The position numbers were made by a program, and so were the translations under genes. From NCBI GenBank assembly GCA_023511995.1, contig JAIMAL010000018.1, positions 1 through 54,450 on the forward strand: a stretch of DNA of 54,450 bases, given 5' to 3'. Under the pieces are notes generated by a model. That model was not told where the DNA came from and searched no databases. It worked only from the letters and a program-made list of their open reading frames with translations. This stretch comes from Burkholderiales bacterium (GTDB taxonomy: Bacteria > Pseudomonadota > Gammaproteobacteria > Burkholderiales > Thiobacteraceae). Below are positions 1 through 54,450 of the stretch, in pieces (the stretch's first letter is position 1; the number at the start of each line of letters is the position of its first letter).

Positions 1-80
1 TGGGCTCGTCGCCCGTGCGCGAATCTGCTCGAAACCCGGCTCGCCATCATCGCGCGCCCTAATGACAAATCTGGGTTTAA
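1..80 (-). repeat. Truncated copy of a 239-bp dispersed repeat element (window edge)
   Basis: Read on the minus strand, these bases match the first 80 bases of the complete element at 49977-50215. I see one internal difference (GAGC here, GAAC there) and a small change at the outer end (TTAAACCC instead of TTTAACCC). The outer end carries the terminal motif CTAATGACAAATCTGGGTTT. The rest of the copy lies outside the window. No coding capacity is apparent. Confidence 0.9.
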
Positions 81-433
81 GCGCCGCTTGGGGGAGGGGT
101 GAAATCAGTCCTTTGCCATCCTCTGCGAGAGGGGGGCTGCGTTTCCGCTGGCGCCGGTGACGGCCCATGACGGCCAGGGGTGGGCCTTCCCGCGCCGGCT
201 TTGGGCGGTTTTGGCCTCGCCGGGTGCGGATCTCCCGGGCGGATAGAAACGTCCCATGCGATAAGCATTTCATTATATCGTGAAGTATGAATGTTAAGTC
301 GTTCATCCAAAAAGGGTTTTTGCGCGTTTCCCCCTTGCGGCATTTTGTCGCGGCGTGCTAAGGTAGCGCCCAAAACAAAGACGGTGGCAAAAAACCGTCG
401 CGGGCCCAACGACCAAGAAGGCAGCCGCCAAGG
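81..433. other. Intergenic region ahead of the cytochrome oxidase operon
   Basis: No convincing gene is visible. The long open frames that cross this stretch continue antisense into coxB and look like high-GC shadows. The last 150 bases are locally AT-richer, as expected for a promoter region. A possible sigma70 promoter is TTGCGG at 335-340 and TAAGGT at 359-364 with an 18-nt spacer. It would start transcription about 60 bases upstream of the DUF2244 gene. Neither hexamer matches the consensus well, so this is tentative. Confidence 0.4.
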
Positions 434-886
434 ATGGAAGGCACACAGCTTGCAACCGGCGCAGATCGCACCGTTCTGGTGCGGCCCAACTGCTCTCTCT
501 CCCCCCTTGGTCGCCGGTGTTTCCTCTTTCTCATCGCGGGTGTCACTTTCGCCGTCGCGGCGGGTTTCGCCTGGTTCGGCGCCTGGCCGGTGCTGCCCTT
601 TGCGGGCCTCGAGGTCGGCGTGCTCGCCTGGGCCTTCCGCGAGGTGGAGCGCCACGCCGACGACTACGAAAAGATCAGCTTCTTGGGCGACCGTGTCCTG
701 GTGGAACGGCGGGACGGCGGGCGCGTTTTCCGCCATCAGTTCAACCGTCACTGGGCCAGGCTCCTGCCGGATGGCGGCGCGCTGAAGCTGCGCTCCCATG
801 GCCGGGAGGTGGAGCTGGGTCGCCGGCTTGCGCCAGAGGTGCGGCAAAGCCTGCTCGTGGAACTGCGAAAACATTTCAACAACTGA
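434..886 (+). CDS. DUF2244 family membrane protein
   Basis: This 150-residue protein has a hydrophobic hairpin at about residues 30-70 (FLFLIAGVTFAVAAGFAWFG, then a second segment ending LAWAF). A soluble C-terminal half follows with the HxDDYE/RVLVERRDG pattern of DUF2244 (PF10003). The biochemical role of the family is unknown. In many proteobacteria it lies next to cytochrome c oxidase genes, and here it ends 22 bases before coxB, which suggests the first gene of the oxidase operon. The first ATG of the frame is used; only a weak AAGG lies upstream. The family call is from recognition of the sequence and context. Confidence 0.8.
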   Translation: MEGTQLATGADRTVLVRPNCSLSPLGRRCFLFLIAGVTFAVAAGFAWFGAWPVLPFAGLEVGVLAWAFREVERHADDYEKISFLGDRVLVERRDGGRVFRHQFNRHWARLLPDGGALKLRSHGREVELGRRLAPEVRQSLLVELRKHFNN

Positions 887-908
887 CGATAACCTGAGGG
901 GGAAGGCA

Positions 909-2042
909 ATGACGAGGAAGTCTCGGGGTCTGGCGGTGCGCCTTTTTACCGCATTCATGACCTTAAGCGCCGCGGCGGCGGCTTGGGCGGCCGAATCCAA
1001 ATACAACCTGCCCACGCCGCAAAGCCAGGTGGCAAGGGAGATCTACGACCTGCACCTGCTCATCCTGTGGGTGTGTGTGGGCATCTTCATCGTGGTCTTC
1101 GGCGCCATGTTCTATTCCCTCTGGAAACACCGCAAAGCGGCGGGCCACCAGGCTGCCCACTTCCATGAGAACACCAAGCTGGAGGTGGTGTGGACCATCA
1201 TTCCCTTCATCATCCTGGTGGGCATGGCCATTCCCTCCACGAAGACGGTGCTCAACATGCGGGATGCCAGCAGCCCCGACATGACCATCAAGGTGACCGG
1301 CTACCAGTGGAAGTGGGAGTATGAATATCCCGTCGAGGGCATCCGTTTCCTTTCCACCCTGGCCACACCCCGGGAGCAGATCACCAATCAGGCGGCGAAG
1401 GGTGAGCACTATCTCCTCGAAGTGGACAATCCCATGGTGGTGCCGGTGGGCAAGAAAGTGCGGCTGCTCCTCACCGCCAACGACGTCATCCATTCCTGGT
1501 GGGTGCCCGCCTTCGGTATCAAGCAGGATGCGATCCCGGGCTACATCAAGGATGCCTGGTTCAAGGCGGAAAACACCGGCATCTATCGCGGGGTGTGCGC
1601 CGAGCTTTGCGGCAAGGACCATGGCTTCATGCCCATCGTGGTCGAGGTGAAGACCCAGGAGGAATACGACAAATGGGTGATGGCGCAGAAAGCGGCCAAG
1701 GCGGCGGCGGTGGCCGATGCCAACAAGACCTATAGCCTGGACGAACTCAAGGCAGCAGGGGAGAAGGTGTACAAGACCCACTGCGCCGCTTGTCACCAGG
1801 CCGATGGCAAGGGGCTGCCCCCGACCTTCCCTGCGCTTGCCGGGTCCAAAATCGCCACGGGTGACAAGGCCGCCCACATCGATATCGTCATGAACGGCAA
1901 GGCCAACACCGCCATGGCTGCCTTCGGCAAACAACTTTCAGACGTGGAGCTTGCCGCCGTCATCACCTACGAGCGCAATGCCTTCGGCAATGCCACGGGT
2001 GATGTGGTGCAGCCCGCCGAGATCAAGGCTTTGCGCAAATAA
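909..2042 (+). CDS. coxB: Cytochrome c oxidase subunit II with C-terminal cytochrome c domain
   Basis: This is the electron-entry subunit of an A-type heme-copper oxidase. It has a signal-like N-terminus (residues 1-27), two membrane helices (about 45-70 and 90-110) and a periplasmic CuA domain. CuA ligands are visible in [12 protein letters not shown] (C230, C234, H238, M241). A cytochrome c domain follows with the heme motif CAACH (C292, C295, H296), giving the fused caa3-type layout. The length, 377 residues, suits such a fusion. I chose this ATG because GAGGGGAAGG lies just upstream; the frame stays open further upstream, but that would overlap the DUF2244 gene. coxA follows after 17 bases. 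Confidence 0.96.
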
Positions 2043-2059
2043 TCCGAGGAGGTCGAGAA

Positions 2060-3634
2060 ATGGAAGCGACGTACGCACACGAACACGGCCATGCCCATCC
2101 CAGCGGCATCATGCGCTGGATCACCACCACCAATCACAAGGACATTGGCACCCTCTACCTGTGGTTCTCCTTCATCATGCTGCTGGTGGGCGGCGTCATG
2201 GCCCTCCTGATCCGCGCCGAGCTGTTCCAGCCTGGGCTGCAGGTGGTGGAACCGGAGGTATTCAACGCCCTGACCAGCCTGCACGGCCTCATCATGGTGT
2301 TCGGTGCCATCATGCCGGCCTTCGTCGGCTTCGCTAACTGGCAGGTGCCGATGATGATCGGCGCCCCCGATATGGCCTTTCCCCGGATGAACAACTGGTC
2401 CTTCTGGCTGCTGCCGGTGGCGGCGATCCTGCTCATCGCCCAGTGGTTCGTGCCGGGCGGGCCCTTTGCCGGCGGCTGGACCATGTATGCGCCGCTGTTC
2501 CTGCAGGGCGGGGTGTCCTACGACATGACCATCTTCGCCGTGCACATCCTCGGCATCTCCTCGATCATGGGCGCCATCAACATCATCACCACCATCCTCA
2601 ACATGCGCGCCCCGGGTATGACCCTGATGAAGATGCCCCTTTTCGTGTGGACCTGGCTCATCACCGCCTATCTCCTCATCGCGGTGATGCCGGTGCTCGC
2701 TGGTGCGGTGACCATGCTGCTCACCGACCGCCATTTCGGCACCCACTTCTTCAACGCCGCGGGCGGCGGTGATCCGGTCCTGTTCCAGCACATCTTCTGG
2801 TTCTTCGGGCATCCGGAGGTGTACATCATGATCCTGCCGGCCTTCGGTATCATCTCCCAGGTCGTGCCGGCGTTTGCGCGCAAGCCCCTTTTCGGCTATG
2901 CCTCCATGGTGTATGCCACGGCTTCCATCGCCATCCTCTCCTTCATCGTCTGGGCGCACCACATGTTCACCGTCGGTATGCCCACCTCGGCGCAGCTCTT
3001 CTTCATGTACGCGACGATGCTGATTGCCGTGCCCACCGGCGTGAAGGTCTTCAATTGGGTGGCGACCATGTGGCGGGGTTCCATGACCTTCGAAACGCCC
3101 ATGCTGTTCGCCGTGGGCTTCATCGCCCTGTTCACCATCGGCGGCTTCTCCGGTCTGGTCTGCGCCATCACGCCGGTGGACATTCAGGTGCAGGATACCT
3201 ATTACGTGGTGGCCCATTTCCACTATGTCTTGGTGTCAGGCGCGCTGTTTGCCATCTTCGCCGGGGTCTATTTCTGGCTGCCCAAGTGGACCGGACACAT
3301 GTATGACGAGAAGCTTGGCAAGCTCCACTTCTGGCTGTCCGTCATTTTCTTCAATGTGACCTTCTTCCCCATGCACTTCCTGGGGCTGGCCGGCATGCAG
3401 CGTCGTGTGCCGGATTACGCCCTGCAGTTTGCGGACTGGAACATGGTGGCGAGCATCGGGGCCTTCGGCTTCGGCCTGTCCCAGTTGATCTTCCTGGCGG
3501 TGGTGCTGAAGGCGATCAAGGGCGGGGTGAAGGCGGAGGCCAAGCCCTGGGAGGGGGCAGACACCCTGGAGTGGACCCATCTGCCTTCGCCGCCTCCGTA
3601 CCACTCCTTCGAAACGCCGCCCGTCCTTAAATGA
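2060..3634 (+). CDS. coxA: Cytochrome c oxidase subunit I
   Basis: This is the catalytic subunit (heme a, heme a3 and CuB) of an A-type oxidase. It has 524 residues and about twelve membrane helices. The sequence shows the N-terminal heme a region ([20 protein letters not shown]) and DRHFGTHFF. The CuB/proton-channel motif [14 protein letters not shown] has the glutamate and tyrosine expected in family A. WAHHMF contains the paired CuB histidines, and [11 protein letters not shown] contains the heme ligands. A GAGGAGGTCGAG-type ribosome site precedes the ATG. It lies between coxB and the cox11 block, the standard order. Confidence 0.98.
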
Positions 3635-3649
3635 AGGGCTGAGGCAATG

Positions 3650-3672
3650 GGCGAGGGGCCAGGCCCCTCGCC
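3650..3672. other. Perfect inverted repeat in the coxA 3' gap
   Basis: GGCGAGGGGCC and GGCCCCTCGCC form two 11-bp arms around a single A, just after the coxA stop codon. No T-tract follows, so it does not look like an intrinsic terminator. A role in mRNA processing or stability, separating the abundant coxBA message from the assembly genes, is possible but inferred. Confidence 0.6.
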
Positions 3673-3686
3673 GGGAAAGGGCAACC

Positions 3687-3782
3687 ATGCAACCGGGCGA
3701 GAGGGGCAAGTACATCACGGCATTCATCCTGGCGGGTGTCGTGGTGCTCATTTATCTCTGGACCATCCATGCCTATGGCTGA
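3687..3782 (+). CDS. 31-residue membrane peptide, cytochrome oxidase small assembly protein type
   Basis: The translation starts MQPGERGKYITAFILAG and continues with VVVLIYLWTIHAYG. It has a short polar N-terminus followed by one membrane helix of about 20 residues. GGGAAAGG lies 8-15 bases before the ATG. It lies between coxA and cox11, and its stop overlaps the proposed cox11 start. Tiny single-helix proteins at this position are annotated in other betaproteobacteria as small oxidase assembly proteins; I assign it by position and shape, not by any catalytic motif. Confidence 0.7.
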   Translation: MQPGERGKYITAFILAGVVVLIYLWTIHAYG

Positions 3783-4338
3783 CGCGATGAGGGACGCCCG
3801 CGCACAGAACAAGACCACACTCATCCGGCTCATCGTGATCACGGTGGTCATGTTCGGCTTCGGCTTCATGCTGGTGCCCTTCTACAAAAAAATTTGCGAG
3901 GTGACGGGCATCGACCGGCAGCGTGTGGCGGTGAGTAATACCCAGGTGGACCCAAGCCGCCGTGTCACCATCGAATTCGACTCCAATGTGGGGAGCGGCT
4001 TGCCGTGGCGTTTCGAACCCCTCACCCCCCGCGTCACGGTGCATCCGGGGGAAATGAAACAGGTTGTCTTCCGCGTGGTGAACACCAGCAACCGCCCGGT
4101 GGTGGGACAGGCGGTGCCCGCCTACGCGCCGCCGCGGGCGGCGGGCTATTTCAAAAAAATCGAGTGCTTCTGCTTCAGCGAGCAGACGCTCAAACCCGGC
4201 GAGGAGCGGTTGATGCCGGTGCAGTTCGTGGTGCAGAACGATCTGCCAGAGGATGTGCACACCATCACCCTTTCCTACACCTTCTATGAGCGTGCCCCGC
4301 AGACGGCGGCGGCAGCCGGCAGCGGGGGCGGCGCGTGA
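3775..4338 (+). CDS. ctaG: Cytochrome c oxidase assembly protein CtaG/Cox11
   Basis: Cox11 is a membrane-anchored copper chaperone that delivers copper to the CuB site of subunit I. The 187-residue protein has one N-terminal helix (about residues 15-38, ending VPFYKKICEVTG). An immunoglobulin-like periplasmic domain follows with the copper motif ECFCF (the CFC cysteines) and the family signature near QAVPAYAPPRAAGYFKKIECFCF. In-frame ATGs also occur at 3769 and 3787; I use 3775, which overlaps the stop of the preceding small gene. The C-terminus is a Gly/Ala tail. It overlaps the next gene by GTGA. Confidence 0.94.
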   Translation: MADAMRDARAQNKTTLIRLIVITVVMFGFGFMLVPFYKKICEVTGIDRQRVAVSNTQVDPSRRVTIEFDSNVGSGLPWRFEPLTPRVTVHPGEMKQVVFRVVNTSNRPVVGQAVPAYAPPRAAGYFKKIECFCFSEQTLKPGEERLMPVQFVVQNDLPEDVHTITLSYTFYERAPQTAAAAGSGGGA

Positions 4339-4538
4339 ACTCCCCGCGCACGCCGTGGCTGAAGGCGGCCAAGGCTGTGTTCTGGAGTTTTCTCGGCGTG
4401 CGGCGGCGCCAGGATTACGACGCCGACGCGGCGGGGCTTACACCGGGCCAGGTGATCGTCATGGGTCTGATCGGCGCCGCCCTGTTCGTGGCGCTGCTCC
4501 TGGGTGTGGTGTGGCTGGTGACCCATCTGGTCGCCTGA
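4335..4538 (+). CDS. DUF2970 family protein
   Basis: This 67-residue protein has an amphipathic, basic N-terminus (KAAKAVFWSFLGVRRRQDYD) and a single C-terminal membrane helix (VIVMGLIGAALFVALLLGVV). This is the layout of DUF2970 (PF11174), a betaproteobacterial family of unknown function found in cox operons. It starts at a GTG that overlaps the cox11 stop codon in GTGA, so translation is probably coupled. An assembly role is inferred from position only. Confidence 0.82.
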   Translation: MNSPRTPWLKAAKAVFWSFLGVRRRQDYDADAAGLTPGQVIVMGLIGAALFVALLLGVVWLVTHLVA

Positions 4539-4618
4539 GGCAGGACAGGGGAAGCGTCGCGGGGAGTCTGGTTTCGAAGCGAATGCTGTGCCAATAATCC
4601 AAACGAGGAGGAACAAAC

Positions 4619-5509
4619 ATGAGTGAGCATCAAGGGGGAGGCTATTATCTGCCCCAGCCTTCGGGCTGGCCCATCGTCGGTTCGGTGGCGTTGCTGTTGT
4701 TCGCATCCGGCATGGTGCTGTGGGCGAACCGGCTGCCGGGAAGCTGGCTGGTGCTGGCGGGACTGGCGGTGCTCTTCTACATGATGTTCGGCTGGTTCGG
4801 CCGCGTCATCGATGAGTCCGAGGGGGGCAAATACAACGATCAGGTGGACCGTTCCTTCCGTTGGGGCATGACCTGGTTCATCTTCTCCGAGGTCATGTTC
4901 TTCGCCGCCTTCTTCGGCGCCCTCTTTTATCTGCGGGTGCTCGCCGTGCCATGGTTGGGTTCCGGGGAAACGGGGCAGATGCTGTGGCCGGGCTATACGC
5001 CCAGCTGGCCCACCGCCGGCCCCCTGGGTCCCACCCTGGCGGGGGTGAACCAGGCGGTGCCGCCCGGTTCCAACCAGTTTTCCAGCATGGGGGCGTGGGG
5101 GATTCCGGCCCTGAACACCCTGATCCTGCTGACCTCGGGGCTGACGGTGACCATTGCCCACTGGGGACTGAAAAAAAACAACCGCACCCAGCTCACCGTC
5201 TGGCTGTTCCTCACCATCTGCCTGGGCGCCTTGTTCCTTGGCCTGCAGGCTTATGAATACGTGCACGCCTATACGGAAATGGGGCTCACCCTCGGTGCCG
5301 GTGCCTATGGCGCCACCTTCTTCATGCTCACCGGTTTCCACGGGCTGCACGTGACCATCGGCACCATCATGCTCATCGTCATCTGGCTGCGGGCGCTGAA
5401 AGGCCATTTCACGCCGGAAAGACACTTCGCCTTCGAGGCGGTGTCGTGGTACTGGCACTTCGTGGACGTCGTCTGGCTGCTGCTCTTCGTCTTCGTTTAC
5501 GCCCTGTGA
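4619..5509 (+). CDS. coxC: Cytochrome c oxidase subunit III
   Basis: This 296-residue membrane protein has about seven helices and matches subunit III of A-type oxidases. Family features include SFRWGMTWFIFSEVMFFAAFFGALFY, GWGIPALNTLILLTSG-like segments, the FFMLTGFHGLHVTIG motif and the C-terminal YWHFVDVVWLLLFVFVY. A strong ribosome site (GAGGAGGAA) precedes the ATG. The 80-base gap before it is larger than others in the operon and holds nothing I recognise. An intrinsic terminator follows the gene. Confidence 0.97.
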   Translation: MSEHQGGGYYLPQPSGWPIVGSVALLLFASGMVLWANRLPGSWLVLAGLAVLFYMMFGWFGRVIDESEGGKYNDQVDRSFRWGMTWFIFSEVMFFAAFFGALFYLRVLAVPWLGSGETGQMLWPGYTPSWPTAGPLGPTLAGVNQAVPPGSNQFSSMGAWGIPALNTLILLTSGLTVTIAHWGLKKNNRTQLTVWLFLTICLGALFLGLQAYEYVHAYTEMGLTLGAGAYGATFFMLTGFHGLHVTIGTIMLIVIWLRALKGHFTPERHFAFEAVSWYWHFVDVVWLLLFVFVYAL

Positions 5510-5560
5510 CGGCCAGGTTCGGCTGGACATAACTAGAACGACAAGGAGAAAGGGGACTCT

Positions 5561-5594
5561 GGCGCCGCAGTTCACCGCGGCGCCATTTTTGTTT
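5561..5594 (+). terminator. Intrinsic terminator after coxC
   Basis: GGCGCCGC (5561-5568) pairs with GCGGCGCC (5577-5584) across an 8-nt loop and is followed by ATTTTTGTTT. The stem is strong and the U-tract lies on the plus strand, so it should end the cox structural operon. It also separates it from the convergent DUF2909 gene. Confidence 0.85.
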
Positions 5595-5629
5595 CCTTGC
5601 CCGGCGGCGGGCACCGCAGGGTCCCGTCC

Positions 5630-5839
5630 TCAGGGTTTGGGGGGCAGCACGCCGAAATAGAAGCCCGCCATGAGCAACGCAAACAGGGTGATGGACACCC
5701 CGATGCGCACGCTCAAGGCCTTCACCGTCCGTTCTGTGCTACCTTTGTCCTTCAGCAGGAAGGCGAGGGCGGAAAAGAGGCTGGCGACGATGACGAGCAG
5801 AAACAGAACCACCAGGCTGCGATAGACGATGACGGACAT
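5630..5839 (-). CDS. DUF2909 (twin transmembrane) protein
   Basis: The 69-residue protein starting MSVIVYRSLVVLFLLVIV has two membrane helices (about residues 3-25 and 45-65) and ends GVLPPKP. It fits the DUF2909 family, small membrane proteins of unknown role that neighbour SURF1 in betaproteobacteria. The frame continues further upstream, but the ATG used here has GGGAG before it and starts the conserved hydrophobic part. It is the only minus-strand gene between coxB and ctaB: convergent with coxC and divergent from SURF1. Confidence 0.8.
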   Translation of the reverse strand: MSVIVYRSLVVLFLLVIVASLFSALAFLLKDKGSTERTVKALSVRIGVSITLFALLMAGFYFGVLPPKP

Positions 5840-5957
5840 GAACGACTCCCGATTCTGGGCGCGAGGGGGGAGGGAAGACAAAGCACGGGGATGCCCCCTT
5901 CCTTCTTGGGCCCGGCCGACCAAAGCAGGAGTTTAGATCAAGCTTTACGCCCCCGCC

Positions 5958-6674
5958 ATGGCTGATCGATCCCGTTCGCTGCTCTGGCCCACCGTGGCGG
6001 CAGTCGTGCTCCTTGTCGTCACCATTGCGGCGGGCAAGTGGCAGCTGGACCGCGCCCAATACAAACGGGCGCTGCAGGCCAAAATCGATGCCGCGCTGGC
6101 AGCGCCCCCAGTTCTGCTCGATGGACGCCCCATTGCGCCCGAGGCGGTGGAGGGCCGTCGCGTGCGGGTGAAGGGACGTTTCGATGCCAACCACGGGATT
6201 TTTCTCGACAATCGCAGTTGGCAGGGGCGCCCGGCGTATGGGGTGCTCACCCCCCTTCTCATCGACGGTGCCGGCACGGCTGTCCTGATCGATCGTGGGC
6301 TTCTCCCCCGCGATTGGAAGACCACGTCATTGCCGGCGGTGCCCGTACCGCCGGCGCCGGTGGAAATCGAAGGGGTGGCGATGCAGCCACCGGGGAAATA
6401 TCTGGAATTGTCGCGGCAGCAGGTGCAGGGCAGGCTCTGGCAGAACCTGGACCTGCCCCGCTATGCGGCGCAACTGCCTTACCCCCTGCTGCCCATCGTG
6501 GTGACCCAGCTCAACGATACCGGCGATGGCCTCCATCGGCATTGGGTGCGGCCGGATGCGGGGGTAGAAAAACATCTGGGTTATGCCTTTCAGTGGTTCG
6601 CCATGGCGGCGACCATCGTGGTGATTTACGGAGTGATGTATGCGCGACACCGCAGGGCAGCCAAACCGCACTAA
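5958..6674 (+). CDS. SURF1 family cytochrome oxidase biogenesis protein
   Basis: SURF1 proteins help insert heme a into oxidase subunit I. This 238-residue protein has the family layout: an N-terminal helix (about residues 9-26) followed by GKWQLDRAQYKRAL. A periplasmic domain follows with GRRVRVKGRF and IFLDNRSWQGRPAYGVLTPL. A second helix lies at about 205-228 (AFQWFAMAATIVVIYGVMY). It starts a second plus-strand assembly segment and overlaps the next gene by 35 bases. Confidence 0.92.
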   Translation: MADRSRSLLWPTVAAVVLLVVTIAAGKWQLDRAQYKRALQAKIDAALAAPPVLLDGRPIAPEAVEGRRVRVKGRFDANHGIFLDNRSWQGRPAYGVLTPLLIDGAGTAVLIDRGLLPRDWKTTSLPAVPVPPAPVEIEGVAMQPPGKYLELSRQQVQGRLWQNLDLPRYAAQLPYPLLPIVVTQLNDTGDGLHRHWVRPDAGVEKHLGYAFQWFAMAATIVVIYGVMYARHRRAAKPH

Positions 6675-7218
6675 GCTTCTCCTGGTGTTTGCCGTCTTCC
6701 TGGCGCCGGTGGCGGCGGCCTATCTCTTCTATTACGTCTGGCCGCCGCGGGGGGGCGTGACCAACTACGGCGAACTCATCGAGCCGGTGACGCTCCCCGC
6801 CGAGCTGCCCCTTTTTACCGCTGCCGGCGAGCCGTTTCCCCTGGGCAGGTTGCGGGGTAAATGGCTTCTCCTCTACCCCGCTCCTGCTGCCTGCGATGAA
6901 GTGTGTGCGCGGCGGCTGGACGGCCTGCGCCGGGTGCGTCTTGCCCAGGCAGGGGAGCAGGATCGCGTCCGGGTGATCTGGCTTCTGACCGACGCCAGTG
7001 CCGTGGCGCCCACCGCGCCGGGCTTTCCCGGCCTCATGATCCTGCGTGATGCCCGCGGGGAGCTCGTGGCGCGCCTGCCCGTCAAGGGGGGGTTGAGCGG
7101 CCATTTCTACATTGTCGATCCCCTGGGCAATGTGATGATGCGCTACGACCTCGACCCGGATCTCAAGCGCATGGCCAAGGATCTCACCCGGCTCCTCAAA
7201 GCCTCCCGAATCGGGTGA
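6640..7218 (+). CDS. Sco-like cytochrome oxidase associated membrane protein
   Basis: The 192-residue protein has one N-terminal helix (about 12-32) and a thioredoxin-fold domain beginning at the PLFTAAGEPFPLGRLRGKW stretch. A CxxxC pair, CDEVC (C85, C89), sits where Sco proteins bind copper. The conserved Sco histidine context (DHS before YxxDPxG) is altered: the only nearby histidine is H155 in SGHFYIVDPLG. It is therefore Sco-like, and whether it binds copper normally is uncertain. It overlaps SURF1 and is 10 bases from heme A synthase, fitting an oxidase assembly role. Confidence 0.82.
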   Translation: MRDTAGQPNRTKLLLVFAVFLAPVAAAYLFYYVWPPRGGVTNYGELIEPVTLPAELPLFTAAGEPFPLGRLRGKWLLLYPAPAACDEVCARRLDGLRRVRLAQAGEQDRVRVIWLLTDASAVAPTAPGFPGLMILRDARGELVARLPVKGGLSGHFYIVDPLGNVMMRYDLDPDLKRMAKDLTRLLKASRIG

Positions 7219-7228
7219 TGGCGTGGGG

Positions 7229-8320
7229 ATGAGCCCCGAAAGCCTGTTCCTCCTCGCCCTGTTCGGCCTCCTCGTGGCCCTGCCGGTGCTGGTCTATGTG
7301 GGCCGCCGGGGCGGTGATCCCTTGCCGCGGCTTGCCTGGGTCACCGCCTTTCTGGCGCTGGATCTCATCATGTTCGGCGCCTTCACCCGGCTCACCGATT
7401 CCGGCCTGGGGTGCCCGGACTGGCCCGGCTGCTACGGTCACTCCAATCCCCTTTCCGCGGGGGAGCACATCCGCGCCGCGGAAACGGCGATGCCCACCGG
7501 GCCGGTGACCCGGGTCAAGGCATGGATCGAGATGCTGCACCGCTATTTCGCCATGGGGGTGGGCGTGCTCATCATCGTGCTCATGGTGGGGGCCTGGCGG
7601 CGCCACCACCGTCAACCCCACCATTCGCCGTGGCTTGCCACGGTGATTTTTCTCGCCGTGTGTATCCAGGGGGCATTCGGGGCCTTCACCGTCACCTTGA
7701 AGCTGCAGCCCTTGATCGTCACCCTGCATCTTCTGGGCGGCATGACCCTTTTGGCGCTGCTTACCTGGCTTGCGCTGCGGGACAGTCCCCCGCCTGCGGC
7801 GAACGCACCCGTCAAGCTTCATGCCCGCCTGGCCCTGGGGGTGCTTTTTCTCCAGATCGCCCTGGGTGGCTGGGTGAGCACCAATTATGCGGTGCTCGCC
7901 TGTCCGGATTTTCCCCTCTGCCATGGTCAGTGGTGGCCGGCGGGAATGGATTTCCGCCATGCCTTCACCCTCTGGCGCCCCCTGGGGCAGACGGCGGAAG
8001 GTAATCTCATTCCCTTCGCTTCCCTCGTGGCCATCCATTGGGTGCATCGCAGTTTTGCCTATGGGGTGCTGCTGGTGTTGGGCAGCCTCGCCGTGCGTGC
8101 CTGGCGGCAGGCGGGGCTCAGCCGCTGGGCCAGGATTCTCGCCGCCCTCCTGGTGTTGCAGTTTTTCACCGGTCTTTCCAATGTGCTCCTGGCCTGGCCG
8201 CTGCCCCTTGCCCTGCTCCACAACGGCGGGGCCGCCGCGCTGGTCATGGTGCTGGTGGTGATAAACTTCGTCTTGAGCGAAACAGCCAGGCAGGCGCGCA
8301 ACGCCGTGTCTGCCCCATGA
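7229..8320 (+). CDS. ctaA: Heme A synthase (COX15/CtaA family)
   Basis: This enzyme oxidises the C8 methyl group of heme O to make heme A. It has 363 residues and about eight helices in two homologous halves. Each half has paired histidines of the heme sites: [36 protein letters not shown], then [14 protein letters not shown] and [12 protein letters not shown]. The motif [22 protein letters not shown] is typical of proteobacterial CtaA. A GTG six bases upstream is an alternative start. It overlaps the ATGA region where the next gene could also begin. Confidence 0.94.
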
Positions 8321-8337
8321 ACAACGGGGAGAGGAGC

Positions 8338-9246
8338 ATGGCCACACTCGGCATCAACCAGGTGGCGTGTCGCTGTCAGCAGTTTTTTGCCCTGTGCAAG
8401 CCACGGGTGGTGGCGCTCATCGTCTTCACCGCGGTGATCGGCATGTTCCTCGCGGTGCCGGGCATGGTGCCTCTGCGCATTCTCCTCGCGGGCACCGTGG
8501 GCATTGCTCTGGTGGCGGGGGCGGCGGCGGCCTTCAACTGCCTCATCGAACAGAAGGTGGATGCCATCATGGCGCGCACGCGGGCGCGGCCTCTGCCCCG
8601 CGGCGAGGTGACGCCCCTGCAGACGCTGGTCTTCGCCGGCACGGTGGGGGGGCTTGGCCTGTTCATCCTCAATACCTACGTCAATGCGCTGACCATGTGG
8701 CTGACGCTGGCCACCTTCGTTGGCTATGCGGTGATCTACACCGTGGTGCTCAAGCCCCTGACGCCCCAGAACATCGTCATCGGCGGCGCCTCCGGGGCGA
8801 TGCCGCCGGTGCTGGGCTGGGCGGCGGCCACTGGCGAAGTGAGCGCCGATGCGCTGCTCCTCTTCCTCATCATCTTCGCCTGGACGCCGCCCCATTTCTG
8901 GGCCCTGGCCTTGTACCGGCGCGACGAATACGCCAAGGCGGGCATGCCCATGTTGCCGGTGACCCATGGGGAAGCCTTCACCCGCCTGCACGTGCTGCTC
9001 TACACGTTCATTCTCACCGCCTGCACCCTGCTGCCCGTGGCCACGGGCATGAGCGGCCTCATCTATCTCGCCGGCGCCCTCGTCCTCGACGGGATCTTTC
9101 TCTGGCTGGGCTTCCGCCTCTACCGCGCCTACAGCGATGCCTTGGCCCGCCGGACCTTCGCCTATTCCATCCTCTACCTCGCCCTGTTGTTCGCCTTCCT
9201 GCTGGTGGACCACCACTGGCATCTGCCCCTTGCGCACCTCGCTTGA
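8338..9246 (+). CDS. ctaB: Protoheme IX farnesyltransferase (heme O synthase)
   Basis: CtaB attaches farnesyl diphosphate to heme B, giving heme O, the substrate of CtaA. The 302-residue membrane prenyltransferase shows the family motifs near [17 protein letters not shown] and the aspartate-rich motif [15 protein letters not shown]. It also shows the [16 protein letters not shown] loop and [20 protein letters not shown] chose this ATG because GGGAGAGGAG lies at good spacing. An earlier ATG at 8317 overlaps the ctaA stop and would add seven residues. It closes the aa3 biogenesis block. Confidence 0.95.
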
Positions 9247-9275
9247 AGTCGGGGGTGCGCGGCCGTCATATTTAG

Positions 9276-9303
9276 GATAAACTTCTCCCCATAGACGTTT
9301 ATC
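9276..9303. promoter_or_regulatory. Inverted repeat upstream of the Rrf2 gene, candidate operator
   Basis: GATAAAC (9276-9282) and GTTTATC (9297-9303) are perfect inverted arms separated by 14 bases, ending 7 bases before the start of the Rrf2-family regulator. The placement fits an autoregulatory operator. The spacing between arms is wide for an Rrf2 site, so this is a candidate only. Confidence 0.45.
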
Positions 9304-9310
9304 GACGGCC

Positions 9311-9790
9311 ATGATTCTCTCCCGCACCAGCCAGTACGCGATCCAGGCGCTGATCTTCATCGCCACCCAACCCAAGGGCCAGCCCGTGCTTAACCGGGAG
9401 ATCGCCAGCCATCTCAACGTGCCGCCGGCTTATCTGGCGAAGATCATGCAAAGTCTCTGCAAGGGCAACTTGTTGTATTCCTTTCGTGGCCGTCTGGGGG
9501 GGTTTTGTCTGCGCGAAGGTGCGGAAAAGACCGACCTCATGCAGGTGCTGGCCATCACCGAAGGTCCCGGCTTTGCCCAGGACTGCGTGCTGGGCCTCAA
9601 AGTCTGCTCCGACGCCACGGCTTGCCCCATGCACGCCAAGTGGCAACCCATCAAGAAAAAAGTCATCGCCCTCCTTCAGGAGCAGACCCTGGAGAAACTG
9701 GCCCGGGCGGTGCAGACCGGCAAGTATCGTCTGGCCGATCTCCCCGGCGGTGTGCTTTCCCCCCAGCGCGTGGAGCGCGAGCCCGCTTGA
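9311..9790 (+). CDS. Rrf2-family transcriptional regulator with three candidate Fe-S cysteines
   Basis: This 159-residue protein begins with the winged-helix domain of the Rrf2 family: MILSRTSQYAIQALIFIAT, the recognition part VPPAYLAKIMQSLCKGNLL and the wing RGRLGGF. After the dimerisation helix it has C92, C99 and C105 in DCVLGLKVCSDATACPMH. IscR and NsrR carry three cluster-ligating cysteines here, but with C-x5-C-x5-C spacing; this one is C-x6-C-x5-C. An iron-sulfur sensor of NO, oxygen or redox state is likely but inferred. It follows the heme A genes and precedes the Mla-like transporter. Confidence 0.85.
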   Translation: MILSRTSQYAIQALIFIATQPKGQPVLNREIASHLNVPPAYLAKIMQSLCKGNLLYSFRGRLGGFCLREGAEKTDLMQVLAITEGPGFAQDCVLGLKVCSDATACPMHAKWQPIKKKVIALLQEQTLEKLARAVQTGKYRLADLPGGVLSPQRVEREPA

Positions 9791-9808
9791 GGGTAAGCGG
9801 CCCGGCGC

Positions 9809-10948
9809 ATGCGCACCGACGCGAGCCTTTCCGCTACGCAAGCCGAAATCCTGAGCGGAGCTGACCGGCTCGACTGCCGGGGAGCCTGGACGCTGACGGG
9901 CATCGGCGGGCTGCACAGGCGCCTCGACGAGCTTCCCTGGCCTGCCTCGCGAGCGGTGAGTGTCCACTGTGCAGGGATCACGGCCCTCGATACCGCCGGG
10001 GCGTGGCTTTTGGCCGAGCTGGCCCGCCGCATCGAGAGCCGGGGCGGAGAGGTGCGTTTCCTCGGTCTATCGGCCGAGCATGAGATTCTTTTGCGCCTGG
10101 TGCGAAGCCGCGCGGCGAAACCTCTGCCACCGGCGCCACCTGCGCCGGGGGTGTTGGCCCGGCTGGGTATGGAGGTGGTGGCGCACCTTGCCGAGGCGAG
10201 GGGGATGCTGGCTTTCCTAGGCGAGGCAACGGTCACGCTGCTTAAGGGACTGCTTCATCCTGCGCGCTGGCGGGGGCGACATCTCATGCATCACCTCCAG
10301 CACACCGGCCTCGATGCCTTACCCATCCTAGGCCTCCTTTCCTTTCTCGTGGGGACGGTGATCGCCTACCAGGCGGCGAGCCAGCTTGCCCGTTACGGCG
10401 CGAATATCTTCGTCGTCGATCTCATCGCCCATTCCCTCCTGCGGGAACTGGCGCCGATGCTGGTGGCCGTCGTCGTCGCCGGCCGCTCCGGTTCCGCCTT
10501 CGCCGCACAAATCGGCACCATGAAGGTGGCCGAGGAAATCGATGCGCTGCGCACCCTGGGCGTCTCACCCCAGGAGATGCTGGTGTTGCCGCGCATGCTG
10601 GCGCTCTTGGTGGTCATGCCGCTGCTGACGGTTTATGCGGAGGTGCTGGGCGTGCTGGGGGGGTTCATCATCGCCTGGAGCCAACTGGGTGTGGATGCGA
10701 TGAGCTTTCTCGACCGTTTCGACGACACCATTCGCCTTTCCACCTTCCTTTTCGGCATCGGCAAGGCGCCGGTCTTTGCCGTCATCATCGCCCTCGTCGG
10801 CTGCTATCAGGGCTTTTCCGCTAGCGGCAGCGCGGACAGCGTGGGCAGGCACACGACGCGTTCGGTGGTGCAGGCCATTTTCCTCGTCATCATCGTCGAT
10901 GCCATTTTCTCGGTGCTGGCGAGTGTGACCCGCCTGGGGTTCCGTTGA
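9809..10948 (+). CDS. MlaE-type ABC transporter permease with N-terminal STAS domain
   Basis: The first 115 residues form a STAS-like domain (SVHCAGITALDTAGAWLLAEL). A Pro/Ala linker (PLPPAPPAPG) follows, then an MlaE-family permease with about five or six helices. The permease shows the hallmark stretches VGTVIAYQAASQLARYGANIF, LRELAPMLVAVVVAGRSGSAFAAQIGTMK and EEIDALRTLGVSP. MlaE permeases move phospholipids between the membranes with MlaF and an MCE protein. It is the first gene of a four-gene operon, 18 bases after the Rrf2 gene. In E. coli the STAS protein (MlaB) is separate; fused STAS-permeases are known in other groups. Confidence 0.9.
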   Translation: MRTDASLSATQAEILSGADRLDCRGAWTLTGIGGLHRRLDELPWPASRAVSVHCAGITALDTAGAWLLAELARRIESRGGEVRFLGLSAEHEILLRLVRSRAAKPLPPAPPAPGVLARLGMEVVAHLAEARGMLAFLGEATVTLLKGLLHPARWRGRHLMHHLQHTGLDALPILGLLSFLVGTVIAYQAASQLARYGANIFVVDLIAHSLLRELAPMLVAVVVAGRSGSAFAAQIGTMKVAEEIDALRTLGVSPQEMLVLPRMLALLVVMPLLTVYAEVLGVLGGFIIAWSQLGVDAMSFLDRFDDTIRLSTFLFGIGKAPVFAVIIALVGCYQGFSASGSADSVGRHTTRSVVQAIFLVIIVDAIFSVLASVTRLGFR

Positions 10949-10949
10949 C

Positions 10950-11720
10950 ATGAAAAGTGATTTCGCCGTCGAGGTGGAAGGGGTGGTGACCCATCTGGGT
11001 GGCGCCCGCATCCATGATGGCATCGAGTTTGCGGTGCGCCCCGGTGAAGTGTTCGCCATTGCCGGTCCCAGCGGTTGTGGCAAGTCCACGCTGCTCAAGG
11101 AAATGGTCATGCTGCTCACCCCCGACGCAGGGCGCATCCGCGTTCTGGGGCAGGACCTCGCCCGCCTGACGGAGGCCGAAGCGCAGTCCCTGCGCCGGCG
11201 CTGGGGCGTGATGTTCCAGGGCGGCGCCCTTTTCTCCGGTCTGACCGTCCTGGAAAACGTGGAATTGCCGCTGCGGGAACACACCAAGCTGACGGCGGCG
11301 GAAATCCGCGAGCTCGCCCGCATCAAGATCGCCCTTGCCGACCTGCCGCAAGACAGCGCGCACAAATATCCCCGGGAGCTGTCGGGTGGCCTGCGCAAGC
11401 GGGCCGCACTCGCCCGCGCCATCAGCCTCGACCCGGAGCTTCTCTTTCTCGATGAGCCCTCGGCGGGTCTCGATCCCGTCGCCGCCAGTGCCTTGGATGA
11501 GCTCATCCTTGGCTTGAAGGAGTCGCTGAAACTCACCATCATTGTGGTCACCCACGATCTGGATCTGCTCTGGCGTGTCACCGACCGGGTGGCCATCCTG
11601 GGCGAAGGGCGCGTCGTGGGGATCGGCAGCATGGCGCAACTTTCCCGCTCGGCGCATCCCCAGGTGCGGGAATATTTCCACGGGCCGCGGGGGCGGATTG
11701 TCCGCCCGGCTGGCGGCTAG
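10950..11720 (+). CDS. MlaF-type ABC transporter ATPase
   Basis: This 256-residue ATP-binding subunit has Walker A GPSGCGKST at about residues 36-44, the signature LSGGLRKR (the MlaF-like variant ending RKR), Walker B LLFLDEPSAGLDP and the switch histidine in VVTHDLD. It starts one base after the permease stop codon. It should energise lipid movement by the adjacent permease and MCE protein. Confidence 0.93.
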   Translation: MKSDFAVEVEGVVTHLGGARIHDGIEFAVRPGEVFAIAGPSGCGKSTLLKEMVMLLTPDAGRIRVLGQDLARLTEAEAQSLRRRWGVMFQGGALFSGLTVLENVELPLREHTKLTAAEIRELARIKIALADLPQDSAHKYPRELSGGLRKRAALARAISLDPELLFLDEPSAGLDPVAASALDELILGLKESLKLTIIVVTHDLDLLWRVTDRVAILGEGRVVGIGSMAQLSRSAHPQVREYFHGPRGRIVRPAGG

Positions 11721-11728
11721 TTGAGGTC

Positions 11729-12634
11729 ATGGAATCCCGTTTCAGCTACACCCTGGTGGGCCTTTTCGTCGTGGTCTTGGCAGCGGTGGCGATCGGCATC
11801 GCCTTCTGGCTCTATGCCGGCGGGCCGGAGGCATACCGCCAGCGCCTCTATTACGCCTACTTCGACGAATCCGTGGCGGGCCTCAACGTGAATGCGCCGG
11901 TGCGCTTCAAGGGGGTGGTCGTCGGCCGGGTGGTGGAAGTGGGTCTCGCGCCCGATGGTTCTGGTCGGGTGCGGCTTGCCCTGTCGGTGGAGGAGAAGGC
12001 CCCCATCCGCGCCGACACCGTGGCCACGCTGCGCATGCAGGGGCTCACCGGCCTGGTGCAGGTGGAGCTGTCCGGCGGCTCACCGGCGAGTCCCCCCCTG
12101 TTGCCGCCGCCGGGGGAGAAGGTGCCGGTCATTCCCACGCGGCCCTCCCTCGTCAGCCGCCTGGATACCGCGGTCACCACGGTGCTTGCCAATCTCAACC
12201 GCAGCGCGGAGAACCTCAACGCTCTGACCGATGAGGAGACCCGGCGCAGCCTGCGGGCGATCCTCGCCAATGTGGAGACCAGCACCCGGCTGCTTGCCCA
12301 GCAACTGCCCCTGGTGGACACCACCCTGCGCAACACGGCGCAGGCGAGCCACGAGGTGAGCCGGCTCGCCCACCGGCTGCAGGAGACTGCCGGCACGGTG
12401 GACCGCCTGGCGGAGGAAATCGCCCGTGCCGGCCGCGCCACCACGGGCGCGGCGGGGCAAGTGGAGACGCAACTGGCGCAAGTGGGGGCGCAGACCCTTC
12501 CCGAACTCAATGCTCTCCTCATGGACATGCGGGAGTTGGCGGCCACCCTGCGCCGGGCGGGCGAACGCCTGGAGCGGGAACCCGCTGGGCTGCTTTGGGG
12601 ACGGCCCGGACCCCCTCCAGGACCAGGGGAATAG
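11729..12634 (+). CDS. MlaD/MCE family lipid-binding protein
   Basis: The 301-residue protein has one N-terminal membrane helix (about residues 8-30) and a single MCE domain (about 40-120, with YYAYFDESVAGLNVNAPVRFKGV and the later LTGLVQVELSGG). A long helical C-terminus follows, rich in Ala, Arg, Glu and Thr, with a predicted coiled-coil character (residues 150-290). MCE proteins form hexameric channels for lipids in the periplasm. The long helical tail is closer to PqiB/LetB- or Mce-style proteins than to short MlaD. It is cotranscribed with the ATPase and the lipoprotein gene. Confidence 0.9.
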   Translation: MESRFSYTLVGLFVVVLAAVAIGIAFWLYAGGPEAYRQRLYYAYFDESVAGLNVNAPVRFKGVVVGRVVEVGLAPDGSGRVRLALSVEEKAPIRADTVATLRMQGLTGLVQVELSGGSPASPPLLPPPGEKVPVIPTRPSLVSRLDTAVTTVLANLNRSAENLNALTDEETRRSLRAILANVETSTRLLAQQLPLVDTTLRNTAQASHEVSRLAHRLQETAGTVDRLAEEIARAGRATTGAAGQVETQLAQVGAQTLPELNALLMDMRELAATLRRAGERLEREPAGLLWGRPGPPPGPGE

Positions 12635-12635
12635 G

Positions 12636-13256
12636 ATGCGGGATAAAACACACTCCTTTGCGCTTTGGCGGCTTGTGCCTGCTTGTCTGCTGCTCCCCCT
12701 TTTCCTGACGGGCTGTTTCGGCCCGCCGCGGGCGGAGGAGGTGAAGACCTACCTGCTGGATGCCAACTTCCCACCCGCGGCGGTGCGCAGGGGCGTGGTC
12801 CTGCTGGTGGCACCCCCTCGTGCCAGCCCCGGTTACGATACTGCCGCCATGGTCTATGGGCGGGGGCCGCAGGAGCTCAACCATTTTGCCCGTCATCGCT
12901 GGGCGGATGCGCCCGCCCGCATGCTCGCCCCCCTCATCGTGCAGGCCCTTGAGGGAAGCGGCGGTTTTGCCGCCGTGGTGACCCCGCCCACGGCCGCCCG
13001 CGCGGGTCTGCGCCTGGATACCGAAGTCGTGCGCCTGCGTCAGGATTTCGGCCGCCTGCCGAGCCGCGTGGAGTTCGTCCTGCGCGCCCAGCTCACCGAC
13101 CTGGCCTCGGGCGGGGTGGTGGCCTCGCGCACCTTTTCGGCAACCGTGGAAAGCGAACGGGACACGCCGGAGGCCGGGGCGCTGGCCGCCAACCGCGCCG
13201 TGAAGACGGTGCTTGATGAGCTTGCCGCGTGGGCGGCGCAGAGCATCTCCCCGTGA
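12636..13256 (+). CDS. ABC-type transport auxiliary lipoprotein (PqiC/YmbA-like)
   Basis: The protein starts with a lipoprotein signal peptide whose lipobox is LTGC (cysteine at about residue 26), then a 180-residue periplasmic domain. It carries the pattern of the auxiliary lipoproteins of MCE transporters: YLLDANF near the start, RWADAPARMLAPLIVQAL in the middle, and SRVEFVLRAQLTD with a FSATVE stretch later. It probably sits in the outer membrane and receives the MCE channel. The ATG lies one base after the MlaD-like stop codon. A PqiC-type partner with an MlaE/F-type engine is worth noting. Confidence 0.85.
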   Translation: MRDKTHSFALWRLVPACLLLPLFLTGCFGPPRAEEVKTYLLDANFPPAAVRRGVVLLVAPPRASPGYDTAAMVYGRGPQELNHFARHRWADAPARMLAPLIVQALEGSGGFAAVVTPPTAARAGLRLDTEVVRLRQDFGRLPSRVEFVLRAQLTDLASGGVVASRTFSATVESERDTPEAGALAANRAVKTVLDELAAWAAQSISP

Positions 13257-13267
13257 TGCCGGCGGGG

Positions 13268-13296
13268 GTGACAGGGGCGGCCAAAATCCGGATAAT
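13268..13296 (+). promoter_or_regulatory. Sigma70-type promoter for the Sco1 gene
   Basis: GTGACA (13268-13273) and GATAAT (13291-13296) are separated by exactly 17 bases; each differs from the consensus by one base. The expected start is near 13303, about 20 bases before the Sco1 ATG. This would make the Sco1 gene independent of the upstream lipid-transport operon. Confidence 0.65.
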
Positions 13297-13322
13297 GCGC
13301 TCCCATTTCTGCGTTCGCTGCC

Positions 13323-13910
13323 ATGGCTGCCTTGCTTCGCCTCTTCTGCGCCACCCTCCTCTTCACGCTTGCGGCGTGTGGAGGCAAGCCTGCCCCCTTC
13401 CAGGGCACCGACATCACTGGCGCCGACTGGGGCCGGGATTTCCACCTCACGGACCATACGGGCCAACCCCGCAGCCTGGCCGATTTCCGCGGCAAGGTGG
13501 TGGTGCTCTTCTTTGGCTACACCCACTGTCCCGACGTGTGTCCCACCACCCTGGGGGAAATGGCGCAGGTCATGAAACGGCTCGGCCCCGAGGCGGAACG
13601 GGTGCAGGTGCTGTTCGTCACCCTGGACCCCCAGCGCGATACCCCGCTGCTGCTCGCCCAGTACGTGCCGGCCTTTGATCCCCGTTTCCTCGGCCTTTAC
13701 GGGGACGAGGCCGCCATCCGCAAAACTGCTGCCGATTTCAAGGTCTTCTACCAGAAGCAGGCGGGGACAGGGGAAAAGAGCTATACCTTGGATCACAGCG
13801 CGAACACCTATGTGTTCGACCCCCAGGGGCGGTTGCGCCTCCTCTTCGGCTACGGTGCGGACGTGGAGCAAATCGTCCACGATATCAAGCTCTTGCTGGC
13901 GGGGGCGTAA
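13323..13910 (+). CDS. SCO1/SenC family copper chaperone lipoprotein
   Basis: Sco proteins deliver copper, or reduce the cysteines, for CuA assembly and also support cbb3 oxidase. The 195-residue protein has a signal peptide with the lipobox LAAC (C19). A thioredoxin-fold domain has the copper motif CPDVC (C69, C73 in FFGYTHCPDVCPTTLGEM) and the third ligand H158 in DHSANTYVFDPQG. All three ligands are intact, unlike the Sco-like protein in the aa3 cluster. It sits between the lipid transporter and ccoN with its own promoter. Confidence 0.93.
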   Translation: MAALLRLFCATLLFTLAACGGKPAPFQGTDITGADWGRDFHLTDHTGQPRSLADFRGKVVVLFFGYTHCPDVCPTTLGEMAQVMKRLGPEAERVQVLFVTLDPQRDTPLLLAQYVPAFDPRFLGLYGDEAAIRKTAADFKVFYQKQAGTGEKSYTLDHSANTYVFDPQGRLRLLFGYGADVEQIVHDIKLLLAGA

Positions 13911-13938
13911 GGGCGCGGGGCGGCCGCCCCCGGCGGGC

Positions 13939-13968
13939 TTGCCGGAGAAAAGCAGTTCAGAATATACT
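13939..13968 (+). promoter_or_regulatory. Possible promoter for the cbb3 operon
   Basis: TTGCCG (13939-13944) and TATACT (13963-13968) are separated by 18 bases and lie about 90 bases upstream of ccoN in an AT-richer stretch. I found no convincing FNR/ANR box (TTGAT-N4-ATCAA), although oxygen control would be expected for cbb3 genes. Confidence 0.45.
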
Positions 13969-14054
13969 TATCAGTTAATTTCGTTCGAAAAGGGCGCCAG
14001 CCGGCGTGATCCTTGTGGGGCTCACCTCGGTTCGCAAGCAATCGGAGAAAAACC

Positions 14055-15512
14055 ATGGCGATCGCAGTGACAGAAAAGGAGCAGTACAACTTCGACGTCG
14101 TCCGCAAGTTTGCGGTGATGTCCCTGGTGTGGGGTGTGGTGGGCATGCTGGCCGGCGTGTATATCGCCTCCGAGCTTGCCTGGCCCTTTCTCAATTTCGA
14201 CATTCCCTACATCACCTTCGGTCGTCTGCGGCCGGTGCATACCAGCGGCGTGATTTTCGGCTTCGGCGGCTCCGCCCTGTTCGCCACCTCCTATTACGTG
14301 GTGCAGCGCACCTGCCAGACCCGGCTCATTTCCGATGCGCTCGCCAACTTCACTTTCTGGGGCTGGCAGGCGGTGATCGTGCTGGCCGCCGTCTCCTATG
14401 TGCTGGGCTATTCGCAAGGCCGTGAATATGCCGAGATGGAGTGGCCCATTGATCTGCTCATCGAAGTGGTGTGGATTGCCTATGCCATCGTCTTCATCGG
14501 CACCATCATGCGGCGCAAGCAGCCCCACATCTATGTTGCCAACTGGTTCTATATCGCCTTCATTCTGGCCACCGCGCTGCTGCACACCTTCAACAACCTG
14601 GCGGTGCCGGTGAGCCTGTTCTCCATGAAATCCTACAGCCTGTTTGCCGGCGCGCAGGATGCCATGACCCAATGGTGGTACGGCCACAATGCGGTGGGTT
14701 TCTTCCTCACCGCGGCCTTCCTCGGCATGATGTACTACTTCGTGCCCAAGCAGGCAGGGCGGCCCATTTATTCCTACCGCCTCTCCATCGTCCATTTCTG
14801 GGCGCTGTCCTTCCTCTACATGTGGGTGGGCACGCATCACCTGCACTGGACCGCGATTCCGGACTGGACCTCCACCCTGGCGGCGACTTTCTCCATCATG
14901 CTGCTTCTGCCCTCGTGGGGGGGCATGATCAACGGCATCATGACCCTCTCGGGTGCCTGGGACAAACTGCGCACCGACCCCATCATCCGTTTCATGGCAG
15001 TGGCGCTCTCCTTCTACGGCATGTCCACCTTCGAGGGTCCGATGATGTCCCTCAAGAGCGTGAACGCGCTTTCCCATTACACCGACTGGACCGTGGGCCA
15101 TGTGCATTCGGGTGCCCTGGGATGGGTCGCGATGATCACCTTCGGCTCCCTCTATCACATGATGCCCAAGCTGTGGAACACCAAGCTCTACAGCCTCAAG
15201 CTCGTCTACTGGCATTTCTGGCTGGCCACCATCGGCGTGCTGCTCTACATCACTGCCATGTGGGCCTCCGGCATCGGGCAGGGCCTGATGTGGCGCACCT
15301 TCGATGACTTCGGCAACCTCAAATACTCGTTCATCGAGACCGTGATTGCCATGCATCCGGCCTACGTCATGCGGGCCGTAGGGGGCATGGTGTTCCTCTC
15401 CGGGGTGCTCCTGATGGCCTACAACATCTACATGACCATCCGTCAGGGCCAGCGTGAAGCCGCCGAGCTGGAAGCCAAACTGGCCGCCAAACTGGCCCGG
15501 GCCGGCGCCTGA
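14055..15512 (+). CDS. ccoN: cbb3-type cytochrome c oxidase subunit I
   Basis: This catalytic subunit of the high-affinity C-type oxidase has 485 residues and about twelve helices. Family motifs include [46 protein letters not shown] (heme/CuB histidine and the catalytic-tyrosine region of C-type oxidases), [15 protein letters not shown] with the two CuB histidines, and [14 protein letters not shown] with the heme ligands. The ATG follows GGAGAAAAACC; an upstream in-frame extension is not needed. It opens the ccoNOQP operon, which should work at low oxygen. Confidence 0.97.
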
Positions 15513-15535
15513 TTGCGGGCAGGAAGGATACCGAC

Positions 15536-16282
15536 ATGAACTTCAGCTTCAAGCACGAGTGGATCGAAACCAACGTCGGCGTGATGCTGGTGCTGACCAT
15601 GATCGTCATCAGCATCGGCGGGCTGGTGGAAATCGCGCCCCTGTTCCTGGTGAAGAGCACGGTGGAGCAGGTGGAGGGGGTCCGTCCCTACACCCCGCTG
15701 GAGGCACGGGGCCGGGATATCTACATCCGCGAGGGTTGCTATACCTGCCATTCGCAGATGATCCGGCCCTTCCGTGACGAGGCGCTGCGCTACGGCCATT
15801 ATTCCCTGGCGGCGGAGTCCCAGTACGATCACCCCTTCCAGTGGGGTTCCAAGCGCACCGGCCCGGATCTGGCGCGGGTGGGCAAAAAATACTCCAACGA
15901 GTGGCACGTCGCCCATCTGAAGGACCCCAGCGCCATGGTGCCCGGCTCGGTGATGCCCCGCTATCCGTGGCTTGCCACCACCGTGCTGGATACCTCCGAC
16001 GTGGTGGATCGTCTCAAGGCCCTGCGGGCGGTCGGGGTGCCCTATTCCCTCACCCAGGCGGAGTATGAGCGCAACGTCAAGCAGTTCGGCGAAGCCATCG
16101 CCCGCCAGCTTCACATTCCGGACGCCAAGGAGAACCTCATCCGCCAGGCCACCGAGGGCAATTACGACGGTGATCCTTCCACGGTCACCGAGATGGACGC
16201 CTTGGTGGCTTATCTCCAGGTGTTGGGCACCATGGTGGATTTCAGCAAATACGACGACGATTACTTCGTCAAATTCCGCTAG
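15536..16282 (+). CDS. ccoO: cbb3-type cytochrome c oxidase subunit II (monoheme cytochrome c)
   Basis: CcoO carries one c-type heme and feeds electrons into CcoN. The 248-residue protein has an N-terminal membrane anchor (about residues 17-38) and the heme motif CYTCH (C68, C71, H72) in the conserved [16 protein letters not shown] family signature is [20 protein letters not shown]. The distal heme methionine is likely in this last stretch. AGGAAGG lies before the ATG. Length is usual for the family. Confidence 0.96.
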
Positions 16283-16291
16283 GCGGGGCCA

Positions 16292-16540
16292 ATGCTCGAA
16301 TGGCTTTCCCATCCGGAGAACAGCAAGCCGCTCGGGCTGTTGATTTTCTTCGTCACCTTCCTGGGCATCCTCTGGTTCGTCTTCGGCAACAGGCAGCGCG
16401 GCCAGAAGCTGGAATCCTACAAGGACATCCCCTTCCTCGATGAGGAAGAGCAAGCACCGGGTGTCCACCCCGGCGCCGCCAAGGCCGGGGATGGCGAAGG
16501 GGGGGCAAGGACTGGCAGTGATATGAAAGGCAAGTCATGA
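16292..16540 (+). CDS. ccoQ: cbb3-type oxidase subunit CcoQ
   Basis: The 82-residue protein has one helix (GLLIFFVTFLGILWFVFG) followed by a polar tail with KDIPFLDEE, typical of CcoQ/FixQ, a small subunit that stabilises the complex. The tail after that motif is longer than in short FixQ proteins and is Gly/Ala/Lys-rich. Its stop codon overlaps the ccoP start in ATGA. Confidence 0.9.
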   Translation: MLEWLSHPENSKPLGLLIFFVTFLGILWFVFGNRQRGQKLESYKDIPFLDEEEQAPGVHPGAAKAGDGEGGARTGSDMKGKS

Positions 16541-17457
16541 GCAAGGAAAGATTGCAGTCGCATACCGTGCAGACCACCGGGCATGCCTGGGATGGGGACC
16601 TGCAGGAATACAATAACCCGCTGCCCCGCTGGTGGGTATGGGCCTTCTATCTCACCATCCTCTTCGCCGTTGTCTATTGGGTGCTCTATCCCGCCTGGCC
16701 GCTGGGTAAGGGCTACACCACGGGGGTAGCCAAGGTGACCTATGTCAACGCCAAAGGCGAGACCGTCACCACCCACTGGAACACCCGCGCCGAACTGATG
16801 GCCGAGATGAACGAGGCGGCGAAGGCGCAGAAACCCTATTACGACCGCATCGCCGCCCTGCCCCTGGAGCAGATCGCCAAGGACCCGGAGCTCAATAGCT
16901 TCGTGATCTCCGCCGGCAAGCAATTGTTCGGGGACAACTGCGCCGCCTGCCATCAGGCCGGTGGCCAGGGTGTGGTGGGCCACTTCCCCAATCTCACCGA
17001 TGATGACTGGCTGTACGGGGGCACGCTGGAGAGAATCCACGAAACCCTCCTCTACGGTCGTCGCGGCTTCATGCCCGCCTTTGGCACGGTGCTCACCGGC
17101 GAGCAGATCGAGGCCCTTGCCCACTACGTGCTTTCCCTGTCCGGGGAGAAGGCCGATGCCGCCAAGGCGCAGGCGGGCAATGCGCTCTTCCATTCCATGG
17201 ATGCCATGTGCTTCTACTGCCACGGCGACGATGGCAAGGGACGCCAGGAAGTGGGTTCCGCCAATCTCACCGACAAAATCTGGCTGTGGGCCAACGTGCC
17301 CGCCGCCGATACGCCAGAGAAAAAGGTGGAAGCGGTGAAGACCGTCATCCGTCAGGGCCTCAACAAGGGGGTGATGCCGGCCTGGAAGGATCGTCTCAAG
17401 CCCGAGCAGATCAAGCTCCTTGCCGTCTACGTGCACGAATTGGGCGGCGGCAAGTAA
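16537..17457 (+). CDS. ccoP: cbb3-type cytochrome c oxidase subunit III (diheme cytochrome c)
   Basis: CcoP accepts electrons from soluble cytochromes and passes them to CcoO. The 306-residue protein has the N-terminal family motif DGDLQEYNNPLPRWW and one membrane helix (about 30-50). Two cytochrome c domains follow with heme motifs CAACH (C135-H139) and CFYCH (C225-H229). The methionine ligands are in GFMPAFG and GVMPAWK. It completes ccoNOQP, and a hairpin with a short T-tract follows. Confidence 0.96.
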   Translation: MSKERLQSHTVQTTGHAWDGDLQEYNNPLPRWWVWAFYLTILFAVVYWVLYPAWPLGKGYTTGVAKVTYVNAKGETVTTHWNTRAELMAEMNEAAKAQKPYYDRIAALPLEQIAKDPELNSFVISAGKQLFGDNCAACHQAGGQGVVGHFPNLTDDDWLYGGTLERIHETLLYGRRGFMPAFGTVLTGEQIEALAHYVLSLSGEKADAAKAQAGNALFHSMDAMCFYCHGDDGKGRQEVGSANLTDKIWLWANVPAADTPEKKVEAVKTVIRQGLNKGVMPAWKDRLKPEQIKLLAVYVHELGGGK

Positions 17458-17534
17458 GCAGGCGGCCAGGGTGCCCGCGGCCAGCTTCTTCATGGTCCGC
17501 GTGGGCTGCCCTGCGGCCCGTCGTCTTCCCCCTT

Positions 17535-17560
17535 GACCCCGCCCCGTGGCGGGGTCTTTT
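17535..17560 (+). terminator. Intrinsic terminator or attenuator between ccoP and ccoG
   Basis: GACCCCGCC (17535-17543) pairs with GGCGGGGTC (17548-17556) across a four-base loop, followed by TTTT. It lies only 15 bases before the ccoG start. It may end the structural operon with partial read-through into the assembly genes ccoGHIS, for which I see no other promoter. Confidence 0.72.
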
Positions 17561-17575
17561 CATCCGAGGACTGGC

Positions 17576-19015
17576 ATGCAGGCCGGAATCGAAGAGCAGA
17601 GCGCGCTCTACGAAAAACGCATCCCCATCTTTCCCCGTTCGGTGAAGGGCGCCTTCCGCCGTTTCAAGTGGGGCGTGCTCATTCTCGCCTACAGCGTCTA
17701 TTTCGGCCTGGTGTGGCTGCCCTGGCCGCGCCACGAAGGCCCTGCCCAGGCGGTGATGTTCGATCTGGCACACCGCAAGTTCTACCTCTTCGGCCTGGTG
17801 GTCTATCCCCAGGAGCTCATTCTCTGGCTGGGGATGTTGCTGTTCATCGCCGCCGCCCTTCTCTTTTTCGTCACCGCCCTGGTGGGACGGGCCTTTTGCG
17901 GCTATTTCTGCTTCCAGACCTTGTGGACGGATTTCTTCGTCTGGATCGAGCGACTGATCCAGGGGGAACGGCCGCAGCGGGTGCGGCTGTACAAACAGCC
18001 ATGGAACCGGGAGAAAATCCTCAAGGTGGGGGCGACCCATCTGGTGTGGCTGCTGGTGGCTTTCTGGACGGCCTTCACCTTCGCCGCCTATTTCACCTAT
18101 GCGCCGGAGCTTGTGCGTGATTTCTTCACCGGCGCGGCTCATCCGGCCGCCTATGGCACGGTGCTGATCCTCACCCTCACCACCTATGTCGCCGCGGGGC
18201 TCGGTCGGGAGCAGATTTGCATGTACGTCTGTCCCTACGCCCGCTTCCAGAGCGTGATGTACGATCCGGAAACCCTCGTCGTCACCTACGACGAAAAGCG
18301 CGGCGACGGCACCCTGGGCCGGGCGCCCCTGCGCCCCGGCGCGAAGACGCGGGAGGAGCGCCAGGCCAAGGGCTACGGCGATTGCATCGACTGCACCCTG
18401 TGCGTGCAGGTGTGTCCCGTGGGCATCGACATCCGCAATGGCTTGCAGTATCCCTGCATCTCCTGCGGCCTGTGCATCGATGCCTGCAACGGTGTGATGG
18501 ATTCCATCGGCTTTCCCCGCGGCTTGATCCGTTACGATTCCGAGGTCAACATCAAGTCGCCCCACCCCGGCAAACCCCATCTGCACTGGAAGCGACTGAA
18601 GGTCATCGGCTATGGACTGGCGGTGGTGGTGATGTCGGTGTTCCTCGCATTGTCCATTGCCAATCGCAGCGACCTGGAGCAGGCGGTGATCCAGGTGCGG
18701 CAACCCCTCTTCGTCGTGCTCTCCGATGGCCAGATCCGTAACCGCTACCAGATCCGCCTGGCCAACCGCGGCGATCACGAGGAGACCTACGTCCTCGGCG
18801 TGCGGGGCATTCCGGAGGAGGCGGCAGACTTCGGCAATTTCCGCCGGGTGACGGTGAAGCCGGGGCAAAGCCTGCTCGTCCAGGTTAGCGTCAAGCTGCC
18901 GCCGGAGATGGCGGCGCGGGTGGAATCCTTCGCCTTCACCATCACCCCGCAAAGCCGGCCCCATGAAGTGCATGAGAGCCCGGCGCGGTTCTACAGCCAG
19001 CACAGCGTGCAATGA
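17576..19015 (+). CDS. ccoG: Cytochrome oxidase accessory protein CcoG (FixG/RdxA)
   Basis: CcoG is a membrane iron-sulfur protein linked to copper reduction during cbb3 assembly. The 479-residue protein has about five helices and FCGYFCFQTLWTDFFVW. Two ferredoxin-like clusters are present: CIDCTLCVQVCPVGID and CISCGLCIDACNGVMD. A C-terminal periplasmic immunoglobulin-like domain (about 350-479) completes it. An earlier in-frame start is possible, but this ATG follows GAGGA. The gene ends in an ATGA overlap with the FixH-like gene. Confidence 0.95.
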   Translation: MQAGIEEQSALYEKRIPIFPRSVKGAFRRFKWGVLILAYSVYFGLVWLPWPRHEGPAQAVMFDLAHRKFYLFGLVVYPQELILWLGMLLFIAAALLFFVTALVGRAFCGYFCFQTLWTDFFVWIERLIQGERPQRVRLYKQPWNREKILKVGATHLVWLLVAFWTAFTFAAYFTYAPELVRDFFTGAAHPAAYGTVLILTLTTYVAAGLGREQICMYVCPYARFQSVMYDPETLVVTYDEKRGDGTLGRAPLRPGAKTREERQAKGYGDCIDCTLCVQVCPVGIDIRNGLQYPCISCGLCIDACNGVMDSIGFPRGLIRYDSEVNIKSPHPGKPHLHWKRLKVIGYGLAVVVMSVFLALSIANRSDLEQAVIQVRQPLFVVLSDGQIRNRYQIRLANRGDHEETYVLGVRGIPEEAADFGNFRRVTVKPGQSLLVQVSVKLPPEMAARVESFAFTITPQSRPHEVHESPARFYSQHSVQ

Positions 19016-19809
19016 GTTTCGTTGCAACCCTCTTCGGTGGCGTGGCGCTGGTGGTGGTGCTCTACCATCTGCTGCGTCTGCTGGGGCTTTCCAACTACTG
19101 GCGCGGCGTCATCAGCGGTGTGGTGCCCCTCCTGGGTTACGCCCTTTATGCGACGGGCAACTGGGCGGGCCTCGATGTGCTGGCCATCCACACCGCCGTC
19201 TATCTTTCCGCTGCCACGGCGCTCACCCTGATGAACCGCGGGGAGCGGGAGCAGGCCGCATCGCGTGCCCCCCTCCACTGGGCACCCAAGCTCTTCATCG
19301 GCTTTTTCCTCGTGGTACTGGCCCTCAACGCGGTGTTTCTCTATGTCGCAAGCCAGGGTCTGCCGCCGTGGCTAGCCCGCTGGCTTTTGCCGGGGGCGGA
19401 CCAGGGTGAGGTGCACACCGCCTTTCCCGGCGTGGTGCCCCACGGTGTGGAGGCGGCGAAGGAAATCGGCTCCGAACTCAGTGCCCGCCAGCGTCAGTTG
19501 CGCCTCGGCTGGCGGGTGGCGGTGGAGGGGCTGGAAGCCTTGGCCCGTGATGGCGCAGCCCAGGTGACGGTGGAAGCCCGCGAGCGCGACGGCTCCCCCC
19601 TGGAGGCGGCGCAGGTGGTGCTTAAGCTTCTGCGCCCGGCGCAGGCTGGAAGCGATCTCACGGTTACGCTCACCCCCGGCAAGCCCGGGACTTACACCGC
19701 CTGGGTGCGCCTTTCCGAGCCCGGGCGCTGGATCGCCGTGGTGCGTTTAAGCCGTGGCGGTGACCACTACCAGACGGAAAGTGAGCTGACGGTGGCGCGC
19801 GCGCCATGA
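19012..19809 (+). CDS. ccoH: FixH/CcoH-like protein with an N-terminal multi-helix membrane extension
   Basis: The C-terminal half (about residues 85-265) looks like FixH. It has one helix (KLFIGFFLVVLALNAVFLYVA), then a periplasmic domain with VTVEARERDGSPL, GKPGTYTAWVRL and GRWIAVVRL. FixH proteins are usually about 150-180 residues with a single helix. Here about 80 extra N-terminal residues form three or so further helices (ATLFGGVALVVVLYHLLRLL, ISGVVPLLGYALYATG, IHTAVYLSAATALTLM). The ATGA overlaps on both sides support this start and membership of ccoGHIS. Confidence 0.82.
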   Translation: MSFVATLFGGVALVVVLYHLLRLLGLSNYWRGVISGVVPLLGYALYATGNWAGLDVLAIHTAVYLSAATALTLMNRGEREQAASRAPLHWAPKLFIGFFLVVLALNAVFLYVASQGLPPWLARWLLPGADQGEVHTAFPGVVPHGVEAAKEIGSELSARQRQLRLGWRVAVEGLEALARDGAAQVTVEARERDGSPLEAAQVVLKLLRPAQAGSDLTVTLTPGKPGTYTAWVRLSEPGRWIAVVRLSRGGDHYQTESELTVARAP

Positions 19810-22211
19810 GCGGGGAGTGCTTCCACTGCGGGCAGCCGGTCCCTCCGGGTGTGGACCTGAAAGTGACGGTGGACGGCGCGCCCCGCGCCATGTGTTGCCG
19901 GGGCTGTCAGGCCGTGGCGGAGGCCATCGTCGCCAATCACCTGGAGGACTACTACCGCCACCGCACGGCGCCCCCGGCCACGCCCCAGGAGCTGGTTCCT
20001 GATGCCCTGCGGCAGCTTGCCGTCTACGACCACCCGGACATCCAGAAAAGCTTCGTCGTCGATGCCGGCGAACACTTGCGGGAGGCGGTGTTGATTCTGG
20101 AGGGCATCACCTGCGCCGCCTGCATCTGGCTCAATGAACGCCATCTCATGCAGTTGCCCGGCGTCAAGGGGGTGAACGTCAACTACGCCAGCCACCGGGC
20201 GCGCATCCTCTGGGATGAGCGGGAGATCAGCCTGTCCAAAATCCTCGCCGAGATCAGGCTTCTCGGTTACTCCGCCCATCCCTTCAGCGCCCACGCCGCC
20301 GATACCCTGCGCCGCGCGCGCCGCGCCAGCGACCTGCGCCGGCTGTTCGTGGCGGGGCTCGCCTCGGCGCAGGTGATGATGTTCGCCATCGCCCTCTACG
20401 CCGGCGCGTACTACTACGACATGGATCACGGCACCGCCCAGCTCATGCGCTGGGCGAGTCTCCTCCTCAGCATCCCGGTCGTGTTCTACTCGGCCATTCC
20501 CTTCTACCGTGGTGCCAGATCAGCGCTGAGGACCGGCCACCTCAACATGGACGTGCCGGTAACCCTGGCCGTGCTCGCCGGTTTTTTTGGCAGTGCCTGG
20601 GTGACCTGGCGGGGTGAGGGGGTGGTGTATTACGACACCATCACCATGTTCGTCTTCATTCTGCTGGCCTCCCGCTTTCTGGAACAGGGGGCGCGGGAAA
20701 AATCGGTGGAGGCGGCGGAAAACCTCCTCAAGCTCGCCCCCGCCATGGCCACCCGTCTGCGGGAGGAAAAGCCGGAAGTGGTGCCGGTGCTGGAGCTTGC
20801 CGTGGATGACCTGATCCTGGTGCGACCCGGCGAGGCGGTGGCCGCCGATGGCGTGGTCATCGAAGGGGAGAGCAGCACCGACGAGGCGCTGCTCACGGGG
20901 GAAAGCCGGCCCGTGCCCAAACGCCCCGGGGACGCCGTGATCGCCGGCTCCATCAACCTGGAAGGGCCCCTCAAGGTGCGGGTGACGGGCGTGGGGGAGA
21001 ACACGGTGCTCGCCGGCATCGTCCGCCTCCTGGATCGGGCGCAGGCGCAGAAACCCCGCCTGGCGATGCTCGCCGACCGGGTGGCCGCCTATTTCACCGC
21101 CTTCCTGCTGCTGCTTGCCCTCGCCACCGGCATCGGCTGGTATTGGGTGGACCCCGGGCGGGTGTTCGAGATCGTACTCGCCGTGCTGGTGGTGACCTGT
21201 CCCTGCGCGCTGTCCATCGCCGCCCCGGCGGCCATTGCCGCGGCGGCTTCCAGCCTCCTCAAACGGGGGATCCTCCTCACCCGTGGCCATGCCCTGGAGA
21301 CCCTGGCGCGCGTGGATCACGTGGTCCTGGACAAGACGGGAACCCTCACCCATGGCCGCCCCACCCTGGAACGGGTCATCCCCCTCGCCGGCATGGAGGC
21401 AGAGCAGGCCAAACTCCTTGCCGCAAGCCTCGAACAGGCCTCCGAGCATCCCCTCGCGGCGAGTTTCCTTGCCGCGGTGGAGGGGCGCGCCTGCCTTCCG
21501 GTGGCTCTGCCGCAGAACCTCCCCGGCCAGGGGGTGGCGGGCACCATTGGGGGGGTACGCTACACCCTCGGCAGCACCCGCCTGCTCAAGGAGACGCCCC
21601 AGCTGCCCCAGGCCGCGGATTGGCCGGCGGGTGCCACCGTGGTCTGGCTCGCGGTGGAGGGTAAGCCCTTGGCCGCCTTCGTCCTCGCCGACCGGCTGCG
21701 TCCCGAGGCAGGGGAGCTCATGGAAAGACTCAAGGCGCTGGGCGTGGGGGTGAGCATCCTGAGCGGGGACGACGAGGCCGCGGTGCGCCACGTGGCGGAG
21801 ACCCTGGGGGTGGCCGACTGGCATGCCCGTGCCCGGCCGGAAGACAAGCTCGCCAAGCTGCAGGCCCTGCAGGCCGCGGGGCGGGTGGTGGCCATGGTGG
21901 GCGACGGCGTGAACGATGCCCCCGTGCTGGCGGCCGCCCAGGTTTCCATCGCCATGGGCGGCGGCACCCAGGTGGCCCGGGCCAGCAGCGACATCGTGCT
22001 GCTGTCGGAAAACCTCCTCGACGTGGCGCGCGCCCTTGCCACCGGCCGGCGAGCCATCGCCATCATGAAGTCCAATTTCGCCTGGGCGGTGGGCTACAAT
22101 GTGCTGGCGCTGCCCTTTGCCGTCCTAGGCTATATCCCGCCGTGGCTTGCGGCCATCGGCATGTCGGCAAGCTCCCTCATCGTGGTCCTCAATGCGCTGC
22201 GTCTGCGCTGA
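19806..22211 (+). CDS. ccoI: Copper-translocating P-type ATPase CcoI (CtpA type)
   Basis: This 801-residue P1B-type ATPase should export copper for cbb3 oxidase assembly. N-terminal cysteines C5, C8, C30, C31 and C34 form an extra metal site typical of FixI/CcoI. A heavy-metal-associated domain follows with CAAC (C103, C106). Then come membrane helices, the ion motif CPC (465-467), the phosphorylation site DKTGT (D509), the SEHPLA motif and GDGVND (699-704). It is flanked by the FixH-like gene (ATGA overlap) and ccoS, which argues for oxidase-directed export rather than simple detoxification. Confidence 0.95.
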   Translation: MSGECFHCGQPVPPGVDLKVTVDGAPRAMCCRGCQAVAEAIVANHLEDYYRHRTAPPATPQELVPDALRQLAVYDHPDIQKSFVVDAGEHLREAVLILEGITCAACIWLNERHLMQLPGVKGVNVNYASHRARILWDEREISLSKILAEIRLLGYSAHPFSAHAADTLRRARRASDLRRLFVAGLASAQVMMFAIALYAGAYYYDMDHGTAQLMRWASLLLSIPVVFYSAIPFYRGARSALRTGHLNMDVPVTLAVLAGFFGSAWVTWRGEGVVYYDTITMFVFILLASRFLEQGAREKSVEAAENLLKLAPAMATRLREEKPEVVPVLELAVDDLILVRPGEAVAADGVVIEGESSTDEALLTGESRPVPKRPGDAVIAGSINLEGPLKVRVTGVGENTVLAGIVRLLDRAQAQKPRLAMLADRVAAYFTAFLLLLALATGIGWYWVDPGRVFEIVLAVLVVTCPCALSIAAPAAIAAAASSLLKRGILLTRGHALETLARVDHVVLDKTGTLTHGRPTLERVIPLAGMEAEQAKLLAASLEQASEHPLAASFLAAVEGRACLPVALPQNLPGQGVAGTIGGVRYTLGSTRLLKETPQLPQAADWPAGATVVWLAVEGKPLAAFVLADRLRPEAGELMERLKALGVGVSILSGDDEAAVRHVAETLGVADWHARARPEDKLAKLQALQAAGRVVAMVGDGVNDAPVLAAAQVSIAMGGGTQVARASSDIVLLSENLLDVARALATGRRAIAIMKSNFAWAVGYNVLALPFAVLGYIPPWLAAIGMSASSLIVVLNALRLR

Positions 22212-22256
22212 GCCCATCCGTTTTCGCCGGCCGTCCCGGGGCGGGGAAGTCGCGTC

Positions 22257-22463
22257 ATGAGCGGTATCCTCTTCTTCCTCATCGGCCTGTCTGGTCTCGT
22301 CTTCCTTGCCTTGGCCGTGGGCATCTGGTGGGCGGTGAAAAGCGGCCAGTTCGACGATCTGGAAGGACCCGCGCAGCGCATCCTCATGGACGATGACGAT
22401 CCCCTGATGCCCGGCCGCGGGCGGGGCAGCCGGGAGGAAGAACAATTGAAGGACGGCCCCTGA
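22257..22463 (+). CDS. ccoS: cbb3-type oxidase assembly protein CcoS
   Basis: CcoS is a small single-helix protein needed for cofactor insertion into the cbb3 oxidase. The 68-residue protein has one N-terminal helix and the conserved AVKSGQFDDLEGPAQRIL segment followed by MDDDDP. It ends the ccoGHIS genes. Confidence 0.93.
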   Translation: MSGILFFLIGLSGLVFLALAVGIWWAVKSGQFDDLEGPAQRILMDDDDPLMPGRGRGSREEEQLKDGP

Positions 22464-22498
22464 CAGGCTACAATGCGCGCCTGACAAGCGGAGCGATC

Positions 22499-22606
22499 AT
22501 GATCAAGACTATGTTTTCCAAAGAGAACCTGCCCCTCACCGTGGTGGTGATCCTGGTGGCGATGGGCTGGCTCTCCTTCCTTTCCGTGATTCTCGCCAAC
22601 CTCTGA
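22499..22606 (+). CDS. 35-residue single-helix membrane peptide
   Basis: The translation begins MIKTMFSKENLPLTVVVIL and continues VAMGWLSFLSVILANL, with a charged N-terminus and one membrane helix. GCGGAGCG lies before the ATG, and an intrinsic terminator follows 40 bases after the stop. I do not recognise a family. The position directly after ccoS suggests it is the last gene of the cbb3 assembly operon. Coding status is inferred from start, ribosome site, composition and terminator placement. Confidence 0.5.
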   Translation: MIKTMFSKENLPLTVVVILVAMGWLSFLSVILANL

Positions 22607-22642
22607 AGGGGCCGTGGGCCCCGGCCATCAAGCCGCGGACCA

Positions 22643-22679
22643 TAAAAAAAGCGCTGCCGGACCCGACAGCGCTCTTTTA
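22643..22679. terminator. Bidirectional intrinsic terminator
   Basis: AGCGCTG (22650-22656) pairs with CAGCGCT (22667-22673). A run of seven A lies on its left and a TTTT tract on its right. It can end both the plus-strand cbb3 assembly transcript and the convergent minus-strand rpoH transcript. Confidence 0.85.
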
Positions 22680-22696
22680 CTTTCCTTGAGGCGGCT

Positions 22697-23566
22697 TCAG
22701 CAGGTGGCGCTTTCACAGCCCTGGGCGACGATGGCCGCCTTCATTTTCTTTAGGGCCTTGGCCTCGATCTGGCGGATGCGTTCCGCCGACACCCCATATT
22801 CCGCCGCCAGTTCCTGCAGGGTGAGGGTGTTGTCCTCCCGCAGCCAGCGGGTCTCGATGATGCGGCGGCTGCGTTCATCCAGGCTCGCCAACGCCTGAGT
22901 GAGCCCCCGCTCACGGAGCAGCTCGCCTTCCTTGTATTCGAGCTGTCGGCCGGGTTCGGCGTCGGGGTCGGTGAGGTAGGCGATGGGGGCGAACCCCTGC
23001 TCCTCTTCATCGCCCAGGGGTTCCAGGGCCACGTCCCCGCCATCGAGACGGGTTTCCATTTCCACCACCTCTTCCGGTTTCACCCCCAGGTCCTTGGCGA
23101 TGGCCTCCACCTCCTTCGGCCCCAGGGTGCCCAGGCTCTGCTTCATGCTGCGCAGATTGAAGAAAAGCTTGCGCTGGGCCTTGGTGGTGGCGATTTTCAC
23201 CATGCGCCAGTTGCGCAGGATGAACTCGTGGATTTCCGCCTTGATCCAGTGGATGGCAAAGGACACCAGGCGCACTCCGCGGTCCGGATCGAAGCGCCGC
23301 ACCGCCTTCATGAGGCCCACGTTGCCTTCCTGGATGAGATCGGCCTGGGGCAGCCCATAGCCCGCATAACCGCGGGCGATGTTCACCACCACCCGCAGAT
23401 GGGACAGCACCAGGGTGCGGGCGGCCTCCAGATCATTGTGGTCCCGCAGCCGCCGTGCCAGCCGGTACTCCTCTTCCGCGCTCAGCACAGGGAAGGACTT
23501 GGTCGCCTGGATGTAGCTTTCCAGGCTGCCCACGGTTGGATTCGGCAAAGCGATTGCAGCGGTCAT
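22697..23566 (-). CDS. rpoH: RNA polymerase sigma factor RpoH (sigma32)
   Basis: RpoH directs transcription of heat-shock genes. The 289-residue sigma factor has region 2 (ARRLRDHNDLEAARTLVLSHLR, then DLIQEGNVGLMKAVRRFDP and VSFAIHWIKAEIHEFILRNW). The RpoH box QRKLFFNLR is specific to this family. Region 4 is present (LQELAAEYGVSAERIRQIEAKALKKMK). A strong GGGAGGGAA ribosome site precedes the ATG. The promoter region contains a CIRCE operator, so HrcA control is likely in addition to the usual translational and stability controls. It is convergent with the cbb3 assembly genes. Confidence 0.97.
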   Translation of the reverse strand: MTAAIALPNPTVGSLESYIQATKSFPVLSAEEEYRLARRLRDHNDLEAARTLVLSHLRVVVNIARGYAGYGLPQADLIQEGNVGLMKAVRRFDPDRGVRLVSFAIHWIKAEIHEFILRNWRMVKIATTKAQRKLFFNLRSMKQSLGTLGPKEVEAIAKDLGVKPEEVVEMETRLDGGDVALEPLGDEEEQGFAPIAYLTDPDAEPGRQLEYKEGELLRERGLTQALASLDERSRRIIETRWLREDNTLTLQELAAEYGVSAERIRQIEAKALKKMKAAIVAQGCESATC

Positions 23567-23595
23567 GATTTCCCTCCCAGAGAAGTGCTTTCAGT

Positions 23596-23622
23596 TTAGC
23601 ACTCGGCCCCTGAGAGTGCTAG
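23596..23622 (-). promoter_or_regulatory. CIRCE operator (HrcA binding site) upstream of rpoH
   Basis: On the plus strand the site reads TTAGCACTC, nine bases, GAGTGCTAG. The consensus is TTAGCACTC-N9-GAGTGCTAA, so 17 of 18 arm positions match and the spacer is exact. It lies 30 bases upstream of the rpoH start codon, where HrcA could block transcription. No hrcA gene is in the window. Confidence 0.92.
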
Positions 23623-23625
23623 TCG

Positions 23626-23641
23626 GGCGGAAAGTTCCGCC
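23626..23641. promoter_or_regulatory. Short palindrome next to the CIRCE site
   Basis: GGCGGAA and TTCCGCC form perfect 7-bp arms around AG, three bases from the CIRCE site on its promoter-distal side for rpoH. It could be a second regulator site or part of an upstream hairpin. No known operator is recognised. Confidence 0.35.
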
Positions 23642-23660
23642 ATGTGAAAACCCCGCTTCG

Positions 23661-23691
23661 ACCCAGATTGCCCCGAGGGGACAATCTGGGT
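23661..23691 (-). terminator. Hairpin directly after ftsX, probable terminator
   Basis: ACCCAGATTG (23661-23670) pairs with CAATCTGGGT (23682-23691). The inner CCCC-GA-GGGG extends the stem to about 14 pairs with one bulged A. It abuts the ftsX stop codon. On the minus strand the nearest T-run (TTTT) comes about 11 bases after the stem, so termination efficiency is uncertain. Its arms share the ACCCAGATT core with the ends of the 239-bp repeat elements of this window. Confidence 0.5.
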
Positions 23692-24578
23692 TCAATGGCG
23701 GTGGAGGTGAAGGGTGGCGGCAAGCCAGGCCCCCAGCCAGCCCAGTCCCGCGGAAAGGGCGGTCAAGGTACCCGCCTCCCGCCAGCCGAGGCCCTCAAGG
23801 CGGAAATCCGAGCCGTAAGCGGCGGCAAGGGCCTCCACCCGGCCGTTGAGGGAGAGTACCGCCACTGCCAAGAGGGCCAGGGCGAGCAGCGCCCCCAGCA
23901 GGCCCTGGAGGGTGCCCAGATAGAGGAAGGGGCGGCGTACGAAGCCATCGGTGGCGCCCAGAAGCCGGCTCACCTCGATTTCCTCCCGGTGGGCGAGGAC
24001 CTGCAGGCGGATGGTGTTGAAGCTCACCGCCACCAGGGCGGTGGCAAGCAGCCCGGCCAGTACCAGGACGAAATCCCGCCCCAGGGCAAGCCAGGCCGCA
24101 AGCCGCTCCGCCCAAGCGGAATCCAAGGTGGCGCGGGCCACCCCCGGCAGCCGCGCCAGCTCCTGGCGCAGGGCTTCCAGAGCCTGGGGATCGGTGCTTT
24201 TCGGGGTGAGCAGGAAGGCATCGGGAAGGGGATTGCGGCCCAGGGTGGCCACCACGTCCTTCAAGCCGGCACGGCTTGCTAGGCCGGCGAGGGCCTCGTC
24301 GCGGCCGACGAAGCGCACCCCGGCGAGGTCCCGCCGCGCGCCCAGGAGGCCCGCAAGCTCCCCCCTTTTCGCCGAATCGCTGAGAAAGAGGGTGATTTCC
24401 GGTTTGGCCGGCAACCGCGCCGCCAGCCGGCCCACATTGTCCAGGGTGAGGTAGAGGCTTGCCGGCAGGGCGAGGGCGACCCCGATCACCAGCACCGTGA
24501 GAAGTGTAGCCACGGGGCTGTCCCCCAGCCGCGCCAGGGTGAGGGAGAGGGCGGCGCGCTGATGGGCAAGCCAGGTCC

Positions 24579-24582
<4 letters not shown>
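23692..24582 (-). CDS. ftsX: Cell division protein FtsX (permease-like)
   Basis: FtsX works with FtsE at the division septum to control peptidoglycan hydrolases. The 296-residue protein has an N-terminal cytoplasmic stretch, a first helix (about 22-45) and a periplasmic domain. Three helices follow in the FtsX-like permease domain (FVLVLAGLLATALVAVSFNTIRL, then EEIEVSRLLGATDGFVRRPFLYLG). The start overlaps the ftsE stop in ATGA. It is the last gene of ftsY-ftsE-ftsX. Confidence 0.95.
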
Positions 24583-25228
<646 letters not shown>

Positions 25229-25232
<4 letters not shown>

Positions 25233-26197
25233 GCGAAGAGCGCTTCCACGAACTCCCGGGCGCGGAAGGGTTGGAGGTCTTCCTTGCCTTCGCCCACGCC
25301 GATGAAACGCACCGGCACCGGCCGCGTCGTGGCAATGGCGGCCAGCACCCCACCCTTCGCCGTGCCATCGAGCTTGGTCACCACCAGGCCGGTGAGTCCC
25401 AAAGCGTCGTCAAAGGCCTTGACCTGGGCCAGGGCGTTCTGCCCGGTGTTGGCATCCAGGACCAGGAGAATCTCGTGGGGTGCGCCCGGCTCAGCCTTGT
25501 CGATGACCCGTTTCACCTTCTTGAGCTCCTCCATGAGATGGAGCTGGGTGGGCAGCCGCCCGGCGGTATCCGCCAGCACCACGTCGATGCCCCGGGCCTT
25601 CGCCGCCTGGATGGCATCGTAGATGACGGCCGCCGAGTCGCCCTTCTCCTGGGCGATGACGGTGACCCCATTGCGTTCCCCCCAGACCAGGAGCTGCTCC
25701 CGCGCCGCGGCGCGGAAGGTGTCACCGGCGGCAAAGAGCACGCTTTTGCCATGCGCCTTGAACCAATGGGCGAGCTTGCCGAGGGTGGTGGTTTTGCCCG
25801 CTCCGTTCACCCCCACCATCATGATGACGAAGGGGCGGTGACCGGAAACCTCGAGCGGTTTTTCCAAGGGGCTGAGAAGCTCCGCCATGGCTTCGAGGAG
25901 GGCGTCCTTGAGCGCCTGCGGGTCGGTGAGGCGGTCCCGCTTCGCCCGTGCCCGCAGGGCATCAAGGAGACGCTGGGTGGCCGTCACCCCCACGTCGGCG
26001 GTGAGCAGAATGGTCTCCAGCTCCTCATAGAGGGCCTCGTCGATTTTGCCGTGGCGGCCAAAGAGGGCGGCGAGGGGCGCGCCCAGGGCCTGCCGGGTGC
26101 GGGCAAGCCCGTTTTTGAGCCGCTCGCGCCAGCTCATGGGGGCCTGCGCTTGCGTCGTGGGTTCCTGCTCGGATTTGGACTTGAAGAAACCAAACAT
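25229..26197 (-). CDS. ftsY: Signal recognition particle receptor FtsY
   Basis: FtsY is the GTPase that docks SRP-ribosome complexes at the membrane. The 322-residue protein begins MFGFFKSKSEQEP with a short acidic A-domain. The N domain (about 20-100) and G domain follow, with GVNGAGKTTTLGKLA, the DTAGRLPTQ motif, TKLDGTAKGG and a C-terminal FIGVGEGKEDLQPF. I prefer this ATG over one eleven codons upstream because it starts the conserved FGFFK motif. It heads the ftsYEX operon. Confidence 0.96.
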
Positions 26198-26285
26198 GGG
26201 AAAGCCGGTCGGATGGATGGCCGCGCCCAAGCGCGGAAGATGGCGTCGATTATACTATCCAGCTCATTCTTCCCCAGGAAAAACG

Positions 26286-27671
26286 ATGAAACCGTCACGC
26301 TCCCGGCCGGCGGCTTTACTTGCCGGTCTTCTGCTGGGTCTTTTGGCGCCGGCCTTTGCCGGCCAGGAGGTGGTCAGCCACACCCTGGCCAATGGCATGC
26401 GTATTTACGTCAAGGAGGACCACCGCGCCCCCGTGGTGGTCTCCCAGATCTGGTACCGCGCCGGCAGCATGGACGAACACAACGGCACCACCGGGGTGGC
26501 CCACGTGCTGGAACACATGATGTTCAAGGGTACCCGGCAGGTGCCGGCAGGGGAGTTCTCCCGCCTCATCGCCGCCGCCGGTGGCCGGGAGAATGCCTTT
26601 ACCAGCCGCGACTACACCGCCTACTTCCAGACCCTGCAGAAGGACAAGCTGCCGCTGGCCCTGCGCCTCGAGGCGGACCGCATGACCAACCTGGTGTTAA
26701 GCCCCCAGGAGTTCGCCAAGGAAATCGAAGTGGTGCGCAACGAGCGGCGCTGGCGCACCGAGGACAAACCCCAGTCCCTGGTTCATGAGGCCCTCATGGC
26801 CACCGCCTTCCTCGCCCATCCCTACCGCTTCCCCGTGATTGGCTGGATGGATGATCTCCGCAACATGACGGTGGAGGATGCGCGGGATTGGTATCGCCGC
26901 TGGTATGCCCCCAACAATGCCAGCCTGGTGGTGGTGGGGGATGTGGATGCCCAAGCGGTCTTTCGCCTCGCCCGGCGCTATTTCGGGCCGCTCAAGGCGC
27001 GGCCGCTGCCCGTGCGCAAACCCCAGCAGGAACCGGAACAGACCGGACCGCGGCGGGTGACGGTGAAGGCGCCGGCGAAGCTCCCCTATCTCCTCATGGG
27101 CTGGCCGGTGCCGGTGTTGAAGGACCCGCAGGCGGACTGGGAGCCCTACGCCCTGGAAATGCTGGCCGGGGTCCTGGATGCCAATGCTGCCGCCCGTTTC
27201 CCCACGCGGCTGGTGCGGGAGAGCCGGGTGGCGGTGGAGGCGGGCGCGGCCTATGACGCCATCCAGCGGGGGCCGGGGCTTTTCCTGGTGGATGGCACAC
27301 CCAGCGAGGGCAGGACCGTGGCCGAGCTTAAGGCTTTCATCCGCGCCGAATTGAACCGCATCAAGGAGGAAGGGGTGAGCGCCGAGGAGCTTGCCCGCAT
27401 CCGCTCCCAGCTCATTGCCGCCCAGGTCTATCAGCGGGATTCCATGTTCTACCAGGCCATGCAGATTGGCGAGGTGGTGACCGTGGGCTTCCCGCCCGAG
27501 GTGGTGGAGCTACGCATCGAAAAACTCAAAGCGGTCACCCCCGAGCAGGTGCAGGCGGTCGCCCGCAAATACCTGGTGGATGAGCGGCTCACCGTCGCCA
27601 CCCTCGATCCCCAGCCGCTGGAAGGCCGCACCCCCGTAGCCCCGCCGAAAGGAATGCGCCATGGCGATTGA
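26286..27671 (+). CDS. M16 family zinc peptidase (active subunit type)
   Basis: The 461-residue protein has a signal peptide (cleavage near FAGQEV) and two M16 domains. The inverted zinc motif HVLEH (H73, E76, H77) is intact, and the downstream glutamate lies near EIEVVRNERRWRTEDKP. It should be a periplasmic metallopeptidase. It is followed, with a small overlap, by a second M16 protein lacking the motif, like the alpha/beta pair of processing peptidases and other bacterial M16 heterodimers. The substrate is unknown. The ATG follows CAGGAAAAACG. Confidence 0.93.
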   Translation: MKPSRSRPAALLAGLLLGLLAPAFAGQEVVSHTLANGMRIYVKEDHRAPVVVSQIWYRAGSMDEHNGTTGVAHVLEHMMFKGTRQVPAGEFSRLIAAAGGRENAFTSRDYTAYFQTLQKDKLPLALRLEADRMTNLVLSPQEFAKEIEVVRNERRWRTEDKPQSLVHEALMATAFLAHPYRFPVIGWMDDLRNMTVEDARDWYRRWYAPNNASLVVVGDVDAQAVFRLARRYFGPLKARPLPVRKPQQEPEQTGPRRVTVKAPAKLPYLLMGWPVPVLKDPQADWEPYALEMLAGVLDANAAARFPTRLVRESRVAVEAGAAYDAIQRGPGLFLVDGTPSEGRTVAELKAFIRAELNRIKEEGVSAEELARIRSQLIAAQVYQRDSMFYQAMQIGEVVTVGFPPEVVELRIEKLKAVTPEQVQAVARKYLVDERLTVATLDPQPLEGRTPVAPPKGMRHGD

Positions 27672-28998
27672 AAGACCAAGTCTGCGCGGGGGGCTTTGTC
27701 GCCTCCTGCTCCTCTTTTTGGGGATTGGCCTTGTTCCATCCGCCCACGCGGGGGTGAGCATTCAGCACTGGCGTACTTCCCAAGGGGCGAAGGTGCTCTT
27801 CGTGGAAAACCATGCCCTGCCCATGCTGGACGTGGCGGTCTGGTTCGACGCGGGCAGCCGCCGTGACGACAAGGGGCTTTCCGGCCGCGCCGGCCTGGTG
27901 GCGGGGCTGATGCAGAAAGGCGCCGGGGGTCTGAGCGAGGACGAGATCGCCCGCCGGCTGGCGGATGTGGGTGCCCAGCTTGCCACCGCCTTCGACCGCG
28001 ACCGCGCGGGATTCAGCCTGCGCACCCTGACGAGTCCGCGGGAGAAGGAGGAGGCGTTGCGCCTGCTCGCCCTGATTCTCGGGCAGCCGGATTTCCCACC
28101 GGAGGTGGTGGAGCGAGAAAAACAGCGGGCCCTGGCCTCCCTCAAGGAGGCGGAAACGCGCCCCGACTACCTCGCCGAAAAGGCGTTTTACAAGGCCATC
28201 TATGGCGAACACCCGTATGCCCTGCCGCCGGCCGGCGAGGTGGAGAGCGTTGCCCGCGTAACCCGCGAGGATCTCATCGCCTTTTACCGCGCCCATTACG
28301 GCGCGCCGGGGGCGCTGGTGGTGATGATCGGCGATGTCACCCGCGCCCAAGCCGAGGCGATCGCTGAAGGGCTCACCCGTGGCCTGCCGGAAGGTCCGGC
28401 GCCCGCCCCCCTCACCGTGCCCATCCCGGAGCCTACGGGCAGCCTCGTGCGGCTTGCCCATCCCGCCACCCAGGCGCACATTCTGCTGGGTTCGCCCGGG
28501 ATGAGCCGGCGCGATGGGGATTATTTCCCGCTGCTGGTGGGCAACTACGTGCTGGGTGGAGGCGGCTTCGATTCCCGCATCCTCAAGGAAATCCGCCAGA
28601 AGCGGGGGCTTGCCTACAGCGCCTACAGCTATTTCCTGCCCCTCGCTCAGCCGGGGCCCTTTGAAATCGGTGTGCAGACCCGCAAGGAGGACGCTCCCCA
28701 GGTGCTGGCGGTCTTGCGCCGCACCCTCGAGGATTTCCTGCGGCAGGGGCCAACCGCTCAGGAACTTGCCCAGGCCAGGGACAACCTCGTGCTGGGTTTT
28801 CCCCTGCGCATCGACAGCAATCGCAAGATTCTCGATTTTCTGGGGGTGATCGGCTTCTACGACCTGCCCCTCACCTGGCTCGATGACTACCCGGCGGCGG
28901 TGGCCAAGGTCAGTGCCGGAGAGATCCGGGAAGCCTTCCGCCGGCGGGTGGTGCCGGAAAAACTCGTCACGGTGGTGGTGGGTGGGCCGGAGCCGTAG
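27661..28998 (+). CDS. M16 family protein, non-catalytic partner
   Basis: The 445-residue protein has a signal peptide (ending SAHAG) and the M16 fold, with GSRRDDKGLSGRAGLVAGLMQKG where the active partner has its HxxEH motif. The zinc ligands are missing, so it is probably a structural or substrate-binding subunit. The glycine-rich GNYVLGGGGFDSRILKEIRQKRGLAYSAYS loop typical of such partners is present. It overlaps the upstream peptidase gene by 11 bases. Confidence 0.92.
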   Translation: MAIERPSLRGGLCRLLLLFLGIGLVPSAHAGVSIQHWRTSQGAKVLFVENHALPMLDVAVWFDAGSRRDDKGLSGRAGLVAGLMQKGAGGLSEDEIARRLADVGAQLATAFDRDRAGFSLRTLTSPREKEEALRLLALILGQPDFPPEVVEREKQRALASLKEAETRPDYLAEKAFYKAIYGEHPYALPPAGEVESVARVTREDLIAFYRAHYGAPGALVVMIGDVTRAQAEAIAEGLTRGLPEGPAPAPLTVPIPEPTGSLVRLAHPATQAHILLGSPGMSRRDGDYFPLLVGNYVLGGGGFDSRILKEIRQKRGLAYSAYSYFLPLAQPGPFEIGVQTRKEDAPQVLAVLRRTLEDFLRQGPTAQELAQARDNLVLGFPLRIDSNRKILDFLGVIGFYDLPLTWLDDYPAAVAKVSAGEIREAFRRRVVPEKLVTVVVGGPEP

Positions 28999-29011
28999 GG
29001 GTGCCAGGCGG

Positions 29012-30310
<1,299 letters not shown>

Positions 30311-30362
30311 GCCGGCCGGCTGGGGAGCGGGTCACGCCCGCCCGGCCCCCGGCAAAGAAAAA

Positions 30363-30383
30363 CGCCCGGGGTTTGCCCGGGCG
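30363..30383 (-). terminator. Second of two tandem intrinsic terminators (minus strand)
   Basis: CGCCCGGG (30363-30370) and CCCGGGCG (30376-30383) form an 8-bp stem with a 5-base loop. The A-rich stretch to its left gives a U-tract on the minus strand. It backs up the terminator at 30397-30419 for the DUF3567 gene and may weakly stop the ferredoxin transcript as well. Confidence 0.8.
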
Positions 30384-30396
30384 CCTCACCGACAAA

Positions 30397-30419
30397 AAGC
30401 CCCGGCTCGCCCGGGGCTT
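30397..30419 (-). terminator. First of two tandem intrinsic terminators (minus strand)
   Basis: AAGCCCCGG (30397-30405) and CCGGGGCTT (30411-30419) form a 9-bp stem with a 5-base loop, and the run of A at 30394-30398 becomes the U-tract on the minus strand. It lies 5 bases after the DUF3567 stop codon. Confidence 0.88.
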
Positions 30420-30424
30420 GGGAA

Positions 30425-30658
30425 TCAGTGATACACCAGACGGTGGGTCATCAGGGCGTCGAAATTGCCGATCACGCCTTCCACGTCTTCTTCCGTCGGG
30501 TTGCGGTCGCGCAGCCCTTCCATGGACTGACGGAAGACGCGCGCCAACTCCCCGTTCAGAAACACCCCCGTACCCAGCCGGGTGTTGACCAGCTCGAACC
30601 CGTTGAGTTCGGGATATTCCAACACTTGGTACAGGTCGTTGGCAAAGACCAGGTTCAT
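30425..30658 (-). CDS. DUF3567 family protein (BTH_I0359 type)
   Basis: The 77-residue protein starts MNLVFANDLYQVLEYPE and contains GFELVNTRLGTGVFLNGELARVFRQSM and VIGNFDALM, matching the DUF3567 family of small cytoplasmic proteins of unknown function found mostly in betaproteobacteria. A strong AAGGAGGT site precedes the ATG. It is a single-gene transcript, divergent from the TPR gene and closed by two tandem terminators, suggesting high expression. Confidence 0.82.
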   Translation of the reverse strand: MNLVFANDLYQVLEYPELNGFELVNTRLGTGVFLNGELARVFRQSMEGLRDRNPTEEDVEGVIGNFDALMTHRLVYH

Positions 30659-30765
30659 CGTCTGCTACCTCCTTGAGAAGCTTTTTGCTTCGCTGCTCCT
30701 TAGATGATGCAGAAGAGGAAAAATTCAAGCCTCAATATTTTGCCCCAGGCGCCGTAAATGGGAAC

Positions 30766-31527
30766 ATGAGAAAAACATCCCGCTCGGCCCAGGCCGTCCT
30801 CGCCGCCAACCGGCAGAATGCCATGACCGTTGCCGCCCTGGTGGACGAGGGCAACCGCTTGATGGACGCCCAGGACCCCGCCGCCGCGCAGCGGGTTTTC
30901 CAGTCCGCCGTGGATATTCTTCTGGGCAGCCGCAGTCGGGATGACAAGCGGCTCGCCATTGCCCGCTACAACCTCGCCCGCGCCTTCGCCGCCCAGGGCA
31001 AGCGGGAGCGAGCCATCGCGGAATACCAGGCGGCATTGAGTCTGCGTCCGCGTTTCCCCGAGGCGCAGAACAACCTGGGCATGCTCCTCATCGATGAAGG
31101 TCGCTTCTCAGAGGCGGCGGAGCTCTTCCGCCGGGCAATCCAGGCCGACCCCCTTTTGGCTTCCGCCCATTACGGGCTCGGTGTGGCGCTGCAGAACTTG
31201 GGCCGCAACCAGGAGGCGGCCTTCTGCTATCAGCGCGCCATCACCCTGAAACCAGATTTCTACGCCTCCTGGGTGAATCTGGGCCTCATCTGCTATGCGG
31301 TGGGTTCCCCGGAGGTCGCGGTGCATTGTTTCAACGAGGCGATCGGCCTGTGCCCGGGCAATGCGGAGCTTTATTTCCAACTGGGGCTTGCCTTCATGGC
31401 GCAGGAGCGCTTCACCGAGGCGGCGCGGGCGTTTTCCCGCGCGGTGGAGCTCAATCCCGACTACACGCTGGCGAAGGACGCGCTGGAGGAGGCGCTGTAC
31501 TTCAAGCTGGCCACCCAGGCCGGCTAG
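30766..31527 (+). CDS. Tetratricopeptide repeat protein
   Basis: The 253-residue protein has about five or six TPR units between residues 50 and 245, seen as repeats of the pattern ARYNLARAFAAQGKRERAIAEYQ, EAQNNLGMLLIDEGRFSEAAELF, ASAHYGLGVALQNLGRNQEA and AELYFQLGLAFMAQERFTEA. No signal peptide is visible with this start, so it is probably cytoplasmic. An in-frame ATG lies further upstream at 30673 but without a good ribosome site. It converges with the flavin reductase gene with only three bases between stops. Function beyond protein binding is unknown. Confidence 0.85.
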   Translation: MRKTSRSAQAVLAANRQNAMTVAALVDEGNRLMDAQDPAAAQRVFQSAVDILLGSRSRDDKRLAIARYNLARAFAAQGKRERAIAEYQAALSLRPRFPEAQNNLGMLLIDEGRFSEAAELFRRAIQADPLLASAHYGLGVALQNLGRNQEAAFCYQRAITLKPDFYASWVNLGLICYAVGSPEVAVHCFNEAIGLCPGNAELYFQLGLAFMAQERFTEAARAFSRAVELNPDYTLAKDALEEALYFKLATQAG

Positions 31528-31530
31528 TCC

Positions 31531-32511
31531 TCAGACCACCGCCGCCGCCAGGCGGTCCGGCGTGAGACCGTGTTGCAACAGACGCTCGCAGGCGCGGGAG
31601 GTGAAGCCCTGGGGCCCGGCCACATAAGCCTGGAAGGCGCTGAGGTCGGCATGTTCCGCCAGGATGGCGGCCATCACCTGATCCGGATTGGGCTCCTCCA
31701 GGTTGTCGGCGGAAAGCTCCCGGTAGTGGAAATGGTCCAGGGCATCCTCCCAGGCGCGGCACCAGTTGGCGAGGTAGTGGCCCCCTTCCACCGTGGCGAG
31801 CCAGTAGAGATAAATGGGCTCCTCCCATTCCAGGGAGGCGGCGTGTTCCAGGAGGCTCTTGATGGGGGCGAAGCCGCTGTTGCAGGCGATGAAGAGAAGC
31901 GGCCGGCGGGCATCCTGGCGCAGCACGAAATCCCCCACCGGGCCATAGACGGTCACACTGTCCCCCGGCCGCAGCGTGCCGAAGACCCGTGCCGAAAAAC
32001 GGTCCCCGAGGTTGCGCACATGAAACTGCAGGTTGCGGTCATCGCAGGGACAGCTGGCAATGGCATAGACGCCCGCATCGTCCCCCACCGCCAGCGCCAC
32101 ACTCTGCCCGGCGAGAAAACGCAGTCGCTGACTGCGCGGCGTCTGCAGGTGGAGTAACCGCACCTTGTCGGTGAGGGGCGTGATCGCCTTCACCCGCGCC
32201 ACGATCTCCTGGAACTGAATTTCCTCGGGATGGGTGGCCACTCCCGCTTCCAGCACTACGTCGCTTCGCGCCGTGTGGGCGCACATGAGGAGCCACCCCT
32301 GCTGCTTCTCCACCTCGGTGAAGACGTAATCCTGATGCCGGGTCCTTTCCACCTGACCGGAGACGAGGCGCGCCCGGCAGAGTCCGCAGTTGCCGCTGCT
32401 GCAGCCATAGTTGATGGCCACCCCTGCGCGCAGGGCGGCTTCGAGGAGCGTATCCTGCCCGGCGAGTTCGAAGACGTGGTGGGAGGGCAAAAGCTCGATG
32501 CGGAAGGGCAT
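31531..32511 (-). CDS. 2Fe-2S ferredoxin-NAD(P)H flavin reductase fusion
   Basis: The 326-residue protein begins with a plant-type 2Fe-2S domain (about residues 1-90; cysteines in YGCSSGNCGLCRAR and LLMCAH). An FAD domain (about 95-195, with FLAGQSVALAV and GDSVTVYGPVGDF) and an NAD(P)-binding domain (LLFIACNSGFAPIKSLLEHA, ending YVAGPQGF) follow. This is the layout of phenol hydroxylase reductase and CDP-6-deoxy-glucoseen reductase-like proteins. No oxygenase or partner enzyme lies nearby, so the electron acceptor is unknown. A glutaredoxin-like gene lies 27 bases upstream and is probably in the same transcript. Confidence 0.88.
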   Translation of the reverse strand: MPFRIELLPSHHVFELAGQDTLLEAALRAGVAINYGCSSGNCGLCRARLVSGQVERTRHQDYVFTEVEKQQGWLLMCAHTARSDVVLEAGVATHPEEIQFQEIVARVKAITPLTDKVRLLHLQTPRSQRLRFLAGQSVALAVGDDAGVYAIASCPCDDRNLQFHVRNLGDRFSARVFGTLRPGDSVTVYGPVGDFVLRQDARRPLLFIACNSGFAPIKSLLEHAASLEWEEPIYLYWLATVEGGHYLANWCRAWEDALDHFHYRELSADNLEEPNPDQVMAAILAEHADLSAFQAYVAGPQGFTSRACERLLQHGLTPDRLAAAVV

Positions 32512-32538
32512 GTTTCAATGCTAGACGATACCCGCCCC

Positions 32539-33177
32539 TCACGCCGGCGGCGCCTGTCCCGCCAAGGCCTCGCGGGCGATTTCCCGCACCTCCGGATCGG
32601 GATCGTCCTGAAGCTTTGCAAGAACCGCCGCGGCTTCAGTGCCGCCGATCAGGGAGAGGAAATGGGCGATGTCAATGCGATCCCGGGCTGAAGCCTCAGG
32701 CAGGGCCCGGGCCAGGGGGGCGACCATCGATTGCGCGAGCGCCGTGCCCTGGAACTCCTCCAGCACGGCACCGATGCCCAGCCGCACCACCATGGCCGCC
32801 TCGGGATCCAGGACCAGCGCCGCCAGGATTTCGGCGCGGCGCGGGTCTTCCCGGATGAGGGATTCCACCTTGTCCCGGCGGCCGGTTTTCAGCATTTCGA
32901 TGAAGTATTCCCGCAGACCCTGCCGGGGATCGGCCGCCAGTTGGGCCCAGCGGCGCAAGGCCTCCGGTGTCAATGCCCCTTCGAACTGGAACGGCCCGAT
33001 TCTCAACCAAGGGACGCTGCGCACCCCCAGCGCCTGGGCGCGGTCGGCTGCCTGCGCCGCATCGACGACCTCAAGACTATCGATGAGTCCCTCCGCCTGC
33101 AGATTTTCCAGGGCACGCTTGACGCCGGGGCAGTGGGGGCAGCCGGGCAGGGTGAAAAGCAGGGCGGAAGGCGCCAT
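32539..33177 (-). CDS. Glutaredoxin/thioredoxin-like domain fused to HEAT-like repeats
   Basis: The 212-residue protein starts with a short thioredoxin-fold domain with a CPHC redox motif (C13, C16) and a cis-proline in VRSVPWLRIG. From about residue 90 it is all-helical with HEAT-like repeats, clearest in the last 60 residues (ASARDRIDIAHFLSLIGG, AAAVLAKLQDDPDPEVREIAREAL). There is no signal peptide, so it is probably cytoplasmic. The helical part may bind a partner whose thiols the redox domain handles. It lies directly upstream of the iron-sulfur flavin reductase on the same strand. I do not recognise a named family. Confidence 0.75.
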   Translation of the reverse strand: MAPSALLFTLPGCPHCPGVKRALENLQAEGLIDSLEVVDAAQAADRAQALGVRSVPWLRIGPFQFEGALTPEALRRWAQLAADPRQGLREYFIEMLKTGRRDKVESLIREDPRRAEILAALVLDPEAAMVVRLGIGAVLEEFQGTALAQSMVAPLARALPEASARDRIDIAHFLSLIGGTEAAAVLAKLQDDPDPEVREIAREALAGQAPPA

Positions 33178-33402
33178 GGTGAAAATCTCTGTTGGCCGAT
33201 CCCCTCCTCAAGGGGGCTTTGGCCCTGCTGATAACAGCGACTATACGTCGCAAGAAGGAGGGAAACCTGTCCTCGGCCATCGCTCCCCGGGACGGCGCGG
33301 GGCGCGGCCTTGGCAGCCGTATTGTAGCGGGATTTTCATGTCCTTCGCGATGCGCCGTCGGAGGGGTGGAAGACGCCTTTATCGCGCAGTCTTAGCGGCA
33401 GC

Positions 33403-36015
33403 TCAGCGGCTCTGGGCAAGCAGCATGTCGCACACCCCGGCGGGCATGGGATCGCCGAAGTACTGACCCTGCATCTCCCGCACCCCCAGCCGCAGCAGGT
33501 ATTGCACCTGTTCGGCGCGTTCGACGCCTTCGACGATGGTGTTGAGGTTGAGCGCCTGGGCCATCTGCACGATGGCCTGCAGGATGCGTTGCCCGTCCTC
33601 GCTGCCGATGCGGGCGGTGAAGGAGGCATCCACCTTCAGGCGAGAGACCGGCATCTCGTGCAACTGCGCCAGCCCGGAATAACCCGTGCCGAAATCATCG
33701 ATGGCAAGCTCGAAGCCGCTGGCGGCAAGTTCCTGCAGGCGGCGTGATTCGTAGGAGACATCGAGCAGCGCAACGCTTTCGGTGATCTCCAGGATGAGGT
33801 CCGAGGGATGCAGGCCATATTCCGCCACCTTGGTGGTGAGGCGTTCCACGAAATTGGGTGCGAACAATTGGGCGCGGGAAATGTTCACCGCCACCTTCAC
33901 GCTATAGCCGGCGTGGCGCCAGACACGCAGGCGTTCCAGGCTGTGTTGGAACACCTGCTCGCCCAGCTCGTGGATGAGGCCCAGATGTTCCGCCATGGGA
34001 ATGAAGACATCGGGCGGCACCCAGCCGTTCTGATCGTCGTGCCAGCGGGCCAGTGCTTCCAGGGAAACGATGCGGCCGCTGTCCGCATCGACGATGGGCT
34101 GATAGAAAATCTGCATCTGCCCTTCCTGGATCGCCTGGGCGAGACGGGTTTGCAACAGCACGTTTTCCCGGTCCAGCACCGTGCCCTGGATTTCGCGGAA
34201 GAACTGGACGTTGTTGCGCCCCATCTTCTTCGCGTGAAACATGGTGTGATCGGCCAGGCTGGTGAGGGTCTCCGCATCCTCGGCATCATCGGGATAGATG
34301 GCAAAGCCGATGGAAAGGGTGAGCCGGGTGGCGATGCCCTCCACATCGATGGGTTGCCGCGCGGCTTCGCACAGGCGCCGCGCCACCTGGCGGAAATCCG
34401 CCTCCTCATTGCTGTCGGCAAGGAGCACCACGAACTCGTCGCCGCCCCAGCGGGATAGCACGTCGGATTCCCGCAGCACGGCCGACAGGCGGCGGCTCAA
34501 GGTGAGGAGCACGGTGTCCCCCGCCTTGTGCCCCAGGGTGTCGTTGATGTGCTTGAAGTGGTCGAGGTCGATGAAGCCCAGCGCCACTTTGGTGCCATTG
34601 CGCTGGGCGCGGGCGATGGCATGCTGCAGGTGTTCCTCGAAGAGCACCCGGTTGGGAAGCTGGGTGAGGGCATCGTGCAGGGCAAGCTGGCGGATGCGTT
34701 TTTCCTGCAGATACATGGCGGTCACATCGCGCAGGATGCCGCGCAGACTCACCACCTGCCCTTCCGGTCCGGTGAGCGCCAGAAGCCGGCACTCCACCCA
34801 CAATTGTTCGCTGCCGGGGCGCAGCATGCGAAAGCGCAGCGTGGCCAGTTTCTTCTCGCCACTGGCGAGGGACTTGAGGGTTGAGAGCACCTGCGCCTGA
34901 TCGTCGGCTTGCACGTATTGCAGGAAGGGATGGGGGCCCGGCGCAAGGGGGGTGGCTGCGCACAGCCGATGCCAGGCGGCACTGGCGGCCTGGAGATTGC
35001 CGGCGGGGTCGAGATCGATGATGGCCTCGTCCAGGAGGTTCAGGGTGTCCACCATGATCTTGCGCCGCGCCTCTTCCTCGCGCAGATCGGTGACATCGCG
35101 CAGCAGGGCGACGATGTGGGGCATCGCCGCGTCACTGCCTGGCAGCCGCTGCATGCGGCCAAGGAAAAGCCGTGGCCCGGCTCGGGTGTGCAGGGTGAAT
35201 TCAGCATGGCGGCTTGCGCCCCGCAGCACATCCCGGGTGACGGCGACGAGGGCGGTGGCCACCTCCTCCGGGAAAACCTCGGACAGCAGGCGCCCGCCGG
35301 GGTCCGCTGGCACAAGCTCGCGGAAGAGCGGGTTTTCCGTCCACACCCGGTGCACGGTCTGGCTGCCGTCGTATTCCACCACCACATCCTCGGTGACGCC
35401 CACCAGGGTCTTGAGCCGCGCCTCGCTCGCCTTGAGGGCGTTTTCCGTCTGCTGCCGCAGCAGGGCGAGGGAAAGCTCGTTGGCCACCGTGCACAGGACG
35501 TCCACCTCGGTGGCCTCCCAGGTGCGTTCGGGGGCCACCGAAAAAAGGCCGAGAAAACCCATCATCTCCCCGCTCATGAGGAGGGGGATGCACAACACGC
35601 TGCCAATCCCCGCCGGCTCGAAGAGCGCCCTTTCCTCCGCCGTGAATTCCCGCGCCGTGGCGGCGAACACCATGCCCACGTGCAGCCGGTCGCTGAGATT
35701 GGGATAGCGTTCGTAGAAGAGGACGCGGAAGCCGCCGAAATTGGAAAGCCAGCTCGTCTCCACTGCCGACCAAGTAGCGGCAAGCCGCGCCACCGGCGCG
35801 CCGTCGGGGGCGGTGGTGTTGAGAAACAGGCAACAGTGGGAAGCCCGGGTGGTCTCCACCAGCAGGCGCAGCACCTCCACCCAGTTCTGTTCGTCGCCGC
35901 TTTCCAGAAGCAGCAGGGTCGCCTTGGACAGGGCGTCCAGATAGCGTTGGGAGAGAGCGAGCCGGCGCGCGACCTCTTCCGGGGCAAGCCAGGGGGACGG
36001 TTCAGGATTGACCAT
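33403..36015 (-). CDS. GAF-PAS-GGDEF-EAL cyclic-di-GMP signalling protein
   Basis: This 870-residue protein has an N-terminal GAF-like domain (about 20-190), two PAS-like domains (about 200-430), a GGDEF domain and a C-terminal EAL domain. GGDEF is intact (524-528, RWGGDEFVVLL) and has an upstream RxxD inhibitory site (RESD). The EAL motif is intact (653-655), as are its later residues (NISRAQL, LEITES, IDDFGTGYSGL, KVDASF, EGVERAE). Both synthesis and breakdown of c-di-GMP are therefore possible. No membrane segments are evident. The ATG used overlaps the end of rsmA, so it is the distal gene of the lptD operon. Confidence 0.92.
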   Translation of the reverse strand: MVNPEPSPWLAPEEVARRLALSQRYLDALSKATLLLLESGDEQNWVEVLRLLVETTRASHCCLFLNTTAPDGAPVARLAATWSAVETSWLSNFGGFRVLFYERYPNLSDRLHVGMVFAATAREFTAEERALFEPAGIGSVLCIPLLMSGEMMGFLGLFSVAPERTWEATEVDVLCTVANELSLALLRQQTENALKASEARLKTLVGVTEDVVVEYDGSQTVHRVWTENPLFRELVPADPGGRLLSEVFPEEVATALVAVTRDVLRGASRHAEFTLHTRAGPRLFLGRMQRLPGSDAAMPHIVALLRDVTDLREEEARRKIMVDTLNLLDEAIIDLDPAGNLQAASAAWHRLCAATPLAPGPHPFLQYVQADDQAQVLSTLKSLASGEKKLATLRFRMLRPGSEQLWVECRLLALTGPEGQVVSLRGILRDVTAMYLQEKRIRQLALHDALTQLPNRVLFEEHLQHAIARAQRNGTKVALGFIDLDHFKHINDTLGHKAGDTVLLTLSRRLSAVLRESDVLSRWGGDEFVVLLADSNEEADFRQVARRLCEAARQPIDVEGIATRLTLSIGFAIYPDDAEDAETLTSLADHTMFHAKKMGRNNVQFFREIQGTVLDRENVLLQTRLAQAIQEGQMQIFYQPIVDADSGRIVSLEALARWHDDQNGWVPPDVFIPMAEHLGLIHELGEQVFQHSLERLRVWRHAGYSVKVAVNISRAQLFAPNFVERLTTKVAEYGLHPSDLILEITESVALLDVSYESRRLQELAASGFELAIDDFGTGYSGLAQLHEMPVSRLKVDASFTARIGSEDGQRILQAIVQMAQALNLNTIVEGVERAEQVQYLLRLGVREMQGQYFGDPMPAGVCDMLLAQSR

Positions 36016-36784
36016 GGCGGGCCACCACGTGGTTGGCCAGACGCACGAAATCGGCAACGGAGAGATTCTCCGCGCGCAGCAAAGGATCGATGCCGAGTGC
36101 GGCGAAATCGGCGTCTTCCAGATGGGACCGCAGGGCGTTGCGCAAGGTCTTCCGCCGGGTGGAAAAGCCAGAAGTCACAATACTAGCAAAAATCCCCTCG
36201 TCCCGTGCCGGATGGGGCAGGGGACGCAGGGGACGCAGGCGGACGAAGGCGGAGGTCACCCGGGGTCGGGGGGTGAAGGCACCCGCTGGCACCTCGAACA
36301 GGGGCTCGATGTGGAAACGGTATTGCAGCATCACCGACAGGCGTCCATAGGCGGCGCAGGAGGGGGCGGCCGCCATGCGCGCCACCACTTCCTTCTGCAG
36401 CATGAAATGCATGTCCTGCACCTGATCGGCGAAGCGCGCCAGGTGGAAGAGGAGTGGCGTCGAGATGTTGTAGGGAAGATTCCCCACCACCCGCAGCGCC
36501 GGGCCCAGGGCGCTGAAGTCGAATTTCAGCGCATCGCCCTCGTGGATGGTGAGTCGCTCCGGGAGAAAACGCTGGCGCAGCCTGCCGATCAGGTCGCGGT
36601 CGATTTCCACCACCGACAGCCGCGCAAGCACCTCGAGCAGGGGTGCGGTGAGCGCGCCCAGGCCGGGGCCGATTTCCACCATGTTGTCTTCCGGCTGGGG
36701 CGCGATGGCGGCGATGGCCTTGCCCACGAAGTGGGGGTCATGGAGAAAGTTCTGGCCGAAGCGTTTGCGCGGCGTGTGGTGCAT
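36002..36784 (-). CDS. rsmA: 16S rRNA dimethyladenosine transferase RsmA/KsgA
   Basis: RsmA dimethylates A1518 and A1519 of 16S rRNA. The 260-residue protein begins HHTPRKRFGQNFLHDPHFVGKA and has the SAM motif MVEIGPGLGALTAPLLE, the catalytic NLPYNISTPLL and FTPRPRVTSAFVRL. It starts one base after the pdxA stop codon and overlaps the c-di-GMP gene by 14 bases. The order lptD-surA-pdxA-rsmA is conserved in many proteobacteria. Confidence 0.97.
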   Translation of the reverse strand: MHHTPRKRFGQNFLHDPHFVGKAIAAIAPQPEDNMVEIGPGLGALTAPLLEVLARLSVVEIDRDLIGRLRQRFLPERLTIHEGDALKFDFSALGPALRVVGNLPYNISTPLLFHLARFADQVQDMHFMLQKEVVARMAAAPSCAAYGRLSVMLQYRFHIEPLFEVPAGAFTPRPRVTSAFVRLRPLRPLPHPARDEGIFASIVTSGFSTRRKTLRNALRSHLEDADFAALGIDPLLRAENLSVADFVRLANHVVARHGQS

Positions 36785-37771
36785 TCAGGAATGACGGGCC
36801 ATCTCCACCGCGGTGTCGATGGCCACGCGCAGGCTCCCGCTTTCGATCTGGCCGGTACCGGCCAGAGACAGCGCTGTTCCGTGGTCCACCGAGGTGCGCA
36901 CGAAAGGCAGGCCCAGGGTGATGTTCACCCCGGCACCGAAACTGGCGAACTTGAGCACCGGCAGACCCTGGTCGTGGTACATCGCGAGCACGCAGTCGCA
37001 GCGGCGCAGGGTATCGCGGGTGAAGAGGGTGTCCGCGGGCCACGGGCCGCTCAAGTCGAGGCCTTCCCCCCGCAGCGCCTCCAGGGTGGGCTGGATGATT
37101 TCGGTCTCCTCGCGACCGAGATGACCGCCCTCACCGGCATGGGGGTTGAGACCGGCCACGCAGATGCGGGGCGGCATCAAACCGAAGCGGCGGTTTAAGT
37201 CATGGTGGAGTACGCGCAGGGTGGCGGTGAGCCCCTCGCGGGTGATGAGATCGGGTACCGCGCGCAAGGGATGGTGGGTGGTGGCAAGGGCCACACGCAG
37301 CCCGCCCCCCGCCAGCATCATCACCACATGGGGGGCGCCGGATTTCTCCTGCAGATATTCGGTGTGACCCTGAAAGCGGATGCCCGCCTCGTTGATCACA
37401 CCCTTGTGCACGGGGCCAGTGACCATGGCGGCGAACTCGCCGCGGATACAGCCGGAAAGCGCCCGATCCAAAAGCGCCAGCACGTAGGGCGCATTGCGGG
37501 GGTCGAGCCTGCCGGCCACGGCCGGGGCGAGGAGGGGAACATTTAGCACGGTGAGCCGCCCGGCCTTCGTTTCCACCGGCCGCCCCGGTACGTAGTCGCT
37601 CACCGTCAGCGCCACTCCCAGTTGCCGGGCGCGGGCTTCGAGAAGTTCCGCGTCGGCGAGCACCACCAAGGGGTGGCTGCGCAGCTCCCGCGCCAGCAGG
37701 ATGCACAGGTCGGGACCGATGCCGGCGGGCTCGCCGCTGGTGAGGGCGATGGGGGCGGAAAGCGGAGCCAT
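36785..37771 (-). CDS. pdxA: 4-hydroxythreonine-4-phosphate dehydrogenase
   Basis: PdxA oxidises 4-phosphohydroxythreonine in the pyridoxal 5'-phosphate pathway. The 328-residue protein contains ALTSGEPAGIGPDL, VTGPVHKGVINEAGIRFQGHTEYL, RVALATTHHPLRAVPD, AGLNPHAGEGGHLGREE and MYHDQGLPVLKF, which hold the metal-binding histidines and the substrate site. It lies in the surA-pdxA-rsmA segment with no gaps over four bases. Confidence 0.97.
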   Translation of the reverse strand: MAPLSAPIALTSGEPAGIGPDLCILLARELRSHPLVVLADAELLEARARQLGVALTVSDYVPGRPVETKAGRLTVLNVPLLAPAVAGRLDPRNAPYVLALLDRALSGCIRGEFAAMVTGPVHKGVINEAGIRFQGHTEYLQEKSGAPHVVMMLAGGGLRVALATTHHPLRAVPDLITREGLTATLRVLHHDLNRRFGLMPPRICVAGLNPHAGEGGHLGREETEIIQPTLEALRGEGLDLSGPWPADTLFTRDTLRRCDCVLAMYHDQGLPVLKFASFGAGVNITLGLPFVRTSVDHGTALSLAGTGQIESGSLRVAIDTAVEMARHS

Positions 37772-37775
37772 GGCG

Positions 37776-39080
37776 CTAGCGGTCTTCCAAGCGGTATTCG
37801 ACGTAGGCCTGATCCCGAAGCTGGCGCACGAATTCCTGGTAGGCCTCGTCCGCCTTGCGCTCGCGGATCATGAGTCGTGCTTTCAGCTTGCGCTGCTCGT
37901 CGGTGACATCCTGCTTGCGCCGTTCCAGCACCTGGATCAGATGCCAGCCGAAGGGGGTCTGCACCGGCTCGCTCAAGCCCCCTACCGGCAGGGCGTTCAT
38001 GGCGCGTTCGAATTCCGGCACCGTATCGCCGGGAGCGAGCCAGCCCAGATCGCCGCCCTTCGCCGCCGAAGCGTCCTCGGAGTTGAGCCGGGCCAGCTCG
38101 GCAAAGTCGGCGCCGTTTTCGATGCGCTCCTTGAGCGCGAGGAGGCGCCGCTTCGCATCCGCCTCACTCACCAGTTCATTGACCTTGACCAGGATGTGGC
38201 GGGCATGGGTCTGTTCCACGACGAGGGGGGCTTTGCCGCCGCGTTTGTCATTGAGTTTCAGGATGTGGAAGCCCGCGGGGCTGCGCAGAATGTCGCTCAC
38301 TGCTCCCGGGCTCAGAGCATCCAGCACCGGCAGGAAGAGTTCCGGCAGACGACTGGCGGGCCGCCAGCCCAGCTCGCCGCCGTTCAAGGCATCCGGGGCG
38401 TCGGAATAGGCCGCGGCCACCTGGGCGAAAGGGGTGCCTTTGCGCAGTTCGGCCAGCGCCTGTTCGGCGCGGGCGCGGCGGGCCTGGATGGTTTCCGGGC
38501 TCGCCTGCTCCGGCACGCGGACGAGGATGTGGGCGAGGTGATATTCCGTCTCCGCGTCGTGCTGCTGGCCTTCCACGCTGCGGAAGAACTGTTCCACCTC
38601 GGCATCCGTCACCGTGACGCGGTTTTCCACCTCCCGCTCCCGCAGGCGGGAGAGGATGATCTCGTTGCGGATTTCCTCGCGGAAGCGGGAAAAAGGCACG
38701 CCATCCTGTTCCACCGCCTGGCGGAACTGCTCAATATTCAGGTTGTTGGCCGCGGCGATGCGCATGAGCGCGCGGTCAAGCTGCAGGTCATCGACGCGGA
38801 TGCCGGTGGCGCGAGCAAACTGAAGCTGCACCTTTTCCGTGATCAGCCTCTCCAGAAGCTGCTTTTCCAGAACCGGCAGCGGCGGCGGGGGCACGTTCTG
38901 CGCCTTCATCTGCCGCAGGGCCAGCCGCAGGCGCGCGTCCAGTTCCTGCCGGGTGATGACTTCATTGTTGACCACGGCCACGATGCGATCCACCGGCAGC
39001 ACCGGTGCGCGGGTCTGGGCCAGGGCCGGCGAAGCGAGGAGCGGCAGGAAAAACAGCAGGGCCAGGGGCAGGCGAGACAT
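37776..39080 (-). CDS. surA: Periplasmic chaperone and peptidyl-prolyl isomerase SurA
   Basis: SurA escorts outer membrane proteins, including LptD, through the periplasm. The 434-residue protein has a signal peptide (ending SPALAQT) and an N-terminal chaperone domain starting VDRIVAVVNNEVITRQELDARL. Two parvulin domains follow (YHLAHILVRVPEQ, then QTHARHILVKVNEL; the latter with GGDLGWLAPGDTVPEFE). A C-terminal helix completes it. It starts four bases after the lptD stop codon. Confidence 0.96.
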   Translation of the reverse strand: MSRLPLALLFFLPLLASPALAQTRAPVLPVDRIVAVVNNEVITRQELDARLRLALRQMKAQNVPPPPLPVLEKQLLERLITEKVQLQFARATGIRVDDLQLDRALMRIAAANNLNIEQFRQAVEQDGVPFSRFREEIRNEIILSRLREREVENRVTVTDAEVEQFFRSVEGQQHDAETEYHLAHILVRVPEQASPETIQARRARAEQALAELRKGTPFAQVAAAYSDAPDALNGGELGWRPASRLPELFLPVLDALSPGAVSDILRSPAGFHILKLNDKRGGKAPLVVEQTHARHILVKVNELVSEADAKRRLLALKERIENGADFAELARLNSEDASAAKGGDLGWLAPGDTVPEFERAMNALPVGGLSEPVQTPFGWHLIQVLERRKQDVTDEQRKLKARLMIRERKADEAYQEFVRQLRDQAYVEYRLEDR

Positions 39081-39083
39081 GGA

Positions 39084-41585
39084 TCAGTAGTCTTCCAGGG
39101 AATAGGTGCCGGGGTTGAGCTCGGTGGGGGTGAAGCCGGGAATGCTGCTGCGCAGCAGCGACAGGGGGTTGGAGCCCAAGTGGCTTGCGCCGGCCAGCTC
39201 CAGTTGCACGAAGAAGGCGTTGGTGGTCTGCTGGGTGGCGGTGGCGAAACGGTGGGCCACCAGGCGCAGGGCCCAACAACCCTTGTTGTATTCGACACCG
39301 GCGATGCCTTCCAAAAGCCGCCGGTCGGCCAGGGAATAATTCCAGCGCGCCACGCCCTGCCACTGGGGCGCGAGGGGCCACTGGGCGGAAGCATCCACCT
39401 GACGCAGATCGTTGCGGTTGAAGCGGTAGGTGAGGTTGGCCACCCGGCCGGCCTGGGGAGCGTAGCGGAGGGCCACGTTGTAGCGCTCCGTGTGGCGCTG
39501 GTTGGGGTTGTACTCCCAGGCACTGTCGAAACTGAAGCCGGTTGCCAGCTGTCCGCCCAGACTGGCAAGGAAATCGGAACGCCGATCCTTGGGCGCAGCG
39601 GCGACGAGGGTCACCTGGGGCACGCGGAAGGAGAGGCGTTGTCCCAGCATCAGACGCAGCCGCTCCTGGCCCGTGGCGGGCTCCAGATAACGGGAAGTGA
39701 GGGCGAGGGTGAGCTGGTTGGCATCGCTGATGCGGTCCTGCCCGGAGAAGCGGTTCTCCGAGAAAATCTGGGCGAAATTGAAATCCGCCTCCGCCGAATC
39801 GAAACTCGGCAAGCGGCTTTGATCCTTGTAGGGCACGTAGAGGTAATAGAGCCGCGGCTCCAGGGTTTGCAGCATGGCCTGACCGAAAAGGCTTGCCTGC
39901 CGTTCGAAGACAAGACCGCCATCGAGGCTTGCGATGGGGAGCGTGCGCGTGGCATCCAGCTGATAGGGACGCACCGTGCCGGTGGCATCCGGCAGGCCGG
40001 TGGTGGTCTCGTCTAGGGTGTAGCGGGTGTAGTGCACTCCGAGGCGCGGCGTGAGGTGGCCGAAGCTGCGGGCCAAGGGCAGGCTGACACTGGGATAGGC
40101 CACCAGACGCCGGCCGCTCACCAGGCCCGTGCTGCGGAATTCCGCCCACTCGCCAAAAAGCCTGAGGTCGGTGCCAAGCCAGTCCAGCTTGTTGTAGGCA
40201 AGGCTGATCTGCGGCTGGCGGTTGTAGGGCGCAATGATGGGGGAGGCCGGGTCCTGCAGGACCTGGAAGCGCTGCACGCGCCCGAGGAGACTCAGGCCGC
40301 CGCGGGCAAAATTCAAAACCCCTTCGCGGGGCAGGAGGGTCTGGGAGGTCTGGGTCACCAGGGTAGAGAGATCCCGGAAATAGTCGTTGTCGGACACCCG
40401 CTGGATATTGAGCATGCCGGCAAGCCCGTAGCCCAACTGCTGCTGGTGCTGCCAGGAGAGCAGACTGCGGTCGGTATCGCGGACGCGGTCGTTGGAGAGG
40501 TATTCCGCCTGCAGGGTTCCCGCGTAGCGGGGCTCAAGGTAGCGGAACTCGCCGCCCAACTGCAGCCCGCGTTTTTGCATGAACCGGGGGGTGATGGTGG
40601 CATCGTAGTTGGGCGCGATGTTCCAGTAGTAGGGCAGGGTGAGTTCGGCGCCGCTTTTGCCGGTGGTGCCGAAGCTGGGCGCGAGCAGCCCGGATTTGCG
40701 CTGGCGGTTCAAAGGAAAGCTGATCCAGGGCGTATAGAGGAGGGGCACGTCCATGAATTCCACCCGCGCGTGGCGGGCCACGCCTTCATTGGCGGTGCGG
40801 TCGAGGTAAAGCTCCCCAGCGCGGATGAACCAGTCATCCTGCCCGGGGCCGCAGGTGGTGTAGCTGGCATCTTTCAGGCGCATGCGGTTCTCCCCCAGGA
40901 ATTCCGCCTCTTCCGCGCTTCCCCGGGCGTGTTCCGCGGCCAGCATGTACGTGGGCTGCGCCATGCGCCCGGTCTTAGTTTCCAAGTTGAGGCGCAGTTC
41001 CGGCCCCCGTGCCAGGGCGTTTTCGGTCTGTACCCGCACGCTTCCTTGCGCAAACAAATCGCCGGTGGGCGTGTCATAGCGCATGCGATCGGCGGTCACC
41101 GTCACCCCCAGCTTGCGCACTTCCACCTCGCCTTCCGCTTCCACCTCCTGGTCCTGATGGCCGCGGATTTCCAGGGCGCGCACGAAGATGGGCAGTGGCG
41201 CTTCAACCACGTCGTGCCTGGGGGGCAGCGTTTCCGTGGGCAAGAGCGTCAGGGGTGCCTCCCCGGCGGCCGATGGCGCCACGGGGGGCGGCTCGGGGGG
41301 GATGGCGGAGGTTGGCGTGGGCAAGCTCACCGCGGGCCCGGTGGCGGGAAGCGGGGCGGGGCCCTCAGGGGCGGGGCGCGTCTGCGCCTCGGGGAGAGGT
41401 GCCGGCAGTTGCTCGCGGGGCTTCGGCTCAACGGGCGGGCGCGTCCCCTCCGGAGCCGGGAGCGCCGGCAGACCCAGAAGGCGCGGGTCCACTTTCAGCG
41501 GCGGCAGATTGGTCGCTGCGTAGGGGGCAGGTGCCAGGCACAAAAATAGAACACCGACGGCAAGCCGCGACCGGGAGGCGATCAT
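39084..41585 (-). CDS. lptD: LPS assembly protein LptD
   Basis: LptD is the outer membrane beta-barrel that, with LptE, inserts lipopolysaccharide into the outer leaflet. The 833-residue protein has a signal peptide and a Pro/Ala-rich stretch (about 35-125). An OstA-like periplasmic domain follows (EVEAEGEVEVRKLGVTVTADRMRYD), then the barrel. Mature cysteines are only two: YTTCGPGQDDW, and GCW near the C-terminus. Only one inter-domain disulfide is therefore possible, whereas E. coli LptD has two. It heads the operon with surA, pdxA and rsmA. Confidence 0.94.
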   Translation of the reverse strand: MIASRSRLAVGVLFLCLAPAPYAATNLPPLKVDPRLLGLPALPAPEGTRPPVEPKPREQLPAPLPEAQTRPAPEGPAPLPATGPAVSLPTPTSAIPPEPPPVAPSAAGEAPLTLLPTETLPPRHDVVEAPLPIFVRALEIRGHQDQEVEAEGEVEVRKLGVTVTADRMRYDTPTGDLFAQGSVRVQTENALARGPELRLNLETKTGRMAQPTYMLAAEHARGSAEEAEFLGENRMRLKDASYTTCGPGQDDWFIRAGELYLDRTANEGVARHARVEFMDVPLLYTPWISFPLNRQRKSGLLAPSFGTTGKSGAELTLPYYWNIAPNYDATITPRFMQKRGLQLGGEFRYLEPRYAGTLQAEYLSNDRVRDTDRSLLSWQHQQQLGYGLAGMLNIQRVSDNDYFRDLSTLVTQTSQTLLPREGVLNFARGGLSLLGRVQRFQVLQDPASPIIAPYNRQPQISLAYNKLDWLGTDLRLFGEWAEFRSTGLVSGRRLVAYPSVSLPLARSFGHLTPRLGVHYTRYTLDETTTGLPDATGTVRPYQLDATRTLPIASLDGGLVFERQASLFGQAMLQTLEPRLYYLYVPYKDQSRLPSFDSAEADFNFAQIFSENRFSGQDRISDANQLTLALTSRYLEPATGQERLRLMLGQRLSFRVPQVTLVAAAPKDRRSDFLASLGGQLATGFSFDSAWEYNPNQRHTERYNVALRYAPQAGRVANLTYRFNRNDLRQVDASAQWPLAPQWQGVARWNYSLADRRLLEGIAGVEYNKGCWALRLVAHRFATATQQTTNAFFVQLELAGASHLGSNPLSLLRSSIPGFTPTELNPGTYSLEDY

Positions 41586-41610
41586 TGTTGGATGGGGGGC
41601 GGGGGAAAGC

Positions 41611-41619
41611 TGCTAAAAT
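41611..41619 (+). promoter_or_regulatory. Extended -10 promoter element for amgK-murU
   Basis: TGCTAAAAT is an extended -10 (TGn plus TAAAAT) in the short gap between the divergent lptD and amgK genes. No good -35 is visible. The expected start, near 41626, lies about 29 bases before the proposed TTG start codon and rules out the upstream ATG at 41592. Confidence 0.4.
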
Positions 41620-41654
41620 CGCACAAAACCTCAATTTTTTCAATTGGAAGTCCA

Positions 41655-42647
41655 TTGGACCGGTTGCTCGATCTCGACTGGTGGCTATCCCAGGTGTTCG
41701 CAGGGGAACATTTCCTCATCCTGCCCGCCTCCTCGGATGCCAGCTTCCGCCGCTACTGGCGGGTGCATCTCGACGATGAGACCTTTATCGCCATGGACGC
41801 GCCCCCTGAGCACGAGGACTGCCGGCCCTTCGTCCATGTCGCGCAACTGTTCGAAGCGGCGGGGGTGAACGTGCCCAAAATCCTCGCCCAGGATCTGGAC
41901 CGGGGGTTTCTGCTCCTCACCGATCTCGGGCGGGACACCTACCTCGAGCAGCTTACCGAGGAAAACGCCGACCGCCTCTACGGGGATGCCAACGAGGCAT
42001 TGATCAAAATCCAGCTCGCCAGCGCGCCCCATCTCCTGCCGGATTACGACGAGGCCCTGCTTCTTCGGGAGATGCGCCTCTTTCCCGAGTGGTATGTGAA
42101 GCGGCATCTGGGGCGGGAACTCAGCGCCGATCAGCAGGCGGCGCTGGAATCCGCCTTTGCCTTGATCCTTGAGCGGGCGCTGGCGCAGCCCCGGGTGTTC
42201 GTGCATCGGGACTACCATTCCCGCAATCTCATGGTGCACGATCCCAATCCCGGTATCCTCGATTTCCAGGATGCGGTCTATGGCCCCATCACCTACGACC
42301 TGGTGTCCCTCTACAAGGATGCCTACATCGCCTGGGACGAGGAGCAGGTGCTCGACTGGGTGATCCGCTACTGGGAACGGGCGAAGCAGGAGGGCCTGCC
42401 AGTGGCGGCCGATTTCGCCGAGTTCTACCGGGATTTCGAATGGATGGGGGTGCAGCGTCACCTCAAGGTGCTGGGCATCTTCGCCCGCCTCTGGCATCGC
42501 GACGGCAAGGATGCCTATCTACAGAGTCTGCCCGTGGTGCTCGATTATCTGCGCCGGGCCTGTGAGCGCTACCGCGCCCTTCATCCCCTGCTTAGGCTGC
42601 TGGACGAGCTGCACGGCAACGAGGCGCAGGTGGGCTACACCTTCTGA
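41655..42647 (+). CDS. amgK: N-acetylmuramate/N-acetylglucosamine kinase AmgK
   Basis: AmgK phosphorylates the anomeric carbon of N-acetylmuramate, the first step of a peptidoglycan recycling route that bypasses de novo UDP-MurNAc synthesis. The roughly 330-residue kinase has the APH fold: ASSDASFRRYWRV, then LLTDLGRDTYL. The catalytic loop is VFVHRDYHSRNLMV, and the metal motif is GILDFQDAVYGPITYDLVSLYKDAY. The start is uncertain: TTG with GGAAG upstream is used here, because the earlier in-frame ATG at 41592 lies before the likely transcription start. murU follows after two bases. Confidence 0.9.
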   Translation: MDRLLDLDWWLSQVFAGEHFLILPASSDASFRRYWRVHLDDETFIAMDAPPEHEDCRPFVHVAQLFEAAGVNVPKILAQDLDRGFLLLTDLGRDTYLEQLTEENADRLYGDANEALIKIQLASAPHLLPDYDEALLLREMRLFPEWYVKRHLGRELSADQQAALESAFALILERALAQPRVFVHRDYHSRNLMVHDPNPGILDFQDAVYGPITYDLVSLYKDAYIAWDEEQVLDWVIRYWERAKQEGLPVAADFAEFYRDFEWMGVQRHLKVLGIFARLWHRDGKDAYLQSLPVVLDYLRRACERYRALHPLLRLLDELHGNEAQVGYTF

Positions 42648-42649
42648 AG

Positions 42650-43384
42650 ATGAAAGCCATGATCCTCGCCGCCGGGCGCGGCACCCGCATGCGGCCCCTC
42701 ACCGACACGCTGCCCAAGCCACTGCTGGCGGTGGGAGGCAAGCCCCTCATCGTCTGGCACATCGAAAACCTGGCGCGGGCGGGGTTTCGCGAGGTGGTGA
42801 TCAACCACGCCCATCTCGGACACCTCATCGAAGAGGCGCTGGGGGATGGCCGCTGCTGGGGGGTGAGTCTCCGCTATTCGGCGGAAGGCGAGCCGCTGGA
42901 AACCGCCGGCGGCATCGCCAAGGCCCTGCCGCTTTTGGGGGAGGGGCCCTTCCTCGTGGTCAATGGCGACATCCACACCTATTACGATTTCCGTCGTGCC
43001 CTGGCGATTGGCAAGGAGATGGCGCGTGATCCGGCTTATTGCGCCCATCTCGTGCTGGTGGACAATCCGCCCCATCACCGGGAAGGGGACTTCGTCCTCG
43101 TCGATGGGGTGGTGCGCCTTGCCGACGGGCCGCGCCTCACCTATGCCGGCATCGGCGTCTTTCGTCCGGAAAGCTTCGCCCATATCGAGCCGGGCAGCCA
43201 TGCGGCCCTGGCGCCCCTGTTGCGGAATCTTATCGGCCAGGGTGGAGTGCGGGGGGAACACCTGCGGGCGCGCTGGGTGGACGTGGGCACGCCCGAGCGC
43301 TTGGCCGCCCTTGACCGCGTGCTTACGTACTGCCGCCGGCGGGCCTGTGACGGCGCAGACAGGATTGACGAGGAGTGCCCATGA
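42650..43384 (+). CDS. murU: N-acetylmuramate alpha-1-phosphate uridylyltransferase MurU
   Basis: MurU converts MurNAc-1-phosphate to UDP-MurNAc. The 244-residue nucleotidyltransferase has the signature MILAAGRGTRMRPLTDTLPKPLL, ETAGGIAKAL, VVNGDIHTYYD and the C-terminal RWVDVGTPERLAALD. With AmgK upstream it forms the recycling pair known to lower fosfomycin sensitivity in Pseudomonas. It overlaps pepP by four bases. Confidence 0.94.
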   Translation: MKAMILAAGRGTRMRPLTDTLPKPLLAVGGKPLIVWHIENLARAGFREVVINHAHLGHLIEEALGDGRCWGVSLRYSAEGEPLETAGGIAKALPLLGEGPFLVVNGDIHTYYDFRRALAIGKEMARDPAYCAHLVLVDNPPHHREGDFVLVDGVVRLADGPRLTYAGIGVFRPESFAHIEPGSHAALAPLLRNLIGQGGVRGEHLRARWVDVGTPERLAALDRVLTYCRRRACDGADRIDEECP

Positions 43385-44694
43385 ATCCCCATCGTGAACG
43401 GCGCCTGCGTCTGGCCGCGCGCATGGAGGCGGGCGTGGCGGTGATCCCCACCGCCCCGGAACGGCCGCGCAACCGGGACAGCACCTACCCTTACCGCTTC
43501 GACAGCTATTTCTATTACCTCACTGGTTTTCCGGAGCCGGAGGCCGTGCTGGTGCTGGTGGTGGATGACGGCGTGAAAAGCCTCCTTTTCTGCCGCGACA
43601 AAAACGAGGAGCGGGAGATCTGGGAGGGCTTCCGTTACGGTCCCGAGGCGGCGCGGGAGGTCTTCGGCATGGATGAGGCCTATTCCATCACCCGGCTCGA
43701 CGAGATGATGCCCAAGCTCCTCGCCGACCGGCCCCATCTCTATTTCGATCTGGGCGCGGATGCAAGCTGGGACAGCCGGGTCGTAGGCTGGCTCAACAGC
43801 GTGCGCGCCGAGGTGCGCAATGGGGTGAGCGCGCCGGCGGACATCCGCGACGTGCGGGCGCTTTTGGACGAAATGCGCCTCATCAAGGACGAACACGAGC
43901 TTGCCCTCATGCGCCGCGCGGCGGAGATTTCCGTGGCGGCCCACCGGCGCGCCATGCGCGCCACTGCGCCCGGTCGCTGGGAATACGAGATCGAGGCGGA
44001 GCTCCTCTACGAATTCCGCCGGCGGGGGGCGCAGGCACCGGCCTACACCCCCATCGTCGCCGGTGGGGCGAATGCCTGCGTGCTGCACTATGTGGCCAAC
44101 AATGCCTGTCTGCGGGAGGGGGATCTGCTCCTGATCGACGCCGGCTGCGAGCTCGATGGCTATGCCGCCGACATCACCCGCACCTTTCCCGTCACGGGCC
44201 GCTTCCGCGCAGCCCAGAGGGACTGCTACGAGATCGTGCTTGCCGCCCAGCAGGCGGCCATGGAACGGGTACGCCCCGGGGCCCGCTGGAACGAACCCCA
44301 CGAAGCCGCGCTGCGGGTGCTCGCCCAAGGCATGATCGATCTGGGGCTCATCAGCGGCAGCGTCGACGGGGTGCTGGAATCCGGCGCCTACAAGCGGTTC
44401 TACATGCACAAGACCGGTCATTGGCTCGGCATGGACGTGCACGATGCGGGCGAATACAAACGCGGGGGCGAGTGGCGCGAGCTCGTCCCGGGCATGGTGC
44501 TCACCGTGGAGCCGGGGCTTTATATCCGGCCGGGGGAGGGCGTACCCGAGGCGCTGGCCGGCATTGGCATCCGCATCGAAGACGACGTGTGCGTCACGGC
44601 GCAAGGGTGCGAGGTGCTCACCCAGGCGGCGCCGAAGACGGTGGCGGAAATCGAAGCCTGGATGCAGGGGCAGGGCCATGGGACAGACGCCTGA
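43381..44694 (+). CDS. pepP: Xaa-Pro aminopeptidase (aminopeptidase P, M24B)
   Basis: PepP removes an N-terminal residue next to proline. The 437-residue protein has the N-terminal aminopeptidase P domain (RDSTYPYRFDSYFYYLTGFPEP) and a pita-bread catalytic domain. Dimanganese ligands are in DAGCELDGYAADITRTFPV (two Asp), KTGHWLGMDVHD (His), TVEPGLYI (Glu) and GIRIEDDV (Glu). The ATG overlaps the murU stop; a GTG six bases upstream is possible. It overlaps ubiH by 17 bases, the classic pepP-ubiH arrangement. Confidence 0.96.
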   Translation: MNPHRERRLRLAARMEAGVAVIPTAPERPRNRDSTYPYRFDSYFYYLTGFPEPEAVLVLVVDDGVKSLLFCRDKNEEREIWEGFRYGPEAAREVFGMDEAYSITRLDEMMPKLLADRPHLYFDLGADASWDSRVVGWLNSVRAEVRNGVSAPADIRDVRALLDEMRLIKDEHELALMRRAAEISVAAHRRAMRATAPGRWEYEIEAELLYEFRRRGAQAPAYTPIVAGGANACVLHYVANNACLREGDLLLIDAGCELDGYAADITRTFPVTGRFRAAQRDCYEIVLAAQQAAMERVRPGARWNEPHEAALRVLAQGMIDLGLISGSVDGVLESGAYKRFYMHKTGHWLGMDVHDAGEYKRGGEWRELVPGMVLTVEPGLYIRPGEGVPEALAGIGIRIEDDVCVTAQGCEVLTQAAPKTVAEIEAWMQGQGHGTDA

Positions 44695-45856
44695 GCGCCC
44701 GGATGTGGTCATCGTCGGTGGCGGGCCGGTGGGGGCCACCCTCGCCTTGGCGCTGGCCCAGGGTGGGGGGGTGGCGCCGTCGGTGATGGTGCTGGAGGCC
44801 CGATCCAGGTTCGAGGACCTGGCCGATGGACGCACCCTGGCGCTTTCCCACGGCAGCCGGCTGATCCTGGAGGGGCTGGGGGTGTGGGCGCAGTTGGGGG
44901 AAACCACGCCCATCACCCGCATTCACGTCTCCCAGCGGGGGGCGTTTGGCCGCACCCTCCTCACCGCCGAGGAGGCGGGCCTGCCGGCGCTGGGCTACGT
45001 GCTGGATTACGCCCGCTTGAGTCGCGCCCTGCACGAGGCGCTGAAGCAAGCCCCCCTCGACTACCACACTGGCGCCGAGGCGCACGACTTGGTACCCGAT
45101 GCCACGGCCCCCCGCGTCACTTGGTCGCGGGGGGACGAGACGCGGACGACGGCCTGTCGCCTTCTCGTGGTGGCCGATGGCGGACGTTCCCTGAAGGCGC
45201 TGCCGGTGCGGCTTTTCCAGCACGATTACGGCCAGTGCGCGGTGGTCTGCCAGGTGGGCACCGAGCGGCCCCACGAGGGCCTGGCCTTCGAGCGCTTCAC
45301 CCCGGAAGGCCCGCTGGCCCTGTTGCCCTACCGCGATCACTACGCCCTGGTGTGGACCGCTTCGCCAAAGAAGGCCGCATTGATCCGGGAATGGGACGAG
45401 GCGACCTTCCTTGCGCGGCTGCACACCCATTTCGGCGACCGGCGCGGACGCTTCCTGTGGGCGGGGCCGCGCGCCAGTTTCCCGCTGACGTTGCGGCTTG
45501 CTTTTCCCCGCACCGCGGCTCGCACCGTCCTCATCGGCAACGCGGCGCAAACCCTGCACCCCGTGGCTGGCCAGGGCTTCAACATGGGTTTGCGGGATGC
45601 CTGGGAGCTCGCCTCCCACATCCTCGCCACCCCGCGGGGGGAGCTGGGCGGGCCGGCCATGCTTCGGGCCTACGCGAGGGGCCGCCGTCCGGATACGGCG
45701 GGGGGAATCCTCTTCACCGACTTCCTCGTCCGCGGCTTTTCCAATGCGCTGCCTGTCTTGAGCCAGATGCGGGCGGCGGCGCTGTCGGTTCTGGATGTCC
45801 TGCCGCCGGCCAAGGATTTCGTTGTGCGGCGCATGATCTTCGGCGCCCGGGGTTGA
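44678..45856 (+). CDS. ubiH: Ubiquinone biosynthesis FAD-dependent hydroxylase (UbiH-like)
   Basis: This 392-residue flavoprotein monooxygenase of the UbiH/UbiF/COQ6 family hydroxylates the ubiquinone ring precursor. It has the N-terminal dinucleotide motif DVVIVGGGPVGATLALALA, a DG motif VADGGRS and the C-terminal FAD motif LIGNAAQTLHPVAGQGFNMGLRDAWELA. Position after pepP supports UbiH over UbiF, but the regiospecificity cannot be read from sequence alone. The ATG lies within the pepP end after CAGGGGCAGG. Confidence 0.9.
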   Translation: MGQTPERPDVVIVGGGPVGATLALALAQGGGVAPSVMVLEARSRFEDLADGRTLALSHGSRLILEGLGVWAQLGETTPITRIHVSQRGAFGRTLLTAEEAGLPALGYVLDYARLSRALHEALKQAPLDYHTGAEAHDLVPDATAPRVTWSRGDETRTTACRLLVVADGGRSLKALPVRLFQHDYGQCAVVCQVGTERPHEGLAFERFTPEGPLALLPYRDHYALVWTASPKKAALIREWDEATFLARLHTHFGDRRGRFLWAGPRASFPLTLRLAFPRTAARTVLIGNAAQTLHPVAGQGFNMGLRDAWELASHILATPRGELGGPAMLRAYARGRRPDTAGGILFTDFLVRGFSNALPVLSQMRAAALSVLDVLPPAKDFVVRRMIFGARG

Positions 45857-45857
45857 C

Positions 45858-47033
45858 GTGGAGACGCGACACGACGTCATCGTCGTCGGCGGCGGCCTGG
45901 TGGGCGCAAGCTGCGCCCTGGCCCTGGGCCGGGCGGGGCTGGACACCGTGCTGGTGGAAGGGCAGGCCCCCTGTGGCGCCCCGCCGGGGGAAGCCGGCTG
46001 GGACAGCCGCATCTACGCGATCAGTCCCGGCAGCGTGCGTTTCCTCGAGGCGCTGGGTGTGTGGGCGCGCCTGCCGGCCGAGCGGCTGCAGGCGGTGAGC
46101 GCCATGCACATCCGCGGCGATGATGGCAGAAGCTTCCTCCATTTTTCCGCCTACGAGGCAGGGGTGGCGGCGCTTGCCGTGATCGTGGAAAGCCGGGCGC
46201 TTAGCCGGGCCCTCTGGCAGGCCTTGCCGGAATGCCCGCAGGTGGTCTGCCATTGTCCGGCGAGGTCTTCCCGTCTCGCGCTGGAGGCGGATTGGGCGCG
46301 GCTTTTCCTTGACGATGGCAGGGTCCTTGCCGCGAAGCTGATCGTCGGCGCGGATGGCGCCCGCTCCTGGGTGCGGCAGCAGGCGGGCCTGCGCTTCCGT
46401 AACAAGGATTATCGGCAGATGGGGGTGGTGGCCAATTTCGCCTGCGAAAAACCCCATGGCGGCATTGCCCGCCAGTGGTTCCGCCGCGATGGCATCCTCG
46501 CCTGGCTGCCGCTACCCGGAAACCATCTGTCCATGGTGTGGTCCACCGACACGGCACATGCAGCAAAACTGCTTGCCCTTCCGCCCGGGGAACTGGCGGC
46601 GCGGGTCGCTGAAGTGAGCGATGCTGTAGGCACGCTTACCTGCATCACGCCGGCGGCGGCTTTTCCCCTGCATCTCATCCAGGTGGATACGGTCGTTGCG
46701 CCGCGCCTAGCCCTCGTCGGCGATGCCGCGCATCAGGTGCATCCCCTGGCCGGGCAGGGCGTGAATCTGGGTTTCGGCGATGCCGAGGTGCTGGCGCGGG
46801 AGCTTTCCCGCCGCGGGGTGCGGGACTGCGGCGAGTTTGCCCTGCTGCGCCGCTACGAGCGCGCGCGCAAGGAGGACGTGCTGGCCATGCAGTTCGTCAC
46901 CGATGCCCTCAAGGAACTCTTCGCCCATCCCCATCCCGTGGTGGGCGTGCTGCGCAACCTGGGGCTTTCGCTTACCCAGCGGGCGGGTTTCCTCAAACAG
47001 GCACTGGTGCGCCATGCGCTGGGTACGAGTTGA
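45858..47033 (+). CDS. Second UbiH/UbiF/UbiI-family FAD monooxygenase
   Basis: The 391-residue protein has DVIVVGGGLVGASCALALG, GADGARSWVRQQAG and LVGDAAHQVHPLAGQGVNLGFGDAEVL, the three FAD motifs of the ubiquinone hydroxylase family. It follows UbiH by one base, starting at GTG. It probably catalyses another ring hydroxylation (UbiI- or UbiF-type); which position (C5 or C6) is not decidable here. Two adjacent hydroxylases fit the three hydroxylations needed for ubiquinone, with a third enzyme or a bifunctional one elsewhere. Confidence 0.88.
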   Translation: METRHDVIVVGGGLVGASCALALGRAGLDTVLVEGQAPCGAPPGEAGWDSRIYAISPGSVRFLEALGVWARLPAERLQAVSAMHIRGDDGRSFLHFSAYEAGVAALAVIVESRALSRALWQALPECPQVVCHCPARSSRLALEADWARLFLDDGRVLAAKLIVGADGARSWVRQQAGLRFRNKDYRQMGVVANFACEKPHGGIARQWFRRDGILAWLPLPGNHLSMVWSTDTAHAAKLLALPPGELAARVAEVSDAVGTLTCITPAAAFPLHLIQVDTVVAPRLALVGDAAHQVHPLAGQGVNLGFGDAEVLARELSRRGVRDCGEFALLRRYERARKEDVLAMQFVTDALKELFAHPHPVVGVLRNLGLSLTQRAGFLKQALVRHALGTS

Positions 47034-47146
47034 GTGAACCCGGAGATGAAACGGCGGTTCGCCACGATCTGTTCTCTCCCGCCTCTTCCGGAAAGGGGAG
47101 GGGCATGGGGCAACGCTTTGCGTTCTACTACCAAAGAAAGGAAATC

Positions 47147-47884
47147 ATGATCTCCCGAGTGCTGTCCCGTTTGTGCGTGCTCTTCCTTGCCGTCTCCACC
47201 GTGGCCTGTGCCGACGAAAATTCCGTGCGCAAGGAACTCGCCACGCGCTTTCCCGACATTCCCGTCTCCTCGGTGCGCAAGGCGCCGGTCAAGGGCCTCT
47301 ACGAAGTCACCGCGGGCCAGCAGGTGTTCTACGTGGATGAGAAGGTGGATCACGTGATCCTGGGCAATATCATCGACACGCGGAACAACCGCAATCTCAC
47401 CGCCGAAAGACGCGAAGCCCTGCTGCGCGTGGATTTCGCGAGCCTCCCCCTCGATGATGCCATCCGCATCGTGCGCGGCAAGGGCAGTCGCAAGCTTGCC
47501 GTCTTCGAGGACCCCGACTGCCCCTACTGTCGGCGCCTAGAGGCGGAGCTTGCCCGCATGGATGACCTCACCGTCTATGTGTTCCTGCTGCCCCTGGAAC
47601 AGTTACATCCGGAGGCAGGGCAGAAGGCGCGCAAAATCTGGTGCGCCCCGGATCGTGCCCAGGCCTGGCTTGCGGCCATGCAGACGGGGACGCTCCCCGA
47701 CAACCGGGGCGATTGCGACAATCCGGTGGCCCGCACCATTGAGCTTGCCAACAGGCTCAACATCCAGGGCACGCCGGCGCTGGTTTTTGAGAGCGGGCGG
47801 CTTGTGCCGGGTGCCATTCCCCGCGAGAAAATCGAGGAACTGCTCAACGAGGCAAAAACGGCGAAGGAGGGTGCGCGCAAATGA
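47147..47884 (+). CDS. dsbC: DsbC-type thiol:disulfide isomerase
   Basis: This 245-residue periplasmic protein has a signal peptide (ending VACADE) and an N-terminal dimerisation domain (VRKELATRFPDIPVSSVRKAPV then YEVTAGQQVFYVDEKVDHVILGNIID). A thioredoxin domain follows with the CPYC active site (C125, C128 in EDPDCPYCRRLE) and the cis-proline in IQGTPALVFESGR. A second cysteine pair (WCAPD, GDCDNP) matches the structural disulfide of DsbC. The ATG after AAAGGAAA is used; an in-frame ATG 42 bases earlier is less well placed. Confidence 0.92.
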   Translation: MISRVLSRLCVLFLAVSTVACADENSVRKELATRFPDIPVSSVRKAPVKGLYEVTAGQQVFYVDEKVDHVILGNIIDTRNNRNLTAERREALLRVDFASLPLDDAIRIVRGKGSRKLAVFEDPDCPYCRRLEAELARMDDLTVYVFLLPLEQLHPEAGQKARKIWCAPDRAQAWLAAMQTGTLPDNRGDCDNPVARTIELANRLNIQGTPALVFESGRLVPGAIPREKIEELLNEAKTAKEGARK

Positions 47885-48486
47885 GCCGGGAAATGTGGGA
47901 TGGCCATTACGCCGAGCCCCATTACATCTTCGGCACCGAGCCCAATGTCTTTCTTGCTTCGCAGAAAGCCCTGCTCAAACCAGGCCAGCGGGCGCTCGCC
48001 GTGGCCGACGGCGAGGGTCGCAACGGGGTGTGGCTGGCGCAGCAGGGGCTTTCCGTGGTGTCGGTGGATTTCTCGGCACCGGCGGTGGAAAAGGCGAGGC
48101 GGCTTGCCGCGGAGCGGGGCGTGGAGGTGGAGTTCCATGTCGCCGACGTCCTCGCCTGGGATTGGCCGCGGCAAGCCTTCGACATCGTGGCCGCCATCTT
48201 CATCCAGTTCGCAGCGCCGCCGGAAAGGGACATCCTCTTTGCCCGCATCAAGGAAGCGCTGAAGCCTGGCGGCCATCTCATCCTCCAGGGCTATACGCCA
48301 AAACAGCTCGAGTACCGGACCGGCGGGCCTTCTGCCGTCGAAAACCTCTACACCGCGGCCCTGCTTAGGGAAGCCTTCGCCGACATGGACATCCTGCACC
48401 TTCGGGAACACGAGGACTTCCTCACCGAGGGGACCAAGCACTATGGCATGTCCGCCCTCATCGACATGGTGGCGCGGAAAAGATGA
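47881..48486 (+). CDS. Class I SAM-dependent methyltransferase (TehB-like)
   Basis: The 201-residue protein begins REMWDGHYAEPHYIFGTEPNVFL, a pattern of TehB/thiopurine-methyltransferase-like enzymes. It has a SAM-binding motif in ALAVADGEGRNGVWLAQQGLSVVSVDFS with the acidic loop end D, followed by FHVADVLAWDW. A C-terminal signature is EGTKHYGMSALIDMVARK. The substrate is unknown; tellurite or small thiol compounds are possible by family. It overlaps dsbC in ATGA. Confidence 0.85.
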   Translation: MSREMWDGHYAEPHYIFGTEPNVFLASQKALLKPGQRALAVADGEGRNGVWLAQQGLSVVSVDFSAPAVEKARRLAAERGVEVEFHVADVLAWDWPRQAFDIVAAIFIQFAAPPERDILFARIKEALKPGGHLILQGYTPKQLEYRTGGPSAVENLYTAALLREAFADMDILHLREHEDFLTEGTKHYGMSALIDMVARKR

Positions 48487-48546
48487 AGGGCGCCGGGCCC
48501 TGCGCTTTTCCCGCGGCAGGAGGCGGACGCCCCGCCCGGTGGTGAG

Positions 48547-49227
48547 ATGAAGCCCGGCAGCCTGAGCGTTGGCCCGCCCGCGGCGCGTGCCCCCCTGCGG
48601 CTTACCGTTGCGCTTTTGCTGTCCACCCTGCTGCACGCGGCGTTGTTTCTGGGGGTGCGCGTGGGGACGGTGGAGCGAGCCGGCGCCGCCCCCCGTCCGC
48701 TCACCGTGCGCCTTGCTGAAGTCTCACCACCGGCAAAGGCGTCCGCCGATGTTGCGCCCGCCGCTCCCGATGCTCCCGTTGCGGCACCGGCAAAGGCGGT
48801 GCCCGAAGCCCAAGCGCCTGCTTCCACCGCGCCGACACCCACCCCCACCCCCTCCGAAGACGCGGCCCGTCCCGGCATGCCGGAAGAGGCGGCGGGTGCG
48901 ACCACCCTGGACCTTCCTCTGCCCCCGGATCCCACCTACTACCCGGCGCGGATGGTGGACGAACACCCGGTACTGGTCAGCGGCGGCAAGCCCGTTTATC
49001 CTGAGGAAGCCGCCCGCAATGACCTGCGCGGCGAGGTGATCGTGCTCATGCTCCTCAACGAGCACGGTCGTGCCGACGAGGTGAGCATCGTCGAGGCCAA
49101 GCCCGCCGGGCACGGCTTCGAGGAAGCGGTCATCAACTGGCTGCGGGATGCCCGCTTCCGGCCCGCTATGCGCCAGGGGCGCGCAGTCAAGGCGCGGGTG
49201 GTGTACCACGTCACGTTCGAGCCCTGA
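48547..49227 (+). CDS. Energy transducer TonB
   Basis: TonB links the inner-membrane proton motive force to outer membrane receptors. The 226-residue protein has one N-terminal helix (LTVALLLSTLLHAALFLGV), a Pro/Ala-rich periplasmic spacer (about 60-115) and a C-terminal TonB domain (PVYPEEAARNDLRGEVIVLMLLNEHG, then AVINWLRDARFRPAMRQGRAV). No exbB, exbD or receptor gene is adjacent. A GGTGAG site precedes the ATG. Confidence 0.88.
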   Translation: MKPGSLSVGPPAARAPLRLTVALLLSTLLHAALFLGVRVGTVERAGAAPRPLTVRLAEVSPPAKASADVAPAAPDAPVAAPAKAVPEAQAPASTAPTPTPTPSEDAARPGMPEEAAGATTLDLPLPPDPTYYPARMVDEHPVLVSGGKPVYPEEAARNDLRGEVIVLMLLNEHGRADEVSIVEAKPAGHGFEEAVINWLRDARFRPAMRQGRAVKARVVYHVTFEP

Positions 49228-49254
49228 ATGTCTTTACCACGAGAGGAGACCGTC

Positions 49255-49824
49255 ATGAGCAGAATCAACATCGCCTTCGGCTTTTTCTTCCTCGCCCTGT
49301 CTGCCGCGCTGGGCCCCTACATGCTGCTCAAGCTCCATCCCACCGCCAACCAGGCGCAGGAAGGGCGGGTGGCGGCCACCGGGCGGCTGGCGGAAGTGGC
49401 CGGCGCCAACTACGACGATCCGGAGACGCTTGCCCCCATCACCGCCGACAAGCTGGGGCGCCTGGTCACCGACGCCGTACTGGCCATCAACCGCGAGATC
49501 AACGCACGTGCCCCCATCGACGCGGTGCGTTCCGGTCCCCACGTCCATGGCAACCTGGAAGCCCTGCTCAACATCGCCGTGGGCGTGGTGATGCTCTTCG
49601 TCTCCTGCAGGCCCGCCTGGATGAAACAGGTCATCGGCTGGCTGTTCATCCTGGGTACCCTGCTCCATTCCGGGATGCTCTATCTCGCCATCGTCTTCAA
49701 TCAGAGCTGGGCGGGCCAGATTCTCGGCACCGGCATCGGTCCCCTCATGATCCTGGCCGGAATGGTGCTCGCCGGCCTGGCGGTCGCCCTCGGCTGGCGG
49801 GGACAGGTGACAGGGGACAACTGA
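49255..49824 (+). CDS. Membrane protein of unknown function (about four helices)
   Basis: The 189-residue protein has one N-terminal helix (IAFGFFFLALSAALGPYMLL), a polar middle part (about 30-100) and three helices towards the C-terminus (LLNIAVGVVMLFVSC, IGWLFILGTLLHSGMLYLAI, GTGIGPLMILAGMVLAGLAV). GAGAGGAG lies before the ATG. I do not recognise the family. It is 27 bases after tonB and is probably cotranscribed; it is the last gene before the repeat-rich stretch. Confidence 0.7.
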   Translation: MSRINIAFGFFFLALSAALGPYMLLKLHPTANQAQEGRVAATGRLAEVAGANYDDPETLAPITADKLGRLVTDAVLAINREINARAPIDAVRSGPHVHGNLEALLNIAVGVVMLFVSCRPAWMKQVIGWLFILGTLLHSGMLYLAIVFNQSWAGQILGTGIGPLMILAGMVLAGLAVALGWRGQVTGDN

Positions 49825-49826
49825 GG

Positions 49827-49942
49827 CGGCAGGCATCAGGGGTCAGGGGTGAGGGGTCGGAAACTGTACCGACTCCTCCGTGGCTTCCCCTCTCTGCCTG
49901 TCCCTTCGGGCGCATGGTAGGTTTTGGGGTTTGGTTTTTGCA
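49827..49942. repeat. Diverged ~115-bp direct repeat, left copy
   Basis: This copy shares, in the same order, the blocks GGCAGG, CAGGGGTCAGG, AGAAACTG-like, CTCCGTG, CCTCTC, GCGCATGG and TTTTGCA with the right copy at 50820-50934. Identity is patchy. The two copies bracket the 239-bp element and the toxin-antitoxin genes. No coding sequence is apparent. Confidence 0.55.
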
Positions 49943-49976
49943 CGCGACATGTCTGCTGCCCTTGCGCGGCGCTCCT

Positions 49977-50215
49977 TTTAACCCAGATTTGTCATTAGGG
50001 CGCGCGATGATGGCGAGCCGGGTTTCGAACAGATTCGCGCACGGGCGACGAGCCCATAGCGAGGCCTATGGGTGAGGAGCACGGGTGCGAAGATGCCGAA
50101 AGACGGCCGCCAGGGCGCGCGCAGGCGGGGATGAAATAGCAACGCAGATGCGATTCGACTCACCAAAGCGCCAATCGAAGGCACAGGCCGGCCTAATGAC
50201 AAATCTGGGTTTAAA
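49977..50215 (+). repeat. Complete copy of a 239-bp non-coding repeat element with terminal inverted repeats
   Basis: The ends are inverted: the left begins TTTAACCCAGATTTGTCATT, and the right end read on the other strand begins TTTAAACCCAGATTTGTCAT. This gives arms of about 23 bases with one mismatch or indel. Partial copies occur at both window edges with near identity, showing that it is dispersed. The interior is GC-rich; the open frames across it lack start signals and recognisable domains. It is MITE-like in form, but no transposase or clear target duplication is seen; a short TTTAA may be shared at the ends. It lies 67 bases upstream of the antitoxin gene. Confidence 0.85.
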
Positions 50216-50234
50216 GTGGGCCGACGGACCCATT

Positions 50235-50266
50235 TGGTAGAATCGTCTCTCATAGACATGCGAGAC
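50235..50266 (+). promoter_or_regulatory. Promoter and palindromic operator of the toxin-antitoxin operon
   Basis: An extended -10 (TGG followed by TAGAAT, 50238-50243) is followed at once by an inverted repeat at 50245-50266 of form GTCTC-N-CAT-N4-ATG-N-GAGAC, perfect in all paired positions. The AGGAGG ribosome site (50271-50276) and the antitoxin ATG follow. The layout fits autorepression by the antitoxin or antitoxin-toxin complex. Confidence 0.7.
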
Positions 50267-50281
50267 TGACAGGAGGCACTC

Positions 50282-50536
50282 ATGGCGCATATTCTTTTAA
50301 GCTCGGTGGCAGCGAGCATCACCGAGCTCAAGCGCGATCCCATGGGGACCGTGGCTGCGGGGGAGGGGGCGCCGGTGGCGATTCTCAACCGGAACGAGCC
50401 TGCGTTCTACTGCGTGCCGGCCGAAGTCTTCGAAGCGCTCATGGAGAAGTTGGAGGACCTGGAGCTCAACGCCCTTGCGGATGCCCGGCTGAAGGACGGT
50501 CAGCCGCTGCGCCGGGTCGGGATCGATGAGTTATGA
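50282..50536 (+). CDS. Phd/YefM (StbD-like) family antitoxin
   Basis: The 84-residue protein has an N-terminal Phd/YefM-type DNA-binding part (ILLSSVAASITELKRDPMGTV, then GAPVAILNRNEPAFYCVPAEVFEALMEKLEDLEL). A charged, probably disordered C-terminus should wrap the toxin. It is preceded by AGGAGG and a palindromic operator, and overlaps the toxin gene by 11 bases. It neutralises the toxin and probably represses the operon. Confidence 0.93.
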   Translation: MAHILLSSVAASITELKRDPMGTVAAGEGAPVAILNRNEPAFYCVPAEVFEALMEKLEDLELNALADARLKDGQPLRRVGIDEL

Positions 50537-50813
50537 GCTCGCTTTCCACCCGGCAGCCTGGGAGGAGTGGAACCGCCTGGACCGGCCGATCCGCGAGCAG
50601 TTCAGGAACAAACTCCGGGAACGCCTTGAACAACCCCGCCTCGCCTCGGCACAACTTGCCGGACATCCCCATCGCTACAAAATCAAGCTGTGGGCAGCGG
50701 GCTACCGACTCGTCTATGAGGTCCGGGATGGCGAGCGGCTGGTCATCGTCGTTGCCGTAGGCAAGCGGGAAAGAAACGCCGCCTACACGACCGCAGCCAA
50801 GCGGCGGACGTGA
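50526..50813 (+). CDS. RelE/StbE family mRNA interferase toxin
   Basis: The 95-residue protein matches RelE/StbE: YELAFHPAAWEEWNRLDRPIREQFRNKL, HRYKIKLWAAGYRLVYEVRDG and the C-terminal VVAVGKRERNAAY. RelE toxins cleave mRNA in the ribosomal A site. Basic residues expected for activity (KIKL, YRLVY, GKRE) are kept, so the toxin is probably functional. Its ATG lies inside the end of the antitoxin gene, so translation is coupled. Confidence 0.94.
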   Translation: MSYELAFHPAAWEEWNRLDRPIREQFRNKLRERLEQPRLASAQLAGHPHRYKIKLWAAGYRLVYEVRDGERLVIVVAVGKRERNAAYTTAAKRRT

Positions 50814-50819
50814 AGCAAG

Positions 50820-50934
50820 GGGCAGGAAGCAGGGATCAGGAATCAGAAACTGCCCGAGCCCTCCGTGTCTTCTGTGGTTTTTCCTCTCTTTTCCCGCTCT
50901 AGCGTGCGCCATGGCAGCTTTTTTGGCTTTTGCA
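50820..50934. repeat. Diverged ~115-bp direct repeat, right copy
   Basis: This is the partner of 49827-49942, about 990 bases away, with the same length and block order (GGCAGG, CAGGGATCAGG, CAGAAACTG, CTCCGTG, CCTCTC, GCGCCATGG, TTTTGCA). On the minus strand the far part reads as a short Lys/Ala-rich peptide frame, which I do not call a gene. It separates the toxin gene from mltA. Confidence 0.55.
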
Positions 50935-51004
50935 GCCGGCGGGTTTCGCTTTGTTTTCTTGGCTAGCCGCTGCTCCTGTGCCTTGAGCCTGATTGCTGTT
51001 TCCC

Positions 51005-52216
51005 TCACTGCCCTTTCGGTAGCAGGACCCACATCCGGCCGGGGGCGCGCATGGCGCCTGCCAGTTCCCCGGCTTCTTCGCCGAACCCCCAGAAAAAGTC
51101 GGCGCGCACGGCGCCTTTGATGGCCCCGCCGGTGTCCTGGGCGAGCATGAGGCGGCGTAGGCTTTGCTTGCTCGTGGGCCAGGTGGTGGCCAGGAAAACC
51201 GGCGCGCCCAGGGGCACGGCGCGGGGGTCCACGGCGAGGCTTCTGCCCGGCGTCAAGGGCACACCCAGGGCGCCGGGGGGGCCATCCGGCCCAGCCGCCA
51301 CGGGCGGCAGCTCGCGGAAGAAGACATAGCTGCCATTGGCGGCAAGAAGCTGCGGCAGTTTGTCCGGATGCTGCGCCGCCCACTGCCGGATGCCCTGCAT
51401 CGTGGCCTCCTGCACCGTGAGCTCGCCCATTTCCACGAGCCTGCGGCCGATGGAAACATAGGGGTGTCCGTTCTGTTCCCCATAGCCCACGCGCAGGGTT
51501 TCGCCATTGTCGAGGAGGATGCGGCCCGAGCCCTGGATGTGGAGGAAGAAAAGGGACAGGGCATCGTCCACCCAGGCCAGCACCCGGGCGGGAAGCGGCG
51601 CGCCGGCGTCGATCTCGGCGCGGCTGTAGTAAGGCAGCACCCGGTTGCCCACGAGTCTGCCCCGCAGGCGGTAGGATTTGAGCTCGGGATAGACGCTGGC
51701 GAGATCGATCACCAGCAGATCCTCCGGCACGCCATAGACGGGATAGCGGAAACGCTCGGAGGGGGTGCGGCTGCCCCGCAGCAGGGGTTCGTAATAGCCG
51801 GTGATGAGGCCGGTGTCGCTGCCATCGGCGGCGGCCAGGCGGTGGGGGGTGAACCAGCGCTCGAAGAAGGCTCGCGCCGCTTCGTCATCCTGCGGCGTGG
51901 TCCGTCCTGCTGCCTCACAGACTGCGCCCCATTCCGGCTTTTGCGCAAGCACCCGGCAGCCGGTGAGGAAAGCGGGCCAGGCGGAGGCGGCGTCATTTTC
52001 CGCCCACCCTTCCACCTCGCTCCAGTCTATGGCGGTGAGCACGGGGGCGGTGAGCGGGGGCGCGGGCACCGGCGGTTTCGGCGGTAGGGCGCAGCCGGCG
52101 AGGGCCAAAAGCAGGAAAAACCAAGCGGCCTGGGGGCGAAGCCCGCCCCATCGCGTAAACTGGAGGGGGATGAAACCCGGGGCGCACCGCGCCCGCCCAC
52201 CGAGGAGGAAACCCAT
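51005..52216 (-). CDS. mltA: Membrane-bound lytic murein transglycosylase A
   Basis: MltA cleaves peptidoglycan glycan strands, releasing anhydromuropeptides. The protein of about 403 residues has a lipoprotein signal with lipobox LAGC, then the MltA domain (TGLITGYYEPLLRGSR, FFLHIQGSGRILLDNG, VGYGEQNGHPYVSIGR) and a 3D domain with LAQDTGGAIKGAVRADFFWG holding the catalytic aspartate. No start codon other than this ATG precedes the signal sequence, giving an unusually long 42-residue leader. The start codon overlaps that of the divergent 30-residue gene. Confidence 0.92.
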   Translation of the reverse strand: MGFLLGGRARCAPGFIPLQFTRWGGLRPQAAWFFLLLALAGCALPPKPPVPAPPLTAPVLTAIDWSEVEGWAENDAASAWPAFLTGCRVLAQKPEWGAVCEAAGRTTPQDDEAARAFFERWFTPHRLAAADGSDTGLITGYYEPLLRGSRTPSERFRYPVYGVPEDLLVIDLASVYPELKSYRLRGRLVGNRVLPYYSRAEIDAGAPLPARVLAWVDDALSLFFLHIQGSGRILLDNGETLRVGYGEQNGHPYVSIGRRLVEMGELTVQEATMQGIRQWAAQHPDKLPQLLAANGSYVFFRELPPVAAGPDGPPGALGVPLTPGRSLAVDPRAVPLGAPVFLATTWPTSKQSLRRLMLAQDTGGAIKGAVRADFFWGFGEEAGELAGAMRAPGRMWVLLPKGQ

Positions 52217-52307
52217 GACCTGGCTCATCATCGAAGCGGGGGTTGCGCTGGCCCTGCTGATTTTCATCGTCTGGTTCACGCTGCCGCGCAAAAACAAGGA
52301 CGACTGA
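52215..52307 (+). CDS. 30-residue single-helix membrane peptide
   Basis: The translation starts MTWLIIEAGVALALLIFIVW and ends FTLPRKNKDD, one membrane helix and a basic, charged tail. GAGGAGGAAA at ideal spacing strongly supports it as a real gene. I do not recognise a named family. Its ATG overlaps the mltA start codon on the other strand, and it converges with apaG. Confidence 0.65.
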   Translation: MTWLIIEAGVALALLIFIVWFTLPRKNKDD

Positions 52308-52333
52308 AAGGCAACCCCTCCCGTGATGGGCGG

Positions 52334-52717
52334 CTAGTGCAGGACGCGGGGGACGGAGAGGACGAATTCGGGAATCGGCGCCTCGAAGCGGGTACCATCC
52401 TCCGCCACCATCTGGTAGCTGCCCTTCATCGTCCCCACGGGGGTGGGGATGGCCGAGCCGCTGGTGTATTCATAGCTTTCGCCGGGCTTGAGCAACGGCT
52501 GCTCGCCTACCACGCCCAGACCCCGCACCTCCTGCACCTGACCTTCCGCATCCGTGATGATCCAGTGCCGGCTGATGAGCTGGGCGGCGATGGTGCCCGT
52601 GTTGGTGATGGTGATGGTGTAGGCGAACACGTAGCGGCCCGCCGCCTCGTCGGACTGCTCCGGCAGATAGTCCACGCGGGAGCTGACGGTGATTTCGTAC
52701 CTGGTGCGCTCGGCCAT
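52334..52717 (-). CDS. apaG: ApaG family protein
   Basis: The 127-residue protein has the ApaG fold: YEITVSSRVDYLPEQSDEAAGRYVFAYTITITNTG, then LISRHWIITDAEGQVQEVRGLGVVGEQPLLKPGESYEYTSG and MKGSYQMVAEDG. Members have been tied to Co/Mg resistance and diadenosine tetraphosphate levels; the molecular function is unclear. The ATG chosen begins the conserved domain. It is divergent from rpe. Confidence 0.93.
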   Translation of the reverse strand: MAERTRYEITVSSRVDYLPEQSDEAAGRYVFAYTITITNTGTIAAQLISRHWIITDAEGQVQEVRGLGVVGEQPLLKPGESYEYTSGSAIPTPVGTMKGSYQMVAEDGTRFEAPIPEFVLSVPRVLH

Positions 52718-52833
52718 GACGTGCTCGGCAAAAATCGGGTCGGGCCCGCTATTGCACACGAATTCCCCCGCGTAGGCAAGGCCGCGCGGGTTCGGGTAAA
52801 ATGGCGGGCTTTGTTTCCGGTTGAGGATTCGCC

Positions 52834-53529
52834 ATGGCCCAGTATCGCATCGCGCCCAGCATCCTGTCCGCCAACTTCGCCAAACTGGGGCAGGAGATCA
52901 CCGATGTCATCGCCTCTGGCGCCGACATCATCCATTTCGACGTGATGGATAACCATTACGTGCCCAACCTGACCATCGGGCCGTTGGTGTGCGAGGCCAT
53001 CCGTCCGCTCACCTCCGCCATCATCGATGTGCATCTGATGGTGAAGCCCGTGGACCGCATCATTCCCGATTTCGCCAAGGCGGGGGCTGACATCATCACC
53101 TTCCATCCTGAGGCTTCCGAGCACATCGACCGCTCCCTTGCCCTTATCAAGGACCAGGGCTGCAAAGCGGGTCTGGTGTTCAATCCTGCCACTCCGCTCC
53201 ATTACATGGACCATGTCATGGATAAGCTGGACATGGTGTTGCTCATGAGCGTGAACCCGGGCTTCGGCGGGCAGAAATTCATCCCGGAGGCCCTCAACAA
53301 GCTGCGGATTGCCCGGCAGAAGATCGACGCCTACCGGGAAAAAACCGGCCGCGAGATCTGGCTGGAGATCGATGGCGGCGTCAAGGTGGATAACATTGCC
53401 GAAATCGCCCGCGCCGGCGCCGATACCTTCGTCGCCGGTTCCGCCGTCTTCGGCGCGGCCAAGGAATCCGACCCGCACCGGTACGATTCCATCATCGCCG
53501 CCTTCCGCGCCGAACTGGCCAAAGTCTGA
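52834..53529 (+). CDS. rpe: Ribulose-phosphate 3-epimerase
   Basis: Rpe interconverts ribulose 5-phosphate and xylulose 5-phosphate in the pentose phosphate and Calvin cycles. The 231-residue TIM barrel shows [60 protein letters not shown] and [11 protein letters not shown], which carry the metal and catalytic residues. A TAAAAT -10-like hexamer lies at 52797-52802. gph follows, as is common. Confidence 0.97.
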
Positions 53530-53574
53530 TCCGGCCCCCGAGTGCGGCGGTCGGCCGGAGCGAACGAGTCAACC

Positions 53575-54303
53575 ATGGATGCTCCACAGTCCTCGCCTCC
53601 CGTGCCCGCGGGGCAGACGGGCGGGCGCTTTCCCCTCGCCGTCAAGGCCGTCGTCATCGACCTCGACGGCACCCTGCTTGACACCGCGCCGGACCTCGCC
53701 GCGGCGGCCAACCGCATGCTCGCCGACCTCAAGCGGCCGCCGGTGCCCCTCGAGGTGCTGTCCACCTATATCGGCAATGGCGTGTCCCGGCTGGTCAAGC
53801 GGGTGCTCACCGGCGAGATGGAGGCGGAGCCCGACCCGGAGCTTTTTGCCCGGGCGCTGGCCAGTTTCCAGCGCCACTACGGCGAACACGTGGCCGACCA
53901 GTCGCGCCCCTTCCCCGGCGTGGTGGAGGGGCTGCAGGCCCTGCAGGCGGCGGGTTTTCCCCTCGCCTGCATCACCAACAAGGCGGAGCAGTTCACCATC
54001 CCCCTTTTGCTGGCCACGCATCTCCACGGCTATTTCGATCTCATCCTTTGTGGCGACACCCTGCCCCGCAAGAAGCCCGATCCCCTGCCGCTTCTGCACG
54101 CCGCCGAACATTTCCGCATCCATCCCGACGCGCTCCTCCTCATCGGCGATTCGGTCAATGACGCCCAGGCGGCGCGCGCCGCCGGCTGCCATGTGTTCTG
54201 CGTGCCCTATGGCTACAATCGGGGTCGGCCGGTGGAGGAACTGGACGTGGATGCCGTGGTGCCCAGCCTGCTCGAGGCCACGCGGCTCATCCGGAAGGCC
54301 TGA
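53575..54303 (+). CDS. gph: Phosphoglycolate phosphatase
   Basis: Gph removes phosphate from 2-phosphoglycolate. The 242-residue HAD-family protein has the nucleophile motif VVIDLDGTLLDTAPDLAAAANRML, ACITNKAEQF (motif II), the lysine in LPRKKPDPLPLLHAAEHF and the acidic motif IGDSVNDAQAARAAGC. The ATG is preferred over an upstream GTG at 53542. It follows rpe by 45 bases. trpE, the frequent next gene, is not seen before the repeat at the window end. Confidence 0.94.
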   Translation: MDAPQSSPPVPAGQTGGRFPLAVKAVVIDLDGTLLDTAPDLAAAANRMLADLKRPPVPLEVLSTYIGNGVSRLVKRVLTGEMEAEPDPELFARALASFQRHYGEHVADQSRPFPGVVEGLQALQAAGFPLACITNKAEQFTIPLLLATHLHGYFDLILCGDTLPRKKPDPLPLLHAAEHFRIHPDALLLIGDSVNDAQAARAAGCHVFCVPYGYNRGRPVEELDVDAVVPSLLEATRLIRKA

Positions 54304-54370
54304 TATGCCCCGCGCCCGCCCCGAAACCGTTGGCCGCACCGTGGTGGCGGCGCGTGGCAAGGGACGGCCG

Positions 54371-54450
54371 TTTAACCCAGATTTGTCATTAGGCCGGCCT
54401 GTGCCTTCGATTGGCGCTTTGGTGAGTCGAATCGCATCTGCGTTGCTATT
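54371..54450 (-). repeat. Truncated copy of the 239-bp dispersed repeat element (window edge)
   Basis: Read on the minus strand, these bases match the last 80 bases of the complete element at 49977-50215 with no internal difference that I could see. The outer end begins TTTAACCCAGATTTGTCATT. The copy runs off the window. It lies 67 bases after gph, in a gap with no gene. Confidence 0.9.

Follow-up and report, generated by a model that had tools for sequence, protein, structure and literature searches.

Bacterial MITEs are usually viewed as ends enclosing filler. The IS1380 family of insertion sequences is among the described systems closest to the element reported here, and has in common with it the type of end, beginning CCC, and a 5-bp AT-rich duplication; for IS1247, a family member, PMC3281130 lists a DR of 5 bp. 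In distinction to the members of this family, the present element is a MITE without a transposase, which shares the ends only and carries a hairpin. MITEAba12 (PMC6382973) and the MITEs of Coxiella burnetii (PMC5896051) are likewise small and non-autonomous and have inverted ends; our element would differ from them in an interior fold which covaries across genera and is common to more than one end type. REP repeats, which go with REP-associated tyrosine transposases (PMC2817692), are also many-copy palindromes, whereas here target duplications and the ends of a DDE-type insertion sequence are found. No description of the element or of its hairpin was found in the open-access literature, with partial coverage and ISfinder excluded.

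The window, i.e. the whole stretch of 54,450 nucleotides which was analysed, is the entire contig C18 of a host genome of 2,507,758 bases in 44 contigs. It contains one full MITE copy of 228 bp (49982..50209, + strand) with perfect 18-bp terminal inverted repeats, the left one being CCCAGATTTGTCATTAGG (49982..49999, + strand) and the right one located at 50192..50209 (- strand). The copy is flanked by the target duplication TTTAA on the left (49977..49981) and on the right (50210..50214), neither assigned to a strand, so that the 239 bp originally reported are composed of the element, both duplications and one further base. The interior consists of a core hairpin (50000..50122, + strand) and of a right arm (50123..50191, + strand), which shows little conservation across genera and to which a resembling sequence persists in 113-bp forms on contigs C7 and C1. 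Both ends of the window fall inside further copies, the contig cutting a left-end fragment (1..75, - strand, flank TTTAA at 76-80) and a right-end fragment (54376..54450, - strand, flank TTTAA at 54371-54375). The original prediction of a repeated element with inverted ends, present as one full and two edge-cut copies, is thereby upheld, the 19-mer end motif occurring four times in the window and never in 100 shuffles. It was equally right that the interior holds no convincing gene: a stop-free frame common to all 26 aligned elements was not found, and of the frames open over at least 55 aa the most frequent was present in 12 of the 26.

The element is short, has no transposase gene and has perfect or near-perfect inverted ends. 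An IS1380 insertion sequence proper was considered for the repeat and rejected, given 228 bp and no frame common to the 26 elements. Comparison of sequences makes it very probable that we are dealing with a non-autonomous MITE, which would depend for its movement on a DDE transposase of the IS1380 family, supplied in trans and belonging to the CCCARATTNNYCATTAG-end subgroup, that acts on its ends and inserts it mostly at TTNAA with duplication of 5 bp, and whose interior hairpin would be maintained by selection on one strand while single-stranded, be it RNA or ssDNA. The identity as a MITE of the IS1380 kind is close to settled, and the MITE reading of the original prediction is thus borne out and made specific by the type of ends and the 5-bp target duplications.

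The interior, at first taken as unremarkable, turned out to be a conserved, covarying and strand-biased hairpin, formed by element positions 19-141. The window element folds better than its shuffles (z -8.70 as RNA, -6.95 for the other strand and -6.9 as DNA). For comparison we used an alignment (A2) in which 26 elements represent ten genomes and one plasmid, eight being from genome G029 and four each from G000 and G044; it contains 25 of the 42 distinct elements collected plus L047, whose left end is one base out of register. Left out were seven near-duplicates from G044 (L055, L062, L132, L137, two in L143, and L186) and ten elements which had an incomplete core or were too diverged (L012, L013, L067, L068, L071, L082, L104, L145, L148 and the second element of L002). 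In the consensus structure, predicted on the same alignment on which it was scored, 95.0% of the cells pair and double changes are found in 30 of 52 pairs, including seven in the terminal repeats, where one transposase may drive both ends. Double-change cells number 201; shuffles, which ignore relatedness, give 72 +- 6, and slid controls no more than 41. Rfam 15 gave no match in the window at 49900-50300 up to E 1; in eight related loci it gave three matches, all below gathering, one of which lies on a hairpin (MIR1033, 26 bits versus 70).

Within the hairpin, two tandem G.A mismatches follow one another with a Watson-Crick pair between them, the 5' side being CGACGAG (50046..50052, + strand, A2 columns 65-71) and the 3' side TGAGGAG (50073..50079, + strand, A2 columns 93-99). 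Over the 26 elements the order is G.A (25/26), A.G (24/26), the Watson-Crick pair (C-G in 13, G-C in 12), G.A (22/26) and A.G (26/26). Tandem G.A pairs of this kind would be sheared. The mispairs of the core are unequally distributed between the strands, G.T outnumbering A.C on this strand by 64 to 20 and G.A outnumbering C.T by 164 to 5 (43 facing positions chosen by geometry), in cells which come from related sequences and with a consensus fold computed on this strand. These mispairs are the stable ones, and read on the opposite strand they would become A.C and C.T; we read this bias as selection on a single strand.

The same MITE could also carry a hairpin which is a functionless by-product, its palindrome being maintained as replication switches templates within hairpins. 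Long palindromes readily undergo such correction, the bias extends beyond the core, since the mispairs of the terminal repeats lean the same way (G.T 19 versus A.C 3), and the 113-bp forms on C7 and C1, from which the core hairpin is absent, have perfect duplications, so that the hairpin may be dispensable for movement. Correction should, however, erase mismatches, yet the tandem G.A pairs are kept at the frequencies given above, while the Watson-Crick pair enclosed by them switches between C-G and G-C and the core mispairs favour one strand. We consider this explanation unlikely, and retain the reading of a hairpin selected in single-stranded form, the conserved covarying fold, common to elements with different ends, suggesting that it itself does something.

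Searching the order with a model built on the core, we detected the hairpin in 33 of 399 genomes, host included, and in 23 of 159 genera; in a sample of the class the model finds two other genomes of 274, both weakly, and in the sister species it gives no match despite 30 end-like sites. Outside the training set there were 28 matches in 26 loci (A4), two of them being the reverse strand of loci already included; pairing is 93.9% in an alignment fitted to the structure, and there are 185 double-change cells, in 28 of 32 pairs, where shuffles give 59 +- 6 and slid controls no more than 40. The tandem G.A motif is retained in some of these further loci, and A.C or other mismatches are found in others.

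The end types were counted by eye in 38 loci obtained with the core model, four of which are the host copies. A CCCAGAT-type end is found on at least one side in 24, CCCGGATA-type ends in six, ends related to the latter in three (L293, L294 and L296), and AGGAGCCTGTCCGGGAAA ends in five loci of G552 and G662, which have weak scores only (genome E 3.7e-5 to 7.8e-4) and are possible hairpin carriers. Of the first six CCCGGATA-type elements two have CTAG on both sides (L292 and L299), as have four of ten further elements of this second group, the other six not. The tandem G.A motif is different in most loci with the second end type. When 17 second-group elements, which had been found with the hairpin model and include the three with related ends, were aligned alone without the model (A5, leaving out L330 and L297), the same long hairpin was obtained, with double changes in 26 of 41 pairs.

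The ends of the second group match a different IS1380 subgroup (L094, L105, L107 and L119), the L094-type elements having CCCGGATATTTCA ends; the transposase of this subgroup in the sister species has 27% identity to the G077 transposase described below. Elements with CCCGGATATTTCA ends (L094, sister species) were considered as partner of the window's MITE and rejected for their different end type. In G029, a CCCAGATTGTCCATTAG end is immediately followed by an IS1380 remnant that has CCCGGATATTTCA ends (L097:1413-1940). The hairpin was not found in 28 IS1380-bearing loci except for one nested MITE. Found between both end types and not in the IS1380 elements, the hairpin would, judging from these comparisons, be older than the end types or move between them. 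A wider proposal, which we put forward tentatively and hold to be somewhat short of an even chance, is that the hairpin would be a functional module, a strand-specific RNA or ssDNA with two tandem G.A motifs, travelling between MITEs which use different transposases (IS1380 at TTNAA, IS1380 at CTAG-like sites and possibly a third with the AGGAGCCTGTCCGGGAAA end type). If this were true, such MITEs would be parasites of transposases with a conserved structured payload aiding persistence or movement. Here the supposed filler of a MITE is a conserved part, covarying, keeping non-canonical pairs, strand-biased and recognisable despite changed ends and target, which raises the testable question of gene-less elements carrying functional folds that aid movement, persistence or tolerance, and IS1380 elements with matching ends are now identified for testing.

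The 239-bp query matches 10 of 100 related genomes, host included. End-like sites are abundant in G044 (184+188) and G029 (58+53) and fewer in the sister species G001 (16+14), with zero to two matches for the reversed control pattern in the genomes surveyed. Genome G029 is probably Sulfuricystis multivorans J5B, since the end motif is found at the same coordinate on its second contig and on plasmid pSTJ1. The short forms of 44-122 bp in G044 were not accepted as a separate class, as eight of the ten read contain NN and they resemble full elements with assembly gaps. Such NN gaps are seen inside several elements of G044 (L308-L315), suggesting that the hairpin or the repeat hinders sequencing or assembly there.

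Alignment of flanks, one of the checks which the original prediction had proposed, was carried out on 41 of the 42 collected elements, i.e. those with both flanks available (the flank of L143:1679 being too short for the count). Identical 5-bp flanks were found in 32 elements, 27 of which have TTNAA, and the other nine are one base off; random re-pairing of the flanks gives 7.4 +- 2.4 identical pairs with a maximum of 16 in 2000 trials. The proposed search for an empty site also gave a result. The IncP plasmid pYKBU009 carries between kfrA and kfrB a 171-bp relative flanked by TTAAA, and its flanks, joined with a single TTAAA, occur uninterrupted in plasmid pUO1. Precise insertion is directly evidenced for this 171-bp relative and not for the window copy, for which the upstream gene is alignable with the sister species and the downstream region is not. 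The plasmid search with the 239 bp gave no match and that with the end gave three records, the third of which (Acetobacter aceti, E 7) is probably due to chance; scans of IMG/VR with two versions of the end gave no match with either.

A profile search with PF13701 for transposases of the IS1380 family gave matches in 50 of 300 genomes of the order, 42 of them above the family cut-off. The G077 transposase, IS1380 by NCBIfam with 273.9 bits, belongs to an element with ends CCCAAATTTYCCATTAG and with duplications TTCAT and CTCAT in the two copies read, and is matched in 35 of 399 genomes, distant matches included. Elements with CCCAGATTTTCCATTAG-type ends are found in G383 and G078, with duplications TTAAT and ATTAA, and a decayed one with the same type of ends and no exact duplication in G218. 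The MITE-rich G044 has two IS1380 fragments in which an upstream end CCCAGATTGTCCATTAG, adjoining TTGAA, precedes the transposase match by about 160 bp. When named genomes were scanned for ACCCAGATTTGTCATTAG, in a collection which may omit genomes near that of the window, 71 stretches were obtained, the majority from MAGs with the titles Chlorobiota, Melioribacter or Bacteroidetes and two from a Nitrospirae MAG; four of the 71 have an IS1380 transposase match in the DNA fetched, two of these of only about 50 aa. One stretch (L262), from a Proteiniphilum MAG, contains a complete IS1380 element with a 441-aa ORF and, on both sides, the first 17 bp of the MITE's terminal repeat (17/17); its direct flanks are TTAAA and ATTAA, an inexact duplication at the position cut. 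By eye, MITE and IS1380 elements have only the ends in common, so that an origin of the MITE by internal deletion is no more than conceivable.

A single clade (support 100/99) unites the five long transposases associated with the MITE end type, for one of which (L161) only one end was seen; it sits on a long branch apart from the transposases with CCCGGATATTTCA ends, in a tree where L117 is on a very long branch. MITE-like elements with nearly the same ends are also found in Bacteroidota/Stygiobacter (L209, L216, L269, L215 and L218); they have an internal CTAATG..CATTAG palindrome, also present near an end of several IS1380 elements, and by eye are without the core hairpin. The original prediction allowed for a transposase elsewhere and suggested a search for one with matching ends. 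In the 44-contig host assembly no transposase matching the MITE was found, the G077 transposase giving no match and PF13701 a single weak one below threshold. A transposase in its own genome is dispensable for a MITE mobilised in trans from elsewhere, and movement would have taken place while the transposase was present, which may since have been lost or may have been imported temporarily, e.g. by a plasmid. A REP/BIME-like element dependent on a RAYT (Y1) transposase, or some other class of repeat, would account for the palindromic and repeated nature, and is made very improbable by the precise 5-bp duplications, the empty site and the 17-bp ends, which an IS1380 element has in identical form.

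The genome-wide count of copies, also proposed earlier, gave 31 alignments in the host, which reduce to four copies of full length, seven fragments at contig ends and a number of relatives that are diverged or shorter (C7, C1, C14, C17, C4, C25 and C3). The full-length copies are located on C18, C2, C22 and C6 and have pairwise global identities of 83-98%, the one on C6 having one decayed end and flanks that mismatch at one base. The C18 and C2 copies are the closest (98%), the remaining pairs having 83-87%. That one locus was duplicated through recombination or gene conversion instead of transposition, as the near-identical C18 and C2 copies could suggest, is scarcely credible and need not be assumed, because copies are dispersed with differing flanks and duplications (TTTAA, TTAAA, TTCAA, TTGAA and ATTAT). 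The distance of about 50 kb between copies, to which the original prediction referred, says little about genomic spacing, as the edge copies are contig breaks.

The contig-end fragments comprise four left and three right ends, each of 77-80 bases including element and flank. Their flanks pair up, TTCAA being shared by C15 and C30 and TTAAA, in the element's direction, by the left end of C18, C40, the right end of C18 and C31, while TTTAA on C17 has no partner; from this pairing we infer at least four additional copies hidden in gaps of the host assembly. The end motif with up to two mismatches has 16 matches in the host genome, and since all of them fall within these elements nothing seen points to a collapsed insertion sequence having such ends; a looser end pattern has 19 matches, three of which were examined (L072, L083 and L093).

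In two places of the host, adjacent elements share one duplication, TTAAA on C2 (L002:1739-1966) and TTTAA on C17 (L015/L007), as if a new copy had entered the duplication of an old one. A 37-base piece that matches the right end of the element is found at L016:1501-1537 (C25:23430), within an apparent coding sequence whose frame is putative. For 28 elements the orientation of neighbouring frames, upstream/downstream and by an ORF calling too crude to draw on, is +/- in 10, +/+ in 8, -/+ in 7 and -/- in 3. Next to the window copy, at 50282-50813, are a gene with a match to Phd/YefM antitoxins (31.4 bits, cut-off 29.8) and then one with a match to ParE toxins. The Phd/YefM gene starts 67 bp past the right duplication, and the element may sit near the promoter of this pair; two promoter-like matches near the gene overlap its start codon and are little informative.
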